A stretch of DNA of 48,596 nucleotides from Mycobacterium sp. (GTDB lineage Bacteria; Actinomycetota; Actinomycetes; Mycobacteriales; Mycobacteriaceae), in contig JAGQTU010000001.1 in the NCBI GenBank assembly GCA_020438865.1, forward strand, positions 1 to 48,596, read 5' to 3'. Of the stretch, positions 1 through 48,596 are shown piece by piece. The position numbers and the translations under genes are program-made. Each line of letters begins with the position of its first letter. Position 1 is the stretch's first letter. Below the pieces are notes generated by a model that was given only the letters and a program-made list of their open reading frames with translations, searched no databases and was not told the DNA's origin.

Positions 1-1
1 C

Positions 2-964
2 CTGACCGAGCTGCGCAAGCTGGAGCCGTTGGCCGGCGATCCGGCGTTCCAGACCCGCTGGCGTGCGGTCAAGCGGGCCAACAAGGCGCGGCTGGCCGAC
101 CTGGTCCGCGCGACGAGCGGGGTGGAATTGAACCCGGACTGGCTGTTCGACATCCAGGTGAAGCGGATCCACGAGTACAAGCGTCAGCATCTCAACGTGC
201 TGCACATCGTGTCGCTGTACAACCGGCTCAAGGCGAACCCGGATCTCGAAATCCCCCCGCGTGCCTTCATTTTCGGCGGCAAGGCCGCACCCGGCTACAC
301 CATGGCGAAGCTGATCATCAAGCTGATCAACTCCGTCGGCGAGACCGTGAACAACGATCCCGACGTCAACAAATTCCTGAAGGTGGCCTACGTCCCGGAC
401 TTCAGCGTCAAGAACGCACAGCTGATCTACCCGGCGGCCGATCTGTCCGAACAGATCTCGACCGCGGGCAAGGAGGCATCGGGAACCGGCAACATGAAGT
501 TCATGATCAACGGCGCGCTCACCATCGGCACCCTCGACGGGGCGAACGTCGAGATGCGCGAGGAGGTCGGCGCCGAGAACTTCTTCCTGTTCGGCCTCAC
601 CGTGCCCGCCGTGCAGAAACTGCTCAGCGAGGGTTACCGGCCCGCCGACTACATCGCGGCCAACCCCGAGTTGGCCGGGGTGCTCGGTGCGATCGGCTCC
701 GGGCGGTTCTCCCACGGGGACACCGAGGTGTTCCGCCCGATCGTCGACAATCTCACCCAGCACGACCCCTTCCTGGTGGTCGCCGACTACGCCGACTACA
801 TCGCCTGCCAGCAGCAGGTGAGCGCCACCTGGCTGGACACCGAGGCGTGGACGCGCAAGTCGATCCTGAACTCCGCACGCAGCGGCAAGTTCTCCTCCGA
901 CCGCTCGATCGCGGAGTACTGCGAGGACATCTGGGGCGTCGGGGCGGTCAGTGTCGAGGACTGA
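2..964 (+). CDS. glgP: Glycogen phosphorylase, C-terminal part (5' end outside window)
   Basis: Phosphorolyses alpha-1,4-glucan to glucose-1-phosphate in the cytoplasm. The frame is open from base 2, so about 320 C-terminal residues are present and the start lies upstream of the window. The family signatures are intact: an IHEYKRQ block, a GGKAAPGY block, a VAYVPDFSV segment, and the PLP-binding region EASGTGNMKFM with the Schiff-base lysine at about codon 166 of the fragment, followed by GTLDGANVE. The stop codon (962-964) is immediately adjacent to the stop of the convergent solute-binding protein gene, with no spacer. Phosphoglucomutase, which uses its product, is encoded 13 kb away on the other strand. 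Confidence 0.96.
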   Translation: MTELRKLEPLAGDPAFQTRWRAVKRANKARLADLVRATSGVELNPDWLFDIQVKRIHEYKRQHLNVLHIVSLYNRLKANPDLEIPPRAFIFGGKAAPGYTMAKLIIKLINSVGETVNNDPDVNKFLKVAYVPDFSVKNAQLIYPAADLSEQISTAGKEASGTGNMKFMINGALTIGTLDGANVEMREEVGAENFFLFGLTVPAVQKLLSEGYRPADYIAANPELAGVLGAIGSGRFSHGDTEVFRPIVDNLTQHDPFLVVADYADYIACQQQVSATWLDTEAWTRKSILNSARSGKFSSDRSIAEYCEDIWGVGAVSVED

Positions 965-2164
965 TTACTGAACCTTGTAGATCCAGATCAGGTTCGAGGT
1001 CAGTTCCCCGGTGTCGGTCCACTTGTACCGGCGGGCGAGGCCCTGACCGTCGTACCCGGCGACGAAATCGCGCAGCGCCGGGCGGGTGACCGCCCCGGAG
1101 TCGATGCCCTTCAATAGAATTGCGGCGGCGTCATAGGCCTCAACGCTGTAGGTGCCCGGCGCCTGGCCGAACTTCTTGGTGTAGGCGTCGACGAAGGCGT
1201 CCGGGGCCGGGCCGCACGGGCAGGACACCACCGCATCCTTGGCGGACGCCCCCGCGGCCTTGACGAACTGCGGATCCTTGAGCCCGTCCGGGCCGAAGAA
1301 CCAGCCCTTGAAGCCGGCCTGGCGCAACTGGTCCACCAGCAGAGCGCCTTCGGTGTAGTAGGCGGCGTAGGCCACCGCGTCGGGTGACTGACCGATGATC
1401 TGGGTCACCGCCGCCGAGAAGTCCTTGTCGCCCTTCTTGATCGAGATGGTGCACGCCGAATCGGCGATCGGCCCGAGGGTCTCGGCGATCGCCGCGGCCT
1501 GACCCTTGCCGGCGTCGGTGCTGTCGTCGACCACACACACCTTCTTCACACCGAGGGTGTTCTTCATGTAGTTGGCCAGTGACGGGCCCTGCACGCCGTC
1601 GCTCGACAGCCCGCGGAAGAACGTCTTCCAACCCCGTTCGGAGAGACTGACATTGGTGGCCGACGGGGTGATCGCCACCAGGCCGGCCTGATCGAAGATC
1701 GCACCCGTCGCCTTGGTCTCCCCCGACCACGTCGGGCCGACCAGTCCGATGATGGACTCGTCGTTGACGATCTCCGGCGCGACGGCGGTGGCCTTCTGCG
1801 GATCACCCTCGGTGTCGAAGGGCTTGAACTGGACCTGGCAGCCCGGGTTGGCGGCGTTGTGCTGGTCGACCGCCAGTTGAGCACCGTCCTTGACGTTGGT
1901 GCCGAACGGAGTGTCCGCCCCGGTCAGCGGACCGGCCATCGCCAGCGATACCGGCGGGCAGGTCGCCTTGCCGTTGCCTGCCGGGTCGATAGCGGCACCA
2001 CCGGATTCCAGCTTGACCTCGTTGCCATTCTGGTCGACCGGTTTCTGCGGGACGATCTTCAGCGCCGCGTCACCGGGCGTCGAGGCGGTCTGGGTGCAGC
2101 CGACGGCGCCGATGGCGATGAGGGCCGCCGCGGCGGCCAATGCGATTCGTTTCGGACGGTCCAC
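965..2164 (-). CDS. Branched-chain amino acid-type ABC transporter solute-binding lipoprotein (LivJ-like)
   Basis: A type I periplasmic-binding-fold protein of 399 aa, expected to bind an amino acid or small amphipathic ligand outside the membrane and deliver it to an ABC importer. I choose the GTG start at 2164 because CAGGAGTG precedes it and it places a clean lipoprotein signal at the N-terminus: basic VDRPKR, a hydrophobic stretch, then lipobox AVGC. The mature part shows the Peripla_BP_6 pattern, with LAMAGPLTGADTPFG near the start and later IGLVGPTWSG and ITPSATN. No permease or ATPase gene is adjacent, so it is an orphan binding protein; the ligand cannot be read from the sequence. Confidence 0.88.
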   Translation of the reverse strand: MDRPKRIALAAAAALIAIGAVGCTQTASTPGDAALKIVPQKPVDQNGNEVKLESGGAAIDPAGNGKATCPPVSLAMAGPLTGADTPFGTNVKDGAQLAVDQHNAANPGCQVQFKPFDTEGDPQKATAVAPEIVNDESIIGLVGPTWSGETKATGAIFDQAGLVAITPSATNVSLSERGWKTFFRGLSSDGVQGPSLANYMKNTLGVKKVCVVDDSTDAGKGQAAAIAETLGPIADSACTISIKKGDKDFSAAVTQIIGQSPDAVAYAAYYTEGALLVDQLRQAGFKGWFFGPDGLKDPQFVKAAGASAKDAVVSCPCGPAPDAFVDAYTKKFGQAPGTYSVEAYDAAAILLKGIDSGAVTRPALRDFVAGYDGQGLARRYKWTDTGELTSNLIWIYKVQ

Positions 2165-2266
2165 GTCACTCCTGCGGTCATCGGACACTCGGGCGGCCAA
2201 GGCTACTACGCGCACCATCCACCGCGGGTTGCCGGGCACCCCACGACCACGGAACCGACGGAACCG

Positions 2267-2524
2267 CTAGTTCGCCGGCCGGAAATAGGGCTCGACCGTG
2301 CCGCTGAGCTTGATGACCATCGGATTTCCGCGGCGGTCCTTCGCGGTGGGAACCTCAACGCGCACCCAACCCTCGGCCACGTTGTATTCGTAGACATTGT
2401 TCTTCTCGACGCCGTTGAAGCGAACCCCCACGTCGCGACGGAGCGCCTCTTCGTCGTAGAAGGGGCTGCGCGGATCGATGGAGAGGTGATTGGGCGGAAC
2501 GTCTGCGATCTGGTCCTCGGGCAT
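2267..2524 (-). CDS. DUF3297 family protein
   Basis: A small soluble protein of 85 aa from the ATG at 2524; a TTG 15 codons upstream is possible but less likely. The hallmarks of DUF3297 are present in order: HLSIDPRSPFYDEEAL, DVGVRFNG, EGWVRVE, DRRGNPMVIKLSGTVEPYF. The family is short, widespread and of unknown biochemical function. It lies 96 bp downstream of the esterase gene on the same strand and may be either the last gene of that operon or independent. Confidence 0.8.
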   Translation of the reverse strand: MPEDQIADVPPNHLSIDPRSPFYDEEALRRDVGVRFNGVEKNNVYEYNVAEGWVRVEVPTAKDRRGNPMVIKLSGTVEPYFRPAN

Positions 2525-2620
2525 GCTGGCTTTCGCTATTCCTGTGTCAGGTCCTGGTGGGCTCTCCAAGAACCTACGCGACCCGATGGCAGGGGCTCAC
2601 CCCTTGGGCTCAGGTTGTCC

Positions 2621-4060
2621 TCAGCCGTGGGCGGGATACCGGTTCTCCCAGATCGCGAGTTGCTCCGCGCGGTGGTTTCTGACGATCCCGGTCTCGGGCC
2701 CCAACAGCATCGTTGCCCCGCCGGCACCGCGGTAGCGCTCCCAGGGGTCTCCCCCGCGGACGAACTGCAGCCACAGATCTTGAACTGTGCCGGCCATGCG
2801 GTGCGCCGCCTCGTCGTCACCGGCGAGTGCGGGCGCACCGTGCAGGTTGCCGAAGACCAACGCCAGACAGGTGTCGTGACACGCCCCGAGCCCGGCCCGC
2901 GGCGAGGGCCACTGCAGTTCGTAGCGAAACACCGGCTGGCCGCGTTCGGCGTGTGCGCGGACGAACTGCTCGGTCGGCGCGCTGAAGTGGTAGTCCGTCA
3001 CCATCGCACTGGCGACATCACGCAGGCTGTCCCGCCCGGCGCGGTACGCCGCCACCACGGCGTCGGCATCGTGTCCGTCCCCGGCGAGTGCGTGCGCCCT
3101 GTCCCGCACGTACTGCTCGGTGAACACCGCCTCGTCCAGCGCCGCGTCGAAGACCCGCCACTCGTCGCGCGTCGTTCCGGCGAGGATCGGAATCGCCGGC
3201 ATCGCGCGCGTCCGGGCGACCACCAGGGGATGCTCACCGATGACGTCACCATCGATGCACGGATGGAACGGGCCCCGCGGCGGCACGAATCCGCTGTCGA
3301 TACGGCCCTGCGCGGCAAGGATTTCGGCGACATCCGCCTCCGCGGTGCCGGCGAAGGAGCCGTTGGCGATGAACTGCTCGGCCACCGCCCCGGCGGCAGC
3401 CGTGGAGCGGACCCGCTCCAGTCCGCCGCTCTGCAGGATCGCCCGGTCGAAGAGATCACACCCTGCGGCAAGCAGCGCCGCTACCGCGATCGCACCGGAG
3501 GACTGGCCGGCCACCGTGACGGCGCCGGGGTCGCCCCCGAAAGCTCCGATCTCCTCGCGCACCCAGTGCAGCGCCTGCCGCTGGTCACGTGTCGCCAGAT
3601 TGGTGCTGCCCGCCCCGTGCCAACCGGGCGCGTAGAGCGCGCCCAGCGCGCCGAGCCGGAAGTTGATCGTCACCACGACGACGTCACCGCGCTCTGCGAG
3701 GCGCGCACCATCGAGGAGCGGAGCCGATCCGTAACCCTGCGTCTGCCCGCCGCCGTGCAGGAACACCAGCACGGGTCGCCGCGCGGCGTCGGCCGCTGGT
3801 GTCCAGATGTTGAGGGTGAGGCAGTCCTCACTCATCGTCAGGCCGCGCTTGGCGAGCCGCTCGGGCGAGATGTCCTGCGGCGCGATTGCCCCGAACGCCA
3901 TCGCATCGCGGACACCCGCCCAGCTCACGGTCGGCTGCGGCGGGCGCCAACGCAGCTCGCCGGTCGGCGCCGCCGCGTACGGCACACCGCGAAAGACGAC
4001 GCCGTTCCCGCTTGCGTCCCCGCGCAGGGCTCCGTATGAGGTGTGCGCGACCGCGGTCAA
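2621..4060 (-). CDS. Type-B carboxylesterase (para-nitrobenzyl esterase-like)
   Basis: An alpha/beta hydrolase of the COesterase family, 479 aa, which hydrolyses carboxylic esters. Visible landmarks are the FRGVPYAAAP N-terminal block, SEDCLTLNIWTP (about 77-89), the oxyanion HGGG (102-105), and the nucleophile elbow GQSSG with Ser187. The TTG start overlaps the stop of the upstream VOC gene (TTGA), implying translational coupling. It is the last of five overlapping genes (LLM oxidoreductase, sulfotransferase, DUF1214, VOC, esterase), so a role in opening an ester or lactone intermediate is a reasonable inference. No signal peptide is seen, so the enzyme is cytoplasmic. It resembles the mycobacterial Lip family, but I cannot assign a specific Lip name. 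Confidence 0.87.
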   Translation of the reverse strand: MTAVAHTSYGALRGDASGNGVVFRGVPYAAAPTGELRWRPPQPTVSWAGVRDAMAFGAIAPQDISPERLAKRGLTMSEDCLTLNIWTPAADAARRPVLVFLHGGGQTQGYGSAPLLDGARLAERGDVVVVTINFRLGALGALYAPGWHGAGSTNLATRDQRQALHWVREEIGAFGGDPGAVTVAGQSSGAIAVAALLAAGCDLFDRAILQSGGLERVRSTAAAGAVAEQFIANGSFAGTAEADVAEILAAQGRIDSGFVPPRGPFHPCIDGDVIGEHPLVVARTRAMPAIPILAGTTRDEWRVFDAALDEAVFTEQYVRDRAHALAGDGHDADAVVAAYRAGRDSLRDVASAMVTDYHFSAPTEQFVRAHAERGQPVFRYELQWPSPRAGLGACHDTCLALVFGNLHGAPALAGDDEAAHRMAGTVQDLWLQFVRGGDPWERYRGAGGATMLLGPETGIVRNHRAEQLAIWENRYPAHG

Positions 4061-4563
4061 GAGCGCTCCGTCAGGGGGTGGGTCCCGGCCATCTCACCGC
4101 TGAGTATCCGGGCGAGGAAGTCACGGCCCTTGAAGCTCACCACTTCGACCCGAAGCCCGCTGCGCGGGTCACGCAGAAACGCGACGCCGGCCCCGGTGCG
4201 CTCCAACTCCCAGCCGTCGTCCTGCAGCCGGGCGACGTCGTCGCGCCACCGCTGCGCGTAGTAGCCGAAGTGGTGCGGGCCGCCGAGCTTCGGCTCGGCG
4301 AAGATCGAGTCGGCCGCGGCGACCACCTCGATCAACTCCAGGTACGGCGGCCCGGAAGCCGAGAACGCGATCCGTACGCTCTGGTCGTCGGCGGACCCGT
4401 CCGGACGCATGAAGCCGCTACGCATCTCGAACGGCGGCGCCCAGGTGATCTGCATGGCCTTGCCGAGCGCCTGCATCGCGACTGGGAGATCCGGTACGAG
4501 ATGGCCGACGTGATAGACGTTGTCGAAGGCCGATGCGGCGAGCGTCTCGAGTTTCGGGTCCAT
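4057..4563 (-). CDS. VOC (glyoxalase/bleomycin-resistance fold) protein
   Basis: A 168-aa protein. The ATG at 4563 follows the stop of the DUF1214 gene by one base (TGACATG) and has AGGAT at good spacing. The N-terminal FDNVYHVGHLVPDLPVAM is the typical first beta-alpha unit of VOC proteins, and PHHFGYYA plus the C-terminal LRVEVVSF supply further fold elements. VOC enzymes use a divalent metal for isomerisation, epimerisation, ring cleavage or lyase chemistry; the substrate is not evident. Coupling to the gene on either side suggests it acts on an intermediate of the same pathway. Confidence 0.75.
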   Translation of the reverse strand: MDPKLETLAASAFDNVYHVGHLVPDLPVAMQALGKAMQITWAPPFEMRSGFMRPDGSADDQSVRIAFSASGPPYLELIEVVAAADSIFAEPKLGGPHHFGYYAQRWRDDVARLQDDGWELERTGAGVAFLRDPRSGLRVEVVSFKGRDFLARILSGEMAGTHPLTERS

Positions 4564-4564
4564 G

Positions 4565-5809
4565 TCAGATCCTGTATCTACGGCGGATGGCATCGAAGCG
4601 TGCGTGGAGTTGCGCGGCCCGTTCGGCGGGCGTGACGTGACGGGTGTCGGGCGGCAGGACGGTGTCGACGTCGGCGAGTGGGACCACCCTGGTGGTCACC
4701 TCGGGTAGCTCCCGACTTCCGATGATGCGCATGGTCAGGTAGCCCTCGGCGAAACGTTGGGTGTCGATCCAGTTGTGCACGCCGGGGTCGTCGTGGGCCA
4801 TCACCATCCGCACGCGCCCGTCGGCGTCGATCGCCGTTCGGCTCGGCGTGTGGCTCACCGGCCGGTACAGGTAGTCCATGCTGTTCCAGAACGCGCCCAT
4901 GTTGGTGAGCATCCAGAACGCCCCGTCGTCGGCGAACTCGACGATCAGCGCGTCGTCCGCCGCGAGACGCCATGGCATGGTGACGATGAGCCGGCCGCGG
5001 CGTGCATCGCGTTGCTCGGCCTCGCCCGAGAATCGCGCGCCGGGAAACACATTGGGCTCGGGTTCACCGAAGAGCGAGCCGATCAGCAGTTCGCGGTCGG
5101 GCCAGTCCGTCATCACCCCGGTGAGAAAGTCGCCGGCCCAGCGCATCGACGCGATGACATCCTGCGGCTCGGGCACGGGGCGGGGCGTGTCCATGTCGAT
5201 GCGCTCGATGCTGAACTGCGCCGACCGCTCCTCCCAGGAGTCGAAACCCTGTCGCATGAAGATCTTTCGCGAACCCGGCGTGGTCGGCAGCCAGTTCGGT
5301 TCCCGCCGCTCCCCGCCGACGTAGAGGACGAAGCTGCCGTCGGATTCGGTCACCAGGTCGTCGCCGGTGATGTTCGCCTCGGGGGTGTCGCCGAAGGGCT
5401 CATGCAGATTCGGGTGATCGGCGCCGTAGTACACGTCGGTGTCGGGACGCGGCCCCTGCACCGTGAAGTTGATGAACCGCGCCGTGCCCCGATCCCCCGC
5501 GATTCGGTACGTCGACGCACCGTCGATCCACGCCTGCAGGTAGACGAAGTCGGCGTTGTCGCCGCCGAGCTTGCGGCTCGGACCGCAGAACGGGTGGATC
5601 ATCGGAAACCGGGTGTCCCTGGTCTCCAGCGCGAGTTCGTAGGCCTGCCCCAGGTTTTGGGTCAGGTAGCGGAAGGCGTCGGCTCGCTGCAGGGCATTCG
5701 CCGGCGAGGTGTCCTTGAAGGCGAGGTCGCCGGCCGCCTTGAGCCGGTCGCAGAATTCGCGCCACGCTGCGCGCAGCGCGTGGTCGTCCCCGGTGTCCCC
5801 GAAGGCCAT
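4565..5809 (-). CDS. DUF1214 domain protein
   Basis: A protein of 414 aa with the C-terminal DUF1214 region: NWLPTTPGSRKIFMRQGF motif (about 160-180) and the final fold segment around YLYRPVSHTPSRTAI. The N-terminus is a helical segment (REFCDRLKAAGDLAF). No signal peptide is evident. DUF1214 proteins have no assigned reaction, though in actinobacteria they recur beside sulfotransferases and steroid- or lipid-type catabolic genes (recollection, not computed). The ATG overlaps the sulfotransferase stop as ATGA, so the two are translationally coupled. Confidence 0.8.
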   Translation of the reverse strand: MAFGDTGDDHALRAAWREFCDRLKAAGDLAFKDTSPANALQRADAFRYLTQNLGQAYELALETRDTRFPMIHPFCGPSRKLGGDNADFVYLQAWIDGASTYRIAGDRGTARFINFTVQGPRPDTDVYYGADHPNLHEPFGDTPEANITGDDLVTESDGSFVLYVGGERREPNWLPTTPGSRKIFMRQGFDSWEERSAQFSIERIDMDTPRPVPEPQDVIASMRWAGDFLTGVMTDWPDRELLIGSLFGEPEPNVFPGARFSGEAEQRDARRGRLIVTMPWRLAADDALIVEFADDGAFWMLTNMGAFWNSMDYLYRPVSHTPSRTAIDADGRVRMVMAHDDPGVHNWIDTQRFAEGYLTMRIIGSRELPEVTTRVVPLADVDTVLPPDTRHVTPAERAAQLHARFDAIRRRYRI

Positions 5810-6960
5810 CAGTGCCTCGTCTCGATGTCGATGCCGAACCGCTCGCGATAGGCGGCGAACTCCTGGTGCAGTCGCTCAACCGGCACGGGCAGGACGTCCG
5901 TGGAGTAGGTGAACTTGCCGTATCGATCGCTGCGGTTGGTGGCGAGGTAGTCGCGCATCGCCTTCTCGGTCTCGGCCGTGAAGGGCAGCCCGGCGAAGTC
6001 GTAGAAGCCGCCGATCGTCACGACCGGGTCCGCGACGAAGTCGCGGTAGCGGACGTGGTGGATCCGCGGGTCGTCCACCAAGGGGTCGCTGAGGTAGGCG
6101 TGGAAGTTGGCCCGCGACCCCTCGATCGTGTCCTTGGCGTACTGGGTCCAGTCCAGTGTGCCGGCGAGGCTCTCGTTGATCTGGCCGAAAGCCACGATCT
6201 GCGAGGCGAGTACCTGCACCGGGTCGCGGTGCACCCAGACGATGCGGGCATCGGGGTAGGTGTGGAAGAGCGCTCGCAGGCGCCGGCCGTGAAAGCCCTT
6301 GAGCACCCACCGTTTCGGCGCGCGGGTGTGCTGGATGTGCTGCAGCATCATGCGGTGCAGGGTGTACTGCGCGTGGTGGTCCTGCGGGAAGTTCTGGATC
6401 GTCAGCGGCACTCGCCACCAGGCGCTCGGGTTCATGGCGCGGAAGTCGAAGGCCCATGTGCGTTCACACTCGGGCAGCCCGTCGCCGAGCAGATCGTTGT
6501 ACGGGTGGCTGACGATCCACGGCGGGATGCGGTCGAGGATCTCGCGCCAGTCGGCATCGGCCCGGGAGCGGCGCGGGTCGTCGACACCGGCCGGACCGGG
6601 TGGCGGTGAGGGATACATGACCTCCCAGAACCGCAAGGCCCGCGAGTCCTCGTCCTCGGCGAGCAAGGCGTGCAACAGCGTGGTGCCCGACCGCGGCTCC
6701 CCGGTGGCGAACAGCGGGGCGGTGATCCGTTCTGCAGCGAGGGGCAGGCGCGTGCGGTCGGCGATGAAATGCAGTCGGCTGCTGAGCAATCCGCCGATCG
6801 TGCTTGCCGCCGCCCGTGCGCCTTCCCGGTCGAGTTCTACGCTGTTCACCCTGTCGACGACCAGCGCCACCCGCTCGGGCAGGGTGTCGTCCCCGAAGTC
6901 GGCCAGCCCCGTTGTCCACTGCGCTTCGGCGACGAGGACGTCCGCGTCGAGGGCCGTCAC
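5809..6960 (-). CDS. Sulfotransferase family protein (Sulfotransfer_3-like)
   Basis: A cytoplasmic 383-aa protein with the PAPS-binding P-loop-like motif ATGEPRSGTTLLHALL (about 85-100) and a downstream segment WVHRDPVQVLASQ corresponding to the 3'-phosphate-binding region. This is the aryl/lipid-type mycobacterial sulfotransferase family. Predicted chemistry is transfer of sulfonate from PAPS to an alcohol; many mycobacterial members have no known substrate, and some may not be active transferases. The GTG start overlaps the stop of the LLM oxidoreductase gene (GTGA). It is flanked by catabolic-looking genes rather than by a polyketide or sulfolipid locus. Confidence 0.85.
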   Translation of the reverse strand: MTALDADVLVAEAQWTTGLADFGDDTLPERVALVVDRVNSVELDREGARAAASTIGGLLSSRLHFIADRTRLPLAAERITAPLFATGEPRSGTTLLHALLAEDEDSRALRFWEVMYPSPPPGPAGVDDPRRSRADADWREILDRIPPWIVSHPYNDLLGDGLPECERTWAFDFRAMNPSAWWRVPLTIQNFPQDHHAQYTLHRMMLQHIQHTRAPKRWVLKGFHGRRLRALFHTYPDARIVWVHRDPVQVLASQIVAFGQINESLAGTLDWTQYAKDTIEGSRANFHAYLSDPLVDDPRIHHVRYRDFVADPVVTIGGFYDFAGLPFTAETEKAMRDYLATNRSDRYGKFTYSTDVLPVPVERLHQEFAAYRERFGIDIETRH

Positions 6961-8081
6961 GATGTGCTTCCGGTGAGCTGCAGCAGCGCGTCCTCGACCT
7001 GGCGCACCTTGCGCGCCGACTCCGTGGCGTAGGCCTGCCCGGCCATTCCGCTGTAGTCGAGCACCGACACCACTCGGGCACCCGCCTCGCCGAAGGCGGC
7101 CACCTGCTCGGCGACCTGCTTCGGAGTGCCATGCGGGACAACGGACAGGATCGCGGCCGGGTCCACGTCGTCGAACAGCCGGAGCAGTCTGTCGCGAGTC
7201 AGCACGCGCGGGTCGATGTCCTGAATGCCACGCCAGCGCTCACCCATCGGATGGACGTGACCGGTCGATCGCAGTGCGTCGGCCGTCAGTTGCAGCACCA
7301 GCGACTTCACCAGGGGACGTTGCAGGATCGCGTGCAGTTCATCGGGTTCGCCGATGAGGCACACCACCATCTTTGCCGGTGTGATCGCCCGCGGGTCGCG
7401 CCCGGCCCGTTCGGCGGCCTTGCGGATGCTGGCCAGCTGGCCGGCGTAGGTCTCGGGGCCGGCGCTCCCCGTCGGCCACCAGCCGTCCCCGAGTTCACCG
7501 ACCAGCCGCAGCATGCGCGGGCCGTTGGCCCCGACCCAGATCGGTGGCGGCCCGGAGGGGTGCAGTTCGGCGTCCAACCGAGCGTGTTCACACGTGTAGA
7601 ACTCGCCGTCGAAGGTGATCGGTCCCTCCGTGCTCCACAGCAGCCGGATCAGGCGGACGGCCTCGGCGAAGCGGCTCACCCTGTGCCGGTCGTCGAAACC
7701 GTAGGGCGCCAGGTTTTCCCGCTCGCCGGCACCCACTCCGAGGATGAACCGGCCACCCGAGAGGTGACTGAGGGTGAGTGCCGACTGGGCCAGCATCACC
7801 GGATGGCGGCGCACCGTGTCGAGAACGCTGGTGGCGAGCCGAGTGTGTGTCGTGCGGGCGGCGACGGCGCCGGCGAGGGTCAGGGCGTCGAGGTAGCGGT
7901 GCGGCGACGCGGACGCCTCGGCGAGGTCGGTGAACTCGGGCGTCCAGATCGAGTCCGGCCAGAAGCTCACGAGGTGGTCGGGCATCCAGATGGAGTGATA
8001 GCGCCCGTCGTCCAGGGCGTCCAGCCCGCCGAGGTCGAGCGGCAGCGTCGTCCGGAGGAACGCCGCCAGCGCCAAGGGCAT
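6957..8081 (-). CDS. LLM-class (luciferase-like) F420-dependent oxidoreductase
   Basis: A 374-aa TIM-barrel flavin/F420 oxidoreductase. Diagnostic segments are YHSIWMPDHL near the N-terminus, SALTLSHLSGGRFILGVGAGE in the middle (conserved GRxxLGxGxG), and the PPIWVGANGPRMLRLVGELGDGWWP motif. Mycobacterial members mostly use F420, some use FMN; the sequence alone does not settle this. I use the ATG at 8081 rather than the TTG three codons upstream. It is the first enzyme of the overlapping operon and lies 71 bp downstream of a CGNR regulator on the same strand, so it may share its transcript. Confidence 0.85.
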   Translation of the reverse strand: MPLALAAFLRTTLPLDLGGLDALDDGRYHSIWMPDHLVSFWPDSIWTPEFTDLAEASASPHRYLDALTLAGAVAARTTHTRLATSVLDTVRRHPVMLAQSALTLSHLSGGRFILGVGAGERENLAPYGFDDRHRVSRFAEAVRLIRLLWSTEGPITFDGEFYTCEHARLDAELHPSGPPPIWVGANGPRMLRLVGELGDGWWPTGSAGPETYAGQLASIRKAAERAGRDPRAITPAKMVVCLIGEPDELHAILQRPLVKSLVLQLTADALRSTGHVHPMGERWRGIQDIDPRVLTRDRLLRLFDDVDPAAILSVVPHGTPKQVAEQVAAFGEAGARVVSVLDYSGMAGQAYATESARKVRQVEDALLQLTGSTS

Positions 8082-8152
8082 GCAACGCAAGCTACCGACT
8101 CGAGGCGGTCATGTCACCAGAATGCTGTGCGATCGCTCAGCATGGCGCCTCA

Positions 8153-8749
8153 TCAGTCGGCGCGGTGGCGGCGATAGTGCCGCGCCACCCGGGTCCGGTT
8201 GGCGCAGATGTTCTGAGTGCAGAACTTCCGGCGGGCATCGGAGGCCACGAACAGCATGCTGCAGGCCGGGTTGTGGCACCGGCGCAGGCGGCCGAGCGCG
8301 GGCCCCACCAGCAGGTCGATGAGGCTGTCGGCGACCACGGCAAGGGCGATGTCGTGGGGCCGCCCGGTGGGGGCGTGCCATTCGGTGAGCGCGCCCCAGC
8401 CCGACGGGGATGGCACGAGTCGTCGCGTCGCGGCGGCCCGGGACGCGACGTCGTTGACCAGGTCGACGGCGGCCGCACTCGGTCGGGCCGCGGTCAGCTG
8501 CGCGTCGAGGATGTCCCTGGCGGCATCGCGCAACGCGATGGTGGGTGCCAGGGGTGGCGGCGCCGCTCCCGTCGGCAAGCGGTCCCGTTGCAGCTCCCAC
8601 CAGTTCCGGCAGGCCGCCTCATCGGCCAGGAGATCGGCGTGCGGGTCTTGGACCGTGATGATGGTGTCGGCCAGGTCCACCGCCAGCGGCTCCCCCGCGA
8701 CGAAGAAGCCGGCCGCCTGGGCGTGCCTGAGCCGCGACTCGGTATCCAC
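8153..8749 (-). CDS. CGNR zinc-finger (ABATE-domain) transcriptional regulator
   Basis: A 198-aa protein starting with GTG. The C-terminus holds the CGNR-type zinc finger, with cysteines at about 158, 163, 177 and 182 (CHNPAC, RRKFC, CANR) and a basic tail RTRVARHYRR. The motif reads CANR in place of the canonical CGNR. The preceding region matches the ABATE domain (stress-induced ligand-binding type). It is divergent from the DinB-like gene; the 89-bp gap contains two identical spaced inverted repeats that are good candidate operators. It may control both the divergent pair and the LLM-sulfotransferase operon downstream of itself. Confidence 0.85.
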   Translation of the reverse strand: MDTESRLRHAQAAGFFVAGEPLAVDLADTIITVQDPHADLLADEAACRNWWELQRDRLPTGAAPPPLAPTIALRDAARDILDAQLTAARPSAAAVDLVNDVASRAAATRRLVPSPSGWGALTEWHAPTGRPHDIALAVVADSLIDLLVGPALGRLRRCHNPACSMLFVASDARRKFCTQNICANRTRVARHYRRHRAD

Positions 8750-8752
8750 GGT

Positions 8753-8831
8753 CTAACGATAACAGGAACTTGACAACGTTAGGTCGACGCGCGCATGATG
8801 ACTAACGTCAATGTCTATAAACAAACGTTAG
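8753..8831. promoter_or_regulatory. Twin spaced inverted repeats CTAACG-N18-CGTTAG in divergent promoter
   Basis: CTAACG at 8753-8758 pairs with CGTTAG at 8777-8782, and CTAACG at 8802-8807 pairs with CGTTAG at 8826-8831. Both have exactly 18 bases between arms, and the repeats start 49 bp apart. The second arms extend to AACGTTAGG. A TTGACA hexamer (8770-8775) overlaps the first repeat. The downstream arm of the second repeat abuts the ribosome-binding sequence of the gene at 8839. This is the expected geometry for two dimer operators of the adjacent CGNR regulator; that assignment is inference. Confidence 0.6.
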
Positions 8832-8838
8832 GAAGCCC

Positions 8839-9408
8839 GTGACCGCTCTCGCCCTCCTCCAGCGCGCCGATCGCCGCCTCATCGGCCTGACCGGCGGTCT
8901 CGACACCGCCGACCTGGACCGCCCCAGCCCGTGCGCGGGATGGAACGTCCGGTCCCTGCTCAGCCACACCGTCGCCTCGATCGACGCCTTCGCCGCCGCC
9001 ATCGATGGGCAGGGCGGGCCCACCGAGGAGGAACTCTTCAGCGGCGCCGACATCCTCGGCACTGCCCCGCTCGCGGTCACCGAGCGTTCGATCGCACGGT
9101 CGCATCGGGCGTGGTCGACGATCACCGACTGGCAGTCGCCGGTCGCGACCGTCCTCGGCGAGATGCCCGCCGAACAGGCCATCGGGATCATCACCTACTC
9201 CACGCTGGTGCACAGCTGGGATCTCGCGGTCGCCCTCGACCGGCCTGTCGAGTTCGACGATGACGAGGCCGGGCTGGCGGAAGCCGTCGGTGCACAACTC
9301 GTCCCCGCCCTGCGCCCGCAGAACCTCTTCGGCCCGGCCGTCGAGGCGGGTGTGACGGCTACCCCGACTCAACGAGTCGTCGCCTTCGCGGGTCGGCATC
9401 CGCTATGA
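8839..9408 (+). CDS. TIGR03086-type DinB/mycothiol maleylpyruvate isomerase-fold protein
   Basis: A 189-aa four-helix DinB-like protein. PCAGWNVRSLLSHTVA is the conserved helix carrying the first metal-ligand His, and the YSTLVHSWDLAVAL segment carries the later His and Asp typical of the family. Proteins of this group bind a divalent metal and are often mycothiol-linked transferases or isomerases; the reaction here is unknown. The GTG start is preceded by AGGAAG with a short spacer. The stop overlaps the next gene as ATGA, so it is coupled to the PNPOx-like protein. Confidence 0.8.
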   Translation: MTALALLQRADRRLIGLTGGLDTADLDRPSPCAGWNVRSLLSHTVASIDAFAAAIDGQGGPTEEELFSGADILGTAPLAVTERSIARSHRAWSTITDWQSPVATVLGEMPAEQAIGIITYSTLVHSWDLAVALDRPVEFDDDEAGLAEAVGAQLVPALRPQNLFGPAVEAGVTATPTQRVVAFAGRHPL

Positions 9409-10289
9409 TGAGGGTCGAAAACCGGCTCGCCGCTGTGGGATTCCACAGCGGCGAGCTCGCCGTTCAGGAGCAGGCCGGTGTGAGCGGTCAGGCTGGACGG
9501 CTTTCGGCGATGGTGGGGCGCGGCCAACTCCGCTCGGGGACAGCGGATTTCCTGGGCAGTGCTCGGCTGGCGGTCCTGACCGCCCATGACCCCGACGGCA
9601 CGGTGTGGAGTTCGCCGCTCTTCGGAGAACCGGGTTTCCTCTCGGCCGTCGACTCGGGCACGCTGCACATCGACGGCAGCCTTCCCGAAGCGGACCCGCT
9701 GAGTGACATGCCCGGCGGTCAGCTTGCCGGCGTGATCGTCATCGACTTCGCCACCCGGCGTCGCTGGCGCATCAACGGCGTGGTGACCACCAGCCCCGAC
9801 GGGGGAACCGATCTCGAGGTCGACCAGTCGTACGGCAACTGCCCGAAGTACATCACGATACGGACGATCGACACACCGACCGGCTCGCTTGGGCCGCAAC
9901 GGGATCCGGTCTTCGCCGGAGACAGCCTGCGCGCCGAGGACCGTCGCCTGATCCAACGCGCCGACACGTTCTTCCTGGGCACGACGCACCCGACGTCGGG
10001 GGCCGACACCTCCCACCGGGGTGGCCCGGCAGGTTTCGTGACCGCCGTGCACGACCGGCTGTGGTTCCCCGACTATGCCGGCAACAACCTGTTCAACAGC
10101 CTCGGCAACATCGCCGTCGACCCCAGCGCGGCTCTGCTCTTCATCGACTTCGACACGGGGACAACACTTCAGCTGTCCGGCACAGCAGCCCTCACTTGGG
10201 ATGACAGCGCGCCCGCCGACGAGGTTCACACCGGCCGCGGGGTGAGCTTCACGCCCGAGCGTGTGGTGGTGTCCGGAGCGGGGCGGTAG
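9405..10289 (+). CDS. Pyridoxamine 5'-phosphate oxidase-family (split-barrel FMN-binding) protein
   Basis: A 294-aa protein with a PNPOx-like split barrel in two parts: SARLAVLTAHDPDGTVWSSP near the start, and a second unit, RADTFFLGTTHPTSGADTSHRGG followed by GNNLFNSLGNIAVDPSAALL. The latter matches the flavin-nucleotide-binding subgroup of PNPOx-related proteins. The ATG overlaps the preceding stop. It is not the vitamin B6 enzyme pdxH, since the length and motifs differ; a flavin- or F420-dependent reductase role is possible but unproven. Confidence 0.78.
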   Translation: MMRVENRLAAVGFHSGELAVQEQAGVSGQAGRLSAMVGRGQLRSGTADFLGSARLAVLTAHDPDGTVWSSPLFGEPGFLSAVDSGTLHIDGSLPEADPLSDMPGGQLAGVIVIDFATRRRWRINGVVTTSPDGGTDLEVDQSYGNCPKYITIRTIDTPTGSLGPQRDPVFAGDSLRAEDRRLIQRADTFFLGTTHPTSGADTSHRGGPAGFVTAVHDRLWFPDYAGNNLFNSLGNIAVDPSAALLFIDFDTGTTLQLSGTAALTWDDSAPADEVHTGRGVSFTPERVVVSGAGR

Positions 10290-10513
10290 CTTAGCGCTCG
10301 CGCTCGACCGTAAGCGTCTTTCCAACTGCCTTCGGGCCGTTCGATCGCGATGGCTGGTATCTGTCTGACATGTTCATCCAGTTCGCTGTCGCTGATGCGT
10401 CGGACGCGAATCCTAGCCACTAACAGGCACTTCGGGGCCATTCCTGGCCTGCAGTTGGCGTCGTAGAGGCCATAACCGTCGTCAGGGTTGTCGTCGAAAT
10501 TGTCGTCGGATCG
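10290..10513. other. Intergenic region with decaying reading frames
   Basis: No convincing gene is present. A minus-strand frame at 10226-10441 contains a protein-like stretch (ISDSELDEHVRQIP) but has no ribosome-binding site and overlaps the previous gene, so it may be a relic. Between 10475 and 10510 the word TTGTCGTCG recurs. This is the left edge of the accessory patch next to tRNA-Ala. Confidence 0.4.
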
Positions 10514-10750
10514 TCAGGCGGCGGGGTGATCGCCGTGGTCGAGCTTCTCGGCGATCCAGAACTTGATGAGCGACTGGCGAGTGACGCCGAGACGGGTTGC
10601 CTCACGGTCGAGCTCGGCGATCATCCACGCCGGGAAGTCCACATTCACCCGCCGGTGCTCCTCACCGGGGCGCCGCGCCCGAGCGGTATCCAAGGCAGCC
10701 GCCATGTCCTCGCCGGCGTCGAATCGCTCGTCGAATTCCTTAGCCTTCAT
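10514..10750 (-). CDS. brnA: BrnA-type antitoxin (ribbon-helix-helix)
   Basis: A 78-aa protein from the ATG at 10750. The N-terminus MKAKEFDERFDAGEDM is the toxin-binding part, and RRVNVDFPAWMIAELDREA then GVTRQSLIKFWIAEKL is the RHH DNA-binding fold as in BrnA. In the family the antitoxin follows brnT, sequesters the BrnT RNase and represses the operon. Here the upstream brnT is broken by two frameshifts while brnA is intact. The start codon overlaps the relic brnT stop (ATGAAGGCTAA), preserving the original operon layout. Confidence 0.82.
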   Translation of the reverse strand: MKAKEFDERFDAGEDMAAALDTARARRPGEEHRRVNVDFPAWMIAELDREATRLGVTRQSLIKFWIAEKLDHGDHPAA

Positions 10751-10997
10751 AAAGTGCCACCTCACTCTGTCTAGACACGCGCACTGAGATGATCCGGACG
10801 TAATCATCTCGATAAGTCACCACCGCCGACCAAAACCCGGCCGCCGATCTGACCGATCACCATCCACCGTGGCTCATCCGTCGTCCGGGCCGGAACCTCG
10901 ATACGGTGCGCATCACGCCACAACGTCTGCGCCTCGGTGAAGCCGATACCGTGTTTGAGCAGTTTGCCTCGCTCTTGGCGGGATCGAACTCGAACTC
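10740..10997 (-). pseudogene. brnT: brnT toxin pseudogene (two compensating frameshifts)
   Basis: Three frames read in turn give a complete BrnT-like protein: EFEFDPAKSEAN (frame 1), then LLKHGIGFTEAQTLWRDAHR through EPRWMVIGQIGGRV (frame 2), then WSAVVTYRDDYVRIISVRVS ending LYEG (frame 1 again). The first shift is a one-base deletion after the EAN codons (near 10963). The second is an extra T in a T-run near 10836. The net change is zero, so the original stop (10740-10742) still overlaps brnA. No in-frame ATG/GTG/TTG remains between the upstream stop and the first domain residues. The RNase toxin is therefore predicted inactive unless these are sequencing errors. Confidence 0.8.
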
Positions 10998-10998
10998 A

Positions 10999-11019
10999 GG
11001 TATGTATAGAAATCATACC
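10999..11019. promoter_or_regulatory. Inverted repeat GGTATG-N9-CATACC, probable brnTA operator
   Basis: A perfect 6-bp inverted repeat with a 9-bp AT-rich centre sits immediately upstream of the brnT relic. BrnA-family antitoxins autoregulate through inverted repeats at the brnTA promoter, so this is the likely operator. The centre, on the minus strand, contains TATACAT, which could serve as a -10 element. Confidence 0.55.
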
Positions 11020-11111
11020 AAAAATACTCATTTGGTTGGGGCGCCCTCAGACTTCGGTGTGGGGACGCCACATCGCGGAAACACAGCCGGCACCGAGGTC
11101 GAAACTGTCGC

Positions 11112-11205
11112 CAAACTGCCCCAATCGGTCCCCGAAGCAAAAACCCGAAGCCATTGGCTTCGGGTTTTCTCCCTGGAGCTAAACCCCTGACCCCCACACT
11201 GCCAG
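11112..11205. repeat. Left copy of tRNA-Ala 3'-end direct repeat (candidate attachment site)
   Basis: These 94 bp repeat 12684-12787 with only two substitutions and one 10-bp deletion (GGGGACTCGA, part of the T-arm, is missing after position 11182). The copy includes the perfect terminator hairpin (11140-11168) and the tRNA 3' end up to the anticodon-loop letters CTGCCAG. It cannot encode a functional tRNA. This is the arrangement left when an element integrates in a tRNA gene and leaves the displaced 3' end at its far boundary. Confidence 0.75.
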
Positions 11206-11291
11206 GAACGAGCGCTGACCCTGACCAGGCAGGATTGTCGTCGAGCCAGCCGGCCAAGGACAGGCGACGCCGGGGGTTGGACCCGGCAAAC

Positions 11292-11361
11292 CCTTGAAAT
11301 CTTCAGGGGCAATTTCAAGGTTGATGGCTTAACCTTGAAATTACACCGAAGGATTTCAAGG
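11292..11361. promoter_or_regulatory. Twin palindromes CCTTGAAAT-N11-ATTTCAAGG upstream of fic
   Basis: CCTTGAAAT at 11292-11300 faces ATTTCAAGG at 11312-11320. The same pair recurs at 11333-11341 and 11353-11361. Both have exactly 11 bases between arms, and 12 bases separate the two units. The last arm ends 11 bases before the fic ATG and overlaps the only plausible ribosome-binding purines (AAGG). Since Fic carries a C-terminal winged helix, autorepression through these sites is the obvious inference. Confidence 0.65.
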
Positions 11362-11372
11362 TTGGGCATGAG

Positions 11373-12548
11373 ATGGACGTTGACAAGCTTCGCGCGAGCC
11401 CTGTCGGGCAGCTGGTGCCCATTTCGGGTTATGACCCACGTTTCGGCGAAGAGTATGACTGCCTCGCCTACGTACCCGATCCCCTTTCGGGCGATCTCGA
11501 CCTGGGTAGCGGAACGTACGCGACTGTTATCGACGCCGCTGCCGCAATGGCGCGAGCCGACCAGGCAGCGTCCCTGCTTCCCAATCCTGGACTACTGGCT
11601 CGACCGGCGACGCGGCGCGAAGCCGTCAGCACCTCGGCACTGGAAGGCACCTACGCCGCCCTCTCCGACGTCTTCGAAGCGGACTTCCTCGACGCAGACG
11701 AAATGTCCAGCTCCGTCAGCGAGGTTCGCAACTACGTAACGGCCGCCGAACGGGCCTATGAATTGATCGGCCAGGGGCAACCAATCTCCATCAGAATGCT
11801 CGAGGATCTACAGCGCGAACTCTTGCGAGGAACGCCCAGCGATGGCACCCAGGCAGGCAGCGTCAGAACCACACAGGTGTTCATCGGGGTCGGCAATCGA
11901 CGCGTCGCCTCGGCCCGCTTTATCCCTCCACCGCCTGACCATCGCCTACTCGATGGACTGCGCGCGTGGGAGGAGTGGACCCGGGGGCCAAGCACAGTGC
12001 CGACGATCGTCCGAGTGGCCGCCGCGCACTATCAATTCGAGGCATTGCACCCCTTCCACGACGGCAACGGCCGCCTCGGCCGGCTGGTGATGGCGCTGCA
12101 ACTGATGATTGCTGGGGAGTTGCGCTATCCGGTGCTCAACATCTCGCCCTGGCTCGAACAGCACCGCGCCGAATACCAAGACGGGCTGTTGCGCGTCTCC
12201 CAGACCGGCCAGTGGGACCAGTGGGTGTCCTTCATCGCCGCAGCCATCCATGCCGAAGCGCTCGACGTGATCGCACGAGTCGACAGACTCCTCGTACTTC
12301 GCGACAGTTTCCGCCAGGCCCTCCGAGGATCCAAGGGGGTCTCTCTGCGGATAGCCGATGACCTGATCGGCTATCCGATGATCACAGCCACCCTGGCAGC
12401 GTCGCTCTACCGAGTCTCATATCAGGCAGCGAACTCCGCGATTGCCAAGCTGGTCGACAAAGGCATACTCCGGCAACGCACCTCGGGCCGCTACGACCGC
12501 ATCTTTCAGTGCGACAGCGTGTTAGCAGCCTTGGAATACAGCGCCTAG
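11373..12548 (+). CDS. Fic family protein (predicted AMP-transferase) with C-terminal winged helix
   Basis: 391 aa. The catalytic motif HPFHDGNGRLGR (226-237) matches the canonical HxFx(D/E)GNGRxxR of AMPylating Fic proteins, with catalytic His226. An N-terminal inhibitory motif TSALEG (87-92) fits (S/T)xxxE(G/N), placing it in the class with an intramolecular inhibitory helix. The flap region follows GSVRTTQVFIG. Residues about 335-385 form a winged helix (TLAASLYRVSYQAANSAI, LVDKGILRQRT), giving a SoFic-like architecture. It is the only gene between the two tRNA-Ala repeats. The function of such enzymes is modification of a host target with AMP; the target is unknown, and no separate antitoxin gene is visible. 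Confidence 0.9.
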   Translation: MDVDKLRASPVGQLVPISGYDPRFGEEYDCLAYVPDPLSGDLDLGSGTYATVIDAAAAMARADQAASLLPNPGLLARPATRREAVSTSALEGTYAALSDVFEADFLDADEMSSSVSEVRNYVTAAERAYELIGQGQPISIRMLEDLQRELLRGTPSDGTQAGSVRTTQVFIGVGNRRVASARFIPPPPDHRLLDGLRAWEEWTRGPSTVPTIVRVAAAHYQFEALHPFHDGNGRLGRLVMALQLMIAGELRYPVLNISPWLEQHRAEYQDGLLRVSQTGQWDQWVSFIAAAIHAEALDVIARVDRLLVLRDSFRQALRGSKGVSLRIADDLIGYPMITATLAASLYRVSYQAANSAIAKLVDKGILRQRTSGRYDRIFQCDSVLAALEYSA

Positions 12549-12683
12549 ACATGCCCAGCCGACGCTTGCGACCTTTCGCTCTCGATTGTCGGCAGCCTTC
12601 GTTCGCCGTTCCCGAGGCCACCTGCCGACCCGATGCGCACCACACGAGCAGTGTGGGGCACAGAGTCGTCAAACTGTCGTCGT

Positions 12684-12787
12684 CAAACTGCCCCAATCGG
12701 TCCCGGAAGCAAAAACCCGAAGCCATTGGCTTCGGGTTTTCTCCGTGGAGCTAAGGGGACTCGAACCCCTGACCCCCACACTGCCAG
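12684..12787. repeat. Right copy of tRNA-Ala 3'-end direct repeat (candidate attachment site)
   Basis: This 104-bp copy contains the functional tRNA-Ala 3' part from the anticodon loop to the acceptor end, the terminator hairpin, and about 25 bp beyond it to CAAACTGCCCC. Similarity to the left copy starts a little earlier still (GTCGAAACTGTCG / GTCGTCAAACTGTCG). Repeat identity extending well past the tRNA allows either a long att core or a segmental duplication. Confidence 0.75.
12712..12740 (-). terminator. Rho-independent terminator of tRNA-Ala
   Basis: AAAACCCGAAGCC (12712-12724), loop ATT, GGCTTCGGGTTTT (12728-12740): a perfect 13-bp stem. Read on the minus strand it starts 6 bases after the tRNA 3' end and finishes in TTTT. 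An identical hairpin lies at 11140-11168 in the duplicated copy. Confidence 0.85.
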
Positions 12788-12818
12788 TGTGGTGCGCTAC
12801 CAGCTGCGCCATAGCCCC
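12746..12818 (-). tRNA. tRNA-Ala (anticodon GGC)
   Basis: The 73-nt minus-strand sequence folds as a complete cloverleaf. The acceptor GGGGCTA pairs with TAGCTCC (one G-T), the D-arm is GCGC...GCGC, and the anticodon stem CCACA/TGTGG encloses loop CTGGCAG with anticodon GGC. The T-arm is AGGGG-TTCGAGT-CCCCT, and the discriminator is A. CCA is not encoded. The gene is the apparent integration target for the Fic islet downstream of its 3' end. Confidence 0.95.
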
Positions 12819-12832
12819 AGGTGTGCCCATCG

Positions 12833-12861
12833 AAGTTACACCACCGCGAGGCACGCCTCAA
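12833..12861 (-). promoter_or_regulatory. Predicted promoter of tRNA-Ala
   Basis: On the minus strand, TTGAGG (12861-12856) and TAACTT (12838-12833) are separated by exactly 17 bases. The -10 box ends about 15 bases before the mature tRNA 5' end. Further upstream, a 10-bp inverted repeat GAGCGACACC/GGTGTCGCTC (12910-12919, 12948-12957) lies between this promoter and the transporter stop. It may terminate the transporter transcript. Confidence 0.5.
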
Positions 12862-12977
12862 AACCGCTGGCCACCGGCATCCCACGCGGCAGTGCTCCTG
12901 CCCGGCTTCGAGCGACACCCGACGGTCAAGTCCGGCATCGACAAGCAGGTGTCGCTCAGAGGCGGGCACAACGGGTG

Positions 12978-14239
12978 TCAGGGCAACTCTCCGGCCGCCT
13001 CCGGGCCCAGCGGCCGGGCGGGCGTGTGCTCCAGCGGCTCGCTGTCCCGGGTCTCCGGGGCGAACATCCAGCCCACCGCCGCCACCACCAGAATCAGCCC
13101 GCTGAGCCCGAACGCCCACCCGAACGAGACGTGCTGGGCGATCTCCCCGACACCCAACGACCCGACGATCGACCCCAGGTCCGACATCATCTGGAACGTC
13201 GCGACCGCCGTGCCGCCGCGCGCCTTGCTGCCGATGATGTCGGCGACCGCCGCCTGCTGCGGTGAGGTGAAGATACCCGAGGCCGCACCGGCCACCACCG
13301 CGCCGAGCAGGAACAGCGGCACCGAGTTCGCCAGGCCGACCACCGCCGTCGACACCCCCGCCACCGCGAGCCCGATGATCATCAGCGGTCGCCGCCCGGT
13401 CCGGTCCGACAGCCGCCCGGACGGGATCACGGCGAGCACGTTGCCGGCGGCGAAGGTGGCCAGCGCCAGGCCGGCCATCCGCGGCCCGCGATGCAGCGAC
13501 TCGGTGACGAACAGTGGCACCAGCGCGATCCGCAGCCCGAACGCCGACCACCCGGTGGCGAAGTTCGACAGCAGCGCCGCGCGGTAGGCGCGGTGACGCA
13601 GCGCCACACCCACCGTGACGGTCAGCTCGCTCTCCTCGGCGGGTGCGGCCAGCGTCGAGTGCCGCAAGCTGATGAACACCACCGCGGCGGCCACCAACAG
13701 CGCGGCCCCGTAGATCAGGAACGGCGCGTTCAGCCCCAGCCCGGCGGTGAGGCTGCCCAGCACCGGCCCGGCGACCGAGCCGATGAGAAACGCGCTGGAG
13801 AACATGCCGGCGACCTTGCCGCGCGCATCGTGCGGGCTGATCCGGATCATCAGGCCCAGCGCGGAGACGAAGAACATCGTCGAGCCGATGCCACCCAGCG
13901 ACCGGAACAGCAGCAGCTGCCAATAGGTATGGGCGAACGCGCAGGCCGCCGTCGATACCGCCACGATGAGCAGGCCGCTGACATAGATGCGCCGCTCCCC
14001 CAGCCGCTGCACCAGCAGGCCGCTGACCGGTGCGAAGCACAGCCGGGCGAGGGCGAACAGCGTGATCACGAAGGTCGCCGCGCTGATGCTCACGCCGAAG
14101 TGGCGGGCATAGGCCGGCAGCACCGGCGACACCACGCCGTAGCCGAGTGCGATGACGACGTTGGCCGCGATCAGGACCCAGACTTCGCGCGGCAGGCGCG
14201 CGGGCGCCTCCGACGAACAGTCATCCTCCGCGACGGAAC

Positions 14240-14243
<4 letters not shown>
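12978..14243 (-). CDS. MFS transporter (12 transmembrane segments)
   Basis: A 421-aa inner-membrane protein of the major facilitator superfamily. After a short acidic N-terminus come evenly spaced hydrophobic segments. [13 protein letters not shown] and, in the second half, [17 protein letters not shown] are the loop 2-3 and 8-9 signature motifs, and a [11 protein letters not shown] stretch resembles the motif C of drug antiporters. An efflux pump is likely, though the substrate is unknown. The GTG overlaps the phosphoglucomutase stop (GTGA), so it is translated from the pgm transcript. Confidence 0.88.
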
Positions 14244-15874
<1,631 letters not shown>

Positions 15875-15949
15875 GGCGCAATTCTGCCCCGCGGCGGGCG
15901 ATACTTTCTCCTTGTTGCCTGTGATCACCCACGGTTAAGGGGGACGCCG

Positions 15950-16348
15950 TTGTTCGGCCATGACAACCGGGAGTTGGCGGCCGTTTTCGCCGGCGGCGCG
16001 GTGGGGACCGCCGCCCGGGCCGGGCTGGCGAGCGTCCTGGTGTCGGACCCGTCGCGCTGGCCGTGGGCGACGTTCATCGTGAACATCGTGGGGGCGTTTC
16101 TGCTCGGCTACTTCACCACCCGCCTGCTCGAGCGGCTGCCGCTGTCCAGCTACCGGCGCCCGATGCTGGGCACGGGCCTGTGCGGCGGGCTGACGACCTT
16201 CTCCACGATGCAGGTCGAGACGCTGAAGATGATCGAGGCCCACCACTACGGGCTGGCCGCCGGCTACACCGTGGCCAGCATCGCCGCCGGCCTGGTGGCG
16301 GTGTACGCGGCGACGGTGCTGGTGCGCCGGGTCAGGATTCGCGCATGA
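15950..16348 (+). CDS. crcB: Fluoride channel subunit CrcB (Fluc), first copy
   Basis: A 132-aa four-helix membrane protein exporting fluoride. Family motifs are visible: the [12 protein letters not shown]-terminal helix, [14 protein letters not shown], and [15 protein letters not shown] with the conserved TTFST Phe-box. The TTG start at 15950 is the only usable start; AAGGGGG lies about 7 bases upstream, and an in-frame stop (TAA, 15936-15938) lies just before. Actinobacterial Fluc channels are often heterodimers of two genes, and the second follows with an ATGA overlap. Confidence 0.92.
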
Positions 16349-16710
16349 ACGTCGCCGTGTGGGCCGGGGTGTTCCTGATCGGCGGCCTCGGTTCGGTGGC
16401 GCGGTTCATGGTCGACCGGGCCGTCGCGCGCCGCGCCGCGCGCTCGTTCCCGTTCGGCACCCTGACCGTCAACATCAGCGGCGCGGTGCTGCTCGGGTTC
16501 ATCACCGGGCTCACGCTCAGCCACCAGGTGGCACTGCTGGTCGGTACCGCGTTCGTCGGCGCCTACACCACCTTCTCCACCTGGATGCTGGAGACCCAGC
16601 GGCTCACTGAGGAGCGCCAGATCCTGCCCGCGCTGGCCAACCTAGTGGTCAGCGTCGTTCTCGGTGTCGCCGCCGCGGTGGCCGGCCAGTCGATCGCCGG
16701 CCTGCTATGA
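16345..16710 (+). CDS. crcB: Fluoride channel subunit CrcB (Fluc), second copy
   Basis: 121 aa with the same fold: [28 protein letters not shown] (containing the conserved Asn), and [17 protein letters not shown]. It overlaps the first crcB by four bases and the following DUF190 gene by four bases. Two tandem, diverged CrcB subunits assemble as an antiparallel heterodimer in organisms with paired genes. Together with the DUF190 gene it forms a three-gene translationally coupled operon. Confidence 0.92.
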
Positions 16711-17777
16711 GTGACGCCTACCTCAAGCTGACCGCGTACTTCGGCGAACGTCAGCGCACCGGCAAGCGGTTCGTCGCCGAGGCGATGCTGGACCTATTCG
16801 CCGAGCGTCAGGTCGCCACCAGCGTGATGCTGCGCGGTATCGCCAGTTTCGGGCTGAGCAGGATCGTCCGCAGCGACCAGTCGCTCACGCTCTCCGAGGA
16901 CCCGCCGGTCGCCGTCGCCGCCGTCGACACCGAGGCCGTCATCACCGCCCTGCTGGACGACGCCGTCGCCATGACCACCCAGGGCCTGCTCACCCTGGAG
17001 CGGGCGCGGCTGGTGACCGACCCGGTATCGACCCCGCTGCCCGACGGCGACGCCGTCAAACTCACCGTCTACGTGGGCCGGCGGCACCGGGTCGACGGCG
17101 CACCGGCCTTCTACGCGGTGTGCGACCTGCTGCACCGCCACCACTTCGACGGCGCATCGGCGCTACTCGCGGTGGACGGCACCGCGCACGGCGAACGCCG
17201 GCGCGCGCACTTCTTCGCCCGCAACGTCGACGTGCCGATGATGATCATCGCGGTCGGCAGCACCGCGCAGGTACGCGGCGTGCTGCCCGGGCTGACCGAG
17301 ATGCTGGGCGAGCCGCTGGCCACCGTCGAACGGGTGCAGGTGTGCAAACGCGACGGGGAGCTGCTGGCCCGCCCACCGGTGCTGCCCGCCCTCGACGCCG
17401 ACGGCCGTCAGGTGCGCCAGAAGCTGATGATCTTCACCTCCGAGGCCACCCGCCACGACGGAGCACCGGTCCACCGGGCCCTGGTCCGGCGGCTGCTGGA
17501 GTCCGGCACGGCAAGCGGTGCGACGGTGCTGCGCGGTATCTGGGGCTTCCACGGCGACCATAAACCACACGGGGACAAGCTGATTCAGTTCGGCCGTCAG
17601 GTGCCGGTGATCTCGATCGTCGTCGACACCCCGGACCGCATCGCGCGCAGCTTCGACATCGTCGACCAGGTGACGGGCGGCCACGGGCTGGTGACCTGCG
17701 AGATGGTGCCCGCGCTGCTGGTGCTGGACGGCGGGCGCCGCGAGGGCTCCACCGACCTGGCCGACTACCGCTACTGA
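16707..17777 (+). CDS. DUF190 family protein with three DUF190 units
   Basis: A 356-aa cytoplasmic protein in which the DUF190 ferredoxin-like unit appears three times, at about residues 4-105 (LKLTAYFGERQRTGKRFVAE), 117-220 (VKLTVYVGRRHRVDGAPAFY) and 235-340 (QKLMIFTSEATRHDGAPVHR). Each has the A-x-x-L-RGI-x-G/HG core, though the middle one is more diverged. DUF190 genes commonly sit beside crcB, which suggests a role in fluoride response, but no biochemical function is known to me. The gene is overlapped at its end (7 bp) by the convergent cupin gene. Confidence 0.88.
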   Translation: MSDAYLKLTAYFGERQRTGKRFVAEAMLDLFAERQVATSVMLRGIASFGLSRIVRSDQSLTLSEDPPVAVAAVDTEAVITALLDDAVAMTTQGLLTLERARLVTDPVSTPLPDGDAVKLTVYVGRRHRVDGAPAFYAVCDLLHRHHFDGASALLAVDGTAHGERRRAHFFARNVDVPMMIIAVGSTAQVRGVLPGLTEMLGEPLATVERVQVCKRDGELLARPPVLPALDADGRQVRQKLMIFTSEATRHDGAPVHRALVRRLLESGTASGATVLRGIWGFHGDHKPHGDKLIQFGRQVPVISIVVDTPDRIARSFDIVDQVTGGHGLVTCEMVPALLVLDGGRREGSTDLADYRY

Positions 17778-18115
17778 GCGGGGCGGCTGTCGGCGAGCAC
17801 GGTCAGCAGCACCACGGCGTCCTCGTCGGCGTGCAGACCGTGGCGTTCCTGCGGGATCACCAGCAGATCACCGGCGGACCCGTTCCAGGTCTCGCCGGCG
17901 GTGGTCAACCGCACCCGGCCGCGCAGCACCTGCAGCGTGGTCTCCCCCGCGCTGTTGTGGTCACTGAGATCACGCCCGGCGGCCAGGGCGATCAGCGTCT
18001 GCCGAAGCCGGTGATCGTGTCCGCCGTGCACGGTGTGCGCGGCGCGGCCGCTGTGCGATGAGCGCGCGGCGTCCATTTGCTCATCGGCGAGTTGAGAAAG
18101 CGAGACCGAGTCCAT
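17771..18115 (-). CDS. Cupin-domain protein
   Basis: A 114-aa single-domain beta-barrel. The cupin core runs from LSDHNSAGETTLQVLRGRV to GDLLVIPQERHGLHADED, with candidate metal ligands His (DHNS), Glu (GET) and His (RHGLH). The ATG at 18115 has a strong GGAGGGG 3-4 bases upstream. It lies 13 bp after the small membrane-protein gene on the same strand. Substrate unknown; such small cupins may be sensors or detoxification enzymes. Confidence 0.8.
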   Translation of the reverse strand: MDSVSLSQLADEQMDAARSSHSGRAAHTVHGGHDHRLRQTLIALAAGRDLSDHNSAGETTLQVLRGRVRLTTAGETWNGSAGDLLVIPQERHGLHADEDAVVLLTVLADSRPAQ

Positions 18116-18128
18116 AACCCCTCCAAGC

Positions 18129-18560
18129 TCAGGCGGACAGCAGCAGGATGCCGCCGACCAACAGTGCCACCACCTTGACGACTTCAAACCCCACGTAGAC
18201 GAAATGCGCGTTGGAGCGCCCGGATTCGGCCTGGGCGGCGTCGGCGAGCACCGCGTCGGACCGCCGGGTCAGGCAGGGGCGCACGGCGATCAGCTGGACC
18301 AGCAGGGCGCCGATGGCCACCAGCGTCGCGGCGGTCACCCCGACACTGGGCCTGCCGATCACCAGGGCGACGACGATCAACACCGCCAGCGCCAGTTCGC
18401 ACGCGTTGAGGGCACGGAACACCAGCCGCCCGATTCCCAGGCCGAGCTGGATGGTGACACCGGGGGCGCGGAACTTCAGTGGCGCCTCCAGGAACGAGAT
18501 GGCCAGCACCATGCCCAGCCAGATGAAGACCGCCGCGGCCGCTACCGCCGACCAGCTCAC
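18129..18560 (-). CDS. Four-helix integral membrane protein, function unknown
   Basis: A 143-aa protein with four hydrophobic segments (about 5-25, 48-70, 73-93, 119-142). The first helix is followed by FLEAPLKFRAPG, a pattern I associate with a conserved actinobacterial membrane family (DUF4149-like), though I am not sure of the name. It is upstream of, and probably co-transcribed with, the cupin gene. Confidence 0.72.
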   Translation of the reverse strand: MSWSAVAAAAVFIWLGMVLAISFLEAPLKFRAPGVTIQLGLGIGRLVFRALNACELALAVLIVVALVIGRPSVGVTAATLVAIGALLVQLIAVRPCLTRRSDAVLADAAQAESGRSNAHFVYVGFEVVKVVALLVGGILLLSA

Positions 18561-18606
18561 CGCTCCCCCTCACCGCCGCATACCCCCGCGCGGCACTCGG
18601 ACCATT

Positions 18607-18810
18607 ATGGATCAGGTGAGTGCTGATCCGGTGGCGGTCCTGCAACGCTGGCAGGACGCCGGGGCGCACTGGGCGGTGATCGCCCGGCACAAGGACTCGA
18701 TCACCATCGGGCTCTATCGCTGCGACGGCGGCGAGGAGGTCGACCGCATCACCTCGAACGATCCGCGGCTGGGCGTGTTTGTGGCGGGCCGGGAGAGCAG
18801 CCTGGGCTGA
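18607..18810 (+). CDS. Small conserved hypothetical protein
   Basis: A 67-aa protein from ATG 18607; the GTG at 18616 is an alternative. Composition is typical of a folded small protein: VAVLQRWQDAGAHWAVI, then ITIGLYRCDGGEEVDRITS. No known domain is recognised. It is divergent from the membrane-protein/cupin pair and convergent with the following exported protein. Confidence 0.65.
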   Translation: MDQVSADPVAVLQRWQDAGAHWAVIARHKDSITIGLYRCDGGEEVDRITSNDPRLGVFVAGRESSLG

Positions 18811-18825
18811 CGTGAGACGCCGACG

Positions 18826-19158
18826 TCAGAGCCGAATGAATCCGCCGTTCCACCAGACCCCCCAGCCCGGCAGATCACCGTTCCACACCACCGGCAGCCA
18901 CGGCGCCCACACCGGCGGCCGGGGCGGTGGCGGCGCCCACACCGGCACGATGCCGTCGATGTCGCCGCGATGTCCCGGTGGCGGCAGGTAGCCCTGTCCC
19001 GGCGGCAGCGGATTGCCCGGTCCACCGACGTTGACACCCGGCCCCGGCACCCACGGCGGGCCGGGCGGGCCGTCCGGATCGGCGTGCGCGATGCCGGCCC
19101 CCGCGCCGACCGCAGCCGCACCGAACGCCGCGGCCGCGACGAATTTCTTGAGTTTCAT
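18826..19158 (-). CDS. Exported Pro/Gly-rich protein
   Basis: A 110-aa protein with a clear Sec signal peptide (MKLKKF, hydrophobic Ala-rich segment, cleavage after AHA) and an extracellular part rich in Pro, Gly and Trp (PPGPPWVPGPG, APWLPVVWNGDLPGWGVWW). AAGGAG lies 7 bases before the ATG. No enzymatic motif is visible; a small cell-envelope protein. Confidence 0.78.
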   Translation of the reverse strand: MKLKKFVAAAAFGAAAVGAGAGIAHADPDGPPGPPWVPGPGVNVGGPGNPLPPGQGYLPPPGHRGDIDGIVPVWAPPPPRPPVWAPWLPVVWNGDLPGWGVWWNGGFIRL

Positions 19159-19265
19159 GTCGTGATCTCCTTGATCGGGCTCGCCGAATCGCGAGACTTG
19201 TCACGACCCCCTCGGCCCAGGTCTGTACCCGGTCGGCCGATCCCGCTAAACCCCAGGAGGCCGCC

Positions 19266-19769
19266 ATGCTGCGCGCCCTGTGCTGCCTATCCGCCCTGGC
19301 CGCGCTGACCGGCTGCGCGGGTCAGGCCGCCGCACCGGCACCGACCACCGCGTCGACGACCTCGACGGCGGCGGCGCGCCCAACCACCAGCGCCGCTGCG
19401 CCACCGCCGCAGCCCCGCACCGCACGGTGGGTCGACCTGGCCGTCGGCGACTGTCTGGCCGAGCCGCCACCCACCGATCCCGCGGTGGTGCTCGTCACCG
19501 TCGTGGACTGCTCGGCACCGCATCAGGCCGAGACGTTCCTGCGAGCCAGCATCCCCGTCGACGCCGCGGTCACCGATGTGGCCAATGAGCGCTGCGACGC
19601 CGGCTTCACCGCCTACACCGGCAGGCCGGCCGCCGGCGGCGACACCGCCATCACGTATCTGATCGATTCCGAGCAGGACCGGACGTCGGACAATCCCTAC
19701 CCGAGCACCGTGATCTGCCTGCTGCAGAGCGCGGACGGCCGGCCGCTGACGGGCTCGGCGCGGCGCTGA
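19266..19769 (+). CDS. Lipoprotein with septum-formation-like domain
   Basis: 167 aa. The N-terminus is a short lipoprotein signal ending LTGC (Cys17), followed by a Thr/Ala/Pro-rich linker and a domain starting VGDCLAEPP with VDCSAPHQAETF, the pattern of the Septum_form family (PF13845). Four cysteines in the mature part could form two disulfides. AGGAGG precedes the ATG. It is likely anchored at the outer face of the membrane; the role is inferred only from the family name. Confidence 0.78.
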   Translation: MLRALCCLSALAALTGCAGQAAAPAPTTASTTSTAAARPTTSAAAPPPQPRTARWVDLAVGDCLAEPPPTDPAVVLVTVVDCSAPHQAETFLRASIPVDAAVTDVANERCDAGFTAYTGRPAAGGDTAITYLIDSEQDRTSDNPYPSTVICLLQSADGRPLTGSARR

Positions 19770-19806
19770 GCTTTTGGGTGGAGCGGCCCAACCCGGTAGG
19801 GTCGAA

Positions 19807-19827
19807 ATGTTGTCCCACCCCCAACAT
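19807..19827. promoter_or_regulatory. Inverted repeat ATGTTG-N9-CAACAT upstream of the PP2C operon
   Basis: A perfect 6-bp inverted repeat lies 45 bp before the ATG of the receiver-phosphatase gene. It could be an operator or part of the promoter; nothing else in the 100-bp gap stands out. Confidence 0.3.
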
Positions 19828-19872
19828 GGTCAAAGCGCGGCCGATGTGATCTGACAAAGGATCGAATCGCCG

Positions 19873-21081
19873 ATGCGCGCTCCCTATGACCCGCAAGTGG
19901 TGGCGGTAGCCGGCACCGGACCGGCCAACCACCGGCCCATCTCGCTGCTGCTGATCGAGGACGACCGCGCCGACGCGGTGCTGGTCGAGGAGTTGATCGC
20001 CGACGCGGACGCCGACATCCAGGTGATCTGGGCCCCCTCCATCAGCAGCGCCGAGCAGGAACTGCTGCTGACCCGGCCCGACTGCATCCTGGTCGACCTC
20101 AACCTGCCCGACGCCACCGGGATGGACGCCGTGGCCAGGATCGCCGGCCGCGACGCCACCCTGCCGATCGTGGTGCTGACCGGTCTCGACGACGAGCACT
20201 TCGGTGTCACCGCCGTGGCCTCCGGCGCGCAGGACTACCTGGTGAAGGGCCACGTCGAACCCGACACCCTGCACCGGTCCTTGCTGTACGCCATCGAGCG
20301 CAAACGTTCGGAGCTGACCGCCGTCGACCTCTACACCAGCCAACTGCGCGCCCAGGAGAACGCCCGACTCGAACGCGCGCTGCTGCCCTCCCCGCTGCTC
20401 GACGACGACCCCGGGGTGCACATCGTCACCCAGTACCGCCCGAGTCGGGAGAACGCGCTGCTCGGCGGTGACTTCTACGACGTGGTGCAGACCCCGGACG
20501 GCACCGTGCACATCATGGTGGGCGATGTCGCCGGTCACGGACCGGACGAGGCGGCGCTGGGCGCGGCGCTCCGGATCGCTTGGCGTGCATTGACATTCGC
20601 CGGCCTACGCGGTAACGATCGGATGCGCCGCCTCGAGCAGATCCTGCGGGCCGAGCGGGCGGGCACCGGCATCTTCGCGACCGTGCTCAGCGTCGCCCTT
20701 CGGCCCGACGGGCGCTTCACCGCGGTGCGCGCGGGGCATCCCGGGATGCTGCTGCACGGGCCCGGCACGGTGCGGTGGCTGGAGCCGCCCGCCGGGCCCG
20801 CGCTGGGCCTTGGTGCTCAGCAGTGGCCGCAGCCCGAGTTGGAACTGCCCGACGGCCATGGCCTTTTGCTGCTGACCGACGGCCTCTTCGAGGGCCATTC
20901 CGGCCACGGCGAACAACGCCTCGGCGAGGACGGCCTGCTCGAGGTGGCCCGATCGCTGGCGACGCTGCCCGGGGCGGAGTTCGTCGACGCGCTCATCAGC
21001 GCGGCCGAACAACGCGCCCAGTCCCACGGCGGCATCGCCGACGACATCGCGGTGCTGCGGGTGGAACGGACCTGCAGATGA
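19873..21081 (+). CDS. Response regulator with SpoIIE-type PP2C serine phosphatase output
   Basis: 402 aa. Residues about 22-140 form a receiver domain (LLLIEDD, phosphoacceptor Asp75 in LVDLNLPD, VVLTG, LVKG). A coiled linker (about 140-175) leads to a SpoIIE phosphatase with GGDFYD (198-203), GDVAGHG (217-223) and the C-terminal GIADDIAVL metal-binding Asp. This is the RsbU-like layout that dephosphorylates an anti-sigma-factor antagonist on signal. No anti-sigma partner is encoded nearby. ATGA overlaps with the histidine kinase, and the kinase with the second regulator, make a coupled signalling operon. Confidence 0.9.
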   Translation: MRAPYDPQVVAVAGTGPANHRPISLLLIEDDRADAVLVEELIADADADIQVIWAPSISSAEQELLLTRPDCILVDLNLPDATGMDAVARIAGRDATLPIVVLTGLDDEHFGVTAVASGAQDYLVKGHVEPDTLHRSLLYAIERKRSELTAVDLYTSQLRAQENARLERALLPSPLLDDDPGVHIVTQYRPSRENALLGGDFYDVVQTPDGTVHIMVGDVAGHGPDEAALGAALRIAWRALTFAGLRGNDRMRRLEQILRAERAGTGIFATVLSVALRPDGRFTAVRAGHPGMLLHGPGTVRWLEPPAGPALGLGAQQWPQPELELPDGHGLLLLTDGLFEGHSGHGEQRLGEDGLLEVARSLATLPGAEFVDALISAAEQRAQSHGGIADDIAVLRVERTCR

Positions 21082-22679
21082 GCACCGAGCCGAAACCGCA
21101 ACGGCGGTCGGCATTGACGGTGCAGGGCTGGCTGAACCTGGTGCTCGCCGTCATGGGGGTGGTGGTGCTGGGCGGCGCGCTGACCGGCGCGGCACTGCAG
21201 AACCGTACCGACGAGGTGTGCAGGCAGTTGGTCGACGACATCCAGCCGTCCCGGGTCGCGGCATACCAGCTGCAGGCGGCGCTGCGCGACCAGGAGACCG
21301 CCATCCGCGGCTACCTCATCGCCGCCGATCCACAGTTCTTGGCCCCGTACTACGACGGTCAGCAATCGGAACAGCAAGCCGCGCAGGACATCCGACGACT
21401 CCTCAGCGGTCGCCCGGAGCTGATCGCGGATCTCGATGCCGTCGAGCAGGCCGCCGCCGGCTGGCGGGCGCGGTACGCCGAGCCGCTGATCGCCGGGGTC
21501 ACACCCGGCTCCCCGGACGTCGTCAGCCGCGGTACCGCCGAGGCCGGCAAGGCCCAATTCGACGCCATGCGAACGCTGTTCGACACCCAGAACGACAACC
21601 TCGGTACCGCCCGCACCGCGGCCATCGACCAACTCGACCGCACCCGTGCCTGGCGCGACGCGGTGCTCGCGGGCATCATCGTCGCGTTCGTGATCACCGC
21701 GTTCGCGCTGGCCATCCTGGTCCGCGGCGCCATCACCCGGCCGCTCGGCGCGCTCGCCGAGGCCTGCCGGCGAATCACCGACGGCAGTTTCGGTGAGCGG
21801 ATCGTCCCGCAGGGCCCCAAGGACATTCGCGCCATCGCCTCCGACGTCGAGGACATGCGCCGCCGCATCGTCGACGAGCTCGACAGCGCCGGTCAGGCCC
21901 GAGCCCTGCTCGACGAGCAGGCCGAGGAACTGCGCCGGTCCAACGCCGAGCTGGAGCAGTTCGCCTACGTGGCCTCTCACGACCTGCAGGAGCCGCTGCG
22001 CAAGGTCGCCTCGTTCTGCCAGCTGCTGGAGAAGCGCTACGGAGACCAGCTCGACGAACGCGGCATCCAGTACATCGACTTCGCCGTCGACGGCGCCAAG
22101 CGCATGCAGATCCTGATCAACGACCTGCTGACGTTCTCCCGGGTGGGCCGGCTCAACGCATCCCAGACCGAGGTGGACCTCAACACCACGCTGGAGCAGG
22201 CGATCTCGAATGTCGCCACCGCGGTCGAGGAATCGGGGGCGCAGATCGACCGACCGAACGAACTGCCGCCCGTCACCGGCGACCCCACCCTGCTGATCAT
22301 GTTGTGGCAGAACCTGATCGCCAATGCGATCAAATTCCGGCGGGACGACCGCCCGCCCCGCATCACCATCGGGTACCGGCCGGGCAGCGGGGAGCAGGAC
22401 GGCGACTGGCTGTTCAGCGTCTCCGACAACGGCATCGGCATCGCCGACGAGTTCGTGGACAAGGTGTTCGTGATCTTCCAGCGCCTGCACGGGCGCGACG
22501 CCTACGCCGGAACCGGCATCGGTCTGGCGCTGGTCAAGAAGATCGTCGAGTACCACGGCGGCACCATCTGGATCGACACCGATTACAGCGGCGGAACCCG
22601 TTTCCGCTTCACCCTCCCCATGGTGGCGACAGCGACACCCGAGGCCCAACCGGCCCAACTGGAAGGAACAGCACCATGA
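21078..22679 (+). CDS. Sensor histidine kinase (CHASE3-like, HAMP, HisKA, HATPase)
   Basis: A 533-aa membrane protein. TM1 is at about 17-39, followed by an extracytoplasmic helical CHASE3-like domain (VAAYQLQAALRDQETAIRGYL is the diagnostic stretch), TM2 at about 196-216, and HAMP at about 217-270. A coiled linker leads to the H-box VASHDLQEPLRKV (His301). Then come the N-box (QNLIANAIKF), the G1 box (DNGIGIADEFVDKVF) and the G2 box (GTGIGLALVKKIVEYHGG). The H-box and the Y-A-G-T-G region resemble phytochrome-type kinases that pair with Rcp-like regulators, and such a regulator follows directly. Confidence 0.92.
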   Translation: MSTEPKPQRRSALTVQGWLNLVLAVMGVVVLGGALTGAALQNRTDEVCRQLVDDIQPSRVAAYQLQAALRDQETAIRGYLIAADPQFLAPYYDGQQSEQQAAQDIRRLLSGRPELIADLDAVEQAAAGWRARYAEPLIAGVTPGSPDVVSRGTAEAGKAQFDAMRTLFDTQNDNLGTARTAAIDQLDRTRAWRDAVLAGIIVAFVITAFALAILVRGAITRPLGALAEACRRITDGSFGERIVPQGPKDIRAIASDVEDMRRRIVDELDSAGQARALLDEQAEELRRSNAELEQFAYVASHDLQEPLRKVASFCQLLEKRYGDQLDERGIQYIDFAVDGAKRMQILINDLLTFSRVGRLNASQTEVDLNTTLEQAISNVATAVEESGAQIDRPNELPPVTGDPTLLIMLWQNLIANAIKFRRDDRPPRITIGYRPGSGEQDGDWLFSVSDNGIGIADEFVDKVFVIFQRLHGRDAYAGTGIGLALVKKIVEYHGGTIWIDTDYSGGTRFRFTLPMVATATPEAQPAQLEGTAP

Positions 22680-23116
22680 CCGATCCCGGTCGCGCGATCG
22701 ACGTCCTGCTCATCGAGGACGACCCCGGTGACGAACTGATCACCCGGGAAGCGTTCGAGCACAACAAGCTCAACAACACCCTGCACGTGGTGCACGACGG
22801 CGAGGAGGGCCTGGACTACCTCTACCGGCGCGGCGAGTTCCACGACGCCCCGCGCCCGGACCTGATCCTGCTCGACCTGAACCTGCCGAAGTACGACGGA
22901 CGCCAACTGCTGGAGCAGATCAAGTCCGACGCCGACCTGTGCCACATCCCGGTGGTGGTCCTGACGACCTCGTCGGCCGAGGAGGACATCCTGCGCAGCT
23001 ACAAGCTGCACGCCAACGCGTATGTCACCAAGCCGGTCGACCTCGACCAGTTCATGAGCGCGGTCCGGCAGATCGACGACTTCTTCGTCCAGGTGGTGCG
23101 GCTGCCGCAGTTCTGA
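22676..23116 (+). CDS. Single-domain response regulator (Rcp1/CheY-like)
   Basis: 146 aa consisting of a receiver only: LLIEDDPGDELITREAFE, phosphoacceptor Asp67 in LLDLNLPKYDG, VVVLTTSSAEEDI, and switch Lys in YVTKPVDLDQF. The long alpha-1 region and the NTLHVVHDGEEGLDYLYRRG segment are typical of Rcp1-type regulators of bacteriophytochrome-like kinases. The ATG overlaps the kinase stop, and GGAAGGA is positioned as ribosome-binding site. It has no DNA-binding output, so it probably acts in a phosphorelay or on the phosphatase protein. Confidence 0.9.
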   Translation: MTDPGRAIDVLLIEDDPGDELITREAFEHNKLNNTLHVVHDGEEGLDYLYRRGEFHDAPRPDLILLDLNLPKYDGRQLLEQIKSDADLCHIPVVVLTTSSAEEDILRSYKLHANAYVTKPVDLDQFMSAVRQIDDFFVQVVRLPQF

Positions 23117-23181
23117 GCGCGGCGCCCCGATCCTGTCGGTGGGCGGGGCTAGCGTGAGGACACCGAGCTGAGGAGGTCGCG

Positions 23182-23595
23182 TTGGCGGAAGTGTTCGAGG
23201 CGGCGTGGTTCTTCCTGCCCGACATCCCGCCGTACGCGATGTGCGACGACCTGCGCGTGCTTTCCGGCTGGGCGCTTCAGCACATCCCGCGCCAGGGGGT
23301 GCGGGCACGTCCGCTGTTGGTCGACAACAACTCTCACCTGTGGTTCCTCAACGCCGACGGCTCGCTGGCGGCGGTGTCGGAGGACCGGGGCCGGTCCAAC
23401 CACCCGAGCCAGTGGGAGCGCTACTGGCGGATGCGCGAGGGTATCGACGCCTGGCACCAACCGGTGCACAAGCCGCACCCGCCGGGCCGCAAGTTGCATC
23501 GGCCCATCCTGGTGAGCACGTTGACCGAGGCCGACATCCGCTACCTGGAGTGGCTGGAGCACAACTGGGACTTCGTCGACGGCGGAGAGCACTGA
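23182..23595 (+). CDS. Conserved hypothetical protein
   Basis: A 137-aa soluble protein. The TTG start at 23182 is supported by GAGGAGG five bases upstream. It contains many aromatic residues (WFFLPDIPPYAM, HLWFLNADGS, WERYWRMREG, YLEWLEHNWDFV), no signal peptide and no recognised catalytic motif. It is downstream of the signalling operon by 65 bp and convergent with the Doc gene. Confidence 0.65.
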   Translation: MAEVFEAAWFFLPDIPPYAMCDDLRVLSGWALQHIPRQGVRARPLLVDNNSHLWFLNADGSLAAVSEDRGRSNHPSQWERYWRMREGIDAWHQPVHKPHPPGRKLHRPILVSTLTEADIRYLEWLEHNWDFVDGGEH

Positions 23596-23609
23596 GCGGG
23601 TCGCGCCCA

Positions 23610-23987
23610 TCACTCCACGAGTCGGCTCAGCCGCACCGCGATGGTCTGCACGGTGTCGAGTTCGCGGGTCGCGACCGCGAGCACCAGATCGAACAGTTCG
23701 TCCTCGGGCCGCCCGGACACATGGTGGCCGTTGAGCGCGTAGAACAACGCGGTCGCCACGAACGCGGTGCGCTTGTTGCCGTCGACAAGGGCGTGATTGG
23801 TGGCGAGGGACTGCAGCAGCGCCGCGGCCTTTTCGTGAATGGTGGAGTAGGCGTCCTGGCCGTACACGGTGGCCTGCGGACGCGCGACGGCGGATTCGAG
23901 CAGTCCGTAGTCGCCGACCTCGGCCGGGTGGCCGAGGTGGGCTTCGGCCGCTGCGAGAACGTCGTCCAGGGTGAGGTAGTCGATCAT
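23610..23987 (-). CDS. doc: Doc-type toxin (death-on-curing, Fic fold)
   Basis: A 125-aa protein. The motif NHALVDGNKRTAFVATALF (64-82) is the Fic/Doc active site. As in Doc it has Lys (GNKR) where AMPylating Fic proteins have Gly, which in phage P1 Doc redirects activity to phosphorylation of EF-Tu (established for Doc, inferred here). Its ATG overlaps the antitoxin stop (ATGA). It lacks a Fic inhibitory helix, consistent with a separate antitoxin. Confidence 0.88.
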   Translation of the reverse strand: MIDYLTLDDVLAAAEAHLGHPAEVGDYGLLESAVARPQATVYGQDAYSTIHEKAAALLQSLATNHALVDGNKRTAFVATALFYALNGHHVSGRPEDELFDLVLAVATRELDTVQTIAVRLSRLVE

Positions 23988-24184
23988 GCCTCGGCGAGCC
24001 GGCGCAGCAGACCGTCGTGTTCCTTGACGATCTGGCCGAGGATCTCGTCGCGGCGCGCGGTTCGACGATCGAGGTAGTCGTCGACGGCCTTGAGCACCGC
24101 GGCGTGCATGGAGATGCCGTCGCGTTCGGCGGCGGCGCGCAGCTTGGCGGTCTGCTCATCGGACAGCCGCAGGGTCATGGCCAT
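23984..24184 (-). CDS. Ribbon-helix-helix antitoxin partner of Doc
   Basis: A 66-aa protein from ATG 24184 (an ATG at 24178 also fits). MTLRLSDEQTAKLRAAAERD followed by ISMHAAVLKAVDDYLDRR is a CopG/RHH DNA-binding fold, and the basic-acidic C-terminus (LGQIVKEHDGLLRRLAEA) would bind and block the toxin. It is upstream of and overlaps the toxin gene, the standard TA order. An operator-like palindrome lies 8 bp before the start. Confidence 0.85.
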   Translation of the reverse strand: MAMTLRLSDEQTAKLRAAAERDGISMHAAVLKAVDDYLDRRTARRDEILGQIVKEHDGLLRRLAEA

Positions 24185-24191
24185 GCGGTGA

Positions 24192-24210
24192 TGATACCGG
24201 TGTGGTATCA
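24192..24210. promoter_or_regulatory. Palindrome TGATACC-N5-GGTATCA, operator of the Doc/RHH module
   Basis: Perfect 7-bp arms with a 5-bp centre lie between the antitoxin start (24184) and the divergent selO start (24237). RHH antitoxins repress their own operon through such sites. Its position means it could also affect selO. Confidence 0.6.
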
Positions 24211-24236
24211 AACTCGGCCTCCGTAGGCTGGGTCAG

Positions 24237-25700
24237 GTGAGTGTCGCACCCGATACGACCGTGGTCCTGCAGGACCGCTTCAGCCGCGCGCTGCCGGAAC
24301 TCGCCGTCCCGTGGCAGGCCGAGGTGCCCGCCGAACCGGAACTGCTGCTGCTCAACGAGGCGCTGGCCACCGACCTCGGCCTGGACCCGGCCTGGCTGCG
24401 CGGCCCCGATGGGCTGCGCTTCCTGATCGGCAACCACGTGCCGGCCGGCGCGGTCCCGGTCGCGCAGGCCTACGCGGGCCACCAGTTCGGCGGCTACGTC
24501 CCGCGCCTCGGCGACGGCCGCGCACTGCTGCTCGGCGAGATCGCCGACGCCGCCGGGCGGTTGCGCGACGTCCACCTCAAGGGTTCCGGACGCACCCCGT
24601 TCGCCCGCGGCGGCGACGGACTCGCCGCGGTCGGACCGATGCTGCGCGAGTACGTGGTGAGCGAGGCCATGCACGCGCTGGGCATCCCGACCACCCGCTC
24701 GCTGGCCGTGGTGGCCACCGGCCGGCCGGTGCAGCGCGACACCGTGCTGCCCGGGGCCGTGCTGACCCGGATCGCCGAAAGTCACCTGCGGGTCGGCAGC
24801 TTCCAGTACGCGGCGGCGAGCGGCGACCGGGAGTTGTTGCGGCGCTTGGCCGATCACGCGATCGACCGCCATCATCCCGGCGCGGGCGGCGCCGAGCGCC
24901 CGTACCTCGCCCTGCTCGAGGCCGTCATCGCCGCGCAGGCAGAGCTGGTGGCGCAGTGGATGCTCGTCGGGTTCGTCCACGGCGTGATGAACACCGACAA
25001 CATGACGATCTCCGGGGAGACCATCGACTACGGTCCGTGCGCCTTCATGGAGGCCTATGACCCGAACACGGTGTTCAGCTCGATCGACTCCTGGGGCCGC
25101 TACGCCTACGCCAACCAGCCCGCCGCGGCCGGCTGGAACCTCGCCCGCTTCGCCGAGACGCTGCTGCCGTTGATCGACGAAGACACCGAGCGGGCGATCG
25201 AGTTGGCCCAGGAGACGCTGGGCACCTTCGCCGACCGTTACGAGGCCGCCCGGCTGGGCGGGATGCGGGCCAAGCTCGGCGTCACCGACGACGTCGACGA
25301 CGCGGTGGTCACCGCGCTCGCCGGTGACCTGCTGGACCTGTTGCACACCAGCCACGTCGACTACACGTCGTTCTTCGTCGACCTCGGCCGGGCCGCCCGC
25401 GGCGATGCCGAGCCCGTCCGCGGGCTGTTCATCGATTTGGCCGGATTCGATGCGTGGCTGACCCGCTGGCGGGCGCTGGCACCGGATGCCGCGGTGATGG
25501 ACCGGGCCAACCCGATCTACATCCCGCGCAATCACCTCCTCGAGGAGGCCCTCACCGCCGCCACGGCTGGTGACCTCGAGCCGATCCGGCAGCTACTCGT
25601 CGCCATCGCCGAGCCGTACACCGAACGGCCCGGCCTGGAGCGCTACCGCGAACCAGCCCCCGAGGACTTCGGGCGATACCGCACCTTCTGCGGGACCTGA
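24237..25700 (+). CDS. selO: SelO family protein adenylyltransferase (pseudokinase fold)
   Basis: 487 aa, GTG start. SelO transfers AMP from ATP to protein hydroxyls using an inverted kinase fold. Signature regions are [19 protein letters not shown] (79-97), the nucleotide-binding [17 protein letters not shown] with Lys115, [21 protein letters not shown], and the metal-binding [19 protein letters not shown]. The C-terminus is FCGT, so a Cys occupies the third-last position, where vertebrate SelO has selenocysteine. Redox regulation through that Cys is known for E. coli SelO and is inferred here. It is the second predicted AMPylator in the window. Confidence 0.93.
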
Positions 25701-25704
25701 GCCG

Positions 25705-26601
25705 CTAGCCGGCCAGGTTGAACCCGCCGTCGGCTCCGTAGATGGCGAGCGAGACCAGCAGCGTGACCGCGACGACCACCACGAGCGAGGTGCGCACCGC
25801 ATCGCCGGTGGCGACACCAACCCCGGCCGGCCCACCCGAGGCGAAGTAGCCGAAGTAGGTGTGGATCAACAGGACTGCGAGTGCCATCAGCACCGCCTGG
25901 ACGAACGACCACAGCAGGTCGATCGGGTTGAGGAACGTCGAGAAGTAGTGGTTGTAGAGCCCCGTCGACTGTCCCAGCAGCGTGACGGTGGTGAACTTGC
26001 TGGCCAGGAACGACAGGATGACGGCGATGGCGTACAGCGGGGTGATCGCGATCATCCCGGCGACGATCCGGGTGCTCACGAGGAACGCGATCGGGCGGAT
26101 GGCCATCGACTCCAGCGCGTCGATCTCCTGGTTCACCCGCATGGCGCCCAGCTGCGCGGTCACCCCCGCGCCGAAGGTGGCCGCCAGCCCGATACCGGCG
26201 ACGACCGGGGCCGAGATGCGCACGTTGATGAACGCCGCCAGGAAGCCGGTCAGCGCCTCGATGCCGATGTTGCCCAGCGAGCTGTAGCCCTGCACCGCCA
26301 GCGTGCCGCCGGTCGCGATGGTGAGGAACCCGACGATGACGACCGTGCCGCCGATCATCGCCAGCGTGCCCGCGCCCATGCTGATCTCGGCGATCAGCCG
26401 GACGATCTCGCCGCGGTAGTTGCGGATGGCGTACGGGATGGCGGCGACGGCGTTCCAGTAGAACAGCGCCTGATCGCCGACCCGCTTGATCGCCGTGACC
26501 GGACGGTCGAGGAGTCCGACCAGTCGGGGGTGGATGGCGCGCTCGAGGGCAAACGCACTGACGTTCGCGTCGTCGTCCACCTCATGAAGGTCCCCGGCCA
26601 C
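25705..26601 (-). CDS. YrbE/MlaE-family ABC transporter permease (orphan)
   Basis: A 298-aa integral membrane protein of the Mce-associated permease family. The core motif is GAGVTAQLGAMRVNQEIDALESMAIRPIAFLV, preceded by FINVRISAPVVAGIG and followed by hydrophobic helices with LWSFVQAVLMALAVLLIHTYFGY. The N-terminal extension before the first helix is typical of YrbE proteins. In mycobacteria these come as yrbEA-yrbEB pairs followed by six mce genes, and none of these are present here. The gene ends 4 bp from the convergent selO stop. The GTG start lacks a strong ribosome-binding site. Confidence 0.9.
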   Translation of the reverse strand: MAGDLHEVDDDANVSAFALERAIHPRLVGLLDRPVTAIKRVGDQALFYWNAVAAIPYAIRNYRGEIVRLIAEISMGAGTLAMIGGTVVIVGFLTIATGGTLAVQGYSSLGNIGIEALTGFLAAFINVRISAPVVAGIGLAATFGAGVTAQLGAMRVNQEIDALESMAIRPIAFLVSTRIVAGMIAITPLYAIAVILSFLASKFTTVTLLGQSTGLYNHYFSTFLNPIDLLWSFVQAVLMALAVLLIHTYFGYFASGGPAGVGVATGDAVRTSLVVVVAVTLLVSLAIYGADGGFNLAG

Positions 26602-26668
26602 GGTTTCGCATCCTAGGGCCGTTTGACATCGATCCGATCGCCGGAGTGCCCGACGCCACTCCCCCGGG

Positions 26669-27508
26669 CTAGCCGTGAGAGGCGAAGAACTGGCCGCTGG
26701 CCTGTGAGGCGTCGAACGCGGCCGGCCAGATGTGACCGCCGCCGTCGATGCGGACGAAGTCCACCTCGGTGCCGCCGGCGCAGCCGGACGCGGCGGAACG
26801 GCCCACCACCCCGTTGGTCTCGTCGACGGGAGCCGGGCAGCGGTCGACGGCGCGCCACCGGTCGGCCAGGGCCGGCGCGCTGACTATGTCGCTCGGGCCG
26901 CCGCGCCCCACCATGGGGCCGCCGTCGAACGGCACGACCGGGTCGGCGGTGCCGTGAATCTGCAGCACGGACACCGGCCGGGACGGGTTGCAGGGCACCC
27001 CGACGCCCAGTGTTCCGGCGACCGGCGCGACGGCGGCGACCAGGTCGGCGCGCTCACAGGCCAGCCGGTTGGCCATGAACGCGCCGGCGGACATGCCGGT
27101 CACGAAGACCCGGCCGGGCGGGATGGCGTAGTCGCGGGTCAGCCGGTCGATCAGGGTCGCGAGGAAGCCGACGTCGTCCACACCTTGGCGGTCCGGGACC
27201 GAGGCGCCGCGGCCGTCGGCCCAGCTGAGGTCGATCCCGTCGGGGTAGGCCACGACGAAGCCGTACTGGTCGGCGACGGCGTTGTAGTTGGTCACCGCGG
27301 CCTGTTCGCCGCCGGTCTGCCCGGCGCCGTGCAGGTTGATGACGAGGCCGGATGGGGGGCCGGGGGGAACGTGCAGCACGTAGGTGCGTTGCAGTCCGCC
27401 GACCGTGAGGGCGCCGGGCGGATCGCCGGGGTTGGCGGCGGCGGGCCCGGCGGAAACCCCGGCGAGCACGACGAGGCCGGCGACGAGTGCGGTCAGTCGG
27501 GCGATCAC
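26669..27508 (-). CDS. Secreted PHB-depolymerase-like esterase (LpqC-type)
   Basis: 279 aa, from the GTG at 27508. A signal peptide (VIARLTALVAGLVVLAGV, cleavage near AAA-NPGD) precedes an alpha/beta hydrolase. The order is INLHGAGQTGGEQ, VVAYPDGIDLSW, the nucleophile VTGMSAGAFMANRLAC, LQIHGTADPVVPFDGG (acid Asp) and DGGGHIWP (His), matching the Esterase_phd family. There is no lipobox, unlike LpqC of M. tuberculosis. It probably hydrolyses extracellular short polyesters or feruloyl-type esters. Confidence 0.85.
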   Translation of the reverse strand: MIARLTALVAGLVVLAGVSAGPAAANPGDPPGALTVGGLQRTYVLHVPPGPPSGLVINLHGAGQTGGEQAAVTNYNAVADQYGFVVAYPDGIDLSWADGRGASVPDRQGVDDVGFLATLIDRLTRDYAIPPGRVFVTGMSAGAFMANRLACERADLVAAVAPVAGTLGVGVPCNPSRPVSVLQIHGTADPVVPFDGGPMVGRGGPSDIVSAPALADRWRAVDRCPAPVDETNGVVGRSAASGCAGGTEVDFVRIDGGGHIWPAAFDASQASGQFFASHG

Positions 27509-27605
27509 CGTGACAGTCTGCCCGGGTGGGCGCGATGCGTGCCAGTTTGTGGGCAGACGATCGCCCACCCCGCCGCTGGTGGGCGGCGGGGTGGGCGACC
27601 GGGAG

Positions 27606-27896
27606 TCAGGAAAGCGGCTGGTTGTCGGGGTTCGGCGGGCTCGCCGGGGTCTTGGAGTAGTGGGTGAGGAAGGCGAACGCGGACACCCCGGCGACGACGC
27701 CGACGACACCCCAGAGGACGACGGGGAAGATCAGCGAGCCGAACACGAAGCTGTAGGTCATGGACAGGTATAGCGCCCAGAAGACCCGGTAGGCGCACCA
27801 CAGCGCCACCAATCCGGAGCTGATGCCGATGATCAGGCTCTTCTGCCGGTCGACCTGGGCGATCTGCTGCTCGATGTTGGCGGGGAGAATTTTCAC
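27606..27896 (-). CDS. Small two-helix membrane protein
   Basis: 96 aa. The GTG at 27896 is chosen because GGAAGAGAAG sits just upstream. A charged N-terminus (ILPANIEQQIAQVDRQK) precedes two hydrophobic segments (about 19-42 and 47-76) and a hydrophilic C-terminus. No family recognised. It resembles in layout the 69-aa protein at 31357-31566, but the sequences are not alike. Confidence 0.65.
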   Translation of the reverse strand: MKILPANIEQQIAQVDRQKSLIIGISSGLVALWCAYRVFWALYLSMTYSFVFGSLIFPVVLWGVVGVVAGVSAFAFLTHYSKTPASPPNPDNQPLS

Positions 27897-27975
27897 GGTT
27901 CTTCTCTTCCTTATCTCGGGGTCTCGGCACGCCACCTTGTTGGCGTCGTGGTGCAAGTGAAGAACCGTCGACGGG

Positions 27976-28566
27976 CTACCGATCCCAAGAATCGAGGGGG
28001 TTGGCGGCGATCCGCGCGGCGCCGTCGTTGGCGAGGGAGGCCGCGGCCGCGGAGGCCGGCTTGCGCTCGGCCTGGTCTTGGAAGCACTCGGTGAACCCGG
28101 CACCGAACTCGCCCCGGGGGTAGCTCGCCAGGACCTCGGTTCGCACCTCGGGCGAGAACTCCGCGGGCCGCCGGCCAACGACGTCCCACGCCGTCGCGAC
28201 CTGGAGCAGGTGGGCTTCGGGGTCATCGGCCGCGGCGACGTCGTCGCGCATGTGCAGCACGATGATCTCCGCGGCCCGGTCCGCCCGAGCACCGGGCCAG
28301 CCGGCGGCCACGCCGAACACCCACGCCAGATCTCCCCCGGCCACCTCGAACGGCAGCCGGTGGCTGTCGAAGGGCTCGGTCAGCGCGATGTCATGCAATA
28401 GCGCGGCGACGTAATAGAGCTCGGCGTCGAAATCGATGTGGTGCGCTGCGGCATAGGCCGCTCCCCACAGATAGGACCGCACGCAGTGATTGAGCAACGC
28501 GGGTGTGTAGAAGCGCGTCGCCACGGCCAGCGCCGCGCCGGCCGCAGGGGTCTGCGGGAACGCCAC
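27976..28566 (-). CDS. HD-domain metal-dependent phosphohydrolase-like protein
   Basis: 196 aa, GTG start. The HD signature is present: LLNHCVRSYLWG (first His) and ELYYVAALLHDIALT (HD pair), then a later helix with IIVLHMRDD. This is the compact HD fold seen in cyanamide-hydratase-like and other small HD proteins. Substrate unknown. It lies 79 bp upstream of the small membrane protein gene on the same strand. Confidence 0.78.
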   Translation of the reverse strand: MAFPQTPAAGAALAVATRFYTPALLNHCVRSYLWGAAYAAAHHIDFDAELYYVAALLHDIALTEPFDSHRLPFEVAGGDLAWVFGVAAGWPGARADRAAEIIVLHMRDDVAAADDPEAHLLQVATAWDVVGRRPAEFSPEVRTEVLASYPRGEFGAGFTECFQDQAERKPASAAAASLANDGAARIAANPLDSWDR

Positions 28567-28762
28567 CCGAACATCCTAGGCCGACAGGAGCGAGCCCGAA
28601 ACCCGTTTCACCGGTGCTATTTTCACTCTCAACCAGGCGGCGGCAGGGCTGCAACCGGGCGTCGACCCGCCGAAAGCATCTCGGCCCGCCGGGCGGGAAA
28701 CTGGCCGCTTGCCCACTCGGCGTGGCTGGACAATCACTTGGGGCGGATGCAAACATCCGAGC

Positions 28763-29593
28763 GTGACGCCGCCGTCAACCTTCAGCGAGGTGCTGGCCAC
28801 CCTGTCGCTGCGGCGGGTGACCGCCGCCTCCTTCGTCGGCGAACAACTCTCGGCCCCGTTCAACCACATCCTGGGTGGACACGTCGCCGCGCAATCCCTG
28901 ATCGCCGCCGCGCATACGGTGCCGGGGCGCAGCGCGCACAGCATGCACGCCTACTTTCTGCGGGCCGGTGACGCCCGCAAGCCGGTGGACTACGACGTGG
29001 TCGAACTTCAGGACGGCCGCACCTTCGCGGCCCGGCGCATCACCGCCCGACAGGACGGGCAAGTGCTCGCGGAGACGATGGCGTCGTTCAAGGCGACCGG
29101 CGCACAGCGCGACGATGTCGAATACCAGCCGGCGATGCCGACCGTTCCCGCTCCCGAGGAATTGCCGCCGCCGCCGGCACATTTCGCGGAGTCGGCGTAC
29201 GACGGCAGGTGGTCGAGCCTGCGGTGGTTCGAGCGCCGTGTCATCGATGCCGACGTCGCGCCACCGGCGCGGTCGAGGATCTGGTGGCGCCCCGGCGGCG
29301 AGGTGCCCGACGACTCGGCACTGGTCGCCGCGATGGTGGTCTACCTGTCCGCCGTCACCTTGGCCGAACCGGTCAACGCGGCCCGCGGCCGGGTGGGTGA
29401 ATCAGCGCAGCGCGGCCACTCGGTGTTGTTCCACCGGCCCGCGGACTTTAGCGACTGGCTGCTCTATGACCAGTCGACGCCGACGAGTGCGGACGCGCTG
29501 GCGCTGGCCGGCGGGCGGATGTTCAACCGCAACGGCGATCTGGTGTGCACGGTCGAACAGGAGACGTACTTCCCGCCGCCGCGCGGGCGATGA
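28763..29593 (+). CDS. tesB: Acyl-CoA thioesterase II (TesB-type, double hotdog)
   Basis: Hydrolyses acyl-CoA to fatty acid and CoA in the cytoplasm. The 276-aa protein from GTG 28763 has the TesB features: FVGEQLSAPFNHILGGHVAAQSL (first hotdog), SMHAYFLRAGDARKPVDYDVV, SVLFHRPADFSDWLLYDQ and GRMFNRNGDLVCTVEQE at the end. A TTG further upstream at 28709 would extend it without adding family sequence. It is convergent with the frameshifted acyl-CoA synthetase gene. Confidence 0.9.
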   Translation: MTPPSTFSEVLATLSLRRVTAASFVGEQLSAPFNHILGGHVAAQSLIAAAHTVPGRSAHSMHAYFLRAGDARKPVDYDVVELQDGRTFAARRITARQDGQVLAETMASFKATGAQRDDVEYQPAMPTVPAPEELPPPPAHFAESAYDGRWSSLRWFERRVIDADVAPPARSRIWWRPGGEVPDDSALVAAMVVYLSAVTLAEPVNAARGRVGESAQRGHSVLFHRPADFSDWLLYDQSTPTSADALALAGGRMFNRNGDLVCTVEQETYFPPPRGR

Positions 29594-29674
29594 CCGTTGT
29601 TGCTTCCCGACGCGGGCGACGGTGGGATCCTCGAAATCTTGGACGGCTGCCACGGCGAAGCAGCTTGCCACCCC

Positions 29675-31310
29675 TCAACCGCTCTTCGTCTGGTGCCCTG
29701 ACGCCGCCTTCGCCCTTTCCCGCTCGCGCAACTCGCGCCGCATGATCTTGCCGGTGGTCGTCGTCGGCAGGCTGTCGACGAACTCGATGTCGCGCGGATA
29801 CTCGTGTCGCGCCAGCCGCGTCTTGACGAACTCGCGAATCTCCTGTGCCAGAGCGTCACTCGGCTGTTGGTCTTCGGCGAGGACCAGGAACGCCTTGATG
29901 CTCTCGGTGCGCACCGCATCCGGCACCCCGATCGCCGCGGCGAGGCGAACCGCCGGATGGCGCAGCAGCGCCTCCTCGATCTCGCCCGGCCCGATGCGGT
30001 AGCCGGCCGAGGTGATCACATCGTCGGCGCGACTGCGGTACCAGAAGTAGCCGTCCTCGTCGCGCACACCGAGATCCCCGGTCAGCAGCCAGTCGCCGGC
30101 GAACTTGTCCCGGGTGGCCACCGGGTTGTTCCAGTACTCGAGCAGCATCACCGGATCGGGCCGCCGGAAGGCGATCTGGCCGACCTCGCCGGCCGGCAAC
30201 TCGTTGCCCGCGCCGTCGACGATGGCGCCGACGTGGCCGGGGATGGGCTGGCCCAGCGATCCGGGCTTGGGCGCCATCAGCGCCGCGTTGTGGCCGAGGA
30301 CCAGGTTGCACTCGGTCTGGCCGAAGACCTCGTTGATCCGGATGCCGAGGGCGTCCTGGGTCCACTCGATGATTTCGGGGCCGACGGCCTCCCCGCCCGA
30401 TATCAGGGAGCGCACCTTCAACTCGTAGCGGGAGCGCGGATTCGGCACCTGCTTCATCAGCCGAATCATGGTGGGCACCAACAGCGTATTCGTCACGTGG
30501 TGCTTGGCCATCATGTGGAAGGCCTGCTCGGGGTCGAACCCGACGGAACGGAACGCCAGCACCGGAACGCCGTGGAACCACGACGGCATCAGCACGTCCA
30601 TCAGCCCGGCGATCCAGGCCCAGTCGGCCGGCGACCACACCACATCGCCCGGCTGCGGGAAGAAATCGTGCTGCATCTCGATGCACGGCATGTGCCCGAG
30701 CAGCGAGCGGTGGGCGTGCAGCGCGCCCTTGGCCGGTCCGGTGGTGCCGGAGGTGAACAGCAGGAAAGCCGGATCGTCGGCGGCGGTGTCGACGGTGGCG
30801 AAGGTGCCCGCACCCTCACGCAGCAGTGCCCAAAAGTCGGCGACTCCCCCGCGCCCACCGTCGACGCAGAGCACCCGGGCATCGCCGGCCACTTCGATCG
30901 CCTTGTCCAGGTTGGCGTCGTCCGTGATGACGACCTTCGCGCCGGATGTCTGCACCCGGTAGGAGACCGCATCGGCGCCGAACAGCACCGAGCAGAGCAC
31001 GCTGATCATGCCCGCGCGCCAGGTGCAGGATGGCGGTCTCCGGTCGCTGGCCGAGCAAAAGCAGCACCCGGTCGTTGCGCTGAAGGCCAAGCCCGACAAG
31101 CATATTGGCGCATCGGTTGGACAGCTCGCGCAACTCGGCGAAGGTGTAGCGGCGCACCTGCCCGTCGGGCTGCTCGTGGATCAGCGCGACGCGGTCGGGA
31201 TCGGCCGCCCACCGGTCGCAGCAGGCGGTCGCAATGTTGAAGCGCTGCGGCACGTTCCAGCGGAAGGCGTCGTAGATCTCGCGGTAGCTGCCGGCATGCT
31301 TGATGAGCAT
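29675..31310 (-). pseudogene. Acyl-CoA synthetase (AMP-dependent ligase), frameshifted
   Basis: Two frames together give a full acyl-CoA/acetyl-CoA synthetase-like enzyme. The N-terminal part from ATG 31310 (GGAGGAACG ribosome-binding site) runs through RYTFAELRELSNRCANMLVG to LGQRPETAILHLA. After about 31020 the frame changes, and WRAGMISVLCSVLFG continues with the P-loop LLFTSGTTGPAKG, NEVFGQTECN, WLLTGDLGVRDEDGYFWY and the C-terminal TTTTGKIMRREL lysine region. The span is 8 bases short of the expected in-frame length (1636 against 1644). An 8-bp deletion between two CTGGCG words would explain it; that is inference. A sequencing error is the alternative. Confidence 0.82.
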
Positions 31311-31356
31311 CGTTCCTCCACGTATCGCTGGAAGGAAAATAGCTCGGCCCGGGCGG

Positions 31357-31566
31357 TCAGGAGACGGTGACGGCCGACATCGGCCGGGCCCCGATCATCA
31401 GCGCGGCCACCATGACGGTCCAGATCGCGCACACCACGATCGGGAAGAACCACAGCGCCACGAGCGTCCCGGCCGCCGTAGCCAACGCGACGGCCACACC
31501 CACGTGCGCGTACCGGCCATCGCGGTCCTGCTGAGCCGGCGAGATCGGGCTGATGGTGTGGTTCAT
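31357..31566 (-). CDS. Small two-helix membrane protein
   Basis: 69 aa from ATG 31566 with GAGGAAGAC upstream. A hydrophilic N-terminus (MNHTISPISPAQQDRDGRY) and two hydrophobic segments (about 21-42 and 45-62). It lies 46 bp upstream of the acyl-CoA synthetase relic on the same strand and is divergent from the PucR regulator. No family recognised. Confidence 0.65.
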   Translation of the reverse strand: MNHTISPISPAQQDRDGRYAHVGVAVALATAAGTLVALWFFPIVVCAIWTVMVAALMIGARPMSAVTVS

Positions 31567-31662
31567 GTCTTCCTCTTCAGGGTGGTTCCGGGCTGGACAG
31601 TGCCAAGGTATGGCCCGGGGGCCGTCGAACGCTCGTGCGCCGACGCCAACGTTCGGGCCGGC

Positions 31663-31744
31663 TTTGTGTCCCTAGCACAAATCTCCCTGGCACAGCAACG
31701 CTGATCTGCGCCGTTCTCCTGCAAAGTGCTGTGTCGACCACACA
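31663..31744. promoter_or_regulatory. Two inverted repeats in the divergent promoter of the pucR-type gene
   Basis: TTTGTG-N7-CACAAA at 31663-31681 and TGTGT-N5-ACACA at 31730-31744 both have TGTG/CACA cores. They lie between the 69-aa membrane protein gene and the PucR-type regulator (start 31764), so they are candidate operators of that regulator. Confidence 0.4.
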
Positions 31745-31763
31745 ATGGCACTACGCTCCCGTC

Positions 31764-33047
31764 ATGGCCCTGGCGTGGGAGCGAGTCCGCGACGATGCGG
31801 CCGCGGAGCGGCTGTGGAACGCCACCGTGCGCCCGGTTGCCCGTGAGATGGCATCCGGTGCCGCCGAACTGGCCGAGCAGATCGTCGCCCGCCTCGAGGC
31901 GGAGGGACATCAGCGGCCGGAGTCGGCGTTCATCGGGTTTCCCGCCAGCGTGACCGACGTGGTCCGCCAACTCGCCGAGGTCATCGATGCGGGGGCAGAT
32001 CCGCGCGCGGTTCAGCTGCCGGAGTCGGTGGTGGCGGTCGGCCGGGCCCGGATTCAATACGGTGTGCCGCTGGCCTACGTCATGCGGACCTTCCGGCTGT
32101 CCCAGGATCTGCTGTGGGCGTGGCTGTTCGCACGTATCACCGACCGGGGTTTGGACGCCGCCGACCAGGCGGTGGCGCTGGAATTGGTGACCAGTTGGCT
32201 GTTCTCCTACGTCGACGGCGCCCTGGTGCGCAGCGAGCAGATCTACGAACGGGAGCGGGAGGCCTGGCTGCGCAGCGCGGCCGCCGCACGCACCAGCGCG
32301 CTCGATGACGTGCTGGCCGGGCGAGAGCGCGACGATCAGCGCGCCGCGACGAAGCTGCGCTACGACGTCAACCGCGAGCACATCGCCGTCTGCATCTGGT
32401 TGAAGTCACCCGACGAGGACATTGACACCGAGACGGAACTGGCCAAAGCCGTTGCGGCCGTTGAAACCGCCGTCGAGTCGGAGACGGCGCTGACCCACCC
32501 GACGGGCCCGCTGGCGCTGACGGCCTGGTTGAGCCGTCGAGACCCGTTCGACGCCGCCGCCCTCGGCACGGACGCCATCCTGCGCTCGTCGAAACGGCCT
32601 GCCGCGGTGCGGGTTGCGATGGGGGAACCGGCGTGGGGACTGGCGGGATTTCGTCGCAGCCATCTGCAGGCCGAGCAGGCCCGCCGGGTCGCCGAGCTGG
32701 CCGGCTCGCGAAGCCACGCCGTGACCCGCTATCGCGACGTCGCGCTGGCCGCGTTGGCCAGTGCCGATCCCGGCCAGGCAACGGAATTCGTGCTGCGCGT
32801 CCTCGGCCCGCTCGCCGCCGATGATGAAACGACCTACCGCGTGGCCATGACACTGGCGGCCTACTTGCAGGAGAATCGCAGCCCGGCCCGCGCCGCCCGG
32901 CGGCTCACCGTGCATCCCAACACCGTGACGTATCGGGTGAACCAGGCCGAGTCCATCCTGGGCCGCAGCGTGGACTCCGATGCCGCGGAGGTCTCTGTCG
33001 CGCTCGCCCTGTTGCCGCTGCTGCCGGGCCTGTCCCGGCAGGGCTGA
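31764..33047 (+). CDS. PucR-family transcriptional regulator
   Basis: A 427-aa protein from ATG 31764. The N-terminal half is the RsbT co-antagonist-like helical domain (RARIQYGVPLAYVMRTFRLSQDLLWAW), followed by a GGDEF-related middle region. The C-terminus is the PucR helix-turn-helix: YLQENRSPARAARRLTVHPNTVTYRVNQAESILG. Regulators of this type control catabolic genes. Its divergent neighbours are a small membrane protein and the acyl-CoA synthetase relic, so its original regulon may be damaged. Confidence 0.9.
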   Translation: MALAWERVRDDAAAERLWNATVRPVAREMASGAAELAEQIVARLEAEGHQRPESAFIGFPASVTDVVRQLAEVIDAGADPRAVQLPESVVAVGRARIQYGVPLAYVMRTFRLSQDLLWAWLFARITDRGLDAADQAVALELVTSWLFSYVDGALVRSEQIYEREREAWLRSAAAARTSALDDVLAGRERDDQRAATKLRYDVNREHIAVCIWLKSPDEDIDTETELAKAVAAVETAVESETALTHPTGPLALTAWLSRRDPFDAAALGTDAILRSSKRPAAVRVAMGEPAWGLAGFRRSHLQAEQARRVAELAGSRSHAVTRYRDVALAALASADPGQATEFVLRVLGPLAADDETTYRVAMTLAAYLQENRSPARAARRLTVHPNTVTYRVNQAESILGRSVDSDAAEVSVALALLPLLPGLSRQG

Positions 33048-33095
33048 TATCGAATGCCGGGTGGGCCGCGTGACCGGCCGGTACCGTGCTGTGCC

Positions 33096-34244
33096 ATGGC
33101 TGCGACCCCGGCCCCCTCCAGCGAGGATGCGACCGCGTCGACCCTGCGGACGGGTAGCTTCCGGCTGTACTTCGAGGGCGAGCGCTGGGAGTGGTCGCCG
33201 GAGGCGGCGCAGATCCACGGCCACGATCCGGTGCCGATGACGCTGACCACCGAGCAGGTGATGTCCTACAAGCACCCGGATGACCGCGCCAGGATCCTGG
33301 CCAATATGGAGCACCTGCGCCGGACCCACGAGGTGACCAGCAGCCGGTACCGGATGATCGACGCGCACGGCCAGAACCGCGAACTCATCGTCGTCGGCCA
33401 GGAACTGCTCGACGAGACCGGCGCGGTGATCGGCAGCACCGCGTTCTACATCGACGTCACCCCGGAACAAGACAAGCTCGCCGACGCGCTGGCCGTGGTG
33501 GTCGAACATCGAAGCACGATCGAACAGGTCAAGGGAATGCTGATGCTGGTGTACGGCATCGATGCGAACACGGCCTTCGAGATCCTGAAATGGCGCTCCC
33601 AGGAGGGGAATGTCAAGATCCGCGTGCTCGCCGACCAGCTGGCCCGAGACTTCCTGGCCCTGAAAAGCGGTCAGGCCGTCACCGCGGCGCGACCCGAATT
33701 CGACAAGATCCTGCTGACGGCGCACGAGCGAGCGAAGAAGGCGCGGTACCGGTTAGCCGGGGGCCAACTCGTCGATCAACGCCTTCACCCGCTCGGCGAT
33801 GTCGTCGCGGATGCGGCGGACCACCTCGACCGGTTGCCCGGCCGGGTCGTCGAGCTTCCAGTCGCGGTAGGACACCCCGGGAAAGTACGGGCAGGTGTCG
33901 CCGCAGCCCATGGTGATGACCACGTCGCTGGATTCCACCGCCTCCCCGGTGAGCACCTTCGGTGTGGCCGCGGTGATGTCGATGCCGATCTCGGCCATCG
34001 CCGCGACCGCGGCCGGGTTGATCTGGTCGGCGGGTTGTGTTCCGGCCGAACGGACTTCAATGCGATCACCGGCCAGATGCTGAAGCAGACCCGCGGCCAT
34101 CTGGGAGCGACCGGCGTTGTGCACACAGACGAACAACACGCTCGGGGTCATCGGAAGAACCTCCTCAAGGCCAGCGACACGTACACCAGGCCGACGAGGA
34201 CCGGCACTTCGATCAGGGGTCCGACCACGCCGGCCAGCGCCTGA
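33096..34244 (+). CDS. PAS-ANTAR RNA-binding regulator; frame runs antisense through arsC
   Basis: The first ~217 residues are a normal PAS-ANTAR protein: PAS core with EWSPEAAQIHGHDPVPMT and YRMIDAHGQNRELIVVGQ, then ANTAR with EHRSTIEQVKGMLMLVYGID and FEILKWRSQEGNVKIRVLADQLA. ANTAR domains bind paired RNA hairpins and act as antiterminators. No stop follows the ANTAR domain: the frame stays open to 34244, so ~165 further codons lie antisense to all of arsC and the end of acr3. Those residues look like antisense translation (Gly/His/Asp/Arg-rich), not a domain. I infer a lost stop or frameshift near 33745; the domain part is certain, the end is not. Confidence 0.75.
   Translation: MAATPAPSSEDATASTLRTGSFRLYFEGERWEWSPEAAQIHGHDPVPMTLTTEQVMSYKHPDDRARILANMEHLRRTHEVTSSRYRMIDAHGQNRELIVVGQELLDETGAVIGSTAFYIDVTPEQDKLADALAVVVEHRSTIEQVKGMLMLVYGIDANTAFEILKWRSQEGNVKIRVLADQLARDFLALKSGQAVTAARPEFDKILLTAHERAKKARYRLAGGQLVDQRLHPLGDVVADAADHLDRLPGRVVELPVAVGHPGKVRAGVAAAHGDDHVAGFHRLPGEHLRCGRGDVDADLGHRRDRGRVDLVGGLCSGRTDFNAITGQMLKQTRGHLGATGVVHTDEQHARGHRKNLLKASDTYTRPTRTGTSIRGPTTPASA
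33753..34151 (-). CDS. arsC: Arsenate reductase ArsC (low-molecular-weight phosphatase fold)
   Basis: Reduces arsenate to arsenite in the cytoplasm. The 132-aa protein has the CX5R loop CVHNAGRS (Cys9-Arg15) and the redox pair MGCGDTCPYFPG (Cys83, Cys87), followed by WKLDDPAGQP carrying the catalytic Asp. This is the LMW-PTPase type; in mycobacteria the electrons may come from mycothiol/mycoredoxin or thioredoxin, which the sequence does not decide. The ATG overlaps the acr3 stop (ATGA). The complete gene lies antisense within the extended PAS-ANTAR frame. Confidence 0.94.
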   Translation of the reverse strand: MTPSVLFVCVHNAGRSQMAAGLLQHLAGDRIEVRSAGTQPADQINPAAVAAMAEIGIDITAATPKVLTGEAVESSDVVITMGCGDTCPYFPGVSYRDWKLDDPAGQPVEVVRRIRDDIAERVKALIDELAPG

Positions 34245-35206
34245 CCGGATGTCGCCCCGAAGGTGGCGATCGCCACCGCGATGGCGAGTTCGAAGTTGTT
34301 GCCCGCCGAGGTGAACGCGAGGGTGGTGGTGCGCGGATAGCCCAGCCTCAGCGCGCCACCGACGAGGAAGCCACTGGTCCACATGATGGCGAAGTAGGCC
34401 AGCAACGGTAGCGCTATCCGCACCACGTCCAGTGGCCGGGAGGTGATCTGGTCGCCCTGCAGGGCGAACAGGATGACAATGGTGAACAGCAGTCCGTACA
34501 ACGCCCACGGCCCGATCCTCGGCAGGAACGTCGACTCGTACCATGTTCTGCCCCTGGCCTTTTCGCCGTAGCGTCGGGTCAGATAGCCGGCCACCAACGG
34601 GATGCCGAGGAAGATCAGCACCGACTTGGCGATCTGCCACGTCGAGGTCGCAATGGCGGTCTGGTTCATGCCGAGCCAGCCCGGTAGCACCGACAGGTAG
34701 AACCAGCCGAGCACGGCGAAGATCAGCACCTGGATGACCGAGTTGATGGCGACCAGGACGGCGGCGGCCTCGCGGTCGCCGCGCGCGAGGTCGTTCCAGA
34801 TGATCACCATCGCGATGCACGGTGCGAGCCCGACGATGATGATGCCGGTGCGGTACTCCGGCAGGTCACCCAGGAACAGCCAGGCGAGGGTGAACATCAG
34901 CGCGGGTCCGACAACCCACACCAGGAACAGCGCCGCCAACAGCAGCTTGCGGTCGCGGGTGACGGTGTCGAGGCGGTCGTAGCGCACCTTGGCCAGCACC
35001 GGGTACATCATCACCAGCAATCCGATGGCGATGGGCAGCGAGACTCCGTCGAACTGGACCGCGCTGATCGCGTTCCCCAGACCGGGAACGAGCCGGCCGA
35101 GCAGCAGGCCCAGGCCCATGGCCGCGCCGATCCACACCGGCAGCAGCCGGTCGAGGGTGGAAAGCCGCGCGGTGACGTGGTGTTCGCCTTGCCGCGCGGA
35201 GGTCAC
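34148..35206 (-). CDS. acr3: Arsenite efflux permease ACR3
   Basis: A 352-aa inner-membrane protein of the bile acid/arsenite transporter superfamily with about ten hydrophobic helices. The key motif GLAPCIAMVIIWNDLARGD includes the conserved Cys130 needed in ACR3 pumps, and TSAGNNFELAIAVAIATFG matches the other signature helix. The GTG at 35206 overlaps the arsI stop (GTGA). It exports As(III) produced by ArsC. Confidence 0.94.
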   Translation of the reverse strand: MTSARQGEHHVTARLSTLDRLLPVWIGAAMGLGLLLGRLVPGLGNAISAVQFDGVSLPIAIGLLVMMYPVLAKVRYDRLDTVTRDRKLLLAALFLVWVVGPALMFTLAWLFLGDLPEYRTGIIIVGLAPCIAMVIIWNDLARGDREAAAVLVAINSVIQVLIFAVLGWFYLSVLPGWLGMNQTAIATSTWQIAKSVLIFLGIPLVAGYLTRRYGEKARGRTWYESTFLPRIGPWALYGLLFTIVILFALQGDQITSRPLDVVRIALPLLAYFAIMWTSGFLVGGALRLGYPRTTTLAFTSAGNNFELAIAVAIATFGATSGQALAGVVGPLIEVPVLVGLVYVSLALRRFFR

Positions 35207-35634
35207 GATCCGCAGCACCCGCCGGGCGCGCTGGCCGCCGATTCCACCGGGATCGGGTCAAAGAAGGTCTCCGAGTCGGCCAGCACGGTGTAGACCTCCC
35301 ACCGCTCGCCGCCGGGACCGGTGACCCACACCTTGTCCTGCTTGGCGAAGCAGCAGGTGCTGTTGAGTTCCTCCTCGGTGAACAGCCCCGCACCGGCCAG
35401 TTGGGCGATCTCGCCGTGGACCTGCTCGCTGGACTCCACCTCCACGCCGAGGTGGTTGAGCGTGCCGCCCTGGCCGGGGTTCTCCAGCAGCACGAGTTTC
35501 AGGGGCGGCTCGGCGATGGCGAAGTTGGCGTAGCCGGGCTTGACCTTGGCCGGCTCGGTGCCGAACAGCTTGGAGTAGAACGCGATTGCGGTGTCGAGGT
35601 CGTCGACGTTGAGGGCCAGCTGTACGCGGGACAT
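35203..35634 (-). CDS. arsI: ArsI/CadI-type VOC dioxygenase (C-As lyase family)
   Basis: A 143-aa protein from ATG 35634, GGAGGTG upstream. The VOC fold carries the ArsI ligands Gln5, His61 (LNHLGVEV) and Glu113 (RWEVYTV), plus the vicinal pair Cys94-Cys95 in STCCFAKQDKVWV that binds trivalent organoarsenicals in characterised ArsI enzymes. A C-terminal CC adds thiols. Homologous mycobacterial proteins were first named CadI (cadmium-induced). With ArsI present the locus is predicted to handle methylarsenite as well as inorganic arsenic. First gene of the arsI-acr3-arsC operon. Confidence 0.92.
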   Translation of the reverse strand: MSRVQLALNVDDLDTAIAFYSKLFGTEPAKVKPGYANFAIAEPPLKLVLLENPGQGGTLNHLGVEVESSEQVHGEIAQLAGAGLFTEEELNSTCCFAKQDKVWVTGPGGERWEVYTVLADSETFFDPIPVESAASAPGGCCGS

Positions 35635-35657
35635 GGAAGCCACCTCCGGGGTTCTGC

Positions 35658-35711
35658 GACATATATCGAATTACCGACTCCGCCAGCATGGCAACCTTTT
35701 CGATATATGTC
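35658..35711. promoter_or_regulatory. ArsR operator: 13-bp inverted arms between arsI and arsR
   Basis: GACATATATCGAA (35658-35670) and TTCGATATATGTC (35699-35711) are exact reverse complements separated by 28 bp. One arm lies 24 bp upstream of arsI and the other 24 bp upstream of arsR. Symmetric placement in the divergent promoter makes them the likely ArsR operators controlling both directions. Confidence 0.75.
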
Positions 35712-35734
35712 AACATCTAGTGCATAATGGCGGT

Positions 35735-36094
35735 ATGCCCAAAGCCTTGCCAGTCATCGACACCACCGCGCCGGTGTGCTGCGCCCCCGTCGCCGCCGGT
35801 CCGATGAGCGACGACGACGCCCTGCACATCGCGCTGCGGCTCAAGGCCCTCGCCGATCCGGCCCGGGTCAAGATCGTGTCCTACCTGTTCAGTTCGGCCG
35901 CCGGTGAGCAGACCTCGGGCGAGCTCGCCGCGGTGCTCAAGCTCACCGAATCGACGATGAGTCACCACCTCACCCAGCTCCGCAAGGCGGGCCTGGTGCT
36001 GTCCGAGCGACGCGGCATGAACGTCTTTCACCGCATCCGCCCCGAGGCACTCCAAGCGCTCTGCGCCGCGCTCGATCCCAACTGCTGCAGCTGA
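35735..36094 (+). CDS. arsR: ArsR-family arsenic/metal-responsive repressor
   Basis: 119 aa from ATG 35735. The winged helix is KALADPARVKIVSYLF, TSGELAAVLKLTESTMSHHL, and LRKAGLVLSERRGMNVFHRI. It lacks the classical ELCVCDL thiol site in the recognition-helix region; instead Cys pairs lie at the N-terminus (PVCCAPV) and the extreme C-terminus (NCCS), resembling the alternative As(III) sites of actinobacterial ArsR proteins. It is divergent from arsI-acr3-arsC and expected to repress both promoters until arsenite binds. Confidence 0.93.
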   Translation: MPKALPVIDTTAPVCCAPVAAGPMSDDDALHIALRLKALADPARVKIVSYLFSSAAGEQTSGELAAVLKLTESTMSHHLTQLRKAGLVLSERRGMNVFHRIRPEALQALCAALDPNCCS

Positions 36095-36100
36095 ATCCGA

Positions 36101-36718
36101 TCAGGCCCGCACGAACGCCGCCCAGGTGAATGGCTGGACGGTGCCGCCGGGCGTCGGGTGCAGTTCCCGATCCGCGGCGGTCAGGGACCACGCGGCGCCG
36201 AGGACCTCGGCCAGATCCCCGGGATCGCGTCGCACGACCGGTAGCCCCGAGCATTGCGTCGGCCCGTCCGGGGCGAAGCACCCGAACACCGCGACCGCGC
36301 CCGGTCCGGTGGCGGCGGTCAGCGTGCGCAGGTAGTGCCCCAGGTCGGCCGTCGATGTCAGGAAATGCATCACCGCGCGGTCGTGCCACACGTCGAACAC
36401 CCGGCCCGGCGACCAGGAGCAGATATCGGCGGAGACCCAGTGCACCCGGGCGGCATCGGGTCCGAGGCGCCGCTCAGCGATGCCGAGGGCAGCGTCGGAA
36501 ACGTCCACCACCGTCAGGTCATCGTGACCCCGCGCCAGCAGGCGGTCGACCAACCGCGACGTTCCGCCGCCGATGTCGACCAGGCTCGCATCGGCGGAGA
36601 CCCCGGCGGCATCGAGCATCCGCAGTGACATCACCGGCTCGGTTTCGAACCAGCTGCGCGTCGTCTCGCCATGCTCGTAAGCCGCGTTCCAGTGCTGGGC
36701 CAGTCCGTCCCCAGCCAC
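36101..36718 (-). CDS. SAM-dependent methyltransferase
   Basis: A 205-aa class I methyltransferase: motif I LVDIGGGTSRLVD (about 46-58), acidic DLTVVDVSDAAL (motif II), VHWVSADI, then VWHDRAVMHFL. A conserved-looking block FGCFAPDGPTQCSGLPVVRR contains two Cys. It lacks the Cys set of ArsM, so I do not call it arsenite methyltransferase despite lying 6 bp from the arsR end. The GTG start is 7 bp downstream of the small exported-protein gene, suggesting co-transcription. Confidence 0.82.
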   Translation of the reverse strand: MAGDGLAQHWNAAYEHGETTRSWFETEPVMSLRMLDAAGVSADASLVDIGGGTSRLVDRLLARGHDDLTVVDVSDAALGIAERRLGPDAARVHWVSADICSWSPGRVFDVWHDRAVMHFLTSTADLGHYLRTLTAATGPGAVAVFGCFAPDGPTQCSGLPVVRRDPGDLAEVLGAAWSLTAADRELHPTPGGTVQPFTWAAFVRA

Positions 36719-36725
36719 CGCCGGT

Positions 36726-36962
36726 TCACCCGCCGAACGTCAGGGAGAGGCCGGATCCGCCGCCCCAGCGAATCCCCGGCTGGTTCGCGGGTGACGCCAC
36801 CGTCCCAGGACGTGCCTTGATCGACACGCTGCCGTTGGTTCGGCAGGTGGACGTGGTACCCGCGTCCTGGCAACTGGGCAGCGCATTGGCGGCGGGTGCG
36901 CAAACACCCGCCAGCACAACCACACTCACCAGCAGCAGCACTGCCCTGCACCGGCGGCCCAT
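36726..36962 (-). CDS. Small exported protein
   Basis: 78 aa: MGRRCRAVLLLVSVVVLAGV with cleavage after ANA, then a mature part of about 50 aa with two Cys (LPSCQDAGTTSTCRT) and a Gly/Ser-rich end. The ATG overlaps the stop of the preceding gene (TGATG). No known function; probably secreted as a small disulfide-linked protein. Confidence 0.7.
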   Translation of the reverse strand: MGRRCRAVLLLVSVVVLAGVCAPAANALPSCQDAGTTSTCRTNGSVSIKARPGTVASPANQPGIRWGGGSGLSLTFGG

Positions 36963-37399
36963 CAGTGGCAATCCGAGATGACGATCGCGGCGGTCGATCC
37001 CAGCGGCGTTCCGTTGGCCACGGCTCGCTCGAATGCGTCGGCACGAGCGGCCTCGACAGTCACCCCGGCACCACCGGCGACGACCTCGTTGCCGGCATCG
37101 GCGACCGAGACGATGCACAGATTGTCGTTGGTCACCTCATCACTGGTGCAGTCCTGACCACCCGCGCTCTGGCATTGTGCGATCACCCGCGCCGAGGCCT
37201 CCTCGTTGGTGGGGCCGGTGGCCCGGAACCCCACCAACCCGTCGATGAACACCCCGGTGCCGACCGCGACGGCGATGTCAGCGGGGCCCTCGACCGCGCC
37301 GGCCGGCCCGTCCGCCCCAGCGATCGCCGTCGAAAGCCCCACCGCGACAACGGTCGCCGCCGCAAGCGGGGCAACCAAGCGAAGGAATTCTGCGCGCAC
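36962..37399 (-). CDS. Exported DUF4189-type protein
   Basis: 145 aa, GTG start. A signal peptide (EFLRLVAPLAAATVVAVGL, cleavage near AGA) precedes a domain with ASARVIAQCQSAGGQDCTSD and CIVSVADAGNEVV, the repeating Ala-x2-x-Ala...Cys pattern of DUF4189. Four or more Cys in the mature part. It is co-directional and overlapping with the smaller exported-protein gene, so both may act together at the cell surface. Confidence 0.75.
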   Translation of the reverse strand: MRAEFLRLVAPLAAATVVAVGLSTAIAGADGPAGAVEGPADIAVAVGTGVFIDGLVGFRATGPTNEEASARVIAQCQSAGGQDCTSDEVTNDNLCIVSVADAGNEVVAGGAGVTVEAARADAFERAVANGTPLGSTAAIVISDCH

Positions 37400-37434
37400 G
37401 CCCGGGACAGTACACCCGCGGCGTCGGCCACGGA

Positions 37435-37629
37435 TCAGTTCTCTACGATGCTCAGCGCCTGCGTCGGACAGTTCTCGCAGGCCTGCTCGACATCCGCGCG
37501 CCGGTCTGGGCTGATGTCCTCGATCAGGATGTTCATGACACCATCGGGACCGATCTCGAAGATGTCGGGGGCGGTGGCCTCACACAGGCCGATCGAGGAG
37601 CACTTGGTGCGGTCGACGACGACTTTCAT
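37435..37629 (-). CDS. 3Fe-4S ferredoxin partner of P450
   Basis: 64 aa. Cluster ligands are Cys10 and Cys16 (CSSIGLC, second position of the classic CxxCxxC replaced) and a distal Cys in ENCPTQAL. The acidic body and IFEIGPDG loop match mycobacterial P450 ferredoxins. The ATG overlaps the P450 stop (ATGA), so it is the dedicated electron donor. A ferredoxin reductase is not encoded nearby. Confidence 0.92.
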   Translation of the reverse strand: MKVVVDRTKCSSIGLCEATAPDIFEIGPDGVMNILIEDISPDRRADVEQACENCPTQALSIVEN

Positions 37630-38903
37630 CGCTTCTCCGGGGTGAACTCGGCACGCATGGACATGACGGTGTGAAAGAAGTTGCCGTTGCCCAGTTCCGG
37701 CTCTCCGACCGTGTGGATGTCGGGCAACCGGGTCAGCAGTTCGTGGAAGGTCGCCGCCAACTGCCGCCGGGCGAGCTGGGCGCCCAGGCAGTGATGGATT
37801 CCACCGCCGCCGAATGCGACGTGCTTGTTCGGGGAGCGGGAAAGGTCAAGGCGCTCAGGATTATCGAAGACCTCGGTGTCCATGTTCGCCGAGGAGTAGA
37901 ACATGATCACCTTGTCGCCCTGGGTGATGTGCTGGCCGCCTAGTTCGGTGTCATGCGCGGCCGTGCGACGGAACGTCATGATCGGTGTGGCCCAACGGAC
38001 GATCTCCTCGACCGCCGTCGGCATCCGGCCGTCCAGATCCGCCATCAGCCAGGCCCGCTGCTCGGGAAAATCGGTGAGCGCCTTCATGCCGTGTGAGGTG
38101 GACTGCCGGGTGGTGTCGTTGCCGGCGATGATCAACAGGAAGAAGATGGATGAAATCTCCTCATCGGTGAGCCGCTCTCCGTCCACCTCGGCCTGCACCA
38201 GCGCGGTGACCAGATCGTCCTCCGGCTTGCGGCGCCGGGCCTCGACCAACTCAGCGGCGATGGTGTGGACCGTCATGATGGCCTGTGCCACCCGGGCCAG
38301 CGGCTCGGCACCCTTCAGGAGCCGTGGATCGCGCCAACCGTCGGGGAATTGGGACTCGTAGGCGATGGTCCGGCGGTGCTCCTCGGGGATGCCCACCATG
38401 TCGCAGATGTTGTGCATCGGCACCAGGGCGGCCACCTCGCTCACGAAGTCGACCTCACCCTTGTCGGCGATGTCGTCGACGATGCGGCGGGCGTTGGCGA
38501 CGATGTGGTCATCGATGCGGGCCAACTGCTTGGGCGTGAAGGCCGCCGCCATCAGCCGGCGGATCTTGGTGTGCCGGGGCGGATCCATGGCGATGAAACC
38601 CTGGCCGGCGTCGAGGAGCTCCTTCGGCATCGACTCGAACAGGATGCCTTCGCCGGACAGGAAGTCCTGCGGCCGCCGGGTCACCTCCACCAGGTCGGCG
38701 TGCCGGACGACCGCCCAGAAGCCCTGATCGTTCGGGTCCTCGAACAGGCCGTTGTGCACCGGGCGGTGCCACGAGATCGGACGGTTCGCGCGCAGTTCGG
38801 CGAACGTCTTCTCGCGCTCCTTGCCGGTGGACGCCCAGAACTCCGAGGAGGAGAGGTCGGCGGGGTCGTAAGGGCGCTCGGCTCGGGTGAACGCGACGGT
38901 CAT
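37626..38903 (-). CDS. Cytochrome P450
   Basis: 425 aa, GGAGGAAACC before ATG. I-helix AGNDTTR (260-266), ExxR E300-R303, and the heme loop FGGGGIHHCLG with Cys372. The N-terminal region (SSEFWASTGKEREKTFAELR) and MDPPRHTKIRRLMAAAF resemble the mycobacterial steroid/lipid-type P450s (CYP124/125/142 neighbourhood), but I cannot name the subfamily. Coupled to the 3Fe-4S ferredoxin; divergent TetR gene likely controls it. Confidence 0.93.
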   Translation of the reverse strand: MTVAFTRAERPYDPADLSSSEFWASTGKEREKTFAELRANRPISWHRPVHNGLFEDPNDQGFWAVVRHADLVEVTRRPQDFLSGEGILFESMPKELLDAGQGFIAMDPPRHTKIRRLMAAAFTPKQLARIDDHIVANARRIVDDIADKGEVDFVSEVAALVPMHNICDMVGIPEEHRRTIAYESQFPDGWRDPRLLKGAEPLARVAQAIMTVHTIAAELVEARRRKPEDDLVTALVQAEVDGERLTDEEISSIFFLLIIAGNDTTRQSTSHGMKALTDFPEQRAWLMADLDGRMPTAVEEIVRWATPIMTFRRTAAHDTELGGQHITQGDKVIMFYSSANMDTEVFDNPERLDLSRSPNKHVAFGGGGIHHCLGAQLARRQLAATFHELLTRLPDIHTVGEPELGNGNFFHTVMSMRAEFTPEKR

Positions 38904-38933
38904 GGTTTCCTCCGGGACTAGTGCTGCGGATCA

Positions 38934-38963
38934 CTTTAGACAAAAAATAGAAAATGTCCAGAG
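38934..38963. promoter_or_regulatory. Imperfect inverted repeat in the P450/TetR divergent promoter
   Basis: CTTTAGACA (38934-38942) faces TGTCCAGAG (38955-38963), 7 of 9 positions complementary, with a 12-bp AT-rich centre. It is the only dyad I see in the 100-bp gap and would be the operator of the TetR protein. Confidence 0.4.
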
Positions 38964-39003
38964 TGCTCGACATCTGACAGATTTCGTCGGCTAGACTCTG
39001 CTC

Positions 39004-39642
39004 GTGACAGCCGTCGACCTTCGTGCGGAGACCCGGGCCTTTGGACGCTCCCGCCTGCGAGAACTCGCCCTGGACGCGGCGCGCGAGGTGGTCCTGGACC
39101 GGGGCTGGTCAGCGGTGCGGATGGGTGCCATCGCCACAGCCATCGGGGTCAGCCGGGCCAGCGTGCACGCGGAATTCGGAACCAAGGACGACCTGGGGCA
39201 GGACCTGGTCATGCGCGAGACCGCCGTCTTCTTCGACGAGATGCGCGACCGCCTGAACCGGCACCCGGGCGATCTGCCCAATGCGGTGCAGGCCGCGGTT
39301 GCCTACATCCTCGAGGCGACCGGCGGCAATCCCCTCCTGCAGACCATCCTGACCCGGGCGCCGGTCGACGGCGACACATCGCTGCTGCCACTGCTCACCA
39401 CCCGGGGTGAACCTCTCATGACGCAGGCCGTGCAGATGGTTCAGGACTGGGTCAGCGAGCAGTGGCCGGGGCTGCCCGACGGCGACGTGCGCCTGATGGC
39501 GGAAAGTGTGGCGCGGATCGGCTTCAGCCACATCGTGACGCCGACGGCCGCAACCGCGGACATCGCCCGCGATCTCGCGCTGGTGGCATGCCGGTGCCTG
39601 AGATTCCCCGACCCGGACTCAGCGGCCGGGCCTCGCCCGTAG
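39004..39642 (+). CDS. TetR-family transcriptional regulator
   Basis: 212 aa, GTG start. The N-terminal helix-turn-helix reads ALDAAREVVLDRGWSAVRMGAIATAIGVSRASVHAEFGTKDDLG, typical of TetR. The C-terminal ligand domain begins around RETAVFFDEMRDRLN. Divergent from the P450-ferredoxin operon, which it probably represses. Confidence 0.9.
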   Translation: MTAVDLRAETRAFGRSRLRELALDAAREVVLDRGWSAVRMGAIATAIGVSRASVHAEFGTKDDLGQDLVMRETAVFFDEMRDRLNRHPGDLPNAVQAAVAYILEATGGNPLLQTILTRAPVDGDTSLLPLLTTRGEPLMTQAVQMVQDWVSEQWPGLPDGDVRLMAESVARIGFSHIVTPTAATADIARDLALVACRCLRFPDPDSAAGPRP

Positions 39643-39646
39643 GTCC

Positions 39647-40564
39647 CTAGACCACCCCGAAGTCGGGGGACGCTACGACAGGCCCGACAGTTGATGGCCC
39701 CGGCCCCGGCAGCTGGGAATCGTAGCCCGGCCCCACCGGTCCGTATCCGGGCTGCGGGCCGTGCACCGAGGTGTCCGGGCTGTAGCCCGTGATCGGCGAG
39801 CCATAGCCCGGCGGCGGACCGTAGCCGGGGACGGTCTGACCGAAACCGTTCAGCAGCATGCCCGCGACGAAAGTTGCTGCCTGCGTGGTGTATCCGGGGA
39901 CATAGCCCTCGGTATGGCCACTCCACTCGTTGCCCGGACCCGCGTGGCAGATCGGGTCACCGGGGTTACACAGATCGATCGCCTTGGCACCGAGCAGCGC
40001 GCTCTGGGTCGGAAGCGACCCACCGGTGCGGGCGGCCACATTGCCGAACGTGGCGACCGCCGCGATGTTGTCCGCGTATTGCGGCGGCAGCGCGCTGCCC
40101 CAGGTGATTCCCCCCATCGGAACACCGGCCACGATGTCGATCACGCTGGCGCCCTGGGAGAAGCCGCCCAGGACGATCTTGGTGTCGGGGCACGACGACG
40201 CCGTGGACTTGATGTGGGAGATTGCGTCCTCGGCGCCGTCGCCGCCGTGCAACTGCAGCTTGCCGGCCTTGTAGTTGACCGCGTAGGTGTCGATGGTCAT
40301 GCCGGCGGCCTGCCTGCGCAGCGCGTCGACGAAGGCATCGCCAACCCGGCCGAGACCCGGCGGCTCATCGGTGCCCCGGGCGAAGATGACCTCCGCGTCG
40401 GCGCAGTCGGCCGCCGAGGCGACCGGCGCGATCGGCGCGGCGAAAAAGACGCTCGCGATGAACAATGGCGAAGCCACCAGCCCGACCCAGCGACCGCGTG
40501 ACCGGCCACTCCCCTCCGGGTGCCCTCGCATGTAGCGAAGAGGCATTTGCTGAATGTAGCCCAC
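39647..40564 (-). CDS. Cutinase-family secreted esterase with PGYG-rich tail
   Basis: 305 aa if started at the GTG (40564). ATGs at 40546 and 40531 are equally possible, and none has a clear ribosome-binding site. After a signal peptide (cleavage near ASA-ADC) the cutinase catalytic set is visible: [15 protein letters not shown], nucleophile GGFSQGAS (Ser136), the acid in [12 protein letters not shown], and His in WSGHTEGY. The C-terminal ~70 residues are a low-complexity Pro-Gly-Tyr extension ([12 protein letters not shown]) that may bind the cell wall. Mycobacterial cutinase-like proteins hydrolyse lipid esters. Confidence 0.9.
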
Positions 40565-40883
40565 ATTGAGGGGAATGGGTTAGCGGGTTGGGCTCGATGG
40601 CTCGCGCGATATTGACGTTACGGCAATATATGCCATGTCTTTCGACCCCTGCCGGCTTGCCGGCCTGCCGGGAATTGAGGACGCAGGCAACAGCCTCAGT
40701 TGGTTCACCACCTTTCGGACGCGGACCAATACGGACACATATCATTGATATGTATGATTACCGCACGTATCGCGTCCACCTTAACTGGTGATATTCTTCC
40801 AGCTGTTGACGGTTGGTGAGCACTGATCATACGCTCTGGGTGCAGATGTCCGACCTAGGCCCGGGGCGATGAAGGAAAATCCC
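40565..40883. other. Intergenic region upstream of second P450
   Basis: A non-coding gap of about 320 bp, notably AT-rich in 40605-40640 and 40735-40800. It holds a perfect palindrome (listed separately) and, just before the P450, AAGGA at 40871-40875. No open frame with coding character is seen. Confidence 0.5.
40737..40753. promoter_or_regulatory. Perfect 17-bp palindrome upstream of P450-TetR operon
   Basis: ACATATCA (40737-40744), centre T, TGATATGT (40746-40753). It lies about 130 bp before the P450 start. The TetR gene co-transcribed with this P450 is the natural candidate to bind it. Confidence 0.55.
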
Positions 40884-42137
40884 ATGACTCTGACCCACGA
40901 GGTTCCCAACGTCTTCGAGGCTGGGCTGCCGACGCTCAACTACGGCCTCACCGCGACTCCGCACGACATCCTCGATGACGTCCGATCGGCGCAATCGCGC
41001 GCGCCGATCGCCATCGGCCCCCTCGGACCGGAAATCCTGTCCTACGAACTGGTTCGCGAGATATTGCGCGACAACAGATTCCGTCTGCCGCCCGGCATCA
41101 CCCTTGCGGCGCAGGGCATCACGTCGGGCCCGTTGTTCGACAAGCTGGCGAACAGCCTCCTGGGCCTCGACGGTGCACCGCATGTCCGGTTGCGGAAACT
41201 GGTTGCCAAAGCGTTCACTCCGCGCGCCACATCGCGTCTCCAGGACACGATCCACGAGGTGATGAACGGGCTGATCGACCAGGTCGCGGACGCCGGACGG
41301 TGCGACGTCGTGACCGATATCGCGCGTCCCTACCCGACGCCGATCATGTGCGCGCTGCTCGGTGCGCCTCCCGAGGATTGGCAGTTGTTCGCGGACTGGA
41401 CCGAGGAGGTCTTTCAGGCCTTCAACTTTCGACCGGATGCCAAGTTCGACGAGGCCGCCATCCTGCGCTCATGGGGCGAACTCGACGACTACGTCGACGG
41501 CATGGTCGCCGCCCGCCGGGACACTCTGACCGATGATCTGCTGTCGGAACTCATTCGCGCCGAAAGCGAGGGCGACCGGCTCAATCTCGACGAACTGCGC
41601 GGGCTGGTCGCCGGATTCCTGATGGCCGGAACGGATACCACGCGCAACCAGCTCGCGGCCTCGGTCCAGGTGCTGTGCGAACATCCCGACCAGTGGGCGA
41701 AGCTGCGCGACCATCCGGAACTCGCCATGCAGGCGGTCGAGGAGACCATGCGGCACTCGCCGGCGGCCTGCATCGTGCCGCGCGCCGCCGTCGAAGATGT
41801 CGAGTTCGCTGGCTATCTGTTCCCGGCCGGAACCTTCGTGCTCGCGAACACCCTTGCGGCCAACCGAGACCCCGCGATCTACAACGATGCCGACCGCTTC
41901 GACATCACCCGCAAGGACGTTCCCGCCATTCTCACCTTCGGCGGTGGCGCACACTACTGCCTGGGGGCAAACCTGGCTCGCCGGGAACTCGCGGAAGCAC
42001 TCGTCGTCCTCACCCGCCGCTTCAGCACCACCCACAGGAACGGTCCGGCTCCGTGGAAGTCCCTGCTGGGTATGACCGGTCCGACAACCCTTCCGATTGC
42101 GTTCACCAGCGAAAGGCTTGTCACAGCCGATGCGTAG
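40884..42137 (+). CDS. Cytochrome P450
   Basis: 417 aa from ATG 40884, chosen because AAGGA is correctly spaced; an ATG at 40869 would put that sequence inside the gene. I-helix AGTDTTR (248-254), ExxR at about 287-290, and the heme loop FGGGAHYCLG with Cys359. Typical soluble bacterial P450 with no adjacent ferredoxin. The substrate is unknown. Its 3' end overlaps a TetR gene by 8 bp, so regulator and enzyme form one operon. Confidence 0.92.
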   Translation: MTLTHEVPNVFEAGLPTLNYGLTATPHDILDDVRSAQSRAPIAIGPLGPEILSYELVREILRDNRFRLPPGITLAAQGITSGPLFDKLANSLLGLDGAPHVRLRKLVAKAFTPRATSRLQDTIHEVMNGLIDQVADAGRCDVVTDIARPYPTPIMCALLGAPPEDWQLFADWTEEVFQAFNFRPDAKFDEAAILRSWGELDDYVDGMVAARRDTLTDDLLSELIRAESEGDRLNLDELRGLVAGFLMAGTDTTRNQLAASVQVLCEHPDQWAKLRDHPELAMQAVEETMRHSPAACIVPRAAVEDVEFAGYLFPAGTFVLANTLAANRDPAIYNDADRFDITRKDVPAILTFGGGAHYCLGANLARRELAEALVVLTRRFSTTHRNGPAPWKSLLGMTGPTTLPIAFTSERLVTADA

Positions 42138-42798
42138 TCGTGGCTGGGCGGGTTCGACACCCGCATCCGACGAGGAGGCCATTTCGCGCATCCTCAGTGC
42201 GGTAGACGAGGAGATCGCCGGGCATGGTGCGGCGATTCGCATTGCCGACGTCGCGCGCAGGCTCGGCGTCACCCGTCAGACGGTGTACCGCTACTTTCCG
42301 AATGCCGATGCGCTGCTCATCGCGAGCGCAATGCGTGCCGTAAACGGATTCATCGATCAGGTTGCCCACCATGCCAGCGGCCTCAACGACCCGGTCATCG
42401 CCGTGGTCGAAAGTGTTTCATTTGGCGTCGAGAACCTCTCCGGTGATCCGCAACTGGAAAGTCTGCTCACAAGCCGGGATGATGGCGAACCCGTCACCTC
42501 GCTGACCTCCGACACCGCCATCGCGTTCTGCATGTCCTTCTTGCAGCGCCTCGATGTCGATTGGAAGCTTCACGGCTTCGACACGGCCGCGCTCCGTGAG
42601 TTTGCCGAGATGACTCTGCGCACGGTGCACTCATTGCTGACCGATCCGGGACAGGTGCCGCGGACCGGACAGGGGTTACGCCGTTTCGTTGCTCGTTGGT
42701 TGGGCCCGGCGATCGTCTATCACCGATGGGCGTCGGTGTCGATCCAGGTGGACGCAACGCCTGCAGGGTCGGCAGGCAAGGCTCAAGTCAGCCGCTGA
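42130..42798 (+). CDS. TetR-family transcriptional regulator
   Basis: 222 aa from ATG 42130, overlapping the P450 stop by 8 bp; a TTG at 42097 is an alternative start. The HTH is ILSAVDEEIAGHGAAIRIADVARRLGVTRQTVYRYFPNADAL. The C-terminal helical ligand domain runs to the end. Being downstream in the same operon, it would repress its own synthesis with the P450, possibly through the palindrome at 40737-40753. Confidence 0.9.
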   Translation: MRSRGWAGSTPASDEEAISRILSAVDEEIAGHGAAIRIADVARRLGVTRQTVYRYFPNADALLIASAMRAVNGFIDQVAHHASGLNDPVIAVVESVSFGVENLSGDPQLESLLTSRDDGEPVTSLTSDTAIAFCMSFLQRLDVDWKLHGFDTAALREFAEMTLRTVHSLLTDPGQVPRTGQGLRRFVARWLGPAIVYHRWASVSIQVDATPAGSAGKAQVSR

Positions 42799-42899
42799 AC
42801 CGGAAGCAACAACAGGCATGCCTTTCGGCCTGGCCTGTTCTCGCTGGCGCTTGCGGCGAGGTTCGACGAGGCCAACCGCGGACGAGATGAAGAAGTTCT

Positions 42900-43697
42900 A
42901 TGGTGAAGCCCGTGGTGCACTGGGACGACAGCGTCGATAGTGGCGAAGAGTTGGTCAGCCGGCGGCAGATGCTGGCGATCGCGGGCGGGGCGGGAGTGGC
43001 ATCCTTGCTCGCCGCTTGTTCGACAGCCAGCTCGGCGCCTGCGGCGACTCAAACCCCAAGTCCGGAAGTACCGACGAATGCCCCCTCGACGCAGTCGTCG
43101 TCCCCGATGGTCTCCGGGGTGATGTTGTGCCGGGCAGCCTGGGGAGCACGGCCGGCACTGCCTGGCGGTCGGCCGCAGACCGTCACCCGGATGACCCTTC
43201 ATCATTCAGCTGTCGCACTGCCCGACAACCGCGGGATCATCGCCCGTTTGCAGCAACACCAGCGATACCACCAGGATGACAAGGGCTGGGTGGACATCGC
43301 CTACCACGCCGCCGTTGACCGCGACGGCAACATCTATCAACTCCGCGACTACAACATCGCCGGCGACACCGCCACGGACTACGACACCACCGGCCACTAT
43401 CTGGTGCTAGCTGAAGGCAACTTTGACGAAGAGGCCGTCAGCGAGGCTCAACTGCGCGGCACCGCGCTCGTATTCGCCTGGGCGGTGCAGCGTTTCGGTG
43501 TTGGTGTCGACACGTTGGCCAGCCACCGGGAAGTCGCCTCCGGAACCTCCTGTCCCGGGAAGAACCTCGAGGCACATATGACCTCCGGTGACCTCAAGGC
43601 GAGAATCGCCGATCTCCTCGCCACTGGCTTCGATTTGCAGCCACTGTGTGGTCCTCCAGCCGACGCACGAGTCGCCGCGATCGAGGCTGGGCGCTGA
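42900..43697 (+). CDS. PGRP/Amidase_2-type N-acetylmuramoyl-L-alanine amidase, Tat lipoprotein
   Basis: 265 aa. The N-terminus combines a twin-arginine motif (SRRQMLA, Arg21-22) with a lipobox LAAC (Cys40), then a Ser/Thr/Pro linker, so the enzyme is probably exported folded and lipid-anchored. The PGRP fold carries the zinc ligands His101/102 (TLHHSAV), His209 (ASHREVASGTSC) and Cys218, with GWVDIAYHAAVDRDGNIY in the core. It should cleave the amide between MurNAc and the stem peptide. Confidence 0.9.
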   Translation: MVKPVVHWDDSVDSGEELVSRRQMLAIAGGAGVASLLAACSTASSAPAATQTPSPEVPTNAPSTQSSSPMVSGVMLCRAAWGARPALPGGRPQTVTRMTLHHSAVALPDNRGIIARLQQHQRYHQDDKGWVDIAYHAAVDRDGNIYQLRDYNIAGDTATDYDTTGHYLVLAEGNFDEEAVSEAQLRGTALVFAWAVQRFGVGVDTLASHREVASGTSCPGKNLEAHMTSGDLKARIADLLATGFDLQPLCGPPADARVAAIEAGR

Positions 43698-43699
43698 AA

Positions 43700-43812
43700 T
43701 CGCACCGAACCTCTTCGTCGGTGAGGTAGCGGTAGATCGTGGCACGGGAGACACTTAGCATCTTCGCGATGTCGGTTGCTGATCCGAGGATTCCGCCGCA
43801 GTAGGTTTCGGG
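43700..43812 (-). pseudogene. Fragment of a helix-turn-helix protein (serine-recombinase-like C-terminus)
   Basis: On the minus strand the frame reads CPETYCGGILGSATDIAKML then SVSRATIYRYLTDEEV. The segment ATDIAKMLSVSRATIYRYL is the Hin-type DNA-binding helix-turn-helix at the end of resolvase/invertase serine recombinases. No catalytic domain or start precedes it in the 36 bp to the Ddn-like gene, so only a relic remains, overlapping nothing on the other strand except the amidase stop region. Confidence 0.6.
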
Positions 43813-43847
43813 GCACCGACCAATGTCCCCCCGCAGAACAGGCCGAA

Positions 43848-44306
43848 ATGACCTTCAACACCCCCAGCGGCACTCGTGGCGTCTCTCAGCCCGGCTTCTT
43901 CACACGTTTTCTGAAGATGTTCAACAAGTATTCGGCTGGTCGAATCCGCAAGACGGGCAAGTTTGGCGAACTGCCATCCCTGGTACTGACAACGGTGGGC
44001 AGCAAGAGCGGACTGGAGCGCAAGACCCCGCTCGCGTACTTTCCCGCTGATGGGGGCGGCTGGTTGATTGTGGCCTCCTATGCCGGGGCTGCGAAGAATC
44101 CGGCCTGGTACTACAACCTCGCCGCACACCCCGATCGGGTTTCGATCGAGTTCGGCGGGCGGACTGAATCCGTTGTCGCCGAGCAACTTCACGGCCCGGA
44201 ACGGGATGCCGCCTGGCGGCAGATTATTGCCGCCTCGCAGCGTTTCGCGGACTATCAGGACAAGACTGACCGCACACTGCCGGTCATCCGGCTGACGTCA
44301 CGCTAG
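43848..44306 (+). CDS. Deazaflavin (F420)-dependent nitroreductase-family protein (Ddn-like)
   Basis: 152 aa from ATG 43848. The Ddn split-barrel signature is clear: LTTVGSKSGLERKTPLAYF, WLIVASYAGAAKNPAWYYNL, and AAWRQIIAASQRFADYQDKT. Members reduce quinones or nitro compounds with F420H2; the nitroimidazole-activating enzyme of M. tuberculosis is the namesake. Substrate not determinable. Neighbouring genes are unrelated. Confidence 0.9.
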   Translation: MTFNTPSGTRGVSQPGFFTRFLKMFNKYSAGRIRKTGKFGELPSLVLTTVGSKSGLERKTPLAYFPADGGGWLIVASYAGAAKNPAWYYNLAAHPDRVSIEFGGRTESVVAEQLHGPERDAAWRQIIAASQRFADYQDKTDRTLPVIRLTSR

Positions 44307-44538
44307 CCAGAGACTCCCTGTCCCCGGGAAGGTTGCAGCAGCGACGAAACCAGCTAGGACATAGCGGACATGCAACTACCGATACGAACTTCTGCGACTC
44401 CTGGATGTCTTCCATTCCGAGACAGTGGTCAATGCTGCTCGGGCCTGGTCGATCTGGTCGTGTGCGTTGGCAGCCATCGCAGCGTTTGCCATCACCTTGC
44501 CGCTGCGGCCGAGTCGCTGCAGCGGGTGGGGATGCCAT
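44307..44538. other. Intergenic region, no supported gene
   Basis: A gap of 232 bp between the Ddn-like gene and the convergent GAF-ANTAR gene. A minus-strand stretch (ANAHDQIDQARAALTTVSEW) looks protein-like but has no independent start, so I do not call it. Confidence 0.4.
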
Positions 44539-45423
44539 TCACATCGCGACCCCGTCGCTGCGCTGGCCGTTCCTGTCCATCGTCCCAGCCTGCGTGTTCG
44601 GCTTGCTGAGTTGTTCAACGAGGTCGGCAGCGATGATTCGCAGTCGCACGTTGCTTGCCTGCGACTGCTGGCGGAGTAAATTGAATGCCTCGTCGGCATC
44701 GATGCCATGAATCGCCATCAGCATGCCCTTGGCTTGTTCGATGGGTGCACGGTATTCGAGCGCGCGTTGTATCGACTCAGCGACGTCGCGCTCCGACTTG
44801 AATCGAACGAAATCACCGATTGCGCGAGAGACGGCAGTAGTCAGCAGGTCGAGGATCTCGGCGTCCAGGTCGCCGAAGGCCGAGTGATTGTGTCCGTAGA
44901 GGTTGAACGATCCAAGCGTCTGCTCGGGTGTGAATAACGGCGCCGCCAGGAAACTGAGTACTCCTTCCTCCGCGGCCGCCGCGGCGAATCGCGGCCAGCG
45001 GTCCGCCGCAGCGGCGGCGTCCACCAGCACCACTGACCGGGTTCGCGCTGAGTGCAGGCAAGGACCCTCTCCCGCCTCGTACTGTTCCGAGTCGACGCGC
45101 AGGGTGCGGTTGTCGGTGTGGACCGCGGTGAAGGTTCGCCCACCTAGGTCAATGGTCACGCCCGTACTGTCTGCACCATCAATGGCTTCATGAGCGATCA
45201 CCACAACCCGTTGAAGGACGCTCAATAGTTCATCCTCATCGCTGATGCTGTCCCCAGCACGGACCAACATCTTGGCGAGCATTACCGGTGTGATCCGATT
45301 ATCGGTCGTCGCCGCTACCGCCAGATCGGCCGTAGCGGCGGTCGTGTCATCCACCGCCGCCGCTGCCGGAAGCGAGTCTTCGGTGCGCGATGCGCCATCA
45401 GCCATGAGGAGAGTATTCCCCAT
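44539..45423 (-). CDS. GAF-ANTAR RNA-binding antiterminator-type regulator
   Basis: 294 aa from ATG 45423 (ATG 45405 also possible; neither has a good ribosome-binding site). A low-complexity N-terminus leads to a GAF domain (about 60-200: STGVTIDLGGRTFTAVHTDN, GEGPCLHSARTRSVVLVD, LSFLAAPLFTPEQTLGSFNLYG). The ANTAR domain is ALEYRAPIEQAKGMLMAIHG, then DEAFNLLRQQSQASNVRLRIIAADLVEQL. Predicted to sense a ligand or redox signal and bind dual RNA hairpins to prevent termination. It is the last host-type gene before the tmRNA-derived junction. Confidence 0.9.
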   Translation of the reverse strand: MGNTLLMADGASRTEDSLPAAAAVDDTTAATADLAVAATTDNRITPVMLAKMLVRAGDSISDEDELLSVLQRVVVIAHEAIDGADSTGVTIDLGGRTFTAVHTDNRTLRVDSEQYEAGEGPCLHSARTRSVVLVDAAAAADRWPRFAAAAAEEGVLSFLAAPLFTPEQTLGSFNLYGHNHSAFGDLDAEILDLLTTAVSRAIGDFVRFKSERDVAESIQRALEYRAPIEQAKGMLMAIHGIDADEAFNLLRQQSQASNVRLRIIAADLVEQLSKPNTQAGTMDRNGQRSDGVAM

Positions 45424-45472
45424 GGCAACGATGCGGGAGGGAGCGCAGCGAAGATGGCAAAGGGAGAAAGAA

Positions 45473-45499
45473 CTGGCCAGAGCCCATGGCCCTGGCCAG
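45473..45499 (-). terminator. Terminator hairpin associated with tmRNA 3' fragment
   Basis: CTGGCCAGAGCC (45473-45484), loop CAT, GGCCCTGGCCAG (45488-45499): a 12-bp stem with one G-T pair. On the minus strand it follows the tmRNA 3' fragment and is trailed by TTCTTTCT. It looks like the native ssrA terminator carried with the fragment. Confidence 0.65.
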
Positions 45500-45511
45500 C
45501 GTCTTTCTCGG

Positions 45512-45536
45512 TGGAGCTGCCGGGAATCGAACCTGT
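45512..45536 (-). repeat. tmRNA (ssrA) 3'-end fragment, candidate attachment site
   Basis: Read on the minus strand the sequence GGTTCGATTCCCGG then CAGCTCCACC is the T-loop, 3' T-stem strand and acceptor end of tmRNA. CAGCTCC pairs with the GGGGCTG start of bacterial tmRNAs. The 5' strand of the T-stem is wrong (ACAGG instead of CCGGG). No tmRNA body, tag-peptide coding sequence or 5' end is found in the next 370 bp. It is therefore a displaced 3' end, as left by integration into ssrA. Confidence 0.7.
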
Positions 45537-45818
45537 TTCGGCATGCTGGCCTATGACCCAAAGCGGCGCTGAGCTGGGCAATGACGTCGATCATGATTCA
45601 CCAGAATTGACGTCGATGGACCCCAAGTGTGCCCAAAATGTGCCCACCGAGTCCCGCGATCGACCAGCCACATTCGCTCGCCTCATGCCGCGATCCCCAT
45701 CGGGGATCCTCCATGGCTATTGGTAGCAGAATGAGCGACATCAGCTGTGAGTCAACGGCTTTGACGGGCATCGACGGTAGAATCGAACACAGGTAATCAC
45801 TAAAGCGAGGTACTGAGG
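45537..45818. other. Junction region with short direct repeats and a possible integrase-tail relic
   Basis: TGACGTCGAT occurs at 45582-45591 and 45608-45617; TGTGCCCA at 45628-45635 and 45639-45646. On the minus strand one frame reads RSRDSVGTFWAHLGSIDVNS and stops at 45596, which could be the tail of a tyrosine integrase, but this is weak. A -10-like TAGAAT lies at 45778-45783, before the two small genes. Confidence 0.35.
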
Positions 45819-45893
45819 ATGCGTCAGACATCTCTTAAAGAACAGGATTTGGTTGACCACTTCCAGACCTGTGCTCGTGGCTTGAGCGCCTGA
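45819..45893 (+). CDS. 24-aa small ORF coupled to the next gene
   Basis: ATG 45819 opens a 24-codon frame (MRQTSLKEQDLVDHFQTCAR...) ending TGA at 45891-45893, which overlaps the next ATG as TGATG. GAGG lies 8-12 bases before the start, and the downstream gene has no ribosome-binding site of its own, suggesting translation by re-initiation. It could be a leader peptide or the relic of a longer gene. Confidence 0.45.
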   Translation: MRQTSLKEQDLVDHFQTCARGLSA

Positions 45894-46168
45894 TGGCCAG
45901 TCGGCGTACATATAAGCGCGACCGACGGGGTCGTTTTGCGTCTACCGGCAGCTCCCGTGCGCGCCGAATCGGTCGCAAGATCCGGCGTCACCGCCCGCGC
46001 TACATCCGAGGGAGCCTCGGCCAGACTGTCCGTGTTGGCCGAGTAGGCCCCAGCGGCGAATACGCGGGTATACACGTTGGCGCAAAGCTACGCACAAAGC
46101 GTCGCGGCGAGTACTACGTCGGAGTTTCGGCGGGCCGCAAGATTGCAACGCCGTTCGCGCCGTACTAA
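45893..46168 (+). CDS. Small highly basic protein, phage-like
   Basis: 91 aa with over a quarter Arg+Lys. The opening RRTYKRDRRGRFASTGSSR resembles the RDxxGRFA starts common in small phage head-region proteins. The second half (VGPSGEYAGIHVGAKLRTKR, YYVGVSAGRKIA) looks folded. Function unknown; nucleic-acid binding or a phage-morphogenesis relic are possible. It lies just inside the tmRNA-marked boundary. Confidence 0.6.
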   Translation: MASRRTYKRDRRGRFASTGSSRARRIGRKIRRHRPRYIRGSLGQTVRVGRVGPSGEYAGIHVGAKLRTKRRGEYYVGVSAGRKIATPFAPY

Positions 46169-46499
46169 CTCATACCTCCGACCGCTTGACCCCCAGCTAG
46201 AAGTTTGGGGTTCGCCAGCGTTCTCCCCCGTCCGCCCGTGTTGCCATCCGTCCCAGTTCAGAACTGGTTTTGAACGTCCAGCGACGCCTCTGGACTGAGG
46301 TGGATACACAGCGATTTTCGGCCTGGTTGGCGTACGCGTTGGCGTACGTACCCCTACCGGGTATGCCCCGCGAAGCCGGCTGGTGGAGAGCGGCGAAGCC
46401 GGCTGGTGAGCCGCTTCAGGACTGCTTGAGTCGATCACTCACGTCAAGCACGAACCCGCAGTTCTGTCCCGCCCGATGAAGGCCGGGCGAATTCTGCGC
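46169..46499. other. Non-coding stretch with short tandem direct repeats
   Basis: No supported gene. TTGGCGTACG occurs at 46327-46336 and 46339-46348, and GCGAAGCCGGCTGGTG at 46370-46385 and 46393-46408 (period 23). Confidence 0.5.
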
Positions 46500-46916
46500 T
46501 CAACTCACTTTCGTGAGGGTGAATGCCGTGGTCGCTACTCCCGATGTGCCGTCGCAGGCCGGACCGTATGCACTCGTTAAAGTGCCCTGCAATGTGTTGG
46601 CGTCCCACGTGTACACCTGATCTGCCGGGTAGCGCTTGCCCTCGCAGATGTCTCCAACGGGGTTCCTCACGCTTAGAGTCCACAGACCGCCGTTGAAAAT
46701 TGCGTCGCCCTGAACATTCCCCCGTTCGCCGGCGATGTGGGCCACGCATCCGTCGGTTTCACAATTTGATGAAATGGTCACGTTGACGGAGTCGCCCAGG
46801 TCAGGGATGTATCTATATACACCGTTGAAGCCTTCGTCGGCGAGCGCCGGAACAGCAAGAACTAGGCTCAGGCCGGCGGCGACTGCGGCCAGCGTCGCAC
46901 CTTTAAGGATATTCAT
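46500..46916 (-). CDS. Exported small protein with two or three disulfides
   Basis: 138 aa from ATG 46916, with AGAGG upstream. A signal peptide (MNILKGATLAAVAAGLSLVL, cleavage after ALA) precedes a beta-rich domain: FNGVYRYIPDLGDSVNVTIS, NCETDGCVAHI, LWTLSVRNPVGDICEGKRYP, and ACDGTSGVATTAFTLTKV. I recognise the general type as exported mycobacterial proteins of unknown function, but no family. Lower GC than flanking core genes. Confidence 0.75.
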   Translation of the reverse strand: MNILKGATLAAVAAGLSLVLAVPALADEGFNGVYRYIPDLGDSVNVTISSNCETDGCVAHIAGERGNVQGDAIFNGGLWTLSVRNPVGDICEGKRYPADQVYTWDANTLQGTLTSAYGPACDGTSGVATTAFTLTKVS

Positions 46917-47599
46917 GGAATTACCTCTTAAATTTGGCGATCCGCTTAATCGCAAACGAATTCTACGTTAGCCACACCGGCCGATTGGTGGATTCTTCAC
47001 TTCCTCCCAGGTCCTTGGATGCGGTCGGCCGGACCCGGCTTCTTGGCGCAAACCATAGACGCCAGCTCGCATTGTTTTCCGGCCTTGTTCTACCACGACG
47101 TGATCATCGCGGTCACCCACTTCGTCCCAGACCACCGAGGCTCTCGACCTCGCCGGCGTGGCAAGCCGCCCGTCCGCTTGTTTACGGCGCTCCGGTCGTT
47201 TTTTTCACGGGAGATCGAGCAGCGCCCCAATATCTCGAGGTACGGCCAAATGCGTTGTGGGCATGGCATCTTGGCCGAACGCGGGCGCACTACTCGGCCC
47301 TTCGATCAGCGACTGCTTGAGGCCGGCGATGGACGGCGGCGCATCGACGGCCAGAGCCTTTGACATGCCGACCATTACCGGCGGCACGCGGTCCGGCAAT
47401 ATTTGACGCTTGCGGTAAATCTCGGGGTAGTTTGGGCGATACCGGGTTCGTCAGCCGACGCGCGAAGGTGGCTGGTTAGAGAGATCACCGGCCGCTGCGG
47501 GGAGGCTGGATGGCGCGGTGAACTTATGAACCTGGCCTGATGTGTCTTCCACTTCGTGTCGGGCGTTGCACGCGCTAGACATTGTGGTCAGGAGACATC
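46917..47599. other. 680-bp region without a supported gene
   Basis: Several open frames exist on both strands, but none has a ribosome-binding site together with coding-type composition. A minus-strand stretch (VVWDEVGDRDDHVVVEQGRK) is protein-like but begins after a stop without a start codon, so it may be a relic. GC content appears lower than in the core part of the window. Confidence 0.45.
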
Positions 47600-48596
47600 A
47601 TGTGGATCCGAACCGTCTCACCTATCGCGGGCGCGTGTGTGCTCGCTGCGGGCTTCTGGGTCGGGGGAACTGTCGCTACCCCATCTGCCCTATTGGGAGC
47701 TGCTTTCGCGTTCCCCGGCGGTAACGGCGGTAACGGCAACGGGAACGGCGGCAACGGGAACGGCGGCAACGGCGGTGGACGACACATTCCCGGCGGATTC
47801 GGCGGCGGGGGCGGCGGCAACGGCGTCGGCGTCGGCGGGGGCGGCGGTGGCGGTGGCATCGCGAGACACATTCCCGGTGGTTTCGGCGGTGGCGGCGGTA
47901 ATGACGGTGGAGGACCCGTCCCTGGCGGACTCGGCAGCGGCGACGGCGGGTCACGACTCCCCGGCGGCAACGGCGGCGGCACCAACACGATCGGTAACAA
48001 CGGCAACGGTGGCGGAGGCAACGGCGGCGGAAGGACCGCCGCTCCCGGCATCGGCGCGGGCGCCCCGCCGGCAGCTAGCGCAGCTTCCGTACCAACAGGG
48101 GTCGCCGCGGTGATGGTGCCCGGCATGGACCCGGCGCTCATCACGCGAAACCCCGACGGTTCGCTGGCTTACCACGGAACAACTCCGGTCGGTGTCGACA
48201 CCGCGGGCTGGTCATCGCCGGTAGTCATTGGTGGCGTGCTACAAATGTTGCACCCAGCCGTTGCCGTTAAGCAGCCCGGACCCGGCGACGGCATGGCCCC
48301 GGGCCAACCCGGCGGGATGGGCTGTGCCCAAGGGAATGCGTCGTGGTGCGGCGGCGGCGGCAACAACGGCAACGGCGGTGGAAACGGGAACGGGAACGGC
48401 GGCGACGGCGGCGACAACGGCAACCATCATGGCGGCGGCAACAATGGGAACGGTGGCGGCAACGGCGGCGGCGACGGGAACGGCGGCGACGGCGGCGACG
48501 GCGGCGACGGCGGGAACCCGCCTAGCGGGAAACTGCCGTCACTTCCAGACTTTGCGTTGCCGTCGCGACCGGATGCCTCGATGCCGCTGCTGCCGG
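47600..48596 (+). CDS. Gly/Asn-rich repetitive exported protein (3' end outside window)
   Basis: ATG 47600 has AGGAGA 4-5 bases upstream and opens a frame with no stop to the window end (332 codons so far). The N-terminus is a signal sequence (MWIRTVSPIAGACVLAAGFW ... LGAAFA). Then GGNGGNGNGN-type runs follow. A unit RHIPGGFGGGGG occurs twice, at about residues 60 and 91. A non-repetitive middle (about 150-255) contains MVPGMDPALITRNPDGSLAY and a Cys pair (GCAQGNASWCG). A second Gly/Asn/Asp-rich block leads to PSLPDFALPSRPD. It resembles Gly-rich mycobacterial surface proteins but has no PE domain. Confidence 0.8.
   Translation, partial: MWIRTVSPIAGACVLAAGFWVGGTVATPSALLGAAFAFPGGNGGNGNGNGGNGNGGNGGGRHIPGGFGGGGGGNGVGVGGGGGGGGIARHIPGGFGGGGGNDGGGPVPGGLGSGDGGSRLPGGNGGGTNTIGNNGNGGGGNGGGRTAAPGIGAGAPPAASAASVPTGVAAVMVPGMDPALITRNPDGSLAYHGTTPVGVDTAGWSSPVVIGGVLQMLHPAVAVKQPGPGDGMAPGQPGGMGCAQGNASWCGGGGNNGNGGGNGNGNGGDGGDNGNHHGGGNNGNGGGNGGGDGNGGDGGDGGDGGNPPSGKLPSLPDFALPSRPDASMPLLP

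What the first reader, a model, noticed from the sequence alone, without database searches (positions are those of the whole stretch)
11112..12787. Fic gene carried on a ~1.6-kb islet bracketed by tRNA-Ala 3'-end repeats, with no integrase
Direct repeats of 94 and 104 bp, near identical and including the tRNA 3' end from the anticodon loop plus its terminator, flank a single fic gene. Tyrosine integrases commonly use tRNA 3' ends, so this looks like attL/attR of a minimal cargo element. No recombinase is encoded inside. It could be a remnant of a larger island, a satellite moved in trans, or a duplication. The left copy has lost 10 bp of the T-arm.
Basis: partly seen in the sequence, partly recalled or inferred. 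Interest (0 to 1): 0.72.

Follow-up and report, generated by a model that had tools for sequence, protein, structure and literature searches.

The report
tRNA-anchored integrase-less defence-gene cassettes
A single toxin-like defence gene sits between two copies of the end of a transfer-RNA gene, and it turns out to be one of a family of small gene cassettes that stack up behind this tRNA in mycobacteria, probably moved by the integrases of larger conjugative elements.

Summary
In detail: one intact fic gene lies between two copies of the tRNA-Ala(GGC) 3' half plus terminator; no integrase was found in the window. The wider picture is richer. The tRNA-Ala(GGC) 3' end is an accretion site in Mycobacterium. 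Integrase-less cassettes, often 0.8-2.4 kb, sit there singly or in tandem, bounded by full or partial copies of a 43-bp core. In one subfamily three 12-bp-spaced arm repeats (TGACGACA) begin 104-106 bp from the distal core. Of 20 core-to-core intervals up to 2.5 kb (found partly by searching for these features), 16 carry a toxin-antitoxin or candidate defence gene and no integrase gene. A 23.4-kb pSAM2-type AICE in relatives ends in the same attP, and four intervals keep a C-terminal stub of its integrase. The window holds three strata: fic, BrnTA with a broken toxin gene, and a DUF4143 remnant. Four relatives have the BrnTA cassette directly beside the tRNA, the empty site for fic. The window's fic cassette has a damaged distal att and is probably immobile now. 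Best filed as CIME-like; tandem arrays of defence cassettes are a new variant. Excision and trans action are inferred, not shown.

The parts
12745..12818 (-). tRNA-Ala(GGC), target gene, intact
   Evidence: ARAGORN
12679..12787 (-). tRNA-proximal att of the fic cassette: 43-bp core (12745-12787), terminator hairpin (12712-12740); P'-side arm repeats (TGACGAC) at about 12675-12685
11373..12548 (+). fic (391 aa), SoFic-like, with Fic_N and Fic domains; strings HPFHDGNGRLGR and TSALEG present
   Evidence: meaning of the two motifs recalled
11292..11361 (.). palindromic CCTTGAAAT/ATTTCAAGG repeats upstream of fic, also seen upstream of the related fic genes printed; probable autoregulatory operator (inferred)
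11107..11205 (-). distal core/terminator copy, 10 bp of the T-arm lost; also the P' side of the next cassette
11236..11243 (-). single surviving arm repeat at the fic cassette's distal end (three in intact relatives)
10473..11106 (-). second cassette: BrnT/BrnA toxin-antitoxin
   Evidence: aligned to L040, L235, L236, L238:
10514..10807 (-). brnA antitoxin ORF, intact (NF047399, 1.3e-35)
10769..11010 (-). brnT, frameshifted (its pieces lie in two frames)
   Evidence: compared by eye with the L040 BrnT
10477..10508 (-). three arm repeats, 12-bp period, distal end of the BrnTA cassette; no core follows them
10302..10401 (-). remnant of the start of an AAA_14/DUF4143 cassette (78% DNA identity to L039), oldest stratum

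Best explanation
The fic islet is a cis-mobilizable-type cassette: a cargo gene between two att sites of a tyrosine-integrase system that targets the 3' end of tRNA-Ala(GGC). Cassettes of this family entered by site-specific recombination between the tRNA 3' half and an attP (three P arms, core, P' arm), catalysed by an integrase supplied by another element, most plausibly a pSAM2-type AICE with the same attP or an integrase-bearing neighbour. Each insertion rebuilds the tRNA and pushes older cassettes outward, giving stacks. Some cassettes are AICE relatives that have lost int, rep and tra but kept the ends and a toxin-antitoxin or defence gene. Here fic is the youngest stratum, BrnTA the next, a DUF4143 remnant the oldest. 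Fic probably acts as a self-inhibited AMPylase in anti-phage defence (inferred from homology). Shown: repeats, empty site, shared ends with unrelated cargo, fixed arm-core spacing, AICE with the same attP, integrase stubs in four intervals. Inferred: excision, trans supply of integrase, direction of growth. This copy's distal att is damaged, so it is probably no longer mobile.
For: Empty site: L040 (G032) aligns to window 10473-11205 and 12665-13337 side by side, without fic; L237, L238, L239 likewise carry BrnTA at the tRNA. On the tRNA side of the same BrnTA cassette lie fic (window), a different Fic (G181, L235) or an AAA_14/DUF4143 gene (G208, L236). Same ends with unrelated cargo. 36 of 43 arm triples, in 39 loci chosen from the arm hits, have the tRNA core start at offset 85-125, 34 of them at 104-106; random positions 63 of 8000. 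Tandem arrays in L251, L236, L235, L246. G004 element of about 23.4 kb with int, RepSA, FtsK-type Tra, HTH, NUDIX and HD proteins and the same arms and core; its integrase is identical in L043 and L045 (G136, G053) and 95% in L177 (G039). C-terminal stubs of that integrase at 58-83% identity in intervals of L152, L246, L305 and L309. Cassette/host discordance: BrnTA L238 v L239 75.3% but host side 84.8% (2267 bp); L040 v L239 91.1% but host side 77.4% (only 305 bp).
Against: The window's own fic cassette lacks the full arm triple and has no integrase stub, so its route is read from relatives. Of the 11 surveyed sites with a repeat, only L037, L039, L040, L163 and L169 show the TGACGACA arms at the distal end; L152, L153, L165, L184 and L186 do not, so several integrases use this tRNA. 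The cores bounding the stub-bearing intervals of L246 and L309 are partial (19-27 nt matched). RepSA was found in 9 of 19 genomes asked, not in the window's own draft genome. Fic copies at different tRNA sites differ by 23-31% in DNA within the 78-82% clade, so no recent transfer of a fic-only islet was seen. Several cassette/host pairs are concordant (BrnTA L235 v L238 78.6/78.8%, L235 v L239 76.6/76.7%; MazEF L251 v L246 88.2/90.3%).
Confidence: 0.8

Rival explanations
1. Dead relic: a larger integrative element inserted once and lost everything but fic by deletion; the islet never moved as a small unit. (Overlaps with the best explanation on the origin by deletion; differs on mobility of the small unit.)
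For: Damaged distal att in the window; integrase stubs in four related intervals; a 13.4-kb tRNA-Pro island with integrase keeps fic at its distal end (L091).
Against: The same small cassettes recur in different order and position in several genomes, some with cassette/host discordance; pure relics should not be shuffled.
Confidence: 0.4
2. Local tandem duplication of the tRNA 3' end and terminator, with fic captured between by homologous recombination.
For: The two window copies are 96% alike well beyond the core, into the terminator; Gordonia L192 has a terminator repeat on both sides of fic without the tRNA half in the distal copy (read by eye).
Against: Unrelated cargo with the same arms at fixed distance from the core in many genomes points to an attP, not to random duplication. 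The terminator likeness can come from two cassettes with the same P' side.
Confidence: 0.1
3. Fic cargo is carried by temperate phages using this tRNA attB, the islets being prophage remnants.
For: M. abscessus prophages prophiGD05-1 and prophiGD12-2 and Tsukamurella phage TPA4 share 36 bp of the core.
Against: Fic hits in 16 phage records, none a mycobacteriophage, 23-38% identity, none covering 80% of the query; phage and plasmid records match the attP only in its 36-47 bp core part; the arms-plus-core pattern has no exact match in the viral contigs.
Confidence: 0.08

Closest known systems
CIME (cis-mobilizable element) and site-specific accretion, described for Streptococcus ICEs (PMC5704250, passages read)
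   Same: No integration or transfer genes, flanked by att sites, found in tandem with integrase-bearing elements; deletion then accretion.
   Different: Here many units are 0.8-2.4 kb with one toxin-antitoxin or defence module, up to four deep, sharing an exact attP geometry, in mycobacteria and tied to AICEs.
Dehalococcoides ssrA genomic islands (PMC3146451, passages read)
   Same: Tandem islands bounded by repeats of an RNA gene's 3' end; 15 of them without an integration module, which the authors call possible cis-mobilizable elements.
   Different: Serine recombinase, 20-bp repeat, reductive-dehalogenase and other cargo.
pSAM2-type AICEs (PMC3218068, passages read; also PMC8190616, passages)
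   Same: int, RepSA, FtsK-like Tra; the G004 element is one by gene content and ends in the same attP. The paper reports two AICEs in tandem at one tRNA-Lys in Frankia that excised singly and together.
   Different: The passages say all but one Mycobacterium AICE then known used serine recombinases, and PMC8190616 that reports in Mycobacteriaceae are few; the cassettes here lack int, rep and tra.
Integron gene cassettes (recalled, not looked up)
   Same: Arrays of mostly single-module cassettes with shared recombination sites, exchanged by an integrase in trans, often with toxin-antitoxin genes.
   Different: Sites are phage-like attP with tRNA core and arms, not attC; the anchor is a tRNA gene; the integrase is not part of the platform.
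SoFic anti-phage defence (PMC12249575, abstract and outline read)
   Same: Best PADLOC and PDB relatives of the window's Fic are SoFic.
   Different: That paper places a small antitoxin gene downstream of SoFic; only about 130 bp lie between the window's fic and the repeat, and no such gene was seen. Function untested in mycobacteria.

Membership tests
CIME | No integration or recombination genes | tested here: met
   no integrase ORF in the window by HMM; fic is the only clear gene between the repeats
CIME | attL and attR retained | tested here: inconclusive
   met in relatives; in the window the proximal att is whole, the distal one has one arm instead of three and has lost 10 bp of core
CIME | Derived from an ICE/IME by deletion | tested here: inconclusive
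   integrase stubs in four related intervals, none in the window's
CIME | Mobilised by accretion of an ICE/IME | not testable with these tools
   integrase-bearing DNA abuts the distal core in L040 and L152; excision needs the bench
AICE | int, rep and FtsK-type tra | tested here: not met
   the islet holds one gene, fic; met by the G004 element
Integron | Tandem cassettes sharing a recombination site | tested here: met
   L251, L236, L235, L246 arrays
Integron | Integrase gene beside the array | tested here: not met
   no integrase in L235, L236, L251, L253 by HMM; intI itself was not modelled
Integron | attC hairpin sites | not tested
   no attC model was run
Prophage or phage satellite | A phage with this cargo or this attP | tested here: not met
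   phage structural genes in the window were not searched for
SoFic defence protein | Sequence match and catalytic motif | tested here: met
   PADLOC SoFic 1.9e-85, PDB SoFic 7e-27, HPFHDGNGRLGR; its NCBIfam SoFic score (134 bits) is below that model's cut-off of 550
SoFic defence protein | Protects against phage | not testable with these tools
   needs the bench

The most novel reading that the evidence does not exclude
Mycobacteria possess an integron-like system built from phage-like parts: a tRNA gene as anchor, minimal attP-plus-gene cassettes as units, AICE or other integrases acting in trans, and toxin-antitoxin/defence genes as stock, shuffled between species and stacked newest next to the tRNA.
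Probability: 0.45. Interest if true: 0.85.

Novelty: new variant of a known kind. Interest (0 to 1): 0.72.

Why it matters
It gives a defined, searchable attP signature (arm triple, 104-106 bp, tRNA core) for finding small integrase-less cassettes that annotation would easily miss. It shows a tRNA gene as a platform where mycobacteria accumulate defence and toxin-antitoxin modules, and makes trans-mobilisation by AICEs directly testable.

Tried and rejected
Fic as mycobacteriophage cargo: no support. attP in phage, plasmid or viral collections: core part only, or nothing. Fic beside tRNAs as a general property of the family: rejected; 0 of 20 order-wide loci (34-50% identity, two of them from the genus) have a tRNA in the fetched flanks of about 1.5 kb, against 11 of the 30 genus loci returned, the window included. 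One integrase for all fic islets: rejected; the repeats inside the ends differ by tRNA, judged by eye. Recent spread of fic-only islets: not seen; only the tRNA-Pro element of L088/L089/L090 is shared closely (6000 bp aligned, fic 100% identical). Fic tree: mostly unresolved, 3 of 13 inner branches starred. L153 (28-bp, 93% repeat; EamA-like and LysR-like genes by eye) is probably chance or old. L160 has a second whole tRNA-Ala. In L107 the tRNA copy lies between tRNA and fic, so it was not counted as bracketing. Cassettes of L253, L315 and L246 (825 bp) have no assigned cargo. None of the representative proteins hit the larger intervals L037, L163, L287, L300, L302, L313, L316 and L317; L037 looks like an ars gene set by eye. 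Seven of 43 arm triples had no core by the test used.

Full report
Observation. The two repeats are real. tRNA-Ala(GGC) lies at 12745-12818 on the minus strand. A copy of its 3' half, terminator and further downstream DNA lies at 11107-11205, matching 12679-12787. The left copy lacks 10 bp of the T-arm. Between them is one intact gene, fic, 391 aa, with Fic_N and Fic domains; its best PADLOC model is SoFic (1.9e-85) and its best solved relatives are SoFic structures, though its NCBIfam SoFic score is far below that model's cut-off. The strings HPFHDGNGRLGR and TSALEG are present; the second aligns with SSEIEN of a SoFic-type structure. That they are the active-site and inhibitory motifs is recalled. 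No tyrosine integrase ORF was found in the window.

Surroundings. Beyond the left repeat is a BrnT/BrnA pair: BrnA intact, BrnT broken by frameshifts. Beyond that are three arm repeats (10477-10508) and a short piece related to the start of an AAA_14/DUF4143 gene (10302-10401). So the window shows three strata behind one tRNA.

Empty site and other cargo. In one search all 148 genus genomes searched gave some match to the tRNA/MFS query (a few of them weak). I fetched 60 tRNA-Ala(GGC) sites, the best matches and others with usable contigs; 59 were usable, because L172 ended at the tRNA, and L040, L046 and L180 had under 5 kb downstream. Eleven of the 59 have a further copy of the tRNA 3' part downstream: L037, L039, L040, L152, L153, L160 (a second whole tRNA), L163, L165, L169, L184, L186. 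Five are under 2.5 kb and lack an integrase ORF inside: L039 (AAA_14/DUF4143, PADLOC PDC-S01), L040 (BrnTA), L152 (a different SoFic-like protein), L169 (AbiEii-like gene with a partner) and L153 (weak repeat, EamA-like and LysR-like). L040 matches the window on both sides of fic without fic: the empty site. In L040, and in fragmentary form in L152, an integrase lies just beyond the distal repeat.

Shared ends. Inside the distal core of L037, L039, L040, L163 and L169, whose cargo is unrelated, lie two or three direct repeats, TGACGACA-like, 12 bp apart; inside the proximal core are one or two more. L152, L153, L165, L184 and L186 do not show them, so other integrases use this tRNA too. A search of 396 genus genomes for the triple (up to one mismatch) found it in 92; the reversed control pattern in 2. 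Some hits look like plain CGACGACA coding repeats. I chose hits by eye for likeness to the canonical triple and fetched 39 stretches around them, plus the tRNA half of one element. They held 43 triples; 36 have the tRNA core start at offset 85-125, 34 of the 36 at 104-106, against 63 of 8000 random positions. Twenty-three cores are Ala(GGC) and 13 Arg(ACG), so the arm set serves two tRNAs. In 22 of the 36 at least 36 of 43 core bases match; the rest are partial.

Arrays. A search with the window's BrnTA DNA led to tandem arrays: L251 (DUF4143-A, DUF4143-B, MazEF, ParDE, the last without its core), L236 (DUF4143-B, BrnTA, DUF4143-A; the tRNA itself lies outside the fetched stretch), L235 (a third Fic, BrnTA; ARAGORN finds no whole tRNA there), L246 (AbiE genes with a serine-recombinase-like ORF by eye, an integrase stub, MazEF). 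One search lists 33 core-to-core intervals in 55 sequences; 25 of the 33 have an arm triple at the distal core at up to 4 mismatches, many of them fetched for it. Twenty intervals are at most 2.5 kb. By tblastn with family representatives, themselves assigned by Pfam/PADLOC, 16 of these 20 hold a toxin-antitoxin or candidate defence gene and no integrase gene: Fic 3, DUF4143 6, BrnTA 4 (in L235 only residues 1-67 of 87 of BrnT match), MazEF 2, AbiE-like 1; the L152 Fic interval keeps an integrase stub. One (L291) holds an integrase and an AbiEii-like gene. Three are unassigned (L253, L315, L246 825 bp, the last with an integrase stub). As a rough control, 10 other window proteins gave only two weak partial PADLOC hits. 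The set was found partly by searching with BrnTA and arm patterns, so 16 of 20 is not an unbiased rate; the 59-site survey gives 4 of 5 small integrase-less islets.

Helper. In G004 the same arms and core end an element of about 23.4 kb with an integrase, RepSA (4.6e-133), an FtsK-type transfer protein, HTH, NUDIX and HD proteins, a gene set like that of pSAM2-type AICEs. The integrase is identical in G053 and G136 and 95% in G039, where RepSA also lies between the tRNA and the arm triple. RepSA was found in 9 of 19 genomes asked, not in the window's draft genome. Stubs of this integrase's C-terminal end (58-83%) lie within about 450 bp of the proximal core in L152, L246, L305 and L309, which is fossil evidence that some cassettes are AICE relatives that lost their integrase; the cores of L246 and L309 there are partial.

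Movement. BrnTA is 75.3% alike between L238 and L239 where the host side is 84.8%, and 91.1% between L040 and L239 where the host side is 77.4% (over 305 bp only); DUF4143-B is 87.2% between L251 and L296 with the host side 77.8%. Other pairs are concordant (BrnTA L235 with L238 and L239; MazEF L251 with L246). The order of cassettes varies between genomes. Together these point to exchange independent of the host, at least in part.

Fic at other tRNAs. Of 396 genus genomes 49 have a Fic match at 1e-30. I examined 41 loci, the window and 40 of the other 54 listed matches. In 12 the fic gene is bracketed by a tRNA and a copy of its 3' part: window Ala(GGC); L096, L104 Ala(TGC); L108 Thr; L102, L109 Gly; L105, L112, L125 Arg; L110 Tyr; L091 Pro; L113 Val (32 bp). 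L093 has a degenerate copy (score 38 against a shuffle maximum of 25). Six more (L088, L089, L090, L095, L097, L098) have a tRNA-Pro core about 250 bp from fic, read by eye. Six lie within 500 bp of a tRNA 3' end without a found copy (L087, L094, L100, L101, L111, L126). Islands L091, L109, L110 and L113 hold an integrase hit inside, L105 a weak one. The four shortest with clear copies (window, L096, L104, L108; 1.5-1.7 kb) hold essentially only fic. Repeats inside the ends differ by tRNA, so fic seems to ride several integrase systems. In Gordonia, fic lies near tRNA-Ser(CGA) or tRNA-Pro(CGG) in 3 of 3 loci. Order-wide homologues at 34-50% identity show no such link (0 of 20).

Reading. The islet works like a CIME: cargo between att sites, integrase from elsewhere. 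The window copy keeps one of three arms and has lost part of the core at its distal end, so it is probably fixed. What is new, as far as the passages and listings I saw go, is the array of one-module defence cassettes with a common attP behind a mycobacterial tRNA; those searches cover open-licence PMC papers only. Excision, trans action and defence function remain untested.

Noticed in passing
L291 7408-9141 (G377; same contig-length kin as L193, M. canariasense): A 1.7-kb unit at tRNA-Ala(GGC) with an integrase gene and part of an AbiEii-like gene before the arm triple: possibly a minimal integrase-bearing cassette.
   Followed up: partly
L285 857-1975: ABC-3C CTD6 / Mrr-like gene between the tRNA and the integrase of the 23.4-kb AICE: another defence-type cargo next to the att.
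   Followed up: partly
L192 about 4689-6300: Gordonia fic beside tRNA-Pro(CGG) with a terminator repeat on both sides but no tRNA half in the distal copy (by eye).
   Followed up: no
L037 615-10809 (tRNA sense): 10.2-kb integrase-less interval with the same att ends and what looks like an arsenic gene set (by eye).
   Followed up: no
L088, L089, L090: The same tRNA-Pro element (6 kb compared) next to fic in three genomes with unrelated outer flanks: recent transfer.
   Followed up: partly
L162 about 600-800 bp downstream of the tRNA: An inner piece (residues 76-139, 81%) of the AICE integrase near tRNA-Ala(GGC): another decayed element.
   Followed up: no
L160 3657: Second complete tRNA-Ala(GGC) downstream of the first (G034).
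   Followed up: no
window 15900-17777: Two adjacent small membrane-like ORFs followed by a 356-aa ORF; looks like a CrcB/DUF190 fluoride set (recalled, not searched).
   Followed up: no
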